Shown here piece after piece: positions 1 to 39,865 of a DNA stretch of 39,865 nt. The DNA comes from Patescibacteria group bacterium (lineage in GTDB: Bacteria > Patescibacteriota > Patescibacteriia > Buchananbacterales > UBA6539). A program made the translations under genes and the position numbers. The stretch spans positions 1 through 39,865 of the forward strand of contig JAQTYZ010000001.1 of the NCBI GenBank assembly GCA_028688055.1, given 5' to 3'. The notes under the pieces were generated by a model. The model saw nothing but the letters and a program-made list of their open reading frames with translations, ran no database searches and was not told the origin of the DNA. How positions within the stretch are numbered: position 1 is the stretch's first letter; each line of letters opens with the position of its first letter.

Positions 1-1
1 A

Positions 2-847
2 GATCTCCGAAGCGAAATTACTGCCAATTTGATGGCCTCAGGTATTGCCGTTGAAAAACATCACCACGAAGTCGCCACCGCCGGTCAAGCTGAAATTGAT
101 ATCAAGTATGATGAATTGCTCAAACAGGCCGACAATATGGTTAAGTTTAAATATATTGTTAAAGCGACCGCAAAAAAATTCGGTAAGGTAGCAACATTTA
201 TGCCAAAACCGATTTTTGGTGATAACGGTTCGGGGATGCACACTCACGTTTCATTGTGGCAGGATGACAAGCCGTTGTTTGCCGGTGCTGGGTATGCTGG
301 TTTAAGTGAAATGGCACTGTATTTTATTGGCGGATTGTTAAAACATGCCCCAGCGGTTTTGGCTTTTGCGTCGCCAACAACCAATTCCTATAAGCGTTTA
401 GTGCCAGGCTACGAAGCGCCGGTTAATTTAGTTTACTCGCAGCGCAACCGTTCCGCGGCTATTAGAATTCCGGTGTATTCATCAACGCCTCAAAGTAAGC
501 GAATCGAATTCCGTCCGCCCGACCCAGCCGCCAATCCATACTTAGCATTTTCGGCCATTTTACTCGCTGGTTTAGATGGCATCAAAAATAAAATCGATCC
601 GGGTCAATCAATTGATGCCAATATTTTTGCGCTACCCAAAGCTGATGCGGCCAAAATAAAATCGGTGCCAGGATCGTTAGGAGAAACCCTCCAGGCGCTT
701 CAAGAAGATAAAGAATTTTTGGTTAGTTCAGGCGTGTTTTCCAATGAGTTTATCAAACAGTGGATTGACCTGAAAACTGAATCAGAAATTGATCCAATCA
801 GGCTGCGCCCGACGCCCCATGAGTTTTTACTGTATCATGATTGCTAA
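2..847 (+). CDS. glnA: Glutamine synthetase, 3' part (start lies outside the window)
   Basis: The enzyme makes glutamine from glutamate, ammonia and ATP. The reading frame is open from base 2 ([10 protein letters not shown] before the first in-window Met), so the gene is truncated only by the window edge. Visible family motifs are the HHEVA and GQAEID stretch, NGSGMHTH, the [10 protein letters not shown] active-site segment and [17 protein letters not shown]. The C-terminus is EFLLYHDC; the NLYxLP adenylylation loop of proteobacterial enzymes is not seen in this part. A strong terminator follows. The gene ends its own transcription unit, so its upstream neighbours decide its context and cannot be seen. 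The identification is secure; the class I subtype is not resolved. Confidence 0.95.
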
Positions 848-888
848 TAGTGGCAGTGTCATCCTGAACTCGTTTCAGGATCCCAGCT

Positions 889-923
889 TAAAAGCCCCAT
901 TAATTTGGGGCTTTTAGTTTTTT
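889..923 (+). terminator. Intrinsic terminator after glnA
   Basis: A 10-bp perfect stem (TAAAAGCCCC with GGGGCTTTTA, loop 899-906) is followed by six T, a G and TTT. Just upstream, 861-881 holds a second small inverted repeat (ATCCTGA, TCAGGAT). Confidence 0.9.
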
Positions 924-1022
924 GTTTGACACCATAGCGGGCATATCGTAATTTATAGCTGGTCAATTGAACCTTAAAATTTTGTCAATTAAGTGGTCAT
1001 AACCAAAAGCCGCTGATTTTTT

Positions 1023-1113
1023 GTCATTGCGAGGATGCCACTTGTGGCGATCGACGCGGTAATCTTGGTAAACCAGAAAACCCCGAGATTGCTTCGCTTT
1101 CGTTCGCAATGAC
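1023..1113. repeat. Palindromic intergenic repeat (GTCATTGCGA family), full copy
   Basis: The element opens with GTCATTGCGAGG and closes with CGCAATGAC, its inverted complement; the inside contains GAGATTGCTTCGC. Related copies occur at 1171-1213, 9044-9142 and 9171-9200. It has no coding capacity; the minus-strand ORF across it is a translation of the repeat. It resembles MITE- or REP-like dispersed palindromes found in many bacterial genomes. Confidence 0.75.
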
Positions 1114-1170
1114 AACGGGGTAATCCATTTCGTCTGTAACGATATGGTGATACAGTCTATTTACCTTTCT

Positions 1171-1213
1171 GTCATTGCGAGGATTCGCCAGCTGGCGGAG
1201 ACGAAGCAATCCG
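1171..1213. repeat. Palindromic intergenic repeat, partial copy
   Basis: The copy opens with GTCATTGCGAGG and contains an inner palindrome (CGCCAGCTGGCG) and the ACGAAGCAATC motif. The closing inverted arm of the full copy is missing. Confidence 0.65.
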
Positions 1214-1300
1214 ATTACGATAATTATTTGCTTGGCCGCTTCTGGCTATGCCTACATTAAAATCGCCCGTTGAAGAATTCCCAATGGGGGTCTTTTTTTG

Positions 1301-1329
1301 TTTACATCTAGTCAGTTTTTGTCTATGAT
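1301..1329 (+). promoter_or_regulatory. Promoter of the PfkB kinase gene
   Basis: TTTACA (1301-1306), 17-base spacer, TATGAT (1324-1329). The predicted start leaves a 5' UTR of about 20 bases with no clear Shine-Dalgarno site. Confidence 0.6.
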
Positions 1330-1354
1330 TACTAAATATTAACCCGAATTAATT

Positions 1355-2296
1355 ATGAGTAAACGAATTTTTGTCACCGGATCAGTCGCTTACGATCGGA
1401 TAATGGATTTTCCGGGATTTTTTAAAAATGAAATTTTACCGGAAAAACTTCATATTTTGAATGTTTCTTTTTTTGTCCGTGAACTCAAAGAGAGTTTTGG
1501 CGGTACGGCGGGCAATATTGCTTACAACTTGGCTTTGCTCGGGATGCGGCCGTCGCTAATTGCTAATGTTGGCGTTAAAGATTTCATCGTTTACGAAAGT
1601 TGGCTCAAAAAAAATAAAATTGATTTGTCCCAAATAAAAATTTATCCGAATCAACAAACAGCCGGTGCCTATATTATTACCGATCAAGCCGATAATCAGA
1701 TTTCCGGCTTTTTCCCAGGCGCGATGGGAACGCCGGTCAGTGGGCGGAAATTTTCTGTGACGGGCGGAAATTTAGCAATTATCGCGCCGCAAAATCCCGT
1801 TGATATGGTTAAGTTACCCGAAATTTTCAAACGCCAAAAAATTAGTTATATTTTTGATCCCGGTCAGCAGGTAACTTCTTTGTCTTCGGCCCAGCTAAAA
1901 AAAGCGATTTGTGGCAGTGAAGTTTTGATTGGTAATGATTATGAAATAAGTTTAATTACCAAAAAAACATCGTGGACAAATGAAGTGCTGGCGAAAAAAA
2001 CTAAAATGTTAGTAACGACGCTGGGGGACAAAGGGTCGATAATAATTAAAGCTGAGAAGAAATATCTTATTCCACCCGCTAAGCCGAAAAAAGTTTTGGA
2101 TCCGACCGGCGCCGGTGATGCTTATCGCGCCGGTTTAATTAAGGGGTTATCGGCTAATTGGCCATTATCAAAAGTCGGACGATTTGCTGGTTTGGTTTCG
2201 GTTTATACGGTTGAAAAATTTGGTACCCAAACCCACTCATTTAATTTTAACGACTTAGCTAAAAGGTATCAGCAAAATTTTAAAGAAAAGCTATGA
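1355..2296 (+). CDS. PfkB-family sugar or nucleoside kinase (adenosine-kinase-like)
   Basis: A 313-residue ribokinase/PfkB-family kinase. It shows the N-terminal family motif with GGTAGN at residues 49-54 and the C-terminal signature DPTGAGD at residues 249-255, whose last Asp is the catalytic base and whose Gly run forms the anion hole. Length fits the family (about 300-330). It phosphorylates a sugar or nucleoside hydroxyl with ATP in the cytoplasm. S-adenosylhomocysteinase lies nearby on the same strand and releases adenosine, so adenosine kinase is the attractive specific role; that is inference from context, since ribokinase and fructokinase share these motifs. The next gene overlaps its stop by four bases (ATGA), so they are co-transcribed. 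Confidence 0.85.
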   Translation: MSKRIFVTGSVAYDRIMDFPGFFKNEILPEKLHILNVSFFVRELKESFGGTAGNIAYNLALLGMRPSLIANVGVKDFIVYESWLKKNKIDLSQIKIYPNQQTAGAYIITDQADNQISGFFPGAMGTPVSGRKFSVTGGNLAIIAPQNPVDMVKLPEIFKRQKISYIFDPGQQVTSLSSAQLKKAICGSEVLIGNDYEISLITKKTSWTNEVLAKKTKMLVTTLGDKGSIIIKAEKKYLIPPAKPKKVLDPTGAGDAYRAGLIKGLSANWPLSKVGRFAGLVSVYTVEKFGTQTHSFNFNDLAKRYQQNFKEKL

Positions 2297-2634
2297 AAAA
2301 AATTATTTTTTGGATTTTTATTTTAGCCATTATTTTAAGTATTGTTTTTTTTGCCTATCAGTTTTATCGTTACCGTCAAAATAATGATATCACTTCATTG
2401 CCCCAATATTATCAGACGCTCGCCAAGACTTGTCAGGTTATCAACGTGACGAATGCCGGCACTTATGACTGTTGTTTTAATTCCGTTAAGGCTATGGCCA
2501 AAGCTGGTTTACTAATTTCATACAAACCATATCCCGGACAGCCCGAACCAATTCAAACCTGCCCTGATAATTTCCGTGAAAATCAGCTGAAGTGTGGCGG
2601 TAGTTTTAGCTGGTGTGAGCCTATTGGTAATTAA
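2293..2634 (+). CDS. Small membrane-anchored protein of unknown function
   Basis: A 113-residue protein translationally coupled to the kinase gene by an ATGA overlap. Residues 3-24 form one hydrophobic segment after two lysines, so it is probably a single-pass membrane protein with its C-terminal part outside. The exterior part has six cysteines (TCQ, YDCCF, QTCP, LKCGG, SWCEP), suggesting disulfides, and is rich in Pro and aromatic residues. There is no lipobox with a Cys just after the segment. I do not recognise the family; position suggests co-expression with the kinase but gives no function. Confidence 0.7.
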   Translation: MKKIIFWIFILAIILSIVFFAYQFYRYRQNNDITSLPQYYQTLAKTCQVINVTNAGTYDCCFNSVKAMAKAGLLISYKPYPGQPEPIQTCPDNFRENQLKCGGSFSWCEPIGN

Positions 2635-2640
2635 GTGGGC

Positions 2641-2669
2641 TTGAGAAAAATAATGCAAAGTGATAGAAT
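2641..2669 (+). promoter_or_regulatory. Promoter of ahcY
   Basis: TTGAGA (2641-2646), 17-base spacer, TAGAAT (2664-2669). It lies seven bases after the preceding stop codon. Confidence 0.55.
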
Positions 2670-2696
2670 TATTCAGTAATAATTTATCAAAAAATA

Positions 2697-3956
2697 ATGA
2701 AATACGACGTTACCAATCTTAAACTTGCCGCTGAGGGTAAAAAACGCATTGAATGGGCCCAACAGGATATGCCGGTTTTGGGTGAAATCAAAAAACGTTT
2801 TACTAAAACTAAGCCACTTCGAGGCCTAAAGGTATCGGCCTGTTTGCACGTGACGTGCGAAACTGCAAATTTGATCAGAACATTGAAGGCCGGTGGTGCC
2901 AATGTCATGTTGGTTGCATCAAATCCGCTTTCGACCCAAGACGATGTTGCCGCTTCGTTGGTTAAAGATTATGGTATCAGCGTGATGGCACGCTGTGGTG
3001 AGAATAAGCAAGTTTATTATAAACATTTAGAAGCGGCCATTAAGCATCACCCCGATATCACGATGGATGACGGTGCCGACTTGTTGTCATTGCTTCACAC
3101 TAAATATAAAAATCAAGCCTCAAAAGTCAAAGGTTCAATGGAGGAAACCACCACCGGGGTAATCCGTCTTAAAGCTTTAGAACGAGATGGAAAATTATTA
3201 GTACCTATTGTCGCTGTTAACGACGCCAAAACTAAAAATCTTTTTGACAATCGTTATGGCACTGGCCAATCAACCTTGGACGGTATTATTCGCGCTACTG
3301 ATATTTTGTTAGCTGGAAAAAATATTGTGGTTGCCGGTTATGGGTGGTGCGGTAAGGGGTTTGCGCTGCGTGCTAAAGGTATGGGTGCTAACGTGATTGT
3401 CACTGAAGTTGATCCGGTTAAAGCGATTGAAGCGGTGATGGATGGTTTTCGGGTGATGCCGATGATCAGAGCAGCGGCCATTGGTGATTTATTTTGTACG
3501 CTGACTGGTGACATTCATGTGCTACGCGCCGAACATTTTAAAAAAATGAAAGACGGGGCGATTGTTTGCAACTCCGGACATTTTGATGTGGAAATTGATA
3601 TTGTGTCATTGAAAAAATTAGCCAAGTCCGTCCGGAAGAATGTGCGTAATTATGTTGATGAATATATTTTGTCGACCAACCGCCGGATTTATTTATTGGG
3701 TGATGGTCGTTTAATTAATTTAGCGGCGGCCGAAGGTCATCCGGCATCAGTGATGGATATGAGTTTTGCGACGCAGTCATTAGCGACCGAATACGTCAGC
3801 AAAAATTACAAAACAATGGAGAGTAAAGTTTATTATGTTCCAACGGAAATTGAAAACTGGATTGCCAAAGCAAAAATGAAGAGTATGGGTGTTGGCATTG
3901 ACACTCTAACCCCTGAGCAAGCGAAATATTTGGACAGTTGGGAAATTGGTACTTAA
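2697..3956 (+). CDS. ahcY: S-adenosylhomocysteinase
   Basis: It hydrolyses S-adenosylhomocysteine to adenosine and homocysteine in the methyl cycle. The 419 residues carry the substrate-binding motifs HVTCETANL, NPLSTQDDVAASL and DDGADLL, the EETTTGV stretch, the NDAKTKNLFDNRYGTGQS segment, and an NAD-binding Rossmann motif GYGWCGKG near residue 214. GHFDVEID follows. The C-terminus stops at LDSWEIGT and lacks the KPxxYRY tail of eukaryotic and many bacterial enzymes, giving the shorter archaeal or Thermotoga-like form. The start is the first ATG after its own promoter. Adenosine made here could feed the PfkB-family kinase just upstream. A terminator follows. Confidence 0.95.
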   Translation: MKYDVTNLKLAAEGKKRIEWAQQDMPVLGEIKKRFTKTKPLRGLKVSACLHVTCETANLIRTLKAGGANVMLVASNPLSTQDDVAASLVKDYGISVMARCGENKQVYYKHLEAAIKHHPDITMDDGADLLSLLHTKYKNQASKVKGSMEETTTGVIRLKALERDGKLLVPIVAVNDAKTKNLFDNRYGTGQSTLDGIIRATDILLAGKNIVVAGYGWCGKGFALRAKGMGANVIVTEVDPVKAIEAVMDGFRVMPMIRAAAIGDLFCTLTGDIHVLRAEHFKKMKDGAIVCNSGHFDVEIDIVSLKKLAKSVRKNVRNYVDEYILSTNRRIYLLGDGRLINLAAAEGHPASVMDMSFATQSLATEYVSKNYKTMESKVYYVPTEIENWIAKAKMKSMGVGIDTLTPEQAKYLDSWEIGT

Positions 3957-3979
3957 AAAATAAAAAAGCATAATCAACA

Positions 3980-4004
3980 TAGCGCCCCATTGGGGCGCTA
4001 TTTT
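3980..4004. terminator. Terminator after ahcY, possibly bidirectional
   Basis: A perfect 9-bp stem (TAGCGCCCC with GGGGCGCTA, loop ATT) is followed by TTTT. It lies between two converging genes (ahcY and the minus-strand gene ending at 4024), so it could serve both. Confidence 0.85.
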
Positions 4005-4023
4005 AGTTCTAAAAAAAGAGGGA

Positions 4024-4404
4024 CTAGAATAGCCCCTTGGTGGTCAAAATTCGTACAGCTTCGGTCAGAATTCCGTCGTCAGGCGGCATGGCCTCAGGAT
4101 GGTATTGTCGATAGTGTTTCCAGAGATACGCTTCCATTTCCGCGGGCGGCAGTGTCCGCGGATCGACATTGAATTCTTGAGCAGTACCCAAGACATTAAG
4201 GTCACTATGGACCTCGCGGTAAACAACCGGTCGTGTCGTTTCGACATAGTGCGCGACTAAGTGTCCTGCGTCAATTTTTTCCGGTGGCAGTCCAAATTCT
4301 TCACGGGCTCCGTGATGATTAAGTGGACTTTTCATTTCGACGCCCTGTAAAACACGCATCGCGTTTTCCAGAGCGTTAGCTCTCGGTGTACCATTTGTTT
4401 CCAT
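4024..4404 (-). CDS. Unknown 126-residue protein, high GC, strong ribosome binding site
   Basis: This is the only minus-strand protein gene in the left part. It reads METNGTPRANALENAMRV at the N-terminus, is soluble, His/Glu/Pro-rich, with probable helices and a YLWKHYRQYHPEA stretch; there is no signal peptide or membrane segment. I do not recognise the family. The start is well supported: GGAGGG sits 7 bases before the ATG and a promoter lies at 4438-4467. Its GC-rich codons (GCG, GCC, CGG) and strong Shine-Dalgarno site differ from the AT-rich genes on both sides and resemble the island at 9.4-16.8 kb. It may therefore belong to the same gene class or have the same foreign source. Confidence 0.75.
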   Translation of the reverse strand: METNGTPRANALENAMRVLQGVEMKSPLNHHGAREEFGLPPEKIDAGHLVAHYVETTRPVVYREVHSDLNVLGTAQEFNVDPRTLPPAEMEAYLWKHYRQYHPEAMPPDDGILTEAVRILTTKGLF

Positions 4405-4437
4405 TAGCTGTCCCTCCGTGTTGACATCCTCCTGTTT

Positions 4438-4467
4438 ATATTAGCTACTACTTATTAAAAAAGTCAA
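4438..4467 (-). promoter_or_regulatory. Promoter of the minus-strand unknown gene
   Basis: Reading on the minus strand: TTGACT (4467-4462), 18-base spacer, TAATAT (4443-4438), then an AGGAGG and a GGAGGG before the ATG. It nearly abuts the start of comEC on the other strand. Confidence 0.55.
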
Positions 4468-4474
4468 ATTCTTT

Positions 4475-5851
4475 ATGAATTTTAGTCAAAAAATTGATGT
4501 TTATCAGGTAGTATTTATTGCTTTTATTATTGGAGTGGCGTTGGCAGAATATCTGACAATCAACGCGCTGTTGTTATGGTCGTTAATTATTAGTTTTGTT
4601 TTCCTGGGGACAAAATTAAGATATTTGGTTTTGTTAGCAATGGTGTCATTAATTTTTGGTGTTATGCGATATAACTTGAGCTTGCCTTTAAGTTCGCCAG
4701 ACAAGATTTGGTTTTACAACGGTAAACAAATAACCTTTGAGGGGACAGTTGCTGGTTTGCCGGAGATAAACAATAATCAGCAAAAATTTGTTGCCAATAT
4801 AAAAATCGTCGATCAATTACCGGTTTCGGGTAAGGTTTTGATTTCGGCCGATATTTACCCGCCTTATCAGGCCGCCGATAGTTTATTGATTAGTTGTTTG
4901 CTAAAAAGCCCAGAACGAAAAACCCAAAGTAGCCTTAGCTTTGCGCGCTATCTGGCGAAAGATAATATTTATTCGGTCTGTAGTTTTCCCAAGATTACTT
5001 GGTTAAAATCGTCGGATAATAAGTTGTATAACTTATTTTATAAATTCAAATCCAGCATTATTTTATATTCAATTCGAAATTTACCGGAACCAGCCGCTTC
5101 GCTGTTTATTGCTTTGATCATCGGCTCGCGACAGGGGATACCAATTGAGTTGTCCGACAGTTTTAAAATTACTGGCACGGCGCATTTGATCGCTATTTCC
5201 GGATCACATATTGTGATTATTATAATGATTCTGGAAAAAATGTTTTCTTTTTTTTATTTATCTCGACGTCAAATATTTTGGGCTAGTAGCCTAATCTTAT
5301 TTTTTTATTTGGGTTTAATCGCTTTTCCGGCCTCGGCTGTTAGGGCGGTGATTATGGGTTGGCTGGGATTGCTCGCTTATCAATTGGGCCGAGTTAACCA
5401 GCCTGGTCGTACTTTGTTATTAGCCGCGGTCATAATGATTTTATTTAATCCCAAAATTTTGTTGAGTGATGCTGGATTCCAACTCTCATTTTTGGCCGTG
5501 TTGGGAATAGCGTATTTTTCGCCATTTTGGCAAAAAATTTTTTCCCGGTGGCCATCATTTTTTGGCTTTAAAGATTCTTTGGTGATGACTTTATCGGCGC
5601 AAGTTACCACGACGCCTTTGCTGTTATTTAGCTTTAACCGGTTATCCTTGATTTCGCCGTTGGCTAATCTGTTAGTGGTACCAATTTTTCCCTATCTGAT
5701 TTTGTCAGGATTATCTGCCTTGGTGTTAAATTTTTTATTTTTTAATTTACCAACTTTTTTTTATTGGCCGGTGATGGTGGCCTTAAATTATACAATTATT
5801 ATTGTTGATAATTTGGCGAAATTACCATGGGCTTCAATTAGTTTTAGTTAA
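4475..5851 (+). CDS. comEC: ComEC/Rec2-type competence channel, membrane half
   Basis: A 458-residue polytopic membrane protein with an N-terminal hydrophobic pair, a soluble OB-like region (about residues 75-180) and then the competence domain with many membrane segments. The diagnostic stretch is the channel motif AISGSHIVII followed by FPASAVRAVIMGW. It would carry single-stranded DNA across the membrane during natural transformation. Full-length ComEC (about 700-800 residues) also carries a beta-lactamase-like domain; here that domain is a separate gene starting three bases downstream. The start at 4475 was chosen because it is the first ATG and gives a normal N-terminal membrane segment. 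Very AT-rich codons. Confidence 0.9.
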   Translation: MNFSQKIDVYQVVFIAFIIGVALAEYLTINALLLWSLIISFVFLGTKLRYLVLLAMVSLIFGVMRYNLSLPLSSPDKIWFYNGKQITFEGTVAGLPEINNNQQKFVANIKIVDQLPVSGKVLISADIYPPYQAADSLLISCLLKSPERKTQSSLSFARYLAKDNIYSVCSFPKITWLKSSDNKLYNLFYKFKSSIILYSIRNLPEPAASLFIALIIGSRQGIPIELSDSFKITGTAHLIAISGSHIVIIIMILEKMFSFFYLSRRQIFWASSLILFFYLGLIAFPASAVRAVIMGWLGLLAYQLGRVNQPGRTLLLAAVIMILFNPKILLSDAGFQLSFLAVLGIAYFSPFWQKIFSRWPSFFGFKDSLVMTLSAQVTTTPLLLFSFNRLSLISPLANLLVVPIFPYLILSGLSALVLNFLFFNLPTFFYWPVMVALNYTIIIVDNLAKLPWASISFS

Positions 5852-5854
5852 CGT

Positions 5855-6706
5855 ATGGAAAAAATTTTAAAATTATTTTTTTTATTGACAATCGGAATTC
5901 AAATTTGGTTAGCTTATTTTATTTGGTCCGAAGCTTATTATAATTACTATTTTAAAATTTATTTTTTAAATGTTGGCCAGGGTGATTCCATTTTAATCAG
6001 AACCAAGACTGGTATCAATGTATTAATTGATGGTGGTCCGGGCAATCAAGTCGTTAATAAACTGGGAAAATATTTGCCTTTTTATGATAATTCGATTGAT
6101 TTAATGATTCTAACTCATCCGCACGCGGATCATCTGACTGGTTTGATTGGCGTGCTAAGAAGGAATCAGGTTAAGAAAATTTTGACTACTGACGTCAATT
6201 ATCATTCCGGTTTGTATGAACAGTGGCAGCATGAAATAAAGCGCTTAAAAACTTCAACCATAGTTTTGGATTCACCACGACAAATTGATTTGAATGGTGG
6301 AGCAGTCCTTTCGGTAATTCGCCCGACGAATTCTTTAGCTGGATTAAAAATTAATAATTTAAATAATACCTCAATCGTTAGTGAATTAGCTTATCAGGGG
6401 GTCAGTTTTTTACTGATGGGCGATTATGAGCAAGAAGAAACTCTAGCCCAAATTTATTCTCATCAGCAAATTGATTTATTGAAAGTTGGCCACCATGGTG
6501 CCGATGATGCCAACAGTTGGAATTTTTTGAACGAGCTCAAGCCAACCATCGCCATTATTTCCGTTGGCCTAAAAAATCGCTATCATCATCCCGGTCAGAA
6601 AACTTTGACCAACCTAACTAAAGTCGGGGCAAAAATACTTCGCACCGATCAGCTGGGTGATATTTGTTTTGGGGTAATCAATGGCAGTTTGCGCCCATGT
6701 CGTTAA
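5855..6706 (+). CDS. Metallo-beta-lactamase-fold protein, detached ComEC C-terminal domain
   Basis: 283 residues: one N-terminal membrane anchor (about residues 5-22), then the ComEC-type MBL fold. The fold shows LNVGQGDSILI, DGGPGN, the metal motif THPHADH (about residues 86-92), the GDYE segment, GHHGADDA and a final RYHHPG. These are the metal ligands and core motifs of the domain fused to ComEC in most bacteria. The three-base gap to the membrane half implies one operon and one complex. It probably acts as a nuclease or phosphodiesterase on the incoming DNA strand at the outer face. The split is common in reduced genomes. Confidence 0.9.
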   Translation: MEKILKLFFLLTIGIQIWLAYFIWSEAYYNYYFKIYFLNVGQGDSILIRTKTGINVLIDGGPGNQVVNKLGKYLPFYDNSIDLMILTHPHADHLTGLIGVLRRNQVKKILTTDVNYHSGLYEQWQHEIKRLKTSTIVLDSPRQIDLNGGAVLSVIRPTNSLAGLKINNLNNTSIVSELAYQGVSFLLMGDYEQEETLAQIYSHQQIDLLKVGHHGADDANSWNFLNELKPTIAIISVGLKNRYHHPGQKTLTNLTKVGAKILRTDQLGDICFGVINGSLRPCR

Positions 6707-6709
6707 GCC

Positions 6710-6738
6710 TTGAAAAAATAATTGATTTCTGCTATATT
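6710..6738 (+). promoter_or_regulatory. Promoter of the response regulator and ndk
   Basis: TTGAAA (6710-6715), 17-base spacer, TATATT (6733-6738); the ATG follows 8 bases after the -10 box, so the transcript is nearly leaderless. Confidence 0.6.
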
Positions 6739-6746
6739 CGTTATGT

Positions 6747-7124
6747 ATGGATAATACGCTGGTCAAAATTTTGTTAGTTGAAGATGATACCACTTTAATG
6801 GATATGTATTCCCTGAAGCTCAAAGAAGAAAAGTTTGAATTGATGGTAGCAAGCGATGGTTTGATGGCTTTGGAACAAGTTCGGAATGAGAAACCGCAGA
6901 TAATATTGTTAGATATTATGATGCCCAAAATGGATGGCTTTGCCGTTTTAGCCGAACTTAAAAATGATGCGACCACTAAGGATATTCCAGTCATTATGCT
7001 TTCTAACTTAGGACAGAAAATCGACATTGAGAAAGGCAAAGAGTTGGGTGCGGTTGATTACATTGTTAAAGCCTCAATGACACCGACGCAAGTCATTGAA
7101 AAAATTAAATCTTATCTAAAATAA
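6747..7124 (+). CDS. Single-domain CheY-like response regulator
   Basis: 125 residues forming only a receiver domain. The acidic pocket is E12-D13-D14, the phosphoacceptor is D56 in LLDIMMPKMDG, S86 is the conserved Thr/Ser in VIMLSN, and K108 is the conserved Lys in VDYIVKA. There is no output domain, so it must act by protein contact or in a phosphorelay. No histidine kinase lies in the window. It shares a promoter with ndk (8-base gap). The partner and signal are unknown. Confidence 0.93.
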   Translation: MDNTLVKILLVEDDTTLMDMYSLKLKEEKFELMVASDGLMALEQVRNEKPQIILLDIMMPKMDGFAVLAELKNDATTKDIPVIMLSNLGQKIDIEKGKELGAVDYIVKASMTPTQVIEKIKSYLK

Positions 7125-7132
7125 ATAATTCT

Positions 7133-7735
7133 ATGGCAGACATTCAAAAAGAACGGACCCTAGTGCTAGTTAAACCTGATGGTGTTAAGCGCGGGTTGGT
7201 TGGCGAAGTATTGTCTCGTTTTGAAAAAATGGGTTTAAAAATAATTGGCTTAAAAATGGTTTGGGTTGAAAAAGAATTAGCCCAACAGCATTATCCTGAT
7301 TCACGAACTGAATTAATGGAAGCAATCGGTCGAAAAACTTTGGAAACTTATGAAAAATACGGTCGTGATCCCAAAGAAGAATTTGCCAATATTGATCCTA
7401 TTGCAATTGGCCTGATGGTCAATAAGTGGAATATTGATTTTATTACTTCCGGACCGGTGATTGCCATTTTGCTTGAAGGCATTCACGCTATTGATAATGT
7501 CAGACTGTTGGCGGGCAACACGCTACCTGTTTTTGCCACCCCTGGAACAATTCGCGGTGACTTCTCAATTGATTCGCCAGCTTTGGCCAACCTTAAGGGT
7601 CGAGCGGTTCGAAACATCGTTCATGCCTCGGGAAATCCCGAAGAAGCTAAATATGAAGAGCAGCTTTGGTTTCGTGAAGAAGATATTCACACTGGCTATA
7701 AGCGGACCGATGAAGAGGTAATGTTCGAAGCTTAA
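7133..7735 (+). CDS. ndk: Nucleoside diphosphate kinase with internal insertion
   Basis: It transfers the gamma phosphate of ATP to nucleoside diphosphates through a phosphohistidine. K14 lies in LVKPDGV and the catalytic H164 in NIVHASG. R160 and the RGDFS segment are also in place. The protein has 200 residues against about 130-150 for the family. The excess is an insertion of about 45 residues (roughly 55-101, Lys/Glu-rich, between the QQHY and the FITSGP segments) plus a short C-terminal tail. The insertion sits at the nucleotide-site lid, so activity is likely kept. It is followed by a terminator and is the second gene of the unit begun by the response regulator. Confidence 0.93.
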   Translation: MADIQKERTLVLVKPDGVKRGLVGEVLSRFEKMGLKIIGLKMVWVEKELAQQHYPDSRTELMEAIGRKTLETYEKYGRDPKEEFANIDPIAIGLMVNKWNIDFITSGPVIAILLEGIHAIDNVRLLAGNTLPVFATPGTIRGDFSIDSPALANLKGRAVRNIVHASGNPEEAKYEEQLWFREEDIHTGYKRTDEEVMFEA

Positions 7736-7752
7736 AGATAATCTAAAATCTA

Positions 7753-7785
7753 AAAAAAATAGCTCAGTTGAGCTATTTTTTGTTT
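7753..7785. terminator. Terminator after ndk
   Basis: ATAGCTC (7759-7765) and GAGCTAT (7770-7776) form a stem flanked by A-rich and T-rich runs that extend it. It ends in the T6-G-TTT tail also seen at other terminators here. Confidence 0.85.
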
Positions 7786-7806
7786 AGTGCAAAATATTTG
7801 GTACTA

Positions 7807-7863
7807 GACAATGGCGGACAATGCTATTTTATAGTTGACAATGCTGGACATATTTAATAAAAT
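7807..7863 (+). promoter_or_regulatory. Promoter with phased direct repeats (candidate operator) before the HTH gene
   Basis: GACAATG occurs at 7807, 7817 and 7837, that is at spacings of 10 and 20 bases, in phase with the helix. The longer unit GACAATGGCGGACA (7807-7820) recurs as GACAATGCTGGACA (7837-7850), 12 of 14 identical and exactly 30 bases apart. The second copy overlaps the -35 box of a good promoter (TTGACA 7835-7840, 17-base spacer, TAAAAT 7858-7863). A repressor bound there would block transcription of the HTH gene downstream. Confidence 0.6.
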
Positions 7864-7900
7864 TAAGTCAAATAAAGGTGCTATTAATTTTAGGTAAATT

Positions 7901-8080
7901 GTGTCCAACTACGGTGTTCTAACATTGGAAGAGGTCGCCAAGATAATGAAGGTAAGCCAGAAGACGGTTTACCGTTGGGTTGCTGCCAAAAAATTACGAG
8001 CGGCTAAAATTGGACACAAAACTTACCGCGTTTTAGAAAAAGATCTAGTTAAGTTTATTGATTCTCACATGATGAAATAA
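7901..8080 (+). CDS. Small excisionase/MerR-like helix-turn-helix protein
   Basis: A 59-residue DNA-binding protein of the helix_turn_helix_17 or excisionase type. It reads LTLEEVAKIMKVSQKTVYRW, then AAKKLRAAKIGHKTYRV and an acidic-basic helix at the end. The pattern (helix, turn, recognition helix with KTVYRW, wing with IGHKTYRV) is typical. The start is GTG at 7901; no ATG fits and no strong Shine-Dalgarno site is seen. Phased repeats upstream suggest it controls its own promoter. Possible roles are a phage-type Xis or a regulator of the exported protein gene that follows 24 bases later; neither is shown. Confidence 0.85.
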   Translation: MSNYGVLTLEEVAKIMKVSQKTVYRWVAAKKLRAAKIGHKTYRVLEKDLVKFIDSHMMK

Positions 8081-8103
8081 ATTCAGCTAGATTTTTTTAT
8101 TAT

Positions 8104-9015
8104 ATGCCATACCTAAGTCACAATTATCGATCGCCGAAGAAATCGCGGTTACGAACGCTCAAAGAAGCGGGTGTTTTCTTTGGCTTTTCGATGTTGGCGA
8201 TTATGTTGACCTTGTTTATTTTAGGTTGGGCCGCTTACGCTTTACAATCGCAAGCCGCCACCGGCATCAACCAACAATTAAACTATCAAGGTAAGTTGAT
8301 GACGGCCAGTGGCGTGCAAGTTGCTAATACTAATTACAACTTCCGGTTCCGCATCTATAATGCTTCTTCCGGTGGTACGGTCTTGTGGACCGAACGGTGG
8401 ACGGCCACTTCCACTCAGATTACCACGGTCAACGGAGTGTTCTCCGCTGCCCTTGGTTCGATTAATGCCTTGAGCAATGGTTCAATTGATTGGAACTCAG
8501 ACAGTTTGTACCTCCAAGTTGATTTAGACGCTGACAATAATGGGTCCTGGGAAGAAAGCTTTGCTACTCGCAAACGCTTAACCTCCACACCGTATGCGTT
8601 CAACGCTAACCAAGTTAACGGCTTTAGCGCGACTTCCACCGCGGCGGTGGCTGATTATAATAATGCTATCGAAACAGAGGGAACCGGTGTTCCAACGGAA
8701 GAAGCGACCGCCATTGACTTAACTGCTGGTTTTATAAACAATAATTATAATACTTTTACTTTAAATGCCGCTGGTCTTAGTTGGGTTTAAAAAAGCGGTC
8801 AAGCTTCAACTTGTGGAGGAGAAATGGGAGTCACCTGTCTGGGATTATGTGAAGGTCACGATATAGCTGCCAATCATGCTATTGCCAGCAGTCGGGAGAA
8901 TAGTATTGTCATCAGTTTTTTTGATAGCGCTAATGCTCCATATTTGGAAGTTACTCATACTATTATTGCGCCGGCAGTAATAAAAATCGACGGTGGAACA
9001 CTGAAAATTAATTAA
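8104..9015 (+). pseudogene. Exported surface protein interrupted by one in-frame TAA
   Basis: The frame runs 228 codons to TAA at 8788-8790, continues open after it in the same frame with KSGQASTCGGEMGVTCLGLCEGHDI, and stops at 9013-9015, for 303 codons plus the internal stop. It has an N-terminal membrane segment (about residues 23-47), a cleavage-like AAYALQSQAATG, then an INQQLNYQGKL domain common at the N-terminus of large CPR surface proteins. Ser/Thr/Asn-rich beta-type sequence follows. One base change in the stop (for example TAA from AAA) would restore the frame. The downstream part could restart at ATG 8824 behind GGAGGAGAA, so a two-piece product cannot be excluded. Ligand and role are unknown. 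Confidence 0.7.
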
Positions 9016-9043
9016 TAATTATAGCTTAATAAGTGTTTCGCTT

Positions 9044-9142
9044 GTCATTGCGATCGAACGAAGTGAAGCAATCTCACATCATGACCAATAAAATAATGCT
9101 GGATTGCTTTGTCTCCGCCAGTAGGCGGATCCTCACAATGAC
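9044..9142. repeat. Palindromic intergenic repeat, full copy
   Basis: It opens with GTCATTGCGA and closes with TCACAATGAC, with GAAGCAATC and GGATTGCTT inside as inner inverted arms. It is related to the element at 1023-1113. It marks the left border of the amino-acid island. Confidence 0.75.
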
Positions 9143-9170
9143 AAAGGAAAAAGGTAAGCTCTCACGGAGT

Positions 9171-9200
9171 GTCATTGCTTCGCTATGCTCCTCGCAAGAC
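9171..9200. repeat. Compact copy of the palindromic repeat
   Basis: A 30-base version: GTCATTGC at the left, GCAAGAC at the right and GCTTCGC inside. It ends 28 bases before the promoter of the Ile leader. Confidence 0.6.
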
Positions 9201-9228
9201 CAGTGAATATAACAAGAAATCACGCGAC

Positions 9229-9257
9229 TTGACGATTGTCGTTTTATGCTGTAAATT
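9229..9257 (+). promoter_or_regulatory. Promoter of the Ile leader and cimA
   Basis: TTGACG (9229-9234), 17-base spacer, TAAATT (9252-9257). The predicted transcription start is only about 5 bases before the leader ATG. Confidence 0.75.
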
Positions 9258-9268
9258 GCCTATATCCT

Positions 9269-9352
9269 ATGAAAAAGACTTTCACCAACAATATCATTAT
9301 TGGCATTATCATTATTAGCCAGCCAAGGGGTGGAAGTTTCTTGAGTAGTTAA
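9269..9352 (+). CDS. Ile-codon leader peptide of the cimA attenuator
   Basis: A 27-codon ORF, too short for usual gene calling. Residues 9-16 read IIIGIIII: seven Ile codons (ATT and ATC) around one Gly. The tail SQPRGGSFLSS follows and then TAA. Its translation would stall when Ile-tRNA is scarce. It has no Shine-Dalgarno site and starts almost at the predicted transcript end, so initiation is probably leaderless. The downstream enzyme, citramalate synthase, commits pyruvate to isoleucine, so control codon and product agree. The tail is shared with the Leu leader at 12109. Confidence 0.88.
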   Translation: MKKTFTNNIIIGIIIISQPRGGSFLSS

Positions 9353-9402
9353 AAAGCTAAGTCAGCCGATTAAAGAAACTCCGCCCTGGCGGAGCTTTTT
9401 TG
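9335..9402 (+). terminator. Attenuator of cimA: terminator with competing antiterminator
   Basis: Terminator: CTCCGC (9379-9384), loop CCTG, GCGGAG (9389-9394), then C and six T. Antiterminator: AGTTTCTT (9335-9342), inside the last codons of the leader, pairs perfectly with AAGAAACT (9373-9380). It can be extended by GG (9332-9333) on CC (9381-9382) past one bulged A. The two helices share 9379-9382, so they exclude each other. A ribosome stalled on the Ile codons leaves 9335-9342 free and favours read-through. Confidence 0.85.
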
Positions 9403-9475
9403 ATTGTCTGATATGGTTTTTCCAAAGGAGGGAAGTGTCAGGCAGTGTCCTTTAACTTTTCAAGGAGTACCAGTG

Positions 9476-11068
9476 ATGGAAATACTCGGAGTTGCTAGAG
9501 AGGTTGTCGTTAAGTGCACCACATTTCGTGATGGGGTGCAGGGCGAAGGAGTCGAAGCGCCGGTGCTTGATGATGCGCTGGCCGCCATTATAGCCATTGA
9601 CCGGCTTGGCGTCAGCTATCATGAACTCGGATTTGCTTTTGGCAATGCCGCGGCGCGTCGTCGAATCCAGGCCGCCTTAGAACTTGACCTGGTCGGTAAG
9701 GTTTGTGCTTTTGGCCGGACTCATCCCAACGACATTAAGGCGATTGTTGACCTTGGTGTGCCAGTTGGCGTTTTGGTGGCGAAAAGTCGTAAGTCTGATA
9801 CCGCTTTGATCCATAGCGATCCGGCGGCCAATCTTGAGTTGGTCAGGCGTTCGGTCGGTACTTTGGTCGACGCTGGCGTTGAGGTTGTCTTGGATGCCGA
9901 ACATTTCTTCCAGGGGTTTTATGAAGTTGATCCGAATTATGCCCTGGACATTCTCCGTGTTGCGGTCTCCGCCGGTGCTCGCTGGGTTGTACTCTGCGAT
10001 ACCAATGGCAAGATGACACCGGCCAAGATTAAGGCAGCTGTGGAAGCAGCTCAAGCGGTAGTGCCGAGCCATCAACTTGGCGTTCACACGCATAATGATC
10101 GCGGTCGCGCGGTTGCTAATGCTGAAGCCGCTTGGCTTGCTGGCGCGACCCTGATTGAGGGTTGTATTGGTGGCTTCGGCGAACGGACTGGCAATGTTGA
10201 CCTCTGTACCGTAATACCGAATTTGGTTTTGGACTTCAACGCCCAAGGTATTTCGGCGGAGCAATTAAGCCTGCTGACGCCGACATATAATCTTGTCTGT
10301 GATGTGCTTAATATGCCACCCCGCAATAATCAGCCGTGGGTTGGGCGATCGGCGTTTTATACCGAAGCTGGCATGCACGCCAGTGGTGCCTTGGTCGAAA
10401 CTGGCAATTACAGCCACGTTGATCCGGCGACTGTTGGGAACTCCTATCGCTTTGGTGTTACTGACCAGTCCGGCCGAGCCAATGTTCTGGCAAAGATTAA
10501 GGAACTCGGACTTGAGGTACCAACTGAAGAAATACCGTCCATTGTTAGGATCTATCAGAGGATTACCGCCGCAGGTGGACACTTCGGTTTAGCCGATGCG
10601 TCATTTCAGCTCTTCTTATTGCGTCAGCTTGGTCGAGTGCCAAACCTTTTTCAAACTGTCGGTTATCGAATTACCGATGAGAAAAACGGCGGCGAGACGA
10701 TCAGTTCACAAGCGATTTTAAGGATGGATGTCGCTGGTGTACAGCAACTTCACGTTGCCGATGGCGATGGTCCGGTTAACGCGATTGATAATGTCCTGCG
10801 TCGCACGCTTATTAAGTTTTATCCGAAGTTGAGAACTGTCCATCTGGAGGATTTCCGGGTTCGGATCCTTGATTCGCAGGAAGGCACCGGCGCGATGGTC
10901 CGAGTTTTGATCACGCTCAGTGACGGCCAGACCACTTGGAGTACGGTGGCAACCGATACCAGCATCACCGAGGCGGCCCGGCGTGCCCTTGAAGACGGCT
11001 ATGTTTACAAGTTGGCAGTCATTGATTGTGTCAGCCTGAAGGAACAGGCCGCCAGCGCGCCAAACTGA
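9476..11068 (+). CDS. cimA: (R)-citramalate synthase
   Basis: It condenses pyruvate and acetyl-CoA to citramalate, the threonine-independent entry to isoleucine. From the chosen ATG the protein has 530 residues: a DRE-TIM barrel starting with TTFRDGVQGEG (residues 15-25), the CimA-type AEHFFQGFY stretch, metal ligands in GVHTHND (H204, H206), GGFGERTGNVDLCTVIPNL, and a C-terminal LeuA-type regulatory domain with VRILDSQEGTGAMVRVLI. The ERTGN and AEHFF motifs and overall length favour CimA over isopropylmalate or homocitrate synthase. The frame is open upstream to TTG 9404, but ATG 9476 has AAGGAG 8 bases before it and gives the family N-terminus. An Ile leader attenuator precedes it. GC is clearly higher than in the flanking genes. 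Confidence 0.9.
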   Translation: MEILGVAREVVVKCTTFRDGVQGEGVEAPVLDDALAAIIAIDRLGVSYHELGFAFGNAAARRRIQAALELDLVGKVCAFGRTHPNDIKAIVDLGVPVGVLVAKSRKSDTALIHSDPAANLELVRRSVGTLVDAGVEVVLDAEHFFQGFYEVDPNYALDILRVAVSAGARWVVLCDTNGKMTPAKIKAAVEAAQAVVPSHQLGVHTHNDRGRAVANAEAAWLAGATLIEGCIGGFGERTGNVDLCTVIPNLVLDFNAQGISAEQLSLLTPTYNLVCDVLNMPPRNNQPWVGRSAFYTEAGMHASGALVETGNYSHVDPATVGNSYRFGVTDQSGRANVLAKIKELGLEVPTEEIPSIVRIYQRITAAGGHFGLADASFQLFLLRQLGRVPNLFQTVGYRITDEKNGGETISSQAILRMDVAGVQQLHVADGDGPVNAIDNVLRRTLIKFYPKLRTVHLEDFRVRILDSQEGTGAMVRVLITLSDGQTTWSTVATDTSITEAARRALEDGYVYKLAVIDCVSLKEQAASAPN

Positions 11069-11091
11069 GCTCTTTGTTTGACAGCGTATTT

Positions 11092-11132
11092 GAGTCGGAT
11101 ATTCACTCTCGTGGAAAACCGACTCTTTTTTT
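11092..11132 (+). terminator. Terminator after cimA
   Basis: GAGTCGG (11092-11098) pairs with CCGACTC (11119-11125); seven T follow. Confidence 0.85.
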
Positions 11133-11191
11133 GTCCACAAATAAAATTGCCTCCTGATTTTTTTGCTAAAAATAGGGGATTATTGGGTTGG

Positions 11192-11220
11192 TTGACACTG
11201 CTATAATTTGGCGATAAGCT
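11192..11220 (+). promoter_or_regulatory. Promoter of the Val leader unit
   Basis: TTGACA (11192-11197), 17-base spacer, TAAGCT (11215-11220), which puts the start at about the leader ATG. A perfect TATAAT lies at 11202-11207 inside the spacer; if that is the -10 box the 5' UTR would be about 13 bases. Confidence 0.6.
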
Positions 11221-11226
11221 AAGAAT

Positions 11227-11283
11227 ATGAAATCTATTGCCTTAAACGTCTTGGTCAACGTCGTCGTACTAGTCTCGGACTAG
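11227..11283 (+). CDS. Val-codon leader peptide
   Basis: An 18-codon ORF ending in TAG. Residues 8-16 read VLVNVVVLV: six Val codons (mostly GTC) with two Leu and one Asn. It sits directly behind its promoter without a Shine-Dalgarno site. TTAAACG inside it (11242-11248) can pair with CGTTTAA (11299-11305) beyond the stop, a possible extra pause or anti-antiterminator helix. The genes it would control are two small unknown ORFs. Confidence 0.82.
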   Translation: MKSIALNVLVNVVVLVSD

Positions 11284-11346
11284 GTGATTTCGTTTGGGCG
11301 TTTAAAGTAATAGAAATAACCTAGTCTCGCCAGGACTAGTTTTTTG
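11278..11346 (+). terminator. Attenuator of the Val leader unit
   Basis: Terminator: CTAGTC (11321-11326), 7-base loop, GACTAG (11334-11339), six T, G, TTT. Antiterminator: GACTAGGT (11278-11285), which covers the leader stop codon, pairs perfectly with ACCTAGTC (11319-11326). After one mismatch ATTTC (11287-11291) pairs with GAAAT (11313-11317). The 13-bp antiterminator uses the whole terminator 5' arm. Confidence 0.85.
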
Positions 11347-11382
11347 TTTGGGTTCTTTAACATTAATGGAGGGTCATCGGTA

Positions 11383-11658
11383 ATGTCAGCCATCAAGCCA
11401 ATTATTAGCTATAAAATGCCGGCGGTCGGGGGAAGGGTTTTTCACTTTCGGACCGAAATTAGGGTAACGACCGACGGTCAACTTCAGGTTGGCGACAAGA
11501 AGGATGCCAAGTGCGTCGAGTTCAGCCGTTCGTACGGTTGTGGCGCGTCGGCCAATTGTTTTGCCGTTAAGAGTGGTGATCGGATCAAGGTTTTTGAGGG
11601 ACCAACCTTCGGTCAGGGAATGATTTCCCGGACTGAAGTTTTAGCCGCTTGTTGCTAA
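11383..11658 (+). CDS. Unknown 91-residue Cys-containing protein behind the Val leader
   Basis: I do not recognise this protein. It starts at ATG 11383 (GGAGG 9 bases upstream); the frame is open further up to TTG 11344, which lies inside the terminator tail and is unlikely. The protein is soluble, predicted beta-rich (FHFRTEIRVTTDGQLQVG), with cysteines in KCVEF, YGCGASANC and a final AACC. The CGASANC pair and terminal CC could bind metal or form disulfides. It is the first gene of a two-gene unit under a Val-codon attenuator, which suggests a role linked to valine supply or use; that is inference only. Codon use is GC-rich like the rest of the island. Confidence 0.7.
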   Translation: MSAIKPIISYKMPAVGGRVFHFRTEIRVTTDGQLQVGDKKDAKCVEFSRSYGCGASANCFAVKSGDRIKVFEGPTFGQGMISRTEVLAACC

Positions 11659-11674
11659 TTGGAAAGGGGGAGAT

Positions 11675-11992
11675 ATGGTAGAGTTTGCCGGATGTTGTCT
11701 GGTATCAAACAGTCGCGCGCCGCAGTCGACCGTGTCGGAAAAGGAAAACAATCTGATTTTACTTAGGCGGGTGTTAGCCGATTACACACTTGAGCTGGAG
11801 AGATTGCGGAGCCGACTGGAAAAAGTTTCAGCTGACAGTGATATCCAAACCACGCGCCGACGCACCAGGTTTGAATTGCTGCGTCGCCGTTGTGCGCCGC
11901 GCGTCATTAATCTACTCCAGACTCGGCATCACCAAGACGTGGAAGATGAGTTGAAAGCTAGATTGCTCGCGCTTGGAGTTGATGGCCTTTAA
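11675..11992 (+). CDS. Unknown 105-residue coiled-coil protein behind the Val leader
   Basis: It begins at ATG 11675 behind GGGGGAG and lies 16 bases after the preceding gene, so they form one unit. The N-terminus has a CC pair (FAGCCLV). Residues 20-75 are a strongly charged Leu-heptad helix (LILLRRVLADYTLELERLRSRLEKV), then a very Arg-rich stretch (TTRRRTRFELLRRRC) that could touch nucleic acid, then a second helix. No family is recognised. The paired small Cys protein and coiled-coil protein may form a complex; this is a guess. A terminator follows. Confidence 0.68.
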   Translation: MVEFAGCCLVSNSRAPQSTVSEKENNLILLRRVLADYTLELERLRSRLEKVSADSDIQTTRRRTRFELLRRRCAPRVINLLQTRHHQDVEDELKARLLALGVDGL

Positions 11993-12021
11993 CTAGCCGT
12001 TCTTTGGAAAAAATCACACCT

Positions 12022-12064
12022 AAGCTCGGGACTCATTTATAATCAGTGAGACCCGGGCTTTTTA
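12022..12064 (+). terminator. Terminator closing the Val leader unit
   Basis: AAGCTCGGG (12022-12030) pairs with CCCGGGCTT (12052-12060; one T-G pair). Inside, CTCA and TGAG extend the stem after one mismatch. A T-run follows. Confidence 0.85.
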
Positions 12065-12068
12065 TTAG

Positions 12069-12097
12069 TTGACAATTTTTTTTCGTTGGCTTATATT
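12069..12097 (+). promoter_or_regulatory. Promoter of the Leu leader and leuA
   Basis: TTGACA (12069-12074), 17-base spacer, TATATT (12092-12097). The leader ATG follows 11 bases later, so the 5' UTR is about 5 bases. Confidence 0.8.
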
Positions 12098-12108
12098 AGA
12101 AACACCTT

Positions 12109-12198
12109 ATGAAACTTTTCCATTCACAATTAAACGGTCTATTATTAGGTTTGTTGTTGTTGAGCCAGCCAGTGGGTGGAAGGTTTACTAGTGTCTAG
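12109..12198 (+). CDS. Leu-codon leader peptide of the leuA attenuator
   Basis: A 29-codon ORF with LLLGLLLL at residues 11-18: seven Leu codons (TTG, TTA, CTA) around one Gly, the same architecture as the Ile leader. The tail SQPVGGRFTSV matches the Ile leader tail SQPRGGSFLSS, and the DNA AGCCAGCCA is identical in both. It sits upstream of leuA, so control codon and pathway product agree. It has no Shine-Dalgarno site and starts at the transcript end. Confidence 0.9.
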   Translation: MKLFHSQLNGLLLGLLLLSQPVGGRFTSV

Positions 12199-12257
12199 CT
12201 AATAAGGTAACAGGTAAACATCAGTCAGTCTTCCACCGTCTGGAAGGCTGTTTTGTT
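12175..12257 (+). terminator. Attenuator of the leuA unit
   Basis: Terminator: CAGTCTTCCA (12226-12235), loop CCGTC, TGGAAGGCTG (12241-12250; one T-G pair), then TTTTGTTT. Antiterminator: GGTGGAAG (12175-12182), in the leader codons for VGGR, pairs perfectly with CTTCCACC (12230-12237). The overlap with the terminator 5' arm makes them exclusive. GTTTAC (12184-12189) and GTAAAC (12214-12219) may form a third helix. Confidence 0.85.
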
Positions 12258-12312
12258 TATAGCCGAGGGATGTCCTTTACAACTTGGGTAGAATCCAACC
12301 GGAGAAGTGGCA

Positions 12313-12474
12313 ATGGGAAAATTATTATTGATACCAGTTTTCTTTGCTGCCCTTATCGTCTGGATTTATTGCGAAATAAGGGAGGCGCCATTGGAATGTA
12401 TCTCGTGTGGTTGGCTCATTGAAGCCGGTAAAACGATTTGTCCAAAATGTGGTCAGAAGCATCTGGAATCTTAG
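12313..12474 (+). CDS. 53-residue membrane-anchored zinc-ribbon protein
   Basis: A short gene between the Leu attenuator and leuA. It starts at ATG 12313 behind GGAGAAG. Residues 3-19 are one hydrophobic segment (LLLIPVFFAALIVWIYC), followed by two CxxC knuckles, CISC and CPKC, separated by 13 residues. That is a single-knuckle-pair zinc ribbon at the cytoplasmic membrane. Its stop is 13 bases before leuA, so they are co-transcribed under the Leu leader. Small anchored zinc ribbons of this kind have no general assigned function; a link to leucine is inferred only from position. Confidence 0.75.
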   Translation: MGKLLLIPVFFAALIVWIYCEIREAPLECISCGWLIEAGKTICPKCGQKHLES

Positions 12475-12487
12475 AAAGGAGCGAGGC

Positions 12488-14023
12488 ATGAGTAAAGTTC
12501 AGATTTTTGACACGACGCTTCGGGATGGAGAGCAATGTCCTGGAGGCAGTATGACGCTCAGTGAAAAGCTGAGAGTAGCAGAAAGGTTGGCGTTGCTGAA
12601 CGTCGACGTGATTGAGGCTGGCTTTCCGGCCTCGAGTGTCGGCGATTTTGAGTCGGTAGCTAAAATCGCCAGGCAAATTCACGGACCAATAATCTGCGGC
12701 TTGGCTCGGACGATCGATGTTGACATTGATCGCTGCTGGGAAGCCGTAAGGCATTCGTCGCGTCCGCGCGTTCACACCTTCATTGCGACTTCCGATCTTC
12801 ACATCACTGAAAAGTTGCGTATGACCCGTGAGAGCGTAGTTGTCGCCGCGGTTCGTGCCGTTGCGCGTGCCAAAGCATATGGCGCGGAAGTCGAGTTCAG
12901 TCTCGAAGACGCTACGCGGACAGATTACGACTATATGTGTCTGGTGATTGAAGCCGTTATCAACGCCGGGGCAACAATCGTCAATATTCCCGACACGGTT
13001 GGGTATGCCGATCCTTGGTCGTACGGCGATCGGATCGCGCACATTTTTGCCAACGTCCCGAATATTGGTGAGACCGTTTTTAGTGCCCACTGCCATAATG
13101 ACCTTGGTCAGGCAGTTGCTAATTCGCTGGCCGCAATCCACTTTGGCGCTCGGCAGGTTGAATGCACAATTAACGGTATCGGCGAGCGAGCGGGCAATAC
13201 GGCGCTTGAGGAATTGGTTATGAGCATTAAAACTCAGCCGTTCTTTTCGGGACGATTTTCAACCGGTATCGAGACCAAACATCTCTACGGAGCCAGTCGC
13301 TTGGTGGTCCAAGTTACCGATCTGCCAGTGCAGTCGCACAAGGCGGTTGTCGGGCGCAATGCCTTCGCGCATGAAGCCGGTATTCATCAGGCTGGTATGA
13401 TTGCCAATCGGCAAACGTACGAAATCATGAATCCGGAAGATGTCGGTTGGCAGGGTGAAGGCTTAGTGCTCGGTAAGCATTCCGGTCGCAGGGCTTTTGC
13501 GGTTCGTCTAGCTGAGCTTGGCATTAAGCTCGACGATCAAGAATTTAAGGCGGCCTTCGATGCCATGAAAGCTCTGGCCGACGAACGCAAGAGCGTTTAT
13601 GCCAGTGACTTGGTGGCGATTGCTCGCGATCATGGTTTTACCGGCATACCGGAAACTTTCCGACTCGAAGCGATGACAGTGGTGAGTTCAACTCACACCA
13701 CCCCGATGGCGACAATTAAAATCGCGGTTAATGGGAAAACCGTTGACTGCGGTACGCTTGGTGTCGGTCCGGTTGACGCGGTTTATAATGCCATCTTCCA
13801 GGCAACTGGTTTGTCGGCTAAGCTTGTTTCATTCGGTTTGCGAGCGACCGCCGAAGGAACAGATTCGCCAGCCGAAGTGCAGGTGAAAATTGGCGAGAAT
13901 GGTCATTCGGTCGTCGGGATTGCCGGCGATGACGATGTCGTTAAGGCGTCGGTCAATGCTCTCTTGGATGCGATGAATCGCCTTGAAGCGATTAAGGAGG
14001 CGGAAGCAGAAACTTCCAAGTAA
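12488..14023 (+). CDS. leuA: 2-Isopropylmalate synthase
   Basis: It catalyses the first committed step of leucine synthesis (2-oxoisovalerate plus acetyl-CoA). From ATG 12488, with AGGAG 8 bases upstream, it has 511 residues, the usual length. Motifs in order are FDTTLRDGEQCPGG (residues 7-20), VIEAGFPASS, the metal ligands SAHCHND (H201, H203), NGIGERAGNTALEE, FAHEAGIHQ and LGKHSGR. A C-terminal allosteric domain begins near residue 390. The protein can therefore also be inhibited by leucine. The frame is open upstream through the zinc-ribbon gene, but that N-terminal extension is not used by the family. leuB, leuC and leuD are not in the window. Confidence 0.95.
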   Translation: MSKVQIFDTTLRDGEQCPGGSMTLSEKLRVAERLALLNVDVIEAGFPASSVGDFESVAKIARQIHGPIICGLARTIDVDIDRCWEAVRHSSRPRVHTFIATSDLHITEKLRMTRESVVVAAVRAVARAKAYGAEVEFSLEDATRTDYDYMCLVIEAVINAGATIVNIPDTVGYADPWSYGDRIAHIFANVPNIGETVFSAHCHNDLGQAVANSLAAIHFGARQVECTINGIGERAGNTALEELVMSIKTQPFFSGRFSTGIETKHLYGASRLVVQVTDLPVQSHKAVVGRNAFAHEAGIHQAGMIANRQTYEIMNPEDVGWQGEGLVLGKHSGRRAFAVRLAELGIKLDDQEFKAAFDAMKALADERKSVYASDLVAIARDHGFTGIPETFRLEAMTVVSSTHTTPMATIKIAVNGKTVDCGTLGVGPVDAVYNAIFQATGLSAKLVSFGLRATAEGTDSPAEVQVKIGENGHSVVGIAGDDDVVKASVNALLDAMNRLEAIKEAEAETSK

Positions 14024-14052
14024 AATGTCTAGCGATTTAGCCGGAACATAAT

Positions 14053-14084
14053 GAGGTCGGGATGGAAATCTTCGACCTCTTTTT
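14053..14084 (+). terminator. Terminator after leuA
   Basis: GAGGTCG (14053-14059) pairs with CGACCTC (14073-14079); five T follow. Confidence 0.85.
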
Positions 14085-14086
14085 AT

Positions 14087-14114
14087 TTGACAAAAGATAT
14101 TAAATTGCTAAACT
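14087..14114 (+). promoter_or_regulatory. Promoter of the Pro/Leu leader and tRNA-like gene
   Basis: TTGACA (14087-14092), 16-base spacer, TAAACT (14109-14114). The leader ATG is 6 bases after the -10 box, so this transcript is probably leaderless. Confidence 0.75.
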
Positions 14115-14120
14115 GCTTTT

Positions 14121-14171
14121 ATGAGTAAACAGCGAAATTCAATTTTGCCCTTACCACCAACCTCCGTCTAG
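14121..14171 (+). CDS. Pro/Leu-codon leader peptide
   Basis: A 16-codon ORF ending in TAG. Residues 8-13 are ILPLPP, with three Pro codons (CCC, CCA, CCA) and two Leu codons. The Pro density is the most likely signal, but the control amino acid is less clear than in the other four leaders. It precedes a tRNA-like gene rather than a protein gene. Confidence 0.65.
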   Translation: MSKQRNSILPLPPTSV

Positions 14172-14227
14172 GAAGTTGGGTCGTTTGCTTTCGTTAAATT
14201 AGTAGCCCAGCTTCCGGGCTATTTTTT
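14171..14227 (+). terminator. Attenuator ahead of the tRNA-like gene
   Basis: Terminator: TAGCCC (14203-14208), 7-base loop, GGGCTA (14216-14221), six T, G, TTT. Antiterminator: GGAAGTTGGG (14171-14180), starting on the last base of the leader stop, pairs over 10 bases with CCCAGCTTCC (14206-14215; one T-G pair). It takes the terminator 5' arm and loop. Confidence 0.82.
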
Positions 14228-14240
14228 GTTTGTTTATTTT

Positions 14241-14320
14241 CGGGGCGATAGCTTAAGCTGGTAGAGCGTCCTGACGTCAAGTCGGGAAGGTCGTAGGTTC
14301 AATTCCTACCGCCGCGACCA
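14241..14320 (+). tRNA. Noncanonical tRNA-like gene, identity undetermined
   Basis: 80 bases ending in an encoded CCA. Acceptor CGGGGCG pairs with CGCCGCG with one G-G mismatch at pair 3-70; A is the discriminator. The D arm is GCTT/GAGC with a normal GG-containing loop; the T arm is GTAGG/CCTAC with loop TTCAATT. Odd points: three bases instead of two between acceptor and D stem, and a 6-bp anticodon stem (TCCTGA/TCGGGA) with loop CGTCAAG. In that fold position 33 is G instead of T and the central triplet is TCA. C1-G72 and A73 are proline-tRNA features, shared with tRNA-Pro at 17900. It could be a decayed tRNA, a divergent functional one, or a tRNA mimic. It lies behind an attenuator. Confidence 0.5.
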
Positions 14321-14390
14321 TTTGTTCTTTATTTGGGGCCGTCTAAAATGGCTTTACTTTGGGAGAATTTATGCCACCCCGACCAATCTT

Positions 14391-14423
14391 AGCCCGGCGA
14401 TTTTTTTGTTTCGCCGGGCTTTT
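14391..14423 (+). terminator. Terminator of the tRNA-like transcript
   Basis: A perfect 10-bp stem (AGCCCGGCGA, TCGCCGGGCT) with a T-rich 10-base loop, then TTTT. Two tiny ORFs overlap it: 14348-14392 (14 codons), and one from ATG 14371 behind GGGAG beginning MPPRP. Neither is supported as a gene. Confidence 0.85.
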
Positions 14424-14429
14424 CATAAC

Positions 14430-14456
14430 TTGACATTTTTTCCTCATTAATATAAT
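14430..14456 (+). promoter_or_regulatory. Promoter of the Phe leader unit
   Basis: TTGACA (14430-14435), 15-base spacer, perfect TATAAT (14451-14456). The predicted start is just before the leader ATG at 14470. Confidence 0.75.
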
Positions 14457-14469
14457 CTATGAATATCCT

Positions 14470-14532
14470 ATGAAAGCACATATTTTAAGCAAATCATTTT
14501 TCGGCTTTTACTTTACTAACCCAGTAGGTTAG
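14470..14532 (+). CDS. Phe-codon leader peptide of the DAHP synthase unit
   Basis: A 20-codon ORF. Residues 10-15 read FFGFYF, four Phe codons plus Tyr, then TNPVG and TAG. It is followed by an unknown gene and DAHP synthase, the entry enzyme of aromatic amino acid synthesis, so the control codons match the pathway. Four of the other leaders' traits recur: promoter adjacent, no Shine-Dalgarno site, stop codon inside the antiterminator arm, terminator next. An ATG at 14459 gives only a four-residue ORF that overlaps this start. Confidence 0.88.
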   Translation: MKAHILSKSFFGFYFTNPVG

Positions 14533-14591
14533 TTTGCTTAGGATATTACCCAGATCACAATCAAGCAACTGACCTACGGGGTCAGTTTTTT
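14524..14591 (+). terminator. Attenuator of the Phe leader unit
   Basis: Terminator: AACTGACC (14567-14574), loop TACGG, GGTCAGTT (14580-14587), T-run, G, TTT. Antiterminator: GTAGGTTAGTTTGCTT (14524-14539), spanning the leader stop, pairs with AAGCAACTGACCTAC (14563-14577). That is 15 pairs with one T-G and one bulged T, and it consumes the whole terminator 5' arm. This is the longest antiterminator of the five. Confidence 0.9.
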
Positions 14592-14645
14592 GTTTGTGGT
14601 CTGTTATAGTGGGACGATCTTTACAACTAAAAGGATTTTGCTACC

Positions 14646-14687
14646 GTGTCTGGAATGTCTGTTGTCAATTACGGGTACCCGTTGTAG
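14646..14687 (+). other. Possible second short ORF and a 12-base palindrome
   Basis: Between the Phe attenuator and the next gene a 13-codon ORF starts at GTG 14646, 10 bases after AAAAGGA, and ends SVVNYGYPL. It contains two Tyr codons. A perfect palindrome ACGGGTACCCGT (14671-14682) lies at its end and could be a protein-binding site or hairpin. There is no terminator after it. Either may be chance. Confidence 0.3.
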
Positions 14688-14730
14688 ATAGTTTCATTTG
14701 CAGTGGCTTTAAGCAGTAAGGAGGTGCTAG

Positions 14731-15606
14731 ATGAGTGTTGGCAGAAATAGTGTTGATCGTTTTATCCCAGGCGTGGATTTACCGACCGGTCGTGCCCTTG
14801 ATGAATGCCGGCGAGCTGTCCTTGAGATTATGATGGTGTGGCCGGATCAGGAAATCAGTCCTGAAGCAATCTTTGCGCGCGCGTCAGGATTTTTACACAC
14901 TGACGGTCGTGACGGCGAATTGGCTCGGCATACTTTAGAAAGTCTGATCGCTCAGTGTCGGAACTATCCGACGATTACTAGGGGGCAGACTTTCTGGACG
15001 ATCGTGAAGAGCCTCTTCAAACCTTACGAAGCGTTGGTTCTGTACCTTGGCCAGTGTTCCAGTCTGTCATTAAACAGGGAGCGCCGCGCGGTTGTCAGCC
15101 ATCTTCGGGCAGTTGGTTACACGCTGTCCGACATTAAGCAGGCTGACATAGAGGCAAGGTTGGGAATGAACGACGACGATTTTGTCGCTCGGTTGAGACA
15201 ATGTCTTGGGGCAATTCTCGGAATGTTGCCGGATGTCGAAACACAACGCAACGGTCTGGAGGGGTTAGTTGCGGCGTCATACAACTTCGGCGGACGCTTT
15301 GAAGAAGCTAATGGTATCATTGGCGAGTTAATGTCCGTGATCCCAATTCATTTTGGCGTTTTCCGTCAGCCGTTGTTCTGGGACATTCTTCGGGTCTATT
15401 TTACCGACGAAGAAGCGGTGAGTCTTTATCTCATTCGTTTTCCCAATGCCGCCACCCGTAAGCAAATCGCTTGTATTCGTTGCTACCTGGTTGAGACAGT
15501 CGGATTTAATCCTGAACTAGTCGACGATCTTATCAAGGATCGTGACTTTCAGCTTGTTCCAAATCAGGTTTCCCGACCCAACAAAAAATCGCGCCGGACT
15601 TTTTAG
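14731..15606 (+). CDS. Unknown 291-residue helical protein with internal duplication
   Basis: It has an ideal start (AAGGAGG 7 bases before the ATG). The protein is soluble and mostly helical and I do not recognise it. Two similar units can be aligned: FWTIVKSLFKPYEALVLYLG (near residue 90) with FWDILRVYFTDEEAVSLYLI (near residue 213). Both are followed by a basic stretch, then VVSHLRAVGYTLSDIKQADI and IRCYLVETVGFNPELVDDLI. So it probably arose by tandem duplication of a unit of about 120 residues. The C-terminus is basic (RPNKKSRRTF). It shares the Phe attenuator with DAHP synthase (31-base gap), so a role in aromatic synthesis or its control is plausible but unproven. Confidence 0.75.
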   Translation: MSVGRNSVDRFIPGVDLPTGRALDECRRAVLEIMMVWPDQEISPEAIFARASGFLHTDGRDGELARHTLESLIAQCRNYPTITRGQTFWTIVKSLFKPYEALVLYLGQCSSLSLNRERRAVVSHLRAVGYTLSDIKQADIEARLGMNDDDFVARLRQCLGAILGMLPDVETQRNGLEGLVAASYNFGGRFEEANGIIGELMSVIPIHFGVFRQPLFWDILRVYFTDEEAVSLYLIRFPNAATRKQIACIRCYLVETVGFNPELVDDLIKDRDFQLVPNQVSRPNKKSRRTF

Positions 15607-15637
15607 TCGGCTCAAACCACAGGAGAGGAGTGCCGGT

Positions 15638-16756
15638 ATGATTGTGCATATGAAGTCAGGCGTTACCGCCGACGGTGATAGGGTTAAGGCGGTTGTTGCT
15701 AAGGCCACTCGCTACGGTTTAGTCCCCGAGATTCACGCCGAGCCGGGAACACACTTCACGCCTGTTGAGATTTATCTCAAGGACGGTAAAACCCAAGCAT
15801 CCAGCTTGCCGGAGTATATCTTTGGCAATATGGAAGGCGTTGATCAGGTGGTGCGAGTTTCGCCGGCGAAAGTTAGTGCTGTGATGAACGGCGACCGTGA
15901 GCGTCATCGCATTCCAATTGGTAACTGTTATATCGGCGGTGATGAACCAACATTGTTGGTCGCGGGTCCGTGTATGATTGATCGTTATTCACGGAGAACC
16001 CTTGAGGTTCTGGCCGCGGCTGGGATTAAGCACGTTCGCGGTGGTTTCTTAAAGCCGCGTTCGCGGGCGGAGGCTTGTCGTGGTTTCGGCCATCAGGCTT
16101 TATCCGATTTCATGCTCGTTGCCAGACAAAGTGGTATTGAATCAGTCTGGACCGAAGTGATTGAAGGTGCGGATATTAATGACGTACGTCGTGCCCGCGA
16201 TGCCGCTAAATTTGACGGCACGGTTGTTTTGTGGGTTGGTGCCAGAAATTGCGGCAATTTTCGGTTGCTCGAAGAGCTTGGCATTCAAAAAGAGTTTCCG
16301 GTTATGCTTAAGCACGGACTCCATATGACTCGTGTCGAAGAACTTTTTGATACCGCCGCGTTTGTCTTGTATGGACCGATGAAGTGGAATGATGACGGTT
16401 CGCTTGATAAGCGGCCGAGTGCTAAAGCCGGAAATAGTAAGTTGATTTTCTGCGTTCGTGGGTTGCAGAAAGTCGATCCTTATGATCCGCATCGTTTTCG
16501 GCCAAACTTTGGCTGGATCGACGAGCTTCGCGACCGATCGTGGGCGCCGGTCTGTCTTGACCCCAGTCATATGGCTGGTCGGTGGGATCTTGTCTTTCGG
16601 GATTTAACCGAAGGGTTGACTCATAACCCGGATGTTGTGTTGGTCGAATCGCATATTGATCCCTGTCAATCGCTGTGTGATCAAGAACAGGCAATCCCCG
16701 CTGAACGCATCGACGAGATTATCGACCGGGTTGATGAGCATAACGCTCAGCACTAG
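15638..16756 (+). CDS. aroF: 3-Deoxy-7-phosphoheptulonate (DAHP) synthase, class I beta-like
   Basis: It joins phosphoenolpyruvate and erythrose 4-phosphate, the first step to Phe, Tyr and Trp. From ATG 15638 behind GGAGAGGAG it has 372 residues: an N-terminal ferredoxin-like regulatory domain (about 1-75), a linker, then the barrel. Metal ligands are recognisable: C112 in VAGPC, H311 in LDPSH, E337 in VESH and D348 in LCDQEQ. The substrate motifs RGGFLKPRS, WTEV and VGARN are present. The barrel carries divergent segments (LYGPMKWNDDGSLDKRPSAK) not usual in the family, so related KDO8P-type synthases were considered; the regulatory domain and Phe attenuator favour DAHP synthase. A terminator follows. 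Confidence 0.85.
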   Translation: MIVHMKSGVTADGDRVKAVVAKATRYGLVPEIHAEPGTHFTPVEIYLKDGKTQASSLPEYIFGNMEGVDQVVRVSPAKVSAVMNGDRERHRIPIGNCYIGGDEPTLLVAGPCMIDRYSRRTLEVLAAAGIKHVRGGFLKPRSRAEACRGFGHQALSDFMLVARQSGIESVWTEVIEGADINDVRRARDAAKFDGTVVLWVGARNCGNFRLLEELGIQKEFPVMLKHGLHMTRVEELFDTAAFVLYGPMKWNDDGSLDKRPSAKAGNSKLIFCVRGLQKVDPYDPHRFRPNFGWIDELRDRSWAPVCLDPSHMAGRWDLVFRDLTEGLTHNPDVVLVESHIDPCQSLCDQEQAIPAERIDEIIDRVDEHNAQH

Positions 16757-16792
16757 CTGACAAATTCTCTCTAGTTCACATGTTCATTATCC

Positions 16793-16827
16793 GAACCCAA
16801 CGGTTTTACCGGCGGGTTCTTTTTTTT
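16793..16827 (+). terminator. Terminator after DAHP synthase
   Basis: GAACCC (16793-16798) pairs with GGGTTC (16814-16819), with an inner CGGT/ACCG helix; eight T follow and run into the next -35 box. Confidence 0.85.
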
Positions 16828-16854
16828 GACAAAAGAACGGTCGAATTATAAAAT
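16826..16854 (+). promoter_or_regulatory. Promoter of the structured RNA ahead of the IMPase gene
   Basis: TTGACA (16826-16831), 17-base spacer, TAAAAT (16849-16854). Predicted start near 16861. Confidence 0.75.
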
Positions 16855-16860
16855 AGAAGT

Positions 16861-17108
16861 GAACTTCGCTTGCTGATTGGTACAAGTTTTGGGACAACCA
16901 TCGATAGTAGGGTACCTAAATTGGTAATCGCTTTGGCGCATTGCTTGCGGACCCAAAGGTCAAACGCAGTCGGCGGGACATTAAAGCGTAAATTATGCTT
17001 TGCTTGTTCAGACGACTGACACGGCCGGCTGAATTCAGCCAAAATTTGTCCAATTACGAGTGAGGTTCTCTCGTTGACTAAAAACCTGGCTCGTCGCAGG
17101 TTTATTTT
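16861..17108 (+). ncRNA. Structured RNA with terminator: riboswitch-like leader or independent ncRNA
   Basis: About 250 bases without a credible ORF. Helices visible by eye: GGTAC/GTACC (16879/16912), CTTTGG/CCAAAG (16931/16953), CAGTCG/CGACTG (16967/17013) enclosing AAAGC/GCTTT (16983/16997), GGCTG-AATT-CAGCC (17027-17040), and ACGAG/CTCGT (17056/17070). It ends in a terminator, AAACCTG (17082-17088) with CAGGTTT (17097-17103) and a T-rich tail. AGGTT (17063-17067) can pair with AACCT (17083-17087), which would break the terminator, and is itself held by the ACGAG/CTCGT hairpin. That three-state switch suggests regulated termination 8 bases before the IMPase ATG. RNase P, tmRNA, SRP RNA and T-box signatures were not found. 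Confidence 0.55.
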
Positions 17109-17116
17109 TGTAACAT

Positions 17117-17899
17117 ATGGATAAAAGATTTAAACCAATCATTAAAGCAGCCCAATTGGGCGGTGCTAAAGTTAGGAAATATTTTGGCAAAGAATTTACG
17201 GTGACAGAAAAATCTGACGCCAGCGATTATTGTACGACTGCTGATTTAGAGTCGGAAAAAGCTGTGATCAATCATTTGAAAAAAAATTTCTACGGCTATA
17301 AAATTTATTCCGAGGAAGCGGGGCTAGTTGTTAAGGGGGACGGCAAGCAAGGCGTGTTTTATGTCGATCCGCTTGATGGGACTAATAATTTTGTTTTGGG
17401 CATTCCGTATTTTTCAACGGCGATCGTTTTAGTTGAAGACGATCAGGCGCAATTTGCGGTTGTCTATGATTCAATTGGTGACCTAACTTATTGGGCGCAA
17501 CGCGGTCACGGCGCCTATCTGGGTCGGAAGAAATTGTCCGTGAGTACTGAAACCGATATTGAACGATCAACCATTGCTTTTGTTGGCGGTTATACTATGC
17601 CAACGCAAATAATGGTTAATGCGCTGGGAAAAATTTGGCGACGCGAAGTCAAACGGGTGATTACTAACTGGTCGCCGCAAATGGATTTTTGTGCGTTGGC
17701 CTCCGGTCGGATCGAAGGGATAGTCCATAATAATGAACAGCTGTTTGATTTTTTGGGTGGCAAGTTAATCGCCAAAGAAGCTGGCGCCATTATTTCCAAA
17801 CCCAACGGTAAGCTGGAAGAAGCGGAAACCGCTGGCGAATTTATTGTGTCCAATAAAATTCAAATTCATAAACAGTTGGTCAAAATTATCAATCGTTAA
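17117..17899 (+). CDS. Inositol-monophosphatase-family phosphatase
   Basis: 260 residues with the full metal-binding pattern of the Li-sensitive phosphatase family: E66-E67 in YSEEAG, D84-PLDGTNNF (D84, D87) and a C-terminal acidic site in the SPQMDFCALASG segment, where MDF replaces the usual WDxAA. It is a cytoplasmic phosphatase for inositol phosphate, 3'-phosphoadenosine 5'-phosphate, fructose bisphosphate or histidinol phosphate; the sequence alone does not decide. The start is ATG 17117, right after the terminator of the structured RNA, with no Shine-Dalgarno site in between, so its expression may depend on read-through of that element. Its stop directly abuts tRNA-Pro. Confidence 0.88.
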   Translation: MDKRFKPIIKAAQLGGAKVRKYFGKEFTVTEKSDASDYCTTADLESEKAVINHLKKNFYGYKIYSEEAGLVVKGDGKQGVFYVDPLDGTNNFVLGIPYFSTAIVLVEDDQAQFAVVYDSIGDLTYWAQRGHGAYLGRKKLSVSTETDIERSTIAFVGGYTMPTQIMVNALGKIWRREVKRVITNWSPQMDFCALASGRIEGIVHNNEQLFDFLGGKLIAKEAGAIISKPNGKLEEAETAGEFIVSNKIQIHKQLVKIINR

Positions 17900-17975
17900 C
17901 GGGCTGTGGCGCAGTTGGTAGCGCGCATGCATGGGGTGCATGAGGTCGTGGGTTCAAGTCCCGCCAGCCCGACCA
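17900..17975 (+). tRNA. tRNA-Pro (anticodon GGG)
   Basis: A canonical 76-base cloverleaf with encoded CCA: acceptor CGGGCTG/CAGCCCG, D stem GGCGC-type pairing GCGC/GCGC region, anticodon stem CATGC/GCATG with loop ATGGGGT (T33, anticodon GGG), T arm GTGGG/CCCGC (one T-G pair), A73. C1-G72 and A73 fit proline. It begins on the base after the IMPase stop codon, so it is probably co-transcribed and processed. Confidence 0.95.
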
Positions 17976-18006
17976 AACATTTTTTTGTGTTTTATTAATT
18001 TTTTAT

Positions 18007-18654
18007 ATGGATAAGGAAAAAATAATTGCGGCGATTTTTAGTGCCAATAACGTTTATATTGATCCGAGCAATCCCATTCGCGGGGGAGCGGGTCTTTATC
18101 AGGCCATTTATCTTGATCATCGAAATCTATTTTCTTTCGTCGCGGAGCGTAATTTAATTATTGAAGCGTTAAAAGAAAAAATTGTCGCGGAGCAGCAATT
18201 TGATTTTTTAGCCGGCAAAGAAACCGGCGGCATCGCGCCGACAGCGATGATGTCGCACGATCTAAATATCCCAATGGTTTATATCCGTAAAAAGCCAAAA
18301 AATGGCGGTCGGCTGAAACAGGTGGAAGGGGAATTTAAGCCAGGGGATAAGGGGGTTATCATTGACGACACCATTGTTACTGGTGGCAATATCTGCCGCG
18401 CCACCGAGGCGGCGCTGGCCGTCGGCGCTCAGGTAGTCGGCGCGGCTTCAATCTCGATTATCAATACTGATTTATTTGCCAAACAATTTGAAAAATTAAA
18501 TCTGCGTTTGACTTATTTGGTGACGATGTCGGAAATTGTCGCGTGGGGGATTGCCAACAAAAAAATTGCTCCAGAATATATTAACGAAATCAATGAATAT
18601 CTGGCTGACCCGTTAGGTTGGGGAATTAAAAACGGTTTTGATGTGATGTCTTAG
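18007..18654 (+). CDS. pyrE: Orotate phosphoribosyltransferase
   Basis: It transfers the phosphoribosyl group of PRPP to orotate in pyrimidine synthesis. The 215 residues show the PRPP-binding motif VIIDDTIVTGGN (D120, D121), the LAGKETGGIAPTA loop (residues 68-80) and YIRKKPKNGG, the flexible catalytic Lys region. Length fits. No other pyr gene is in the window. The gene lies 31 bases after tRNA-Pro, with no promoter or terminator clearly visible between them. Confidence 0.9.
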   Translation: MDKEKIIAAIFSANNVYIDPSNPIRGGAGLYQAIYLDHRNLFSFVAERNLIIEALKEKIVAEQQFDFLAGKETGGIAPTAMMSHDLNIPMVYIRKKPKNGGRLKQVEGEFKPGDKGVIIDDTIVTGGNICRATEAALAVGAQVVGAASISIINTDLFAKQFEKLNLRLTYLVTMSEIVAWGIANKKIAPEYINEINEYLADPLGWGIKNGFDVMS

Positions 18655-18674
18655 AAATTTAAATTTTAGTAAAT

Positions 18675-18703
18675 TTGGAATTATTTTAAGCAAGTGATAG
18701 AAT
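18675..18703 (+). promoter_or_regulatory. Promoter of mgtE
   Basis: TTGGAA (18675-18680), 17-base spacer, TAGAAT (18698-18703). The pentanucleotide repeat begins on the next base. Confidence 0.55.
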
Positions 18704-18738
18704 TGAAGTGAAGTGAAGTGAAGTGTAGTGTAGTGTAG
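18704..18738 (+). repeat. Pentanucleotide tandem repeat in the mgtE 5' region
   Basis: Four copies of TGAAG are followed by three of TGTAG, 35 bases in all. It starts directly after the -10 box, so it spans the transcription start and first transcribed bases. Unit-number change would alter the 5' UTR of the magnesium transporter gene. Confidence 0.9.
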
Positions 18739-18763
18739 TCCGCTTAGCATTTATTAATAGTCT

Positions 18764-20032
18764 ATGATTAAAAATGTCTTTACGGGCGCTAACCTCAGTA
18801 AAATCATTCATCAAATAAGTTTTCACCCGGACGCCCGGGCGAATATTTTTTTGGGGTTATCTCCCGAAGTTCGAGCAACAGTGCTGTTACGTTTAACCAG
18901 ACACATTCAGCATGATTTGCTCTCAAAAATTTTTGACAATGAGCTGGTGGTCACTCTGGAACAGCTTGATCCCGACGAGGCCACTGACATTGTCCAAGTT
19001 TTGCCGTTGGGCCGACAAAAAAGAATCATTGAGCGCTTGAGCGATGAATTGCGAAAAGGCGTTCAGATTTTGGTTAAATTTGACCCGGAAACAGCCGCCG
19101 GTTTGGTTAACCTTGACTACATTCAGGTTGACGAATTCGATAGCATCGCGCAGGTCGCCAACCAATTTAAAATGCACGAAAAAAAAACTGGTCGTTTGCC
19201 AGCCATTATTGCTTTGCGCGGTGGCCGCGTTAGCGGGTATGTTCCCGGCCACGAACTTGGTTTTGCCCATCCGGCGGAAAAGGTAAAAAAGTATGTTCGA
19301 AAAATTGCTACGGTCAGGCAGGACGCCAGTCATGAAGATGTTATTAAAGTTTTTAAAGACTATCCTCATAACAAAATAGTTGTTATTGGTGAGCGTGGTA
19401 ATGTTTTTGGCATAATTTATTCCGATGATGTTTTGCGCATTATTGAAGATCAGGAATCAGCTTCCTTGTATGACTTTGCCGGTGTTCACGATGAAGAATC
19501 AGTTTCGGATACCACCAAAATGAAAGTTAAGTTTCGCTATCAGTGGCTGATTATCAATTTGGGCACGGCTTTTTTAGCGGCTTTTACCGTCAGCTTGTTT
19601 GATCAAACAATTTCGAAGTATGTTTTGTTGGCCGTTTATATGCCAATTGTCGCGGGGATGGGCGGTAATGCGGCGACGCAGACGTTAGCGGTTTTAGTTC
19701 GTGGTATTGCGTTAAAGCAAATTGAATTGAAAACAGCCTGGCGCACTTTAGTCAGCGAAGCCGGTGCCGGTTTTGTTAACGGCTTAATTAATGGCATTAT
19801 TGTTGCTTTGATTGTCTATTTTTTCAATCATGATTTAAAAATGGCGTTGGTGCTATCTTTAGCAATGGTTACCAACTTAGTGGTGGCCGGAATTTTTGGC
19901 ACTTTAGTGCCCTTAATTATGCAGCGTTTGGGTAAGGATCCGGCGACCTCGGCCACTATTTTTATTACCACCGCCACCGATGTTTTGGGTTTTTTGGTGT
20001 TTTTGGGGTTAGCGACCATGATTTTAGCTTAA
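18764..20032 (+). CDS. mgtE: MgtE-type magnesium transporter
   Basis: 422 residues with the MgtE layout: an N-terminal helical superhelix domain (about 1-130, with LDPDEATDIVQVLP and FDPETAAGLVNLDY), a CBS-domain region (about 135-250, with HEDVIKVFKDYPHNKIVVIG), and a membrane domain of about five helices (270-422). The signature stretch is VAGMGGNAATQTLAVLVRG, and the pore-end motif is KDPATSATIFITTATD. It is an intracellularly gated Mg2+ channel in the inner membrane. The GGNAA and TD motifs support function. The start is the first ATG after the repeat-containing 5' region. Confidence 0.93.
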   Translation: MIKNVFTGANLSKIIHQISFHPDARANIFLGLSPEVRATVLLRLTRHIQHDLLSKIFDNELVVTLEQLDPDEATDIVQVLPLGRQKRIIERLSDELRKGVQILVKFDPETAAGLVNLDYIQVDEFDSIAQVANQFKMHEKKTGRLPAIIALRGGRVSGYVPGHELGFAHPAEKVKKYVRKIATVRQDASHEDVIKVFKDYPHNKIVVIGERGNVFGIIYSDDVLRIIEDQESASLYDFAGVHDEESVSDTTKMKVKFRYQWLIINLGTAFLAAFTVSLFDQTISKYVLLAVYMPIVAGMGGNAATQTLAVLVRGIALKQIELKTAWRTLVSEAGAGFVNGLINGIIVALIVYFFNHDLKMALVLSLAMVTNLVVAGIFGTLVPLIMQRLGKDPATSATIFITTATDVLGFLVFLGLATMILA

Positions 20033-20038
20033 AAGAAC

Positions 20039-20109
20039 CAAACAAAAAACTAAGCATTTTTTACTCCACACGTAAAAGCGAAGTAGGAAATTACTTAGTT
20101 TTTTGTTTG
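20039..20109. terminator. Convergent terminator between mgtE and rpmB
   Basis: A perfect 16-bp inverted repeat (20039-20054 with 20094-20109), each arm ending in an A6/T6 run, so it can act in both directions. The right arm overlaps the last codons of rpmB. Confidence 0.75.
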
Positions 20110-20267
20110 ACTAAATTTTTCATGCAACTGGTACAAACCGTCGTTTTTTTGCCGTTAATTTTTTGGCGCTGCAAATTAAGCTTTTGGCGACGAATGGTTT
20201 TGATGTTGGAATGACTTACCCAGTTGGCCTTCAGCGAGTCACGCTGACAAATTGCACAAGTAGCCAT
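20091..20267 (-). CDS. rpmB: Ribosomal protein bL28
   Basis: A 58-residue gene missed by length filters. It starts MATCAICQRDSLKANWVSHS, and has the NIKTIRRQKLNLQ core and the C-terminal VCTSCMKNL. Four Cys in two CxxC pairs (CAIC, CTSC) give the zinc-binding form of L28. It is a structural protein of the 50S subunit. It stands alone on the minus strand, with its own promoter, between mgtE and the protease gene. Confidence 0.93.
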   Translation of the reverse strand: MATCAICQRDSLKANWVSHSNIKTIRRQKLNLQRQKINGKKTTVCTSCMKNLVKQKTK

Positions 20268-20294
20268 AGTGTAATGACTAATAATAATGCTGCT

Positions 20295-20323
20295 ATCATA
20301 GCAGAAAGATTTTAATAAATCAA
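20295..20323 (-). promoter_or_regulatory. Promoter of rpmB
   Basis: On the minus strand: TTGATT (20323-20318), 17-base spacer, TATGAT (20300-20295). The -10 box lies in a small palindrome (TGCTATCATAGCA). Confidence 0.65.
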
Positions 20324-20348
20324 GTCGATCTGATATAATATAATCACT

Positions 20349-20999
20349 ATGGATTATTTGTTACTCATCATTTTAGCGATTGTCTTTATTATTTCGGTGA
20401 TGCTTCATGAAATTGCCCACGGGTATGTCGCTTATTTGTTTGGTGATGATACGGCGAAAATTTCCGGTCGCTTGTCATTAAATCCGTTGGTCCACCTTGA
20501 TCCGGTCGGATCGATTATGGTGCCGTTAATTTTATTAATTTCCGGCACTGGGATGATGTTTGGCTGGGCCAAGCCGGTGCCGGTCAATTCTTATCGTTTG
20601 CGCGGCGGTTTGGCGTCATTGCGCTGGGTGGCTTTGGCCGGGATTATCACCAATCTTGGTCTCGCTATCGCCGCGGCCATAGTTTTTAAGATAACCACGC
20701 AAAATTTTGGCTTTACTCAGAATAATTTGGGCGTAATTTTTTTCAACCAGTTGCTGATCGTAAATATTGTCTTGGGGGTATTTAACTTAATTCCTTTGCC
20801 GGGGTTTGATGGTTGGAATTTTTTGACTACTTTTCGGCCAATTTCTCGCTTGGTTAGTCAAACCCCACTGGGAAATCCGATGTTTATGGCGCAGTACGGC
20901 TTGGTACTGTCGATTATGTTGTTGTTTTTAGTAATGCCAATTGTTGCTAACTTATTTCAGTTTGTTTTTGGCTTATTTGCCAAATTTTTTGGTATTTAG
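20349..20999 (+). CDS. Site-2-protease-type membrane metalloprotease (M50)
   Basis: A 216-residue polytopic membrane protein with the zinc motif HEIAH at residues 20-24 in the first helix and the second motif NLIPLPGFDG near residue 150. It is the compact form without a PDZ domain, like the B. subtilis YwhC/YydH type. It would cut substrates within the membrane; the substrate is unknown. A double TATAAT (20335-20345) precedes the ATG closely, giving a nearly leaderless transcript. It is divergent from rpmB and directly upstream of the str operon. Confidence 0.9.
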   Translation: MDYLLLIILAIVFIISVMLHEIAHGYVAYLFGDDTAKISGRLSLNPLVHLDPVGSIMVPLILLISGTGMMFGWAKPVPVNSYRLRGGLASLRWVALAGIITNLGLAIAAAIVFKITTQNFGFTQNNLGVIFFNQLLIVNIVLGVFNLIPLPGFDGWNFLTTFRPISRLVSQTPLGNPMFMAQYGLVLSIMLLFLVMPIVANLFQFVFGLFAKFFGI

Positions 21000-21007
21000 C
21001 GAAACAC

Positions 21008-21036
21008 TTGACTCCTTTGTAATAATTAGCTAGTAT
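21008..21036 (+). promoter_or_regulatory. Promoter of the str operon
   Basis: TTGACT (21008-21013), 17-base spacer, TAGTAT (21031-21036). Confidence 0.7.
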
Positions 21037-21053
21037 ATTTCTGTGCTAACAAC

Positions 21054-21073
21054 CTGCCTTCGGGCAGATTTTT
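21054..21073 (+). promoter_or_regulatory. Hairpin with T-run in the rpsL leader
   Basis: CTGCC-TTCG-GGCAG, a stable tetraloop hairpin, is followed by ATTTTT, 23 bases before rpsL. It could be a weak intrinsic terminator that sets operon expression, or a protein binding site for autoregulation. Confidence 0.5.
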
Positions 21074-21095
21074 AAGACTTTTTAAAAGGAATTTA

Positions 21096-21524
21096 ATGCC
21101 AACAGTCAATCAATTAATCAGAAAAAAGCGTAAATCACAGGCGAAAAAGAGCAAAACGCCTGCTTTGTTGTTAGTTTCTGATACCTTGCACCGCGTCAAA
21201 AAGGAAATGCCTAAGGGTGCCGCTTTTAAGCGTGGCGTTTGTATCAAGGTGACCACGATGACTCCGAAAAAACCTAACTCAGCTTTAAGAAAAATTGCTC
21301 GAGTCCGTTTATCAAATGGTATGGAAGTTACTGCTTATATCCCTGGTGAAGGCCATAATTTGCAGGAACACTCGGTTGTCTTAATTCGCGGCGGTCGAGT
21401 TAAGGACTTGCCAGGTGTTCGCTACCACATTGTTAGAGGCGTTTACGACACCGGCGGCGTTAGTGCGCGCCGACAAGGCCGAAGCTTATATGGCGGTAAA
21501 AAACCGTCGGCAACTAAAGAATAA
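21096..21524 (+). CDS. rpsL: Ribosomal protein uS12
   Basis: Decoding-centre protein of the 30S subunit. The core [20 protein letters not shown] and [21 protein letters not shown] are intact, including the Lys of the streptomycin site (KPNS). At 142 residues it is longer than the E. coli protein (124); the excess is an insertion of about 15 residues between NVPAL-like TPALL and KRGVC (residues 27-46). First gene of the str operon, with AAAGGA before the ATG. Confidence 0.97.
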
Positions 21525-21532
21525 TCATATTT

Positions 21533-21997
21533 ATGAGAGGTAAAACCCCCAAACGAATCCTACTTCCTGATTCAAGATACAATAGCGCTAACGTAGCTAA
21601 ATTTATTAATCAAATTATGCGTCAGGGCAAAAAAACAATTGCCCAAAAAGTTGTTTACGATTGTTTTGATATTATTAAGGAAAAGACCAAAAAAGACGCT
21701 TTGGAAATTTTTGACGGGGCGATTCGCAACGTTGGTCCGGAAGTTGAAGTTAAGTCACGCCGAATCGGTGGCGGAAACTATCAGATTCCGGTTTCGGTTA
21801 TGGGTGAACGCCGAACCACTTTAGCTTATCGTTGGATTATTACGGCGGCTAAGGCTAAAAAGGGGATGCCGATGCGTGAAAAATTGGCCGAAGAATTAAT
21901 TGCGGCTTATAATCGTGAAGGCAACGCCATCAAGAAAAGAATGGACACCTACAAAATGGCCGAGGCTAACCGAGCTTTTGCCCACTTTATTCGATAA
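21533..21997 (+). CDS. rpsG: Ribosomal protein uS7
   Basis: Primary 16S rRNA binding protein of the 30S head. 154 residues with the family core MRGKTPKRILLPDSRYNS, VEVKSRRIGGGNYQIPV and an RWI-TAA segment. It follows rpsL by 8 bases and precedes fusA, the usual str order. Confidence 0.97.
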   Translation: MRGKTPKRILLPDSRYNSANVAKFINQIMRQGKKTIAQKVVYDCFDIIKEKTKKDALEIFDGAIRNVGPEVEVKSRRIGGGNYQIPVSVMGERRTTLAYRWIITAAKAKKGMPMREKLAEELIAAYNREGNAIKKRMDTYKMAEANRAFAHFIR

Positions 21998-22021
21998 TTT
22001 TTTTAAAATTTAACCAATCAA

Positions 22022-24124
22022 ATGCCACGCGAATATTCTTTGGAAAAAACCAGAAACATTGGAATTATTGCTCATATTGACGCCGGTAAAACGACAGTAA
22101 CCGAGCGTATTTTATTTTACACCGGAAAAAAACATAAAATCGGTGAAGTTCACGAAGGGGCCGCTGAAATGGACTGGATGGAGCAGGAAAAAGAGCGGGG
22201 CATTACTATTACTTCTGCCGCCACAACTTGTTTTTGGGCTCCGCGCGGTGACGAAGCTGAGAAGTGCCGCATTAACATTATTGATACCCCCGGACATATC
22301 GACTTTACCGTTGAAGTTCAGCGGTCACTGCGAGTTTTAGACGGCGGCGTTGTCGTTTTTGACGGTGTGGCCGGCGTTGAACCGCAGTCGGAAACCGTTT
22401 ATCATCAAGCCGAAAAATTCAAAGTACCGTTGATCGCTTTTGTTAATAAAATGGATCGCACCGGTGCGGATTTTTATGCTGATTTAGATAGTATTCGTGA
22501 GCGCTTAACCAAAAATGCTTACCCGATTCAGTTGCCGATTGGTGCTGAAAGCAATTTTCAAGGTGTTGTTGATTTGTTAACCATGAGAGCCAGAGTTTAT
22601 CATGATGATATGGGTAAAGAGTTCGATGACACGGAAGTACCAGCTGACTTAAAAGACAAGGCGGAAAAATTCCGAGCGGAATTAATGGAAGCCATTGTTC
22701 AGCATGATGAAAATCTGATGAATAAATATTTGGCGGGTGAAGCGGTTGATTTAAATGAAGTTAAAAAGATTTTAAGAAATCTCACCATTAAAAGCGAAAT
22801 AATTCCGGTTTTGTGCGGTACAGCTTTAAAAAATAAAGGCGTTCAGTTTTTGCTTGATGCGGTTTGTGATTATTTGCCAACGCCGTTGGATGTCCCGCCA
22901 GTGACCGGTTTTAATCCAAAGCATCCAGAACAGGAAGAAGTTAGACATGCTGATGACACGGAACCGTTTAGCGCGCTAGCCTTCAAGATTGCCGCTGACC
23001 CGTTTGTTGGTAAACTTTGTTTTTTCCGAGTGTACTCTGGCCATATTGAAGCAGGATCGTACGTGATGAATTCTTCAACCGGCACCAAAGAAAGAATTGG
23101 CCGCATTGTTCGAATGCACGCTAACACCAGAGAAGAAGTTAAGGAAGTTTTTGCCGGTGAAATTGCCGCCGCGGTTGGCTTGAAAGATACTTTTACCGGG
23201 CAGACTTTGTGCGATGAATCAAAGCCAATTGTTTTGGAATCAATTACCTTTCCGGAACCGGTTATTTTTGTTGCCATTGAGCCAAAAACTAAAGCTGATC
23301 AAGAAAAAATGGGTATTGCGATGTCAAAATTGGCTGAAGAAGATCCAACTTTCCGCATTCGGGGCAACGAAGAAACTGGTCAGACTTTGATTGGTGGAAT
23401 GGGCGAGTTGCACTTGGAAGTTATTGTAGATAGGATGAAGCGTGAATTTAATGTTGAAGCGACTGTTGGTAAGCCTCAGGTAGCGTACAAGGAAACCATT
23501 AAGGGCCGCGCTGAAGCTGAAGGTAAATATATTAGACAATCTGGTGGTCGCGGTCAGTATGGGCATTGTTGGATTAAAATTGAACCGAAGGGCCGCGGTG
23601 AAGGTTTTGAATTTGTTGATGAAATTAAAGGTGGTGTTGTTCCGAAAGAATATATCCCAGCTATTCATAAAGGTGCTAAAGAAGCCATGGATAAAGGTGT
23701 TATTGCCGGTTACCCAATGATTGATATTAAAGCGACGGTTTATGACGGTTCGTACCACGAAGTTGACTCTTCGGAGGCTGCTTTCAAAATTGCTGCTTCA
23801 ATGGCTTTCCAAGATGCGGTTCGAAAAGCGAGTCCGATTTTACTGGAGCCGGTTATGAAAGTTGAAGTAATCACCCCTGAGAATTTCATGGGCGATGTCA
23901 TTGGCAATTTAAATTCCAAGCGCGGACAAATTGATGAAATGAAAGATCGCGGTCAGTCTAAGGTTATTGATGCTAAAGTACCGTTAGCTGAAATGTTTGG
24001 TTATGCCACTGAACTGCGCTCTATGACCCAGGGTCGAGCGTCGTACAGCATGGAATTTGATAATTATTCCGAAGTGCCGAATAATGTCGCCGAGATGATT
24101 ATTAGTGGTAAAGGTAAGAAATAA
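22022..24124 (+). CDS. fusA: Elongation factor G
   Basis: The GTPase that moves the ribosome after peptide transfer and helps split it for recycling. 700 residues with the five-domain layout: P-loop AHIDAGKT (17-24), [10 protein letters not shown] switch I, DTPGHIDF switch II, NKMD, domains II-V ending [16 protein letters not shown]. It follows rpsG in the str operon. The length and motifs show a complete canonical EF-G rather than a tetracycline-resistance or EF-G2 relative. Confidence 0.97.
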
Positions 24125-24150
24125 ACCAGGGGAGGGGCAAACTAATAACG

Positions 24151-24519
24151 ATGCCAAATTCACTGGAAAAAATAATTGAATTAATCAAAAAAACTGGCGA
24201 TAATTGTGTCGTTCTGGACAGCTCTGGTAACCCGGCCTATGTGGTCTTAAGTTTTGATGATTACAAAAAATTAGTAGCTGACAAATCGGAAATTGCTGAT
24301 TTGACTGAAGATGAACTTTTAAACAAGATAAACCGGGATATTGCAATCTGGCGCGTCAAACAGCAAGAAGCGGAAACCAATAATTGGGAACCGATTGAAA
24401 GTCTTAATTTAGAGCCAAAAGTAGAGCCAAGCGCTGAAGAAAAATCTCTTAATAAAGCCAATATTGAGGAGGAATCTGACCGAAATGATGAAAAGTATTA
24501 TTTTGAACCCATTGATTAG
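24151..24519 (+). CDS. Unknown small acidic protein between fusA and tuf, antitoxin-like N-terminus
   Basis: 122 residues, start behind GGGGAGGG with a 15-base gap, so initiation is not well placed. Residues 1-45 (SLEKIIELIKKTGDNCVVLD, PAYVVLSFDDYKKLV) resemble the Phd/YefM antitoxin fold, in which a short strand is followed by LSxxDYxxL. The rest is acidic and helical with many Glu, Asp and Asn, probably disordered toward the end. No toxin gene is adjacent, so a toxin-antitoxin role is not supported. Position suggests co-transcription with fusA. Function unknown. Confidence 0.65.
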   Translation: MPNSLEKIIELIKKTGDNCVVLDSSGNPAYVVLSFDDYKKLVADKSEIADLTEDELLNKINRDIAIWRVKQQEAETNNWEPIESLNLEPKVEPSAEEKSLNKANIEEESDRNDEKYYFEPID

Positions 24520-24521
24520 TG

Positions 24522-24549
24522 TTGACAATTGTTTGGAAATTGTTATATA
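24522..24549 (+). promoter_or_regulatory. Promoter of tuf
   Basis: TTGACA (24522-24527), 16-base spacer, TATATA (24544-24549). It gives tuf its own start and a 5' UTR of about 115 bases. Confidence 0.7.
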
Positions 24550-24600
24550 CTCTTAAGTGCATTTTAGTTTCAAAATTTTATAAATAATTTAAAATTAACT

Positions 24601-24648
24601 GCGATCTGCTTCGACTATCCTTCGCGAAGCTGGCTAACAAAAGATCGC
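24601..24648 (+). promoter_or_regulatory. Stem-loop in the tuf 5' UTR
   Basis: GCGATC (24601-24606) pairs with GATCGC (24643-24648), enclosing GCTTCG (24608-24613) with CGAAGC (24625-24630). AGAAGGA follows just before the ATG. It may stabilise the mRNA or act in control; there is no T-run. Confidence 0.5.
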
Positions 24649-24670
24649 AACCAAAGAAGGAAAACAATCT

Positions 24671-25864
24671 ATGGCAGTTGATAAATTTAATCGTAGTAAG
24701 CCGCACTTGAACGTCGGCACCATCGGTCACGTTGACCACGGCAAAACCACTTTAACCGCGGCCATTTTGTCTTACCTCCACAAAAAAGGTAATGCGGCTG
24801 ATGAGCGATCAGTTGACCAGATTGACAAGTCTCCGGAAGAAAAGGCTCGTGGAATCACAATCGCTACTACCCACGTTGAATACGAAAGCGACAAGCGACA
24901 CTATGCTCACATTGATTGTCCTGGTCACGCCGATTATGTCAAAAACATGATTACCGGTGCGGCTCAGATGGACGGTGCGATTTTGGTTGTTGCCGCTACT
25001 GACGGACCAATGCCTCAGACCCGCGAGCACATTTTGTTGGCTCACCAGGTCGGTGTCCCGGCGATGGTTGTCTTTTTGAATAAAGTTGATCAGGTTAAGG
25101 ACCCGGAATTAATTGATTTGGTTGAAGAAGAAGTTCGCGACATGTTAAAGAAATATGAATTCCCTGGCGATGAAATCCCAGTCATTCGTGGCTCAGCTTT
25201 GAAGGCTTTGGAAAACCCAGAAGATCCGGAAGCCATCAAGTGTATGGAAGAATTGATTAATGCCATCGACTCTTACATTCCGGAACCGATTCGAAACGTT
25301 GAAAAGCCTTTCTTAATGCCGATTGAAGATATCTTCTCAATTGAAGGTCGCGGAACAGTTGTGACCGGACGAATTGATTGTGGCATCATTAAAGTTAACG
25401 AAGAAGTTGAGATTGTCGGTTTACAGCCAACGGTTAAAACAGTTGTGACCGGAATTGAAATGTTTAACAAGTCTTTGGACGAAGGTCGAGCTGGCGACAA
25501 CGCTGGTTTGTTACTTCGAGGCACCAAGAAAGAGGACGTTGAGCGCGGTCAGGTTTTAGCCAAGCCGGGTTCAATTACTCCACACACTGAGTTTGTCGGT
25601 AACACCTACATTTTGACCAAAGAAGAAGGTGGACGACACAGTCCGTTTTTCAAGGGTTATAAGCCACAGTTTTATATTGGAACCGCTGATGTTACCGGCG
25701 ATGTTGAATTACCAGAAGGTTCAGAAATGGTGATGCCGGGTGATACTGCCAGCTTAAAGATTAAGTTAATTAAACCAGTTGCGTTGGAAGAGAAACAGCG
25801 ATTTGCTATCCGCGAAGGCGGACGAACAATCGGCGCTGGTGTTGTAAGTAGTATTACTAAGTAA
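24671..25864 (+). CDS. tuf: Elongation factor Tu
   Basis: It brings aminoacyl-tRNA to the ribosome. 397 residues with P-loop GHVDHGKT (19-26), [29 protein letters not shown] and the complete domains II and III (VEMPGD-like [24 protein letters not shown]). The codon use is visibly richer in C-ending codons than its neighbours, as expected for a very highly expressed gene. Confidence 0.98.
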
Positions 25865-25873
25865 TTATTGATT

Positions 25874-25901
25874 GCCCCGTCCCGCTAACGCGGGACGGGG
25901 C
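25874..25901 (+). promoter_or_regulatory. GC-rich hairpin between tuf and rpsJ
   Basis: A perfect 12-bp stem (GCCCCGTCCCGC, GCGGGACGGGGC) with loop TAAC. No T-run follows, so it is more likely a processing or mRNA-stability hairpin than a terminator; rpsJ starts 21 bases later without an obvious promoter. Confidence 0.65.
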
Positions 25902-25921
25902 TAAGTTCTTTCATTGAAGCT

Positions 25922-26287
25922 ATGGTAGCAATAAAACGTGTACCGGTTTCTTCAAGAAAAAATGAAGAGACTGAGGAAAGTAAGCAAAAAATTAGAATCA
26001 AGATTAGAGCTTACGATCATAAAATTATTGATCAGTCCACCAGAACCATCATGGAAACTGTTGAGCGAACCGGGGCCAGAATTTTAGGTCCCATTCCTTT
26101 GCCAACCGAAAAGAAGAAATACACCGTTTTGAAATCATCCTTTGTCCATAAGGATGCCCGCGATCAGTATGAAATGAGAATCCATAAGAGATTATTGGAT
26201 ATATTAGATCCAACACCGAAGACGGTTGACTCACTGACTAATCTGAATTTACCGGCCGGCGTCGATGTTGAGATCAAAATGGCCTAA
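25922..26287 (+). CDS. rpsJ: Ribosomal protein uS10
   Basis: First gene of the S10 operon and also the NusE antitermination factor. The core [29 protein letters not shown] is intact. 121 residues against about 102; the excess is a basic, charged N-terminal tail of about 20 residues. The first ATG is used; the conserved part starts near residue 22, so a later start is possible, but no better ATG is present. Confidence 0.96.
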
Positions 26288-26335
26288 AATAATTTTCGCC
26301 ATCGTTGTTTGCGAAAAGGTAAAGAAAGCTTTCAA

Positions 26336-26458
26336 ATGAAAAAACCTTTACCGGTTGGCAGGCAATATAGGAGATTTGATAACTTAAACCAAATTAAAGC
26401 CAAACAACTTGCCAGCAGTTTTTTAAACTGGCTCTTTGAGGCAGATTTTATTTTTTAA
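26336..26458 (+). other. S10-L3 intergenic region with a 40-codon ORF and alternative hairpins
   Basis: The 176-base gap inside an otherwise tight operon holds an ORF from ATG 26336 (MKKPLPVGRQYRRF...) that ends six bases before rplC, with no Shine-Dalgarno site. It also has pairing options: GGCAA near 26368 with TTGCC (26409-26413), or GCCAGCAGTTT with AAACTGGC. S10 operons are often controlled by L4 binding to a leader, so an RNA control element is as likely as a peptide. Confidence 0.35.
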
Positions 26459-26463
26459 TAAGT

Positions 26464-27237
26464 ATGAAGTTTATCCTCGCTGAAAAAAAGGAAATGACCC
26501 AAAAATTCGCCGCCGACGGTCGCGTCATTCCAGTTACTCGCGTTGTGGCCGGTCCTTGCACGGTGGTCCAGGTCAAAAACGTTGAAACTGATGGTTATTT
26601 GTCGGTTCAGCTTGGCTTTGGTTTAAAACGAAAAATTAGTAATCCGTTAAAAGGTCATTTGAAAAATTTAGGTAACTTTCGTTATTTACGGGAATTCAGA
26701 ATTGACAATAAGGAAGCTGAAATTTTAAAAGTTGGCACAAAAGTTAGTGTTGATAATTTTGCTGCTGGTGACATTATCCAGGTGACTGGAACTTCTAAAG
26801 GAAAAGGTTTTCAGGGAGTTGTTAAGCGTCACGGTTTCCACGGTTCACCAAAAACTCACGGACATAAAGACCAGCTAAGAATGCCTGGCTCCATCGGTTC
26901 AACTGGTCCGCAGCACGTCTTTAAAGGCACGCGTATGGGTGGTCGTATGGGTGGCGATCAGGTTACCGTTCATAATCTTGAAGTTGTCGAAGTAAATAAT
27001 GAAACCGGTGAAATTTTTATCAAGGGCGCTATTCCTGGCGGATCCAACAATTTACTGATGATTGCCGGTGAAGGTGATATTAATATTATGACTGAGGTTG
27101 AAGCGGTCCTAACACCAGCCGTGGAAGTTAAGGTTGAAACAACTGAAGTACCAACTGAAGAAGTTAAGTCAGACGCTGAAGCGATCAAAACGCCAGTCGA
27201 AGCCGTTGAGGCAGTAAGTGAAAAAGTTAGCGAATAA
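26464..27237 (+). CDS. rplC: Ribosomal protein uL3 with acidic C-terminal tail
   Basis: Early-binding 50S protein near the peptidyl transferase centre. The core is complete (EMTQKFAADGRVIPVT, GTSKGKGFQGVVKRHGF, the GSIGS and GGRMGGDQVTVHNLEV loops). 257 residues against about 209; the last 45 or so are a Val/Glu/Thr-rich, probably unstructured acidic tail (VETTEVPTEEVKSDAEA). Such tails are frequent in CPR ribosomal proteins. Confidence 0.96.
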   Translation: MKFILAEKKEMTQKFAADGRVIPVTRVVAGPCTVVQVKNVETDGYLSVQLGFGLKRKISNPLKGHLKNLGNFRYLREFRIDNKEAEILKVGTKVSVDNFAAGDIIQVTGTSKGKGFQGVVKRHGFHGSPKTHGHKDQLRMPGSIGSTGPQHVFKGTRMGGRMGGDQVTVHNLEVVEVNNETGEIFIKGAIPGGSNNLLMIAGEGDINIMTEVEAVLTPAVEVKVETTEVPTEEVKSDAEAIKTPVEAVEAVSEKVSE

Positions 27238-27240
27238 TTT

Positions 27241-27948
27241 ATGAAAAAAGTTACTGTTTACAATCAGGTTGGTGAAAAGGTAAAAGATTTGGAATTGGAT
27301 TCAAAGATTTTTGATATTAAAATTAAGCCGGACTTAGTCAGCCAGGCGGTTATTGCCCAACAGGCCAACGCCCGACTGAATCTAGCAAATGTTAAAGATC
27401 GAAGTCAGGTTTCTGGTGGTGGCCGTAAGCCGTGGCGGCAAAAGGGAACTGGTCGAGCCAGACACGGCTCAATTCGTTCACCATTATGGCGTGGCGGTGG
27501 TGTTACTTTTGGTCCGTCAAGTGATCAGAATTATTCCTTAAAAATTAACAAAAAAGTTAGACGCAAAGCCGTTTTAATGTGTTTATCCGATAAGGCCGCT
27601 AATGATAAAATTGTTTTGTTGGATAAATTGGAATTGGTCGAAGCTAAAACTAAGAAGTTTTATGAAGTTTTGCAGGCCCTAAAATTGCGTGAAGGCAAAA
27701 AAGCCAAAAAGGGTGCAGCTAAGCCAGAAGTAGCAGGAGAAAAAGTTGTTAAGTTAAGCAAGAAGGCAAAAAGCGTTTTAGTAATCTTGCCGAAAAAGGA
27801 TTCAGCGATTCAACGCGCGGTGGCTAATGTTCCAAGAGCTAATACCATTTTAGCTAACAGTTTAAATGCCGTTGATTTGCTTAAATATAGTTTTATCTTA
27901 ATGCCCGTTGATTCGATTGAAGTAATCGAAAAAACTTTTGTTAAATAA
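27241..27948 (+). CDS. rplD: Ribosomal protein uL4
   Basis: 50S protein lining the exit tunnel, and in many bacteria the repressor of the S10 operon. Tunnel-loop motif RKPWRQKGTGRARHGSIRSPLWRGGG is complete. 235 residues; about 30 extra residues form a Lys-rich insertion (KKAKKGAAKPEVAGEKVVKL) near residue 155. It starts three bases after rplC. Confidence 0.96.
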   Translation: MKKVTVYNQVGEKVKDLELDSKIFDIKIKPDLVSQAVIAQQANARLNLANVKDRSQVSGGGRKPWRQKGTGRARHGSIRSPLWRGGGVTFGPSSDQNYSLKINKKVRRKAVLMCLSDKAANDKIVLLDKLELVEAKTKKFYEVLQALKLREGKKAKKGAAKPEVAGEKVVKLSKKAKSVLVILPKKDSAIQRAVANVPRANTILANSLNAVDLLKYSFILMPVDSIEVIEKTFVK

Positions 27949-27950
27949 GT

Positions 27951-28379
27951 ATGGGAATTTTTAATAAATCAAAAGAAGAAGAAAAAAAACCAGCGGTTAA
28001 GGAAACGAAACCGGCTGTCGTTAAGGTTGAAAAGAAAAAAGACGATAAGCCAACAGAAATAAAAACTAAGCCGGGCGTTATTAAGGGAACAGCTAAGCAG
28101 GGTAACAAAGTTTTGATCAAACCTTTAATAACCGAAAAGGCCACTCATTTGGCGGTGATTAACAAGTATGTTTTTGCGATCAATCCGAAAATGAATAAGG
28201 TTGAAGTTAAAAAAGCCATTCGGGCTGTTTACAAAGTTGATCCGATAAAAATTAATATTTCAAATTTTTCAGGCAAAGCGGTCCGCTACGGTAAGACTTC
28301 AGGCAAAACCAAGTCGTGGAAAAAAGCGATTGTTACCCTCAAGGCGGGCGATAAAATTGAAGTTTACGAAGGAGTTTAA
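27951..28379 (+). CDS. rplW: Ribosomal protein uL23 with basic N-terminal extension
   Basis: 50S protein at the exit of the tunnel, docking site of trigger factor and SRP. The L23 domain begins near residue 46 (VLIKPLITEKATHLAV) and runs to the end (GKAVRYGKTSGKTKSWKKAIVTL). The first 45 residues are a Lys/Pro/Glu-rich extension absent in most bacteria. It starts two bases after rplD. Confidence 0.95.
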   Translation: MGIFNKSKEEEKKPAVKETKPAVVKVEKKKDDKPTEIKTKPGVIKGTAKQGNKVLIKPLITEKATHLAVINKYVFAINPKMNKVEVKKAIRAVYKVDPIKINISNFSGKAVRYGKTSGKTKSWKKAIVTLKAGDKIEVYEGV

Positions 28380-28384
28380 TAATT

Positions 28385-29230
28385 ATGGCGATTAAGATTT
28401 ACAAACCAACAACCCCGGGACGACGACAGACCTCTGTAGCGATTTTTAGTGATTTAACTAAAAAGCGACCGGAGAAGAGTTTGATTAAAATTAAGAAAAA
28501 AACCGGCGGCCGAAATTTTGCCGGAAAAATAACCGTTCGTCATATCGGCGGCGGCGCCAAACAGTATTATCGTTTAATCGATTATCGCCGTCGAAAGTAT
28601 GATGTGCCGGCCACGGTTGAAGCGATTGAATATGATCCTAATCGTGAAGCGAGAATCGCTTTAATCAAGTACGCCGACGGTACCAAGCAGTATATGATTG
28701 CCCCAGTTGAGTTGAAAGTCGGCGATGAAGTTATGTCATCGGAAAAAAGAATTGAAATCAAATCCGGCAATCGGATGCCGTTGGAATTTTTGCCGCTTGG
28801 TTCAGTTATTTTTAACATTGAAGTGACACCTGGCAACGGTGCGAAATTAGTTAGAACGGCTGGCTCGCTGGCTAAGTTTATGGCAATTGAAGGCGACTAT
28901 GCTACTATTAAATTGCCTTCCGGTGAAGTTAGATTGATTTCCAAAAGATGTTCGGCAACCTTGGGGCAAGTTTCCAATCCCGATGCAATGAATATTCGAA
29001 TCGGCAAAGCCGGTCGCATGCGCCATATGGGTGTTAGGCCAACCGTTCGCGGTAAAGTAATGAACCCAGTTGATCACCCGCACGGTGGTGGTGAAGGTCA
29101 TAACCCGATTGGTATGAAAGCGCCGAAAACGCCGTGGGGCAAGCCGGCTTTAGGAGTACTGACCCGAAAGCGAAAAAAATATTCAAACCGATTTATTATT
29201 CGCAGTCGCAAGCAACGACGAAGAAAGTAA
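28385..29230 (+). CDS. rplB: Ribosomal protein uL2
   Basis: Core 50S protein near the peptidyl transferase centre. 281 residues, normal length, with NPVDHPHGGGEGHNPIG, the loop containing the functionally important His, and GRNFAGKITVRHIGGGAKQ. No unusual tail. Confidence 0.98.
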   Translation: MAIKIYKPTTPGRRQTSVAIFSDLTKKRPEKSLIKIKKKTGGRNFAGKITVRHIGGGAKQYYRLIDYRRRKYDVPATVEAIEYDPNREARIALIKYADGTKQYMIAPVELKVGDEVMSSEKRIEIKSGNRMPLEFLPLGSVIFNIEVTPGNGAKLVRTAGSLAKFMAIEGDYATIKLPSGEVRLISKRCSATLGQVSNPDAMNIRIGKAGRMRHMGVRPTVRGKVMNPVDHPHGGGEGHNPIGMKAPKTPWGKPALGVLTRKRKKYSNRFIIRSRKQRRRK

Positions 29231-29239
29231 TTTATATCT

Positions 29240-29584
29240 ATGTCTAGAAGTTTAAAAAAAGGCCCATACATTAACGAAAAACTGCTTAAAAAGATTATCA
29301 ATCTTAAGCCGGGTGATAAGACCGTGATTAAAACCTGGGATCGCGCCTGCCAAATTACTCCCGAGATGGTTGGACATACTATCGGCGTTCATAATGGCCG
29401 GGCTCATCTGCCAGTTCATATTGTTGAAAATATGGTTGGTCATCGTTTAGGTGAGTTTTCACCAACCAGAAAATTTTTGGGCCATGGTGGAAAAATTGCT
29501 AAAGCGGAAGCTCAGGCTGCAGCCCTGAAGGCAACTGAAGACCGAAAGAAGGCGCAGGAAGCCGCTACGACCACCAAAAAATAA
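29240..29584 (+). CDS. rpsS: Ribosomal protein uS19
   Basis: 30S head protein that contacts S13 and the 50S bridge. Core [14 protein letters not shown] and [27 protein letters not shown] is complete. 114 residues against about 92; the excess is an Ala/Lys/Thr-rich C-terminal tail. Confidence 0.97.
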
Positions 29585-29599
29585 TAGTACTTGATAAAT

Positions 29600-30202
29600 A
29601 TGGAAAAAAGCGTTAAACAATCAGACCAGGCAATGGCTAAGACTAAGGCAACTACTAAGTCGAAGATTTCGGTTAAGCCAGGTAAAAATGACATTACCGA
29701 AGTTAAAGCATCGGCTCGTTTTATTCATATTGCTCCGAAAAAAGTTCGGTTAGTCATTGAAAATATAAAAAAAATGGGTGCCGAGCAGGCCGTTGATTAT
29801 TTGCGTTTTGTTAATCGATCAGCCTCTTTGCCGGTTACCAAGTTATTGAAATCGGCTATTGCGAACGCTGAAAATAATTTTCAACTGGATAAAAAAGATT
29901 TATTTATTAAAAATATTACGGCTGACGGTGGACCGGTATTGAAGCGTTATCGACCAAGAGCTCATGGAAGTTCAGCCGCAATTTTAAAACGAACCAGCCA
30001 TATTAACTTAATTTTGGGCGTCAAGGCTGGGGCAGTTAGAAAAGAGAAAAAAGACGACAAGAAAACTGATGAAAAAGTGAAAATCGTTTCACCGGATGAA
30101 ATTAAGAAAGCTGGTCCAAGATCTTCATCATCCGATGGCGACTTGCAAGGTAAAGAAAATAAAGGATTTTTGAAGGGCGTATTTCAACGCAAGACAGGTT
30201 AA
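29600..30202 (+). CDS. rplV: Ribosomal protein uL22 with N- and C-terminal extensions
   Basis: 50S protein whose hairpin lines the exit tunnel. The L22 fold covers about residues 36-142 (ASARFIHIAPKKVRLVIENI, LKRYRPRAHGSSAAILKRTSHI). 200 residues against about 110: a Lys/Thr-rich N-terminal extension of 35 residues and a charged C-terminal extension of about 55 (SPDEIKKAGPRSSSSDGD). ATG 29600 was chosen over TTG 29591; ATG 29633 is another possible start. Confidence 0.93.
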   Translation: MEKSVKQSDQAMAKTKATTKSKISVKPGKNDITEVKASARFIHIAPKKVRLVIENIKKMGAEQAVDYLRFVNRSASLPVTKLLKSAIANAENNFQLDKKDLFIKNITADGGPVLKRYRPRAHGSSAAILKRTSHINLILGVKAGAVRKEKKDDKKTDEKVKIVSPDEIKKAGPRSSSSDGDLQGKENKGFLKGVFQRKTG

Positions 30203-30215
30203 TAATATTTAAACT

Positions 30216-30890
30216 ATGGGACACAAAGTACATCCAAAGGTATTTCGAATCGGCAATCGAGCCAACTGGTCATCGAAGTGGTTTTCGCGACGTGATTTTG
30301 CTAAATTGTTGCATCAGGATGTTTTGATTAAAAAGTTTTTAAAAAAAGAATTAAAGGATGCCTCAGTTGCTAATATTGAAATTGAAAGATCAGCGGCCGC
30401 CACCACGGTGGTCATTCATTCGGCCAAACCGGGCGTTATTATCGGCCGCGGTGGTCAAGGCGTTGAAGAGTTGAAAAATAAAATCAAAAAGTTTTTAGAT
30501 TATAAAATGAATTTAAACATCAACATTAAAGAAGTTTCTGATCCTTCCGTTTCCGCCGAGCTGGTTGTCCAGGCGATGATTGCGGATATCGAAAAGCGAA
30601 TGCCGTACCGACGAATTATGAAACAGGTTATTTCCCGAGTTGAAAAGGCTAATGCTAAAGGTGTCAAAGTAATGGTCAGTGGCCGTTTAAACGGTGCAGA
30701 AATTGCCCGAACTGAAATGTTGTCATCAGGCAGCTTACCGTTGCACACTTTAAGAGCCGATATTGATTATGCTCGAGGTGTCGCCAGAACTACCTATGGT
30801 GCAATTGGTGTTAAGGCGTGGATTTATCGCGGCGAAGTTTTTGAAAAAGATGCGGAAAAAGTCGCCGTTACTAATAGTAATAAGAAATAA
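30216..30890 (+). CDS. rpsC: Ribosomal protein uS3
   Basis: 30S protein at the mRNA entry, with an N-terminal KH domain ([20 protein letters not shown]) and the C-terminal S3 domain ([29 protein letters not shown]). 224 residues, usual length. Confidence 0.97.
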
Positions 30891-30895
30891 TTAAT

Positions 30896-31303
30896 ATGTT
30901 GTCGCCCCGAAAAGTAAAACATCGAAAATGGCATAAGGGAGTATTAAGAGGAACAGCATCGGCCAGAAATGAAATTAATTTTGGTAAGTACGCTCTAAAA
31001 GCTTTAGGTAATTGCTGGGTAACGGCCAGACAAATTGAAGCTTCTCGACGAGCGATGACCAGATTTATTAAACGTGGTGGTAAGATTTGGATCAGAGTTT
31101 TTCCTGATAAGCCGGTTACCAAAAAGGGCGAACAGTCAACGATGGGATCAGGTAAGGGAGCAGTTGATCACTATGTGACAATTATTAAGCCAGGCATGAT
31201 TTTATTTGAAATGGACGGCGTCCCGGAAGATAAGGCCAAGGAAGCCATGAGATTAGCCGCCCACAAATTGCCAGTTAAGACTAGATTTATTGTCAAAGAA
31301 TAA
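30896..31303 (+). CDS. rplP: Ribosomal protein uL16
   Basis: Late-assembling 50S protein near the A site. 135 residues, with [34 protein letters not shown] and [12 protein letters not shown] intact. It starts five bases after rpsC. Confidence 0.97.
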
Positions 31304-31304
31304 T

Positions 31305-31514
31305 ATGAAATTTAAAGAATTGAAAAGTAAATCAGAAAAGGAACTACAGCGGTTATTAACCGATACGCGGCATGATTTGCAGGAGCTGCAGTTTAAAGTC
31401 CATGCTAATCAGCTCAAGAATTTGCGCGAGGTTAGGGAAGCCAAAAAAACTATTGCTCGAGTATTAATGTTGTTAGGGCAGACTAAGGGCAAGGCTAAAG
31501 AAGAAATTAAATAA
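31305..31514 (+). CDS. rpmC: Ribosomal protein uL29
   Basis: Small helical 50S protein at the tunnel exit. 69 residues from ATG 31305, one base after the rplP stop. It has the LKSKSEKELQRLLTDTRHDLQELQF and RVLMLL helices. A TTG further up (31290) would overlap rplP and is not needed. Confidence 0.93.
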   Translation: MKFKELKSKSEKELQRLLTDTRHDLQELQFKVHANQLKNLREVREAKKTIARVLMLLGQTKGKAKEEIK

Positions 31515-31519
31515 TTTTT

Positions 31520-31783
31520 ATGGAAAAGAATCAGTCTAAAGTTATAAAAAGAAAATTTAAGGGTACGGTTGCTTCGGCTAATGGTCATAAGACTATTGTG
31601 GTTGAAGTGGTCCGAACGAAGATGCACCCGAAATATTTAAAGCGCTATAAGGTAACTAAGCGCTATCAAGTTCACGATGAAAAAAATCAGTATCAGTCAG
31701 GAGATGTTGTTATCTTTGTGGAGTCTAGGCCAATTAGTAAGCAAAAGCGCTGGCGCGTGGTAAGCAGCGACGAAAAGAATTAA
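31520..31783 (+). CDS. rpsQ: Ribosomal protein uS17
   Basis: Primary 30S assembly protein with an OB fold: KRKFKGTVASANGHKTIVVEV, HPKYLKRYKVTKRYQVHDE, GDVVIFVESRPISKQKRWRVV. 87 residues, usual length. Confidence 0.96.
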   Translation: MEKNQSKVIKRKFKGTVASANGHKTIVVEVVRTKMHPKYLKRYKVTKRYQVHDEKNQYQSGDVVIFVESRPISKQKRWRVVSSDEKN

Positions 31784-31792
31784 TTTTGAAGT

Positions 31793-32164
31793 ATGATTCA
31801 ACCAAGATCAATGTTAAAAGTAGCAGATAATACCGGTGCCAAGAAAATTCAGTGCATTAAGGTTTTAGGTGGCTACAAAAAGCGCTATGCCGGTATGGGC
31901 GACATTATTACTGTTTCAGTTAAAGAAGCGGTCCCAAATGGTATGGTAAAAAAAGGTGAAGTTTTACACGCGGTCATTGTGCGTTTGCGCAAAGAAACCC
32001 GACGCGCTGATGGTTCTTATATCAGATTTGACGAAAACGCCGCTGTTATTATTGATAAAAAAAATAAAGAACCGAAGGGCACTAGAATTTTTGGGCCAAT
32101 TGCGAGAGAGTTAAGAAATCGTGGTTACGCAAAAATTATTTCATTAGCTCCGGAAGTTTTGTAA
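31793..32164 (+). CDS. rplN: Ribosomal protein uL14
   Basis: 50S protein of the L14-L19 bridge region, first gene of the spc part. 123 residues, core [21 protein letters not shown] and [14 protein letters not shown]-type ending, all normal. Confidence 0.98.
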
Positions 32165-32168
32165 CTAT

Positions 32169-32477
32169 ATGAATATCAAAAAAGGCGACAAAGTAAAAAT
32201 TTTAGCAGGCAAAGACAGCGGTAAGACGGGAAAAGTTTTGCAGATTTTTAAAGATAAAAATAAAGTTTCCGTTGAAGGTACTAATTTGATGTTCAAAAAT
32301 ATGCGGCCGAAAAAGCAGGGTGAAAAGGGGCAGCGGATTCAGTTCCCAGCCGCAATGCAAATTAGTAACGTTGAATTAGTCTGTCCGAAGTGCGGCAAAT
32401 CAACTCGGGGCGGATTTAAGATTTTAGAAACTGGCAAAAAAGTTAGAGTTTGTAAAAAGTGCAAAGAAATCATTTAG
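32169..32477 (+). CDS. rplX: Ribosomal protein uL24 with C-terminal zinc-ribbon-like cysteines
   Basis: One of the two assembly initiators of the 50S subunit. The KOW motif is at the N-terminus (KKGDKVKILAGKDSGKTGKV). Near the C-terminus two CxxC pairs (CPKC at about residues 76-79 and CKKC near 97) form a zinc knuckle, seen in some bacterial L24 proteins. 102 residues. Confidence 0.96.
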   Translation: MNIKKGDKVKILAGKDSGKTGKVLQIFKDKNKVSVEGTNLMFKNMRPKKQGEKGQRIQFPAAMQISNVELVCPKCGKSTRGGFKILETGKKVRVCKKCKEII

Positions 32478-32483
32478 AATATT

Positions 32484-33023
32484 ATGAATAGAATCCAAGA
32501 AAAATATAATAAGGTTGTCGTTCCGGCTTTGAAACAGAAGTTTGATTATTCAAACAGTATGTCAGTGCCAAAAATTGAAAAAGTCGTGGTTAATATTGGT
32601 ACTGGGCAGGGTTTACGCGATCCTAAGTTTAACGAAGTAGCGGAGGCAACGTTGCAACGAATTACTGGTCAGCGACCGGTTAAAACAGTGGCGAAGCAGT
32701 CAATCTCCAATTTTAAGATTCGTGAAGGTTTAGTAGTTGGGATGATGGTAACATTGCGTGGTCAGAAGATGTATAATTTTTTGGACAAACTAATTAATAT
32801 TACTTTTCCTCGCGTTCGAGATTTTCGTGGTATTGAAGCTAAGTCGGTTGACGGCAAAGGTAGCCTCAATATCGGCTTCCGTGAGCACATTGCCTTTCCG
32901 GAAATTAAGTCTGACGAAATTGAAAAGATTCATGGTTTGCAAATTTCAGTGGTAACGACCGCGACCAATCACGAGGAAGGACTTGAATTGTTAACGATGT
33001 TAGGATTTCCCTTTAAAAAGTAG
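32484..33023 (+). CDS. rplE: Ribosomal protein uL5
   Basis: 50S central protuberance protein that binds 5S rRNA. 179 residues with PKIEKVVVNIGTGQG, TGQRPVKTVAKQSISNFKIREG and FPRVRDFRGI. Usual length, no tail. Confidence 0.97.
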   Translation: MNRIQEKYNKVVVPALKQKFDYSNSMSVPKIEKVVVNIGTGQGLRDPKFNEVAEATLQRITGQRPVKTVAKQSISNFKIREGLVVGMMVTLRGQKMYNFLDKLINITFPRVRDFRGIEAKSVDGKGSLNIGFREHIAFPEIKSDEIEKIHGLQISVVTTATNHEEGLELLTMLGFPFKK

Positions 33024-33029
33024 AAAATT

Positions 33030-33215
33030 ATGGCAACAGCAGCACAAATTACAAAATCGAGAAAAAAGTCAAAATATCCAACCCGGCATGTTAATCGTTG
33101 TTGGCGTTGTGGTCGAAACCGCGGTTACATGAGGGATTTTGAACTTTGTCGAATTTGTTTCAGAGAGTTGGCTAATAATGGTCAGATTCCTGGAATTAGG
33201 AAATCCAGCTGGTAA
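33030..33215 (+). CDS. rpsZ: Ribosomal protein uS14, zinc-binding short form
   Basis: The 61-residue type Z form, with four Cys as CWRC (24-27) and CRIC (40-43) holding zinc. 30S head protein. A start at ATG 33030 gives the full type Z length. Confidence 0.97.
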
Positions 33216-33232
33216 TAAATTAAATTTTCAAT

Positions 33233-33634
33233 ATGACAGATCCAATTGCAGATATGCTAACAAGAATTCGCAACGGTCTCGCCGTCGGAAAGACTGAGAT
33301 TGTTTTGCCGTTTTCGAAGATGAAATTGGCTATTGCGGAAATTTTAGAAAAAAATAATTACCTCAAAAAAGTTGAGAAGATTGACCAAGACAGTCAAGGA
33401 AACGCTTTTGATGAAATTAAAATAACCTTAAAGTATTTAGGCAAAGAGCCGGCGATTACCAGTTTAACCAGAATCAGTAAGCCTGGTCACCGAGTCTTTG
33501 CCCCCAAAGACAAATTGCCAACGGTTTTAAATAGTTTAGGTATTGCAATCATTTCGACTTCGCAAGGTGTGATGACTAATAAAGAAGCTCGCAAGCGCGG
33601 TTTGGGCGGCGAGGTAATTTGCGAAATATACTAA
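33233..33634 (+). CDS. rpsH: Ribosomal protein uS8
   Basis: Primary 16S rRNA binder and in many bacteria the repressor of the spc operon. 133 residues with DPIADMLTRIRNG at the N-terminus and STSQGVMTNKEARKRGLGGEVIC at the C-terminus. Confidence 0.97.
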   Translation: MTDPIADMLTRIRNGLAVGKTEIVLPFSKMKLAIAEILEKNNYLKKVEKIDQDSQGNAFDEIKITLKYLGKEPAITSLTRISKPGHRVFAPKDKLPTVLNSLGIAIISTSQGVMTNKEARKRGLGGEVICEIY

Positions 33635-33635
33635 T

Positions 33636-34184
33636 ATGAGTAGAATTGGTAAACAACCTATCGAAATCCCAACTGGCGTCGAGATTAAGCTGGAGGCCAA
33701 TCAAATTATTGTTAAAGGGCCAAAGGGAATATTAACCCAGCAACTTAATCCAGCGGTAATTATTACTCAGGACGGATCAACCTTGATGGTAACTGTAAAA
33801 GATCCGGAAGAAAAAAGTAATAAGTCGATGTGGGGATTATTTCAGCGTTTGATTTCTAATATGGTTACTGGTGTTACAACTGGTTTTACTAAACAGCTTG
33901 AAATAAATGGCGTTGGTTATCGAGCGGCCGTGGCTGGAAAAATTTTAAATTTACAACTTGGCTATTCTCACCCGATTGACTATCAGATTCCTGACGGGAT
34001 TGAAATTTCAGTTGAAAAAAATATTGTCAGCGTTAGTGGCAGTGATAAACAGGTTGTTGGTCAAACCGCGGCGGAAATCCGGAGCTTAAGAAAGCCGGAG
34101 CCTTATAAGGGTAAGGGTATTAAATATACTGATGAAACTATTAAACGAAAAGTTGGAAAACAGGCAGCTAAAGGTGCAGCTTAA
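33636..34184 (+). CDS. rplF: Ribosomal protein uL6
   Basis: 50S protein by the factor-binding site. 182 residues, with SRIGKQPIEIPTGVEIK and the conserved C-terminal RKPEPYKGKGIKY. It starts one base after the rpsH stop. Confidence 0.97.
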   Translation: MSRIGKQPIEIPTGVEIKLEANQIIVKGPKGILTQQLNPAVIITQDGSTLMVTVKDPEEKSNKSMWGLFQRLISNMVTGVTTGFTKQLEINGVGYRAAVAGKILNLQLGYSHPIDYQIPDGIEISVEKNIVSVSGSDKQVVGQTAAEIRSLRKPEPYKGKGIKYTDETIKRKVGKQAAKGAA

Positions 34185-34193
34185 TCTAAATAT

Positions 34194-34550
34194 ATGGCAA
34201 ACAAGTTAAAAGAAAAAAAAGAACTTAGAGATCGCAGGCGCAAAAGAATTAGAGCTAAAATTTTTGGCACGGCTTCACGTCCAAGGATTAGCGTTTTTAG
34301 AAGTTTAAAACATCTTTATGTTCAGCTGATTGACGATGAACGTGGTCTGACCATATTAGCTGTTAGTGATTCAGAAGTTAAAGACAAGGGTAAAAAAGTT
34401 GAGCTGGCGGAAAAATTGGGTGAATTAATGGCTGCTAAAGCGGCTAAGAATTCAATCACCGAAGCAGTTTTTGACAAATCAAGTTATAAATATCATGGCC
34501 GGATTAAAGCGGTTGCCGACGGCGCTCGCAAAGGTGGCTTAAAATTTTAA
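34194..34550 (+). CDS. rplR: Ribosomal protein uL18
   Basis: 5S rRNA-binding 50S protein. 118 residues with RRRKRIRAKIFGTASRPRISVFRS and the C-terminal FDKSSYKYHGRIKAVADGARKGGL. Confidence 0.97.
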   Translation: MANKLKEKKELRDRRRKRIRAKIFGTASRPRISVFRSLKHLYVQLIDDERGLTILAVSDSEVKDKGKKVELAEKLGELMAAKAAKNSITEAVFDKSSYKYHGRIKAVADGARKGGLKF

Positions 34551-34559
34551 TCTTTAATT

Positions 34560-35111
34560 ATGGATAAACCAAACGATAACAGAGCTAAATTCAATAATCG
34601 GAGAGGTGAATCATCTCGTCAGACTGAAAGAGAATTTGATCAGGCTATTATTGATATTGCCCGCGTTACTCGAGTTATGGCTGGGGGAAAGCGAATGAGA
34701 TTTCGCGCTTGTGTCGTGATTGGTGACCATAATGGTCGGGTTGGAAACGCGGTTGGCAAGGGGGCTGATGTCACCTTGGCCATTAACAAGGCGGTCAATA
34801 AGGCCAAAAAACACATGATTAATGTACCTATCGTTGATGAAACCATTCCTCATCGCGTTGACGTTAAAGTTGGTGCTGCTAAATTATTGATTAAGCCAGC
34901 TCCCATTGGAACGGGAATTATTGCTGGTGGTGCGGTTCGAACGGTCTTGGATTTGGCTGGTGTTTCTAATGTTGTCGCTAAAATTTTAGGTTCAAAAAAT
35001 AAGATTAATAATGTTAACGCAACGATCAAAGCTTTGAAGAGTTTAAAAAGAGTTGAGTCAAAAGCTAAAAAAGCGGATAAGCCAGCTGAAAAGAAAGCTG
35101 ACGCTAAATAA
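34560..35111 (+). CDS. rpsE: Ribosomal protein uS5
   Basis: 30S protein at the mRNA entry and accuracy centre. The S5 domain is complete (RVTRVMAGGKRMRFRACVVIGDHNGRVG, RTVLDLAGVSNVVAKILGS). 183 residues; both ends carry charged extensions, the last 20 being Lys/Ala-rich. Normally rpmD (uL30) would follow; here rplO starts 12 bases later. Confidence 0.97.
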   Translation: MDKPNDNRAKFNNRRGESSRQTEREFDQAIIDIARVTRVMAGGKRMRFRACVVIGDHNGRVGNAVGKGADVTLAINKAVNKAKKHMINVPIVDETIPHRVDVKVGAAKLLIKPAPIGTGIIAGGAVRTVLDLAGVSNVVAKILGSKNKINNVNATIKALKSLKRVESKAKKADKPAEKKADAK

Positions 35112-35123
35112 GATTTTTCAATT

Positions 35124-35609
35124 ATGTCAGAATTAAATTTGAGTAATTTGCAGATTAATAAAGGCTCCCATAAGCGAGGAAAACGGGTGGGACGTGGTGA
35201 TGCGTCTGGACGTGGTTCTTACAGTGGTCGTGGATTAAAAGGACAGAAGGCTCGAAGCGGCGGTAAGAGCGGCTTGCGCCGTCGTGCTTTAAAATTATTA
35301 TTGAGGAGCAAACCTAAATTAGGTGGTTTTAAGAGTTTGAATAAAAAAATGACAGCGGTGAATGTTGAACTATTGGATCGATATTTCAATGATGGCGAAT
35401 TAGTTAACGCTAAAAAATTAATTTACAAAAAATTAATTGAAAATGCCGATGGCGGATTGAAGATTCTAGGCAACGGCAAGCTTAACAAAAAATTAAATGT
35501 CACCGCCGATGGTTTTTCACAATCAGCTCAAAAGGCTATCTTGGAAGCCGGCGGACAAGTAAATTTGTTGGTGCCGGTCAAAATCAACTCAAAAAAATCA
35601 GCTAAATAA
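35124..35609 (+). CDS. rplO: Ribosomal protein uL15
   Basis: 50S protein with the basic N-terminal arm KRGKRVGRGDASGRGSYSGRGLKGQKARSGG and the C-terminal globular part ILEAGGQVNLL. 161 residues. It follows rpsE directly, with no uL30 gene between. Confidence 0.96.
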   Translation: MSELNLSNLQINKGSHKRGKRVGRGDASGRGSYSGRGLKGQKARSGGKSGLRRRALKLLLRSKPKLGGFKSLNKKMTAVNVELLDRYFNDGELVNAKKLIYKKLIENADGGLKILGNGKLNKKLNVTADGFSQSAQKAILEAGGQVNLLVPVKINSKKSAK

Positions 35610-35630
35610 AATTAGCTAAAATTTCTTTTT

Positions 35631-36911
35631 ATGTCCTGGCTAAAAAAAATAATCCAAATTTGGAAGATAAAAGATTTGCGTAATAGCATTCTCTATGTCG
35701 CGGCCATGCTTGTTATTTTTAGGTTTGCCGCTCATATCCCGATTCCAGGCATTGATGCTACGGCCTTGAAAGATTTATTCTCTTCCAATCAGTTGCTAGG
35801 TATCATGAACATTTTATCCGGTGGCGGTATGGAAAATTTTTCTGTCGTGGCAATGGGCATCGCTCCCTATATTACCGCGTCGATCATTTTTCAGCTGCTC
35901 ACGATGATTATTCCTCAATTGGAAGAATTGTCTAAGGAAGGTGAATCTGGTCAGCGCAAAATAAATCAGTGGACCAGAATGTTAACCGTACCCCTAGGGG
36001 CGATGCAGGGCTATGGACTTATCGCGATCTTAAGTCGATCATCGGGTAATGTTTTTGGCACACTAACACCGTGGCGCTTAGCCGTTATTATTACAACTTT
36101 AACCGCCGGGACTATTTTTTTAATGTGGATCGGTGAATTGATTTCGGAAAAACATATTGGGAACGGCATCTCGCTGTTGATTTTTGCTGGTATCGTTTCG
36201 CGGTTACCTAGTATTATCCAGCAAACCTTTTTAGTATTTGATAGTTCTCAGTTATTAAATCTTATTTTATTTGGCTTCATCGCTATTATTACCATTGTTG
36301 GGGTGGTCATTATTACGGAAGGCCAAAGAAACGTTCCGGTTTCTTATGCCAAACAGGTTAGGGGAATGAAGATGTATGGTGGCGTTAATACTCATTTGCC
36401 TTTAAGGGTTAATATGGCTGGCGTGATCCCGATTATTTTTGCTATTTCGATTATTTTATTTCCACCAATGATTGCTCAATTTTTCTTGAGTGCTAAAACT
36501 CAAATTTTAGTCAGTATTGCTGAGCAAACGATTGCGTTATTTCAAAACCAACTTTTTTATGGTGTTCTCTATTTCTTATTGGTTTTTGGCTTTACCTATT
36601 TCTACACGGAAGTTGTTTTTCATCCAGATCAAATCGCCGAAAATTTACAAAAACAAGGCGGTTTTATCCCGGGCATTAGGCCGGGAGTTCATACCGCTGA
36701 GTACTTGAAGAAAACTATTAATCGAATTATTTTGGCTGGCGCATTATTCTTAGGCTTAATCGCCGTTTTACCGCTAGCGATTCGAAGTTTCACTGGCATT
36801 ACCACTTTGGCGATCGGTGGAACAAGTTTGCTCATCGTCGTTTCCGTTGTCATTGAAACCTTCAAGCAAGTTGAAGCTCAAATGACGATGCGAGACTATG
36901 AAGGTTTATAA
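35631..36911 (+). CDS. secY: Preprotein translocase channel SecY
   Basis: The membrane channel of the Sec system. 426 residues with ten predicted membrane helices, the IPIPGID and SALGIMPYI-like AMGIAPYITASII stretches, EGQRNVPV and the cytoplasmic loop QGGFIPGIRPG. Usual place at the end of the spc operon. It would export the signal-bearing proteins found in the left part. Confidence 0.97.
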   Translation: MSWLKKIIQIWKIKDLRNSILYVAAMLVIFRFAAHIPIPGIDATALKDLFSSNQLLGIMNILSGGGMENFSVVAMGIAPYITASIIFQLLTMIIPQLEELSKEGESGQRKINQWTRMLTVPLGAMQGYGLIAILSRSSGNVFGTLTPWRLAVIITTLTAGTIFLMWIGELISEKHIGNGISLLIFAGIVSRLPSIIQQTFLVFDSSQLLNLILFGFIAIITIVGVVIITEGQRNVPVSYAKQVRGMKMYGGVNTHLPLRVNMAGVIPIIFAISIILFPPMIAQFFLSAKTQILVSIAEQTIALFQNQLFYGVLYFLLVFGFTYFYTEVVFHPDQIAENLQKQGGFIPGIRPGVHTAEYLKKTINRIILAGALFLGLIAVLPLAIRSFTGITTLAIGGTSLLIVVSVVIETFKQVEAQMTMRDYEGL

Positions 36912-36926
36912 TAATTAATTTGGCGT

Positions 36927-37163
36927 ATGGGGTTATTTGATTCGCCAAAAATATTTAATACTTCGGAACAGATCCATCAGGCTTTATTTCGAATTAAGAG
37001 TCTTGATGATTTGGAGCGTGCCAAGGTGATGTCCGCTTTAGTTAAGGAACTTGATGATGGCGGCGTGACGACTGAAGAACTCAAAAAAGTTGTTCACGAT
37101 TTAAGACTCACCGGTAAAATCTCGGAAATTGATAAGAAAAATTTATTGAACCTGATAGGTTAA
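36927..37163 (+). CDS. Unknown 78-residue helical protein between secY and adk
   Basis: Three or four short amphipathic helices with acidic and Lys residues (SLDDLERAKVMSALVKELDD, LKKVVHDLRLTGKISEIDKK). No Cys, membrane segment or known motif. The 15-base gap to secY and the 4-base gap to adk show it is part of the operon. Secretion or ribosome-related function is possible by position, but I do not recognise it. Confidence 0.75.
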   Translation: MGLFDSPKIFNTSEQIHQALFRIKSLDDLERAKVMSALVKELDDGGVTTEELKKVVHDLRLTGKISEIDKKNLLNLIG

Positions 37164-37167
37164 AGTT

Positions 37168-37803
37168 ATGAGGATAATAATCTTTGGACCGCAAGGTTCT
37201 GGGAAAGGAACGCAAGCTGAACTGATCGCCAGACGGCATAATTTACCTTATGTCTCGACTGGCGATATTTTTCGTTATCACACCAAAAATGAAACCGAGC
37301 TTGGGGTAAAAGTTTCGCAGTATCTAAGTCAGGGCGAATTAGTACCGGAAGATTTAACTAATCAGGTCGTAAAATCTCGTCTTGATCAGCCTGATTGCGT
37401 CACTGGTTTTGTTCTAGATGGTTACCCTCGTAATCGAAAACAGCTAGATTTTTTGAATTCAATATTTAAAATTGATTTTGCGATAGTCATTGAATTGTCT
37501 GACGACGAAGCAGTCAAGCGTTTGAGCGGACGCCTAGCGTGCAAATGCGGTTTGAGTTATCATTTAGAATATAATCCTCCGGTTAAAGCCGATCTCTGCG
37601 ATAAGTGCGGTAGTGAACTCTTTCGACGTGATGACGACCAGCCCGAAGCGATTAAGAAACGCTTGGCAATTTACCACACTGAAACTGAACCGTTATTTGC
37701 CGAATTTGAGCGGGAAGATATTTTTTATCGGGTTGATGGTTCAAGGTCAATTGATCAAGTTTATCAGCAAATCGAAAAAGTTATTAGCAGTAATAAAAAA
37801 TGA
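37168..37803 (+). CDS. adk: Adenylate kinase, zinc-lid form
   Basis: It interconverts ATP and AMP with ADP. 211 residues with P-loop GPQGSGKGT (7-15), STGDIFR, DGYPRNRKQLDF, and a lid carrying four Cys (CKCG and CDKCG, near residues 128-150) that hold zinc. Length fits. The lid has only the short form of the second half. It overlaps map by four bases (ATGA). Confidence 0.95.
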   Translation: MRIIIFGPQGSGKGTQAELIARRHNLPYVSTGDIFRYHTKNETELGVKVSQYLSQGELVPEDLTNQVVKSRLDQPDCVTGFVLDGYPRNRKQLDFLNSIFKIDFAIVIELSDDEAVKRLSGRLACKCGLSYHLEYNPPVKADLCDKCGSELFRRDDDQPEAIKKRLAIYHTETEPLFAEFEREDIFYRVDGSRSIDQVYQQIEKVISSNKK

Positions 37804-38579
37804 ATTTCATCAAAAAACCCGAAGAAATAAAAGTGATCAGAGACGGCGGCAAAATTTTGGCCGCTATTTTAAAGCAACTTGCAGCCGCGGCCAAAGTTGG
37901 TATGACCACTATTGAGTTAGATCGAATGGCCGAGCATTTGATTATCGGCGCTGGCGGCGTGCCGGCCTTTAAGCACTATACGTCTGATCCCTCAGAGCCG
38001 CCGTTTCCTTCAACAATTTGCGCTTCAGTCAATGATCAGTTAGTGCATACGCCGGCGAGCGATTATGTCTTGAAAGACGGTGATATTTTAAGTATTGATA
38101 TTGGCATGCGTTACCCCGGTACTGGTCGCGGATTTTATACCGATATGGCAACAACCGTTCCCATTGGAAAAATTTCAGCGACTAATCGAAAATTACTAAA
38201 AATTACCAAAGAATCTTTGGCTTTAGGCATCAAGCAAGTTAAACCGGGTAATTATGTTTCTGATATCTCTAAAGCGGTACAAGATTATGTTGAAGCTAAT
38301 GGTTATTCGGTTGTTCGCCAATTAGTCGGCCATGGCGTTGGCTATGAAGTCCACGAAGAACCAAGGATCCCTAATTATCTTGATTCACGACAGCCCAAGG
38401 TTAAGTTGGTGACAGGAATGGTCATTGCCATTGAACCGATGGTTAATATCGGCGGTCCGGCCGTAAAAACTTTAGCCGACGGCTGGACAATTGTCACTGA
38501 CGACGGCAGTTGGTGTGCCCACTTTGAGCACACGGTTGCCGTGACGAAAAATGGTGTTGAAATATTAACCGCTGATTAG
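37800..38579 (+). CDS. map: Methionine aminopeptidase, type I
   Basis: It removes the N-terminal Met from new proteins. 259 residues with the metal ligands in DIGMRYPGTGRGFYTDMATT (two Asp), GHGVGYEVHEEP (His), IEPMV (Glu) and the final EHTVAVT (Glu). Overlaps adk by four bases. The genes infA and rpmJ, which usually follow map, are not here. Confidence 0.96.
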   Translation: MNFIKKPEEIKVIRDGGKILAAILKQLAAAAKVGMTTIELDRMAEHLIIGAGGVPAFKHYTSDPSEPPFPSTICASVNDQLVHTPASDYVLKDGDILSIDIGMRYPGTGRGFYTDMATTVPIGKISATNRKLLKITKESLALGIKQVKPGNYVSDISKAVQDYVEANGYSVVRQLVGHGVGYEVHEEPRIPNYLDSRQPKVKLVTGMVIAIEPMVNIGGPAVKTLADGWTIVTDDGSWCAHFEHTVAVTKNGVEILTAD

Positions 38580-38580
38580 T

Positions 38581-39018
38581 ATGACTGTTTTAGCTATTGA
38601 CTATGGCGCTAAAAAAATTGGCTTGGCGAAGTCCGCTGACGGGGAAAAATTGGCTTTGCCCCTTGAGGTTTTGGTTGGGAAAAATCGCCAAGAAATATTA
38701 GAACATTTTAACCAGTTGATTGCGACGGAAAGAATTTCAAAAATTGTGATCGGCGTTCCGGTCAGTCTGCCAAAGCAAAATGAACATACTTTTTGGCGGC
38801 GCCAGGATTTGCAAAACCAGCAGGTAAGGGAAGTGCTCGACTTTGTCCAGTGGGTAAAAGATCATTTTAAGTTGCCGGTTGAAATTGAAGATGAGCGAAT
38901 GAGTACGAAAATGGCCAATACTTTGAATAAAGGTTTGATTAGCGGTGGTCATGACGATGCGGTGGCGGCGATGTTGATTTTACAATCATATCTGGACCGA
39001 GCTAAAAACGAACAATAG
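38581..39018 (+). CDS. ruvX: RuvX/YqgF-family RNase H-like protein
   Basis: 145 residues of the RNase H fold, starting LAIDYGAKKIGLAKSADGEKLALPL with the catalytic Asp in IDYG, and ending DERMSTKMAN and GGHDDAVAAMLILQSYL with the last Asp. Family members trim pre-16S rRNA or resolve recombination intermediates. It starts one base after map and precedes recO, so the operon links translation and DNA repair genes. Confidence 0.93.
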   Translation: MTVLAIDYGAKKIGLAKSADGEKLALPLEVLVGKNRQEILEHFNQLIATERISKIVIGVPVSLPKQNEHTFWRRQDLQNQQVREVLDFVQWVKDHFKLPVEIEDERMSTKMANTLNKGLISGGHDDAVAAMLILQSYLDRAKNEQ

Positions 39019-39022
39019 TGGC

Positions 39023-39595
39023 GTGTCAACATATTTAACCAAAGGCATTATTTTAAAGAAATCTGATCTGCGCGAAGTTGATCAGCTTTTTAGTATTTAT
39101 ACCGAACACCACGGCAAGGTTTCAGCCATCGGGCGTGGCACTAAAAAAATGGTCAGCAAGCTCAATGGCCAGTTGTCGTATTTTGGTATAATTTATTTGA
39201 TGCTGGCGCGCGGGAAGGTTTATGATCATGTCGCGGCGGCGGAAATGGTTATTAATTTTTCGAGTGTCACCACCAATTTAAAAAAAATTGTTTTAGCTTC
39301 ATTCGCCCTCGAGCTCGTTGATAAGTTAACTAAGCTTGAAGAGCCGGATAGTCGCATTTTTAGTTTGCTGTCAAAATATTTGGAGTCGATCAATGAACAC
39401 GACTTTAAAGACGATGAGTGGGAGATTATCCGCCAAGCTTTTGTGGTTAAGCTTTTAGCTCTATTGGGCTTTGATCCGCCGACTCAGGTAATAAATCAGC
39501 CCAAAAAATTGGATCATTTTTTGCACCAGCAGTTGGATGTTCAGCTAAATAGCGATAAATTTTTGCATCGAATTAAGCCCTTGACGACTGGCTGA
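39023..39595 (+). CDS. recO: DNA repair protein RecO, short form
   Basis: 190 residues against about 240. The N-terminal OB fold is clear (TKGIILKKSDLREVDQLFSIYTEHHGKVSAIGRG) followed by the helical domain. The C-terminal zinc-binding part of canonical RecO (four Cys) is missing, and the frame ends at RIKPLTTG with TGA. The start is GTG 39023, four bases after ruvX. It would help RecR load RecA on SSB-coated DNA. Shortening is common in reduced genomes, so the gene is probably functional. Confidence 0.88.
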   Translation: MSTYLTKGIILKKSDLREVDQLFSIYTEHHGKVSAIGRGTKKMVSKLNGQLSYFGIIYLMLARGKVYDHVAAAEMVINFSSVTTNLKKIVLASFALELVDKLTKLEEPDSRIFSLLSKYLESINEHDFKDDEWEIIRQAFVVKLLALLGFDPPTQVINQPKKLDHFLHQQLDVQLNSDKFLHRIKPLTTG

Positions 39596-39609
39596 TGATT
39601 TGATAAAGT
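39581..39609 (+). promoter_or_regulatory. Promoter inside the end of recO
   Basis: TTGACG (39581-39586), 17-base spacer, TAAAGT (39604-39609); the same form as the Ile leader promoter. It points to the gene at the right edge. Confidence 0.6.
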
Positions 39610-39620
39610 TGGTTGAAGGA

Positions 39621-39669
39621 GGTTGTTATTTGACAACCAATAACAAACGGCACGAGCCGTTATTTTTTT
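39621..39669 (+). terminator. Terminator with an upstream competing hairpin region
   Basis: Terminator: AACGGC (39646-39651), loop ACGA, GCCGTT (39656-39661), A, seven T. Upstream, GGTTGT (39621-39626) pairs with ACAACC (39633-39638), or GTTATT with AATAAC (39625-39630 with 39639-39644). It may simply end recO or be an attenuator for the gene at the edge. No convincing leader peptide is seen. Confidence 0.7.
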
Positions 39670-39767
39670 GTGCCATTTTTGGCAAACCAGAAGACTGGAG
39701 GAATAATAGTCTTGAAGTCATACTTGGGGCATGACATGAGTGGTAGAAACAAAACGGAGGTTGGAGT

Positions 39768-39865
39768 ATGAAGCACTGTTTAGGTATTGATTTGATGACG
39801 GCAGACGAAATCTGTCGGGTAGTGACAAGGAGTCTCAGGCTCTTGCCCTACTTCTATTGGAATAA
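39768..39865 (+). CDS. Start of a gene cut by the window edge, possibly ornithine carbamoyltransferase
   Basis: The frame opens at ATG 39768 behind CGGAGG and runs 32 codons to the edge. MKHCLGIDLMTADEI resembles the KHFLxLxDLTxxEL start of ornithine carbamoyltransferase. A strong Shine-Dalgarno site and GC-rich codons are like the amino-acid island at 9.4-16.8 kb. The fragment is too short to be sure of the family. Confidence 0.4.
   Translation, partial: MKHCLGIDLMTADEICRVVTRSLRLLPYFYWN

Follow-up and report, generated by a model that had tools for sequence, protein, structure and literature searches.

Why would a small genome place an enzyme that opens the isoleucine pathway behind a run of isoleucine codons when that pathway is largely missing? 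The question is raised by a citramalate synthase (cimA) locus in a 39,865-nucleotide stretch of DNA, referred to here as the window. Its source genome (G000) is a draft of 1.10 Mb in 22 contigs, 97.7% complete with a listed contamination of 4.15%, in which the ribosomal protein genes run L5, S8, L6, L18, S5, L15 and secY, with L30, whose loss we take to be a mark of the CPR, missing from the gap between S5 and L15. The small genome and this gene order indicate that the host lineage is probably CPR/Patescibacteria, a phylum in which reduced genomes are described as usual (PMC12239599), and the cell is probably an amino-acid-dependent CPR symbiont. Our answer, which we regard as probable, is that positions 9229-9401 form a classical isoleucine-responsive attenuator of an orphan committed step of the CimA clade, perhaps raising the isoleucine supply through a partner cell.

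An isoleucine leader and a putative attenuator precede cimA

The features at the head of the locus, read from the sequence unless stated otherwise, are:

9229..9257, + strand, promoter-like site TTGACG-17-TAAATT (9/12 consensus matches, weak alone)
9269..9352, + strand, isoleucine leader peptide MKKTFTNNIIIGIIIISQPRGGSFLSS, a 27-codon ORF (translation)
9327..9342, + strand, region 2, the 5' half of the antiterminator helix, lying in the final part of the leader ORF, GGGGTGGAAGTTTCTT (sequence, helix shuffle test)
9370..9386, + strand, region 3, the 3' half of the antiterminator helix, sharing bases with the 5' arm of the terminator, TTAAAGAAACTCCGCCC (sequence, helix shuffle test)
9379..9401, + strand, predicted intrinsic terminator, a hairpin at 9379-9394 followed by a T run
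9476..11068, + strand, citramalate-synthase-clade gene with HMGL-like, HCS_D2 and LeuA_dimer domains (Pfam, NCBIfam, motifs, two trees)

The -10 element of the promoter-like site stops 11 nt 5' of the leader ATG, making the leader ORF near-leaderless. Isoleucine occupies seven of the eight codons of the run IIIGIIII, the feature from which an earlier note on this DNA, made from the letters alone, had proposed an isoleucine-codon leader before cimA, and the proposal is borne out by the translation of 9269-9352, by the terminator and by shuffling. Among 60 dinucleotide-shuffled whole windows, searched on both strands, none contained a small ORF with at least 7/8 codons for one amino acid together with a terminator, and lowering the bar to at least 6/8 yielded a single case (1/60); the real window holds two 7/8 leaders with a terminator, the isoleucine leader of cimA and the leucine leader of leuA. 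A chance origin of the isoleucine codon run is ruled out by the 0/60 count. Region 2 is able to pair with region 3, the latter being the 5' side of the terminator as well, and the putative leader, antiterminator and terminator at 9269-9401 are the three elements that make up a classical attenuator.

The fold of 9269-9410 has a z-score of -3.5 relative to shuffles, 1/200 of which were equally stable, and the region 2:3 antiterminator was matched by 0/300 shuffles. With the ribosome placed at the first or the middle isoleucine codon the predicted fold is without the terminator, and with the ribosome at the last isoleucine codon or at the stop codon the terminator stays in the minimum free energy (MFE) fold. 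Searches of Rfam returned no match at 9229-9475, ruling out a known T-box or riboswitch in place of the attenuator, and only two tRNA matches in the whole window.

Sequence comparison demonstrates the predicted leader, its competing helices, their conservation and the placement of the gene with CimA, and these features suggest the following mechanism. When charged tRNA-Ile is scarce, a ribosome translating the leader ORF, which would begin near the 5' end of the transcript and without a Shine-Dalgarno sequence, would stall within the isoleucine run and leave region 2 (9327-9342) exposed; region 2 would then pair with region 3 (9370-9386), the terminator would be blocked and cimA transcribed. 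When isoleucine is plentiful, a ribosome at the stop codon would mask region 2 and transcription would stop at 9401. We infer that stalling on uncharged tRNA-Ile would relieve termination, so that cimA would be made when isoleucine is short.

The gene behind the leader belongs to the citramalate synthase clade

The gene at 9476-11068 starts with ATG behind an AAGGAG Shine-Dalgarno sequence, whereas the longest frame opens further upstream with a TTG (9404). Among NCBIfam models the protein scores best with TIGR00977 (citramalate synthase), at 399.1 bits versus 181 for the runner-up. In both trees, the first with 48 rows and the second with 27 of those 48, the protein joins annotated CimA and stands apart from LeuA, including that of E. 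coli, with support of 100/99 and 100/100; fragments or cut genes (G133, G054, G005) were excluded, and neither tree holds a homocitrate synthase reference (NifV, LysS). The motifs RDG, HTHND and GERTGN are intact and correspond to RDG, HxHND and GERxGN, which we take to be the catalytic motifs of a CimA-type enzyme. Compared with the CimA described by TIGR00977, the window enzyme is alike in full-length match, tree position and catalytic motifs, and differs in scoring 399 bits against a curated cut-off of 450, which is passed by proteins of two relatives (G041, 726 bits; G303, 730 bits), and in lying on a long branch common to G154 and G002, the latter a genome of the same family. We predict that it is a divergent CimA. 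A LeuA identity is ruled out by the two trees and the HMM rank, and a homocitrate synthase identity by HMM rank alone.

The match to CimA proposed earlier from motifs is thus upheld by both trees and by the best NCBIfam model, though below its cut-off, and the LeuA-type regulatory domain is recovered as Pfam LeuA_dimer. A tree of CimA, LeuA and homocitrate synthases had been suggested as the check: the protein falls with CimA and not with isopropylmalate synthase, the homocitrate side being judged by HMM scores only.

Further leaders lie in the same window

Downstream of cimA, three more units follow:

11227..11283, + strand, valine leader MKSIALNVLVNVVVLVSD (leader scan; terminator 11321-11339; conserved in G002)
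11383..11658, + strand, unk1, a small protein with no family match behind the valine leader (Pfam, genome search, structure model)
11675..11992, + strand, unk2, the second small protein of the valine unit, no family match (Pfam)
12109..12198, + strand, leucine leader MKLFHSQLNGLLLGLLLLSQPVGGRFTSV (terminator 12226-12250; shuffle tests)
12313..12474, + strand, small protein between the leucine attenuator and leuA, with a membrane segment and CxxC pairs seen by eye (sequence)
12488..14023, + strand, 2-isopropylmalate synthase LeuA (passes NF002086 and TIGR00973; tree)
14470..14532, + strand, phenylalanine leader MKAHILSKSFFGFYFTNPVG (terminator 14567-14587)
14731..15606, + strand, 291-aa protein without assigned family, the first gene 3' of the phenylalanine attenuator (NCBIfam and Pfam searches)
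15638..16756, + strand, DAHP synthase family protein (NCBIfam and Pfam searches)

This order (isoleucine leader and cimA, valine leader and unknown genes, leucine leader and leuA, then a phenylalanine leader) is shared with G002, where the valine unit occupies 2247-3055 of L144 with the leader MKSIARKTVVVNVVVLVRGD. A small ORF similar to that at 12313-12474 lies at the equivalent position (L144, about 3717-3860), and in the phenylalanine unit of G002 (L144, 6160-8722) the leader precedes a protein with weak likeness to prephenate dehydratase and a fusion of prephenate dehydrogenase with prephenate dehydratase. Chorismate synthase had no match in G002.

The unk1 protein is 42% identical between the window and G002 and is present in only 2/380 genomes, so it is not a general part of the leader system. 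Its structure model (pLDDT 88) is all-beta with a C-terminal helix and found no match at E<=0.001 in searches of the PDB and BFVD; the best VIA-align Z of 4.6, with roadblock/profilin-like folds among others, is too weak for use. The idea that unk1 is a known regulatory subunit was dropped, the model being confident and without a match in either collection.

Leaders recur upstream of related genes across the class

A search of 380 genomes of the class with a three-row CimA alignment matched 29 genomes at E<=1e-20, eight of which encode a clear CimA (E<1e-150). Leaders were called by a fixed rule (within 450 nt upstream, an ORF no longer than 40 codons in which one amino acid takes at least 5/8 codons, and a terminator) in a scan without the gene starts of G133, G054, G005 and the second G031 gene. 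Under this rule, 7/8 CimA genes have a leader, always for isoleucine, the exception being that of G071; the earlier note had suggested looking before orthologous cimA genes and had named a lack of leaders there as contrary evidence, and the leaders are present. Isoleucine leaders also precede 3/3 genes of a divergent CimA-like group, one of them (G091) counted by eye where the rule had picked a leucine frame (an out-of-frame TTG ORF overlapping the isoleucine leader), and 3/3 genes of a second divergent group. Leucine leaders precede 11/15 LeuA and related HMGL genes, which have no leaders of another kind, and 4/5 stand-alone LeuA_dimer genes have a leader (two isoleucine, two leucine); with the leucine leader of G007 and none found for G241, the total is 29/36 HMGL and LeuA_dimer genes scanned. 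At other genes of the same loci the rule fired in 6/115 cases, four of them themselves target-type genes, leaving 2/111.

A single common origin of the eight CimA proteins was rejected (p-AU 0.003, on the second tree, for a group defined once a first tree had been seen, and with long branches present), and since they do not form one clade, orphan cimA seems to have been acquired more than once.

The divergent CimA-like proteins with isoleucine leaders (L151, L152 and L153, from G091, G142 and G178) carry RE for RD, HFHDD for HxHND and GERxGM for GERxGN, and RE and GERSGM changes occur too in the G007 protein and the second G235 protein, which have leucine leaders; judged by these residues, the active site may be either altered or lost. 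In a third HMGL group (L156, L155 and L015, from G010, G111 and G044) VYLEDW replaces the DAEHFF motif, and the isoleucine leaders (3/3) predict that these proteins contribute to the supply of isoleucine, perhaps by making citramalate.

In a scan of the 500 nt immediately upstream that is blind to cimA within operons, an isoleucine leader with a terminator was found at 2/80 cimA loci of named records, versus 0/207 control segments. This count rejects the idea that cimA genes in general have an isoleucine leader. The two cases, both in Deltaproteobacteria MAGs (L046 upstream of 4317, MKRDTATIIIAGIIIRPEHRSGLMMG; L068 upstream of 6001, MIRNIVSIIRPIIIIIIQDTSG), extend the pairing of isoleucine leader and cimA beyond the class.

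Antiterminator helices are conserved and leaders probably start near the 5' end of the transcript

For each of 26 correctly placed leaders, no more than 9/300 shuffles of region 2 gave a region 2:3 helix as good as the real one; for the valine leader of G002 0/300 shuffles were as good, and the helix of the G052 leader is weak (30/300). Across 13 isoleucine leaders, pairing with the own partner averaged -19.9 kcal/mol versus -12.6 kcal/mol with the partners of other species, indicating that the helix is conserved while its letters change. In energy folding, a ribosome at the stop codon left 0.69-1.00 of the terminator pairs of correctly placed leaders in place. The terminator was fully lost at all three run codons tested in G303, G235 and G010 and at two of three in the isoleucine leader of the window, G041 and others, and was still predicted by MFE at every run codon in G002, G151, G178 and the phenylalanine leader of the window. 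Because MFE is blind to the order of transcription, we treat the folding as support and not as proof.

A promoter with at least 9/12 matches ends 3-13 nt 5' of the leader ATG in 21/33 leaders, versus 14/652 ATGs of the window, its own leaders included, and a Shine-Dalgarno sequence of at least four bases is found before 5/33 leaders versus 17/20 structural genes. The promoter placement and the missing Shine-Dalgarno motifs suggest that the transcript probably begins a few bases from the leader start codon.

CimA and LeuA stand without the next isomerase

The HMGL proteins of the source genome are two, the CimA and LeuA of the window. Six-frame HMM searches of the genome returned no match for PF00330 (LeuC/aconitase), PF00920 (IlvD) or PF02776 (IlvB-type, TPP_enzyme_N), whereas 14/14 control genomes were positive in each; the pathway searches covered the LeuC, IlvD, IlvB-type and LeuB families. 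With no LeuC/aconitase family, CimA and LeuA are left without the next isomerase, and with IlvD and IlvB-type enzymes absent as well there is no in-cell route to isoleucine by known enzymes. The genome does encode one Iso_dh protein, with leuB as best model (213 bits, cut-off 353) and with no leader seen, so that some of the pathway remains. Chorismate synthase had no match in this genome either, which has a phenylalanine leader and a DAHP synthase, and is present in 4/30 genomes with such enzymes.

The gap is widespread among the relatives. PF00330 had any match in seven of the 29 genomes with such enzymes, above the cut-off in six, and none in 22 (G013 was not in the survey); a leader-controlled gene occurs in 20/29, and 17 of these 20 are without PF00330. 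A single gene family may be missed in a draft genome, but among those of the 20 that are at least 90% complete the family is absent in 13/16, making draft gaps alone an unlikely cause. Within the limits of the six-frame HMM search, CimA catalyses a committed step that is orphaned in this genome and in the majority of CimA-bearing relatives. Leaders are not tied to the orphan state, as G235, G044 and G052 have both leaders and LeuC.

Regulatory domains without a catalytic part are also behind leaders

In five genomes (G302, G081, G013, G041 and G110) LeuA_dimer is encoded in a frame that leaves no room for the catalytic part. The G302 gene encodes a 139-aa protein behind the isoleucine leader MNFQRIRIISIIIGIIINGSPLHPLKT; that of G081, which also has its own leuA, encodes a 185-aa protein that matches CimA in its C-terminal part, again behind an isoleucine leader; that of G013 follows a leucine leader; and in G041 the domain is the second gene of an operon, after a ProB-like kinase, with a leucine-rich leader. 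The G110 gene has no leader under the fixed rule. Neither G302 nor G013 has a CimA or LeuA catalytic domain at E<=1e-20. The free LeuA_dimer products cannot alone form either citramalate or isopropylmalate; their genes are nonetheless linked to a shortage signal, and we found no explanation for them through an in-cell pathway.

What an orphan step could provide

That the first enzymes of the isoleucine and leucine pathways were kept, each with the matching shortage sensor, suggests that they may serve to obtain amino acids from a partner. Since the route cannot be finished by known enzymes, any benefit would, speculatively, have to come via another cell, either by release of a product or by free domains acting on the partner's enzymes. 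Under isoleucine shortage, the orphan CimA would raise the cell's isoleucine supply via the partner, in the simplest form by releasing citramalate to a partner equipped with the enzymes of the later steps.

More tentatively, and with doubt prevailing, starvation-triggered and partner-directed supply may be a general strategy, in which CPR keep only the feedback-controlled entry or branch-point enzymes of a route (CimA, LeuA, DAHP synthase, prephenate dehydrogenase/dehydratase and ProB-like kinase), or the free allosteric domains of CimA and LeuA, behind near-leaderless leaders that sense the amino acid of that route, and whose products or proteins would bypass the partner's feedback and turn it into an overproducer.

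A related proposal, which we hold to be unlikely, is that the proteins themselves act inside the partner, where committed-step enzymes and free allosteric domains would evade or upset its feedback. The four leader-controlled stand-alone LeuA_dimer genes speak for it, especially those of G302 and G013, where no target of the free domain is known within the cell, as does the ProB-like kinase of G041, the product of ProB-type kinases being too unstable to share. However, a catalytic domain too divergent for the E<=1e-20 search could serve within the cell, a leuA gene is present in G081 itself, and the window CimA is full length with all its motifs. Plant pathogens secrete chorismate mutase effectors, and in this boldest reading the likeness would be that of a single metabolic enzyme aimed at a partner's pathway; those effectors are secreted, which would be conjecture for the enzymes described here.

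It is distinctly improbable, in our judgement, that the later steps are run within the cell by unrelated enzyme families and that CimA is no orphan at all. Reduced genomes of this kind do hold many genes without known function, and the LeuB-like gene remains, but LeuC-bearing relatives rely on ordinary leuC, leuD-like and leuB genes (G071, G044, G052; G071 has LeuC and LeuB together with a gene judged by eye to be LeuD-like), and the same gap recurs in the shikimate route. We give still less credence to an ordinary, self-sufficient pathway from pyruvate to isoleucine that is controlled twice, by attenuation and by feedback, as the earlier note had envisaged: CimA with its LeuA_dimer domain and a LeuB-like gene are in place, and PF00330 and PF00180 both occur in the CimA-bearing G235 and G071, yet the families missing from the source genome and the 22/29 genomes of the class without PF00330 contradict it, and the pyruvate route claimed there is not supported. 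That leaders and genes are relics of a lost pathway is highly improbable, for although genome reduction is usual in the phylum (PMC12239599, as above), frames and motifs are intact, helices are kept across diverged genomes while letters change, and several CimA lineages exist.

Relation to known attenuators

Attenuation of the leu and ilv operons of E. coli with the leader peptides leuL and ilvL is textbook knowledge, and the leaders of the window resemble these in the run of control codons, the terminator and antiterminator, and the position of region 2 at the end of the leader ORF; they differ in being near-leaderless and without a Shine-Dalgarno sequence, in the target, cimA, and in that the pathway is largely missing from the genome. 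In Actinobacteria, leader peptides with runs of Ile/Val/Leu or Leu codons precede ilvB and leuA, so that codon runs stand upstream of branched-chain genes in both cases; there, leuA has a pseudoknot LEU element, and cimA and citramalate are absent from the available part of the text (PMC1262725). Our literature search, confined to papers outside subscription, found no report of amino-acid leaders in Patescibacteria or candidate phyla or before cimA. The attenuator type itself is known; what appears to be new is its application to orphan committed steps and free allosteric domains, together with the near-leaderless leaders.

The identity of a leader names the amino acid to which an orphan gene responds and so allows a functional reading of enzymes without a pathway. 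The retention of isolated biosynthetic steps in reduced CPR genomes thereby becomes a testable question, through what exits the cell under isoleucine, leucine or phenylalanine shortage and through the binding targets of the free CimA and LeuA domains.

Two minor features of the leaders may be added. Many leader peptides end in QPxGG(R/S) (L017 764-850; window 9269-9352 and 12109-12198; L120 1311-1388), and as the DNA that encodes this ending (GGGTGGAAG or near) is region 2, the likeness of the peptides probably stems from RNA pairing. A weaker proline candidate in the window (14121-14171, leader MSKQRNSILPLPPTSV, three proline codons; unit 14121-14320) has a 9-bp antiterminator, equalled by 14/300 shuffles, and lies directly 5' of a low-scoring tRNA-like gene that ARAGORN calls tRNA-SeC with anticodon TCA and that scores 29.8 in Rfam against a threshold of 29.

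Follow-up and report, generated by a model that had tools for sequence, protein, structure and literature searches.

In enteric bacteria, the branched-chain amino acid operons ilvB, ilvGMEDA and leuABCD have leaders that act as ribosome-mediated attenuators, and attenuation normally tunes a pathway that is owned by the cell. Ribosome-mediated attenuators are also described for the ilvB leaders of Actinobacteria (PMC1262725, PMC10272879), and a Leu-rich attenuator for S. aureus (PMC5794164). Such systems share with the locus presented here a short ORF, enriched in the regulatory codon, as the leader, antiterminator and terminator hairpins that alternate with each other, and a switch that is set by the position of the ribosome. 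A search of the open-access literature yielded no report on attenuators in the bacterial group to which our locus belongs. This locus lies in a window of 39,865 nucleotides (i.e., the whole stretch of DNA analysed, contig JAQTYZ010000001.1 of assembly GCA_028688055.1) from a Patescibacteria group bacterium, hereafter G000, whose draft genome of 1.1 Mb is 97.7% complete. In its ribosomal operon rpmD is missing between rpsE (which ends at 35111) and rplO (which starts at 35124); together with the small genome, this presumably fits Patescibacteria/CPR.

Two features distinguish the locus from the branched-chain attenuators mentioned above. One of them is that it controls two orphan genes, ORF1 and ORF2, in an organism in which the ilv pathway was not found, and the second is that its leader, with mainly Val as the regulatory residue, is one of five successive leaders. 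T-boxes and amino-acid riboswitches likewise respond to a shortage of amino acids, upstream of a terminator; however, a translated leader takes their place here, and at the Val unit no T-box or riboswitch of Rfam was matched, the only matches at the gathering threshold being to tRNAs. The interpretation that we consider probable is that an attenuator sensing charged tRNA-Val controls a two-gene orphan operon, most likely as part of the starvation response of an auxotroph. The features involved are listed in Table 1.

Table 1. Features of the Val unit and of the neighbouring attenuators (positions are those of the window unless a locus is given).
Feature	Position	Strand	Remarks
Candidate -35 box TTGACA	11192..11197	+	TTGACA also at the aligned position of the second genus; putative
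Val leader peptide ORF	11227..11283	+	18 codons, MKSIALNVLVNVVVLVSD then stop; kept in the second genus
Leader hairpin CTAGTC-TCG-GACTAG	11269..11283	+	11269-11274 pairs with 11278-11283 (arm 1:2)
Antiterminator	11278..11326	+	Arms 11278-11291 with 11313-11326
Intrinsic terminator	11321..11345	+	Stem 11321-11339 (7 bp, loop 5), then T6 tract
ORF1, 91 aa orphan	11383..11658	+	Core motif CVxFSRSxGxGASANC
ORF2, 105 aa orphan	11675..11992	+	Predicted helical hairpin, Arg-rich
Ile attenuator	9269..9394	+	Leader MKKTFTNNIIIGIIIISQPRGGSFLSS then stop; before citramalate-synthase-like gene 9404/9476-11068
Leu attenuator	12109..12250	+	Leader MKLFHSQLNGLLLGLLLLSQPVGGRFTSV then stop; before TM-zinc-ribbon ORF (12313-12474) and 2-isopropylmalate synthase (12488-14023)
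Pro attenuator	14121..14223	+	Leader MSKQRNSILPLPPTSV then stop; before tRNA-like sequence(s)
Phe attenuator	14470..14587	+	Leader MKAHILSKSFFGFYFTNPVG then stop; before 291-aa gene without known family and DAHP-synthase-like gene
Val terminator of G002	L002:1431-1455		

The initial annotation had pointed out a leader with six Val codons in nine positions and an antiterminator of 13 bp that covers its stop codon. Both were recovered, the Val codons in the stretch VLVNVVVLV. The antiterminator is formed by 8+5 base pairs around one mismatch, and spans the TAG stop codon at 11281–11283. Folding indicates that when no ribosome is translating, the leader hairpin sequesters the proximal arm of the antiterminator. 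The terminator starts 37 nt past the leader stop codon; terminator and antiterminator are mutually exclusive and compete. Upstream, the candidate -10 box appears weak (xATAAG, approx. 15 nt past the -35 box); from its position, the mRNA would start near the leader ATG.

The behaviour of the switch was simulated by placing a ribosome on each codon and folding the RNA that it leaves free, with footprint edges of +9, +12 and +15. With the +12 footprint, the probability of the terminator in G000 was 0.00 when the A-site codon was any from Ser3 to the fifth Val; it was 0.67, 0.91, 0.79 and 0.33 on the four codons after the fifth Val, and 0.85 with the ribosome at the leader stop codon. The dip to 0.33 falls one codon before the stop, past the last Val codon. 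For the Val leader of a second genome from the same family and another genus (G002), the probability stayed at 0.00 through the Leu in front of the last Val, was 0.72 on that Val, and reached 0.98 with the ribosome at the stop codon. When the neighbouring leaders for Ile, Leu, Pro and Phe were simulated in both genera, the switch likewise fell where the regulatory codons end, or close to it. A scan for leaders with at least six identical residues in 10 codons and a terminator within 60 nt found three in the window (Val, Leu and Ile) versus 0.03 per dinucleotide-shuffled window; a Val leader was present in none of the 30 shuffled windows.

The sequence and structure features that characterize an attenuator were found at this locus, i.e., a cluster of regulatory codons, a terminator, an exclusive antiterminator, and a simulated switch that coincides with the regulatory codons. 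By its anatomy and thermodynamic simulation the Val switch can be regarded, as close to certainty as sequence evidence goes, as a classical ribosome-mediated attenuator. When Val-tRNA is plentiful, the ribosome would reach the leader stop codon and mask 11278–11291, and the terminator would form; when Val is short, the ribosome would stall on the Val codons, the 13-bp antiterminator would form, and ORF1 and ORF2 would be transcribed. The switch rests on sequence, conservation and thermodynamic simulation.

In G002 (L002/L003), the Val leader MKSIARKTVVVNVVVLVRGD, with 7 Val in 9 codons, is also followed by a terminator, an antiterminator (an 11-bp stem plus inner pairs), ORF1 and ORF2. The unit is placed as in G000, between the citramalate-synthase-like gene and the unit formed by the Leu leader and the isopropylmalate synthase gene. 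The proteins of both genomes are 43% identical for ORF1 and about 26% over aligned columns for ORF2, and identity at codon positions 1, 2 and 3 is 0.51, 0.66 and 0.41 for ORF1, and 0.39, 0.51 and 0.26 for ORF2; since positions 1 and 2 are kept above position 3, both ORFs evolve as coding sequence. It had been asked in the initial annotation if the homologues always occur together, follow a Val-rich leader, or sit near ilv genes: in both genomes found, ORF1 and ORF2 stand together behind a Val leader, and in G000 they do not adjoin ilv genes. No homologue with a known unrelated function was encountered, and the relative that carries the genes also carries the leader.

ORF1 was not found in the other 379 genomes of a draw from the class, nor in a 380-genome draw across the phylum, G000 itself apart; the survey thus covered about 700 genomes of the phylum. 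Two pattern scans of 84,980 species gave no homologue of ORF1, with short peptide patterns that distant relatives can escape, and none was found in viral contigs or plasmids; for ORF2, no homologue was detected in 53 other relatives or in viral contigs. Several matches were discarded. One in a viral contig (L089, 38% over 51 aa) is antisense to a phage-like structural gene and was judged to be due to chance. Those of the pattern scan (L067-L070) contain stop codons or lie in an unrelated context, and their number about equals the estimated chance. Matches in the class and phylum draws (G324, G223, G254, G264 and G425) are short or weak, as expected by chance given the number of genomes, and the one in G425 sits within a methyltransferase-like frame. 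Given that the Val unit is present in only two of the genomes surveyed, its conservation is shallow. This narrow distribution, in a reduced genome, is what would be expected if an inherited attenuator had come by rearrangement to control unrelated, dispensable small genes, as an ordinary leftover. We regard this possibility as quite unlikely, in view of a leader, a switch, two genes and an order that are kept across genera despite protein identities as low as those given above, and of a codon-position bias that is typical of selection.

The two proteins have no recognised family, as the initial annotation had stated, and profile and fold searches upheld it: in Pfam, NCBIfam, PHROGs and PADLOC neither ORF1 nor ORF2 gave a match that repeats in the homologue, and PDB likewise gave no match. 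ORF1 has Cys residues at positions 44, 53, 59, 90 and 91, and its conserved core is accompanied by further Cys at the C-terminus. Structure prediction of each protein, which had also been proposed, was informative for ORF1, whose model is of good confidence (pLDDT 86.5) and shows an all-beta domain followed by a helix at the C-terminus; for ORF2 it gave a helical model of low confidence (pLDDT 63). The fold search with ORF1 against PDB and viral structures produced no match below E 0.1, the best ones being insignificant, and that with ORF2 nothing below E 2, from a query model too poor to use. ORF2 contains RRR/RRRC stretches and a conserved R-x-R-C-x-P. An assignment of ORF2 as a PP-loop/TilS protein (E 0.006) fell short of the cut-off and was not repeated in the G002 homologue.

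Another aspect that bears on the function of these proteins is the content of amino-acid pathways. Dihydroxyacid dehydratase (DHAD), aconitase/LeuC and chorismate synthase were not found in G000 with models that were positive in 14 of 14 control genomes. Neither an acetolactate-synthase-type TPP enzyme nor a true ketol-acid reductoisomerase (KARI) was found in G000, where the KARI match corresponds to the adenosylhomocysteinase gene of the window. G002 also gave a match in the KARI search, and has one acetolactate-synthase-type TPP enzyme, located between superoxide-dismutase-like and aldehyde-dehydrogenase-like genes. The draft is incomplete and thus single missing genes could be gaps; the absence of DHAD, aconitase and chorismate synthase holds in G002 as well. 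From the enzymes not found, the Val, Leu, Ile and aromatic pathways appear to be broken, and therefore valine biosynthesis is an unlikely role for ORF1 and ORF2. The valine-linked function put forward in the initial annotation remains a fair description; the expectation of valine biosynthesis is not supported, as KARI, DHAD and acetolactate synthase were not found in G000. As a separate observation, G006, of the same family, has a lone ketol-acid reductoisomerase-like gene (L009 1309-2838) with no Val leader upstream, and DHAD was not found in this genome.

It is very unlikely, in our judgement, that ORF1 and ORF2 contribute to valine synthesis as a component that is missing or of an unusual kind, for instance a regulatory subunit or a substitute enzyme, and are regulated in the way of a normal ilv operon. 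The enteric ilvB and ilvGMEDA operons are indeed known to be under Val attenuators, and next to the Val unit the Ile and Leu leaders stand before genes from the pathways of their own amino acids (citramalate- and isopropylmalate-synthase-like). Against this, besides the missing enzymes, no ACT-type or other regulatory domain (IlvN/IlvH/IlvM-like) was matched in either protein with Pfam or NCBIfam, and there is no catalytic partner in G000; proteins of 91 and 105 residues gave no match to an enzyme fold; and the Ile and Leu pathways of G000 likewise end after the first enzyme. A role in valine uptake or release, for instance as cytoplasmic partners of a transporter, a protease or a peptide-import route, would fit induction by Val starvation in an auxotroph but is rather unlikely; sequence inspection revealed no hydrophobic transmembrane stretch in either protein, there is no homology to indicate it, and no transporter adjoins the genes. 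In a cell that appears to lack a valine pathway, ORF1 and ORF2 are most likely part of a starvation response of an auxotroph. Our guess, made with low confidence, is that they could be a small beta-domain protein and its helical partner that would influence how valine is supplied or how the cell responds when it is lacking, as a regulator or a scavenging aid rather than a biosynthetic enzyme.

A point missed by the initial annotation is that the Val unit belongs to a series of five neighbouring attenuators, the majority of them in front of lone enzymes whose pathways were not found. In G000 they follow each other in the order Ile, Val, Leu, Pro and Phe, and the same five are present in the same order in G002, where prephenate-dehydratase-type genes lie behind the Phe leader. 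In G005, of the same family, a Phe leader comes after the isopropylmalate synthase gene, and behind this leader lie a small related gene and one for a DAHP-synthase-like enzyme. Lone citramalate- or isopropylmalate-synthase-like enzymes under Ile or Leu leaders are widespread in other families of the class, in genomes (e.g., G041, G151, G091 and G108) that mostly lack aconitase/LeuC. The Val unit resembles these Ile- and Leu-leader units in its architecture, in being their neighbour in two genera, and in that the downstream pathway is missing in most genomes; the difference is that they encode an enzyme that can be recognised as part of the matching pathway, whereas the Val unit does not. Accordingly placed, ORF1 and ORF2 would fill the Val slot, and shortage of Ile, Leu, Pro or Phe would each induce its own product.

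The first-step enzymes of the island have conserved catalytic motifs, as read in their sequences, and the downstream enzymes were not found. This, together with the simulated starvation control of each unit by its own amino acid, and with a Leu leader in G041 (L045 3555-4850) that is followed by a gene of the amino-acid-kinase family and by a LeuA allosteric (dimerisation) domain that stands alone, with no catalytic part, could be accounted for if the island yielded committed intermediates or amino-acid-binding proteins acting on a host; the lone feedback-type enzymes of the Ile, Leu and Phe units and the Val pair would then raise the host output of the missing amino acid. We think this unlikely, both export and host being putative and relic genes often being kept in small reduced genomes.

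Selection maintains the switches for Val, Ile, Leu and Phe although the rest of the pathways was not found in these cells, and the island suggests an undescribed starvation response in cells that take amino acids from elsewhere. As part of such a response, the Val switch, driving two proteins of no known family, is a testable entry to the sensing of amino-acid shortage in bacteria with very small genomes. An extension of this idea, rather unlikely in our opinion, is a starvation programme of host-dependent bacteria in which each attenuator would induce a product that corresponds to the amino acid that is lacking, and the amino acids would be obtained from a partner. Its products would be lone first-step enzymes or allosteric domains, a tRNA-like RNA, and a new two-protein family for valine, ORF1 and ORF2 being the first valine-specific proteins of their kind.

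Other elements of the island, and one found elsewhere, deserve mention. In both genera a Pro leader and terminator precede two tRNA-like sequences (14121-14386 in the window; L003 5662-6073), which are degenerate, one of them with an odd anticodon arm; the second, with UGG in its anticodon loop, is truncated in G000 and carries an insertion of approx. 100 nt in G002, where a canonical tRNA-Pro(UGG)-type match is present elsewhere. Control of a tRNA-like RNA by Pro attenuation would be unusual. The small protein encoded behind the Leu leader, ahead of isopropylmalate synthase, combines a single TM helix with a zinc ribbon and is conserved (window 12313-12474; L002 2785-2954). From the Phe leader to the DAHP-synthase-like gene, the window contains a gene of two related halves with no known family (14731-15606), and a single-unit relative with 27% identity occupies the same place in G005 (L055 1948-2391). 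Finally, in G009 a Ser-rich leader-like ORF, MNLKKYLSAQSSWSIICSSSCSSSAFGGRFFSA, is followed by a terminator (L018 2320-2421, minus strand).
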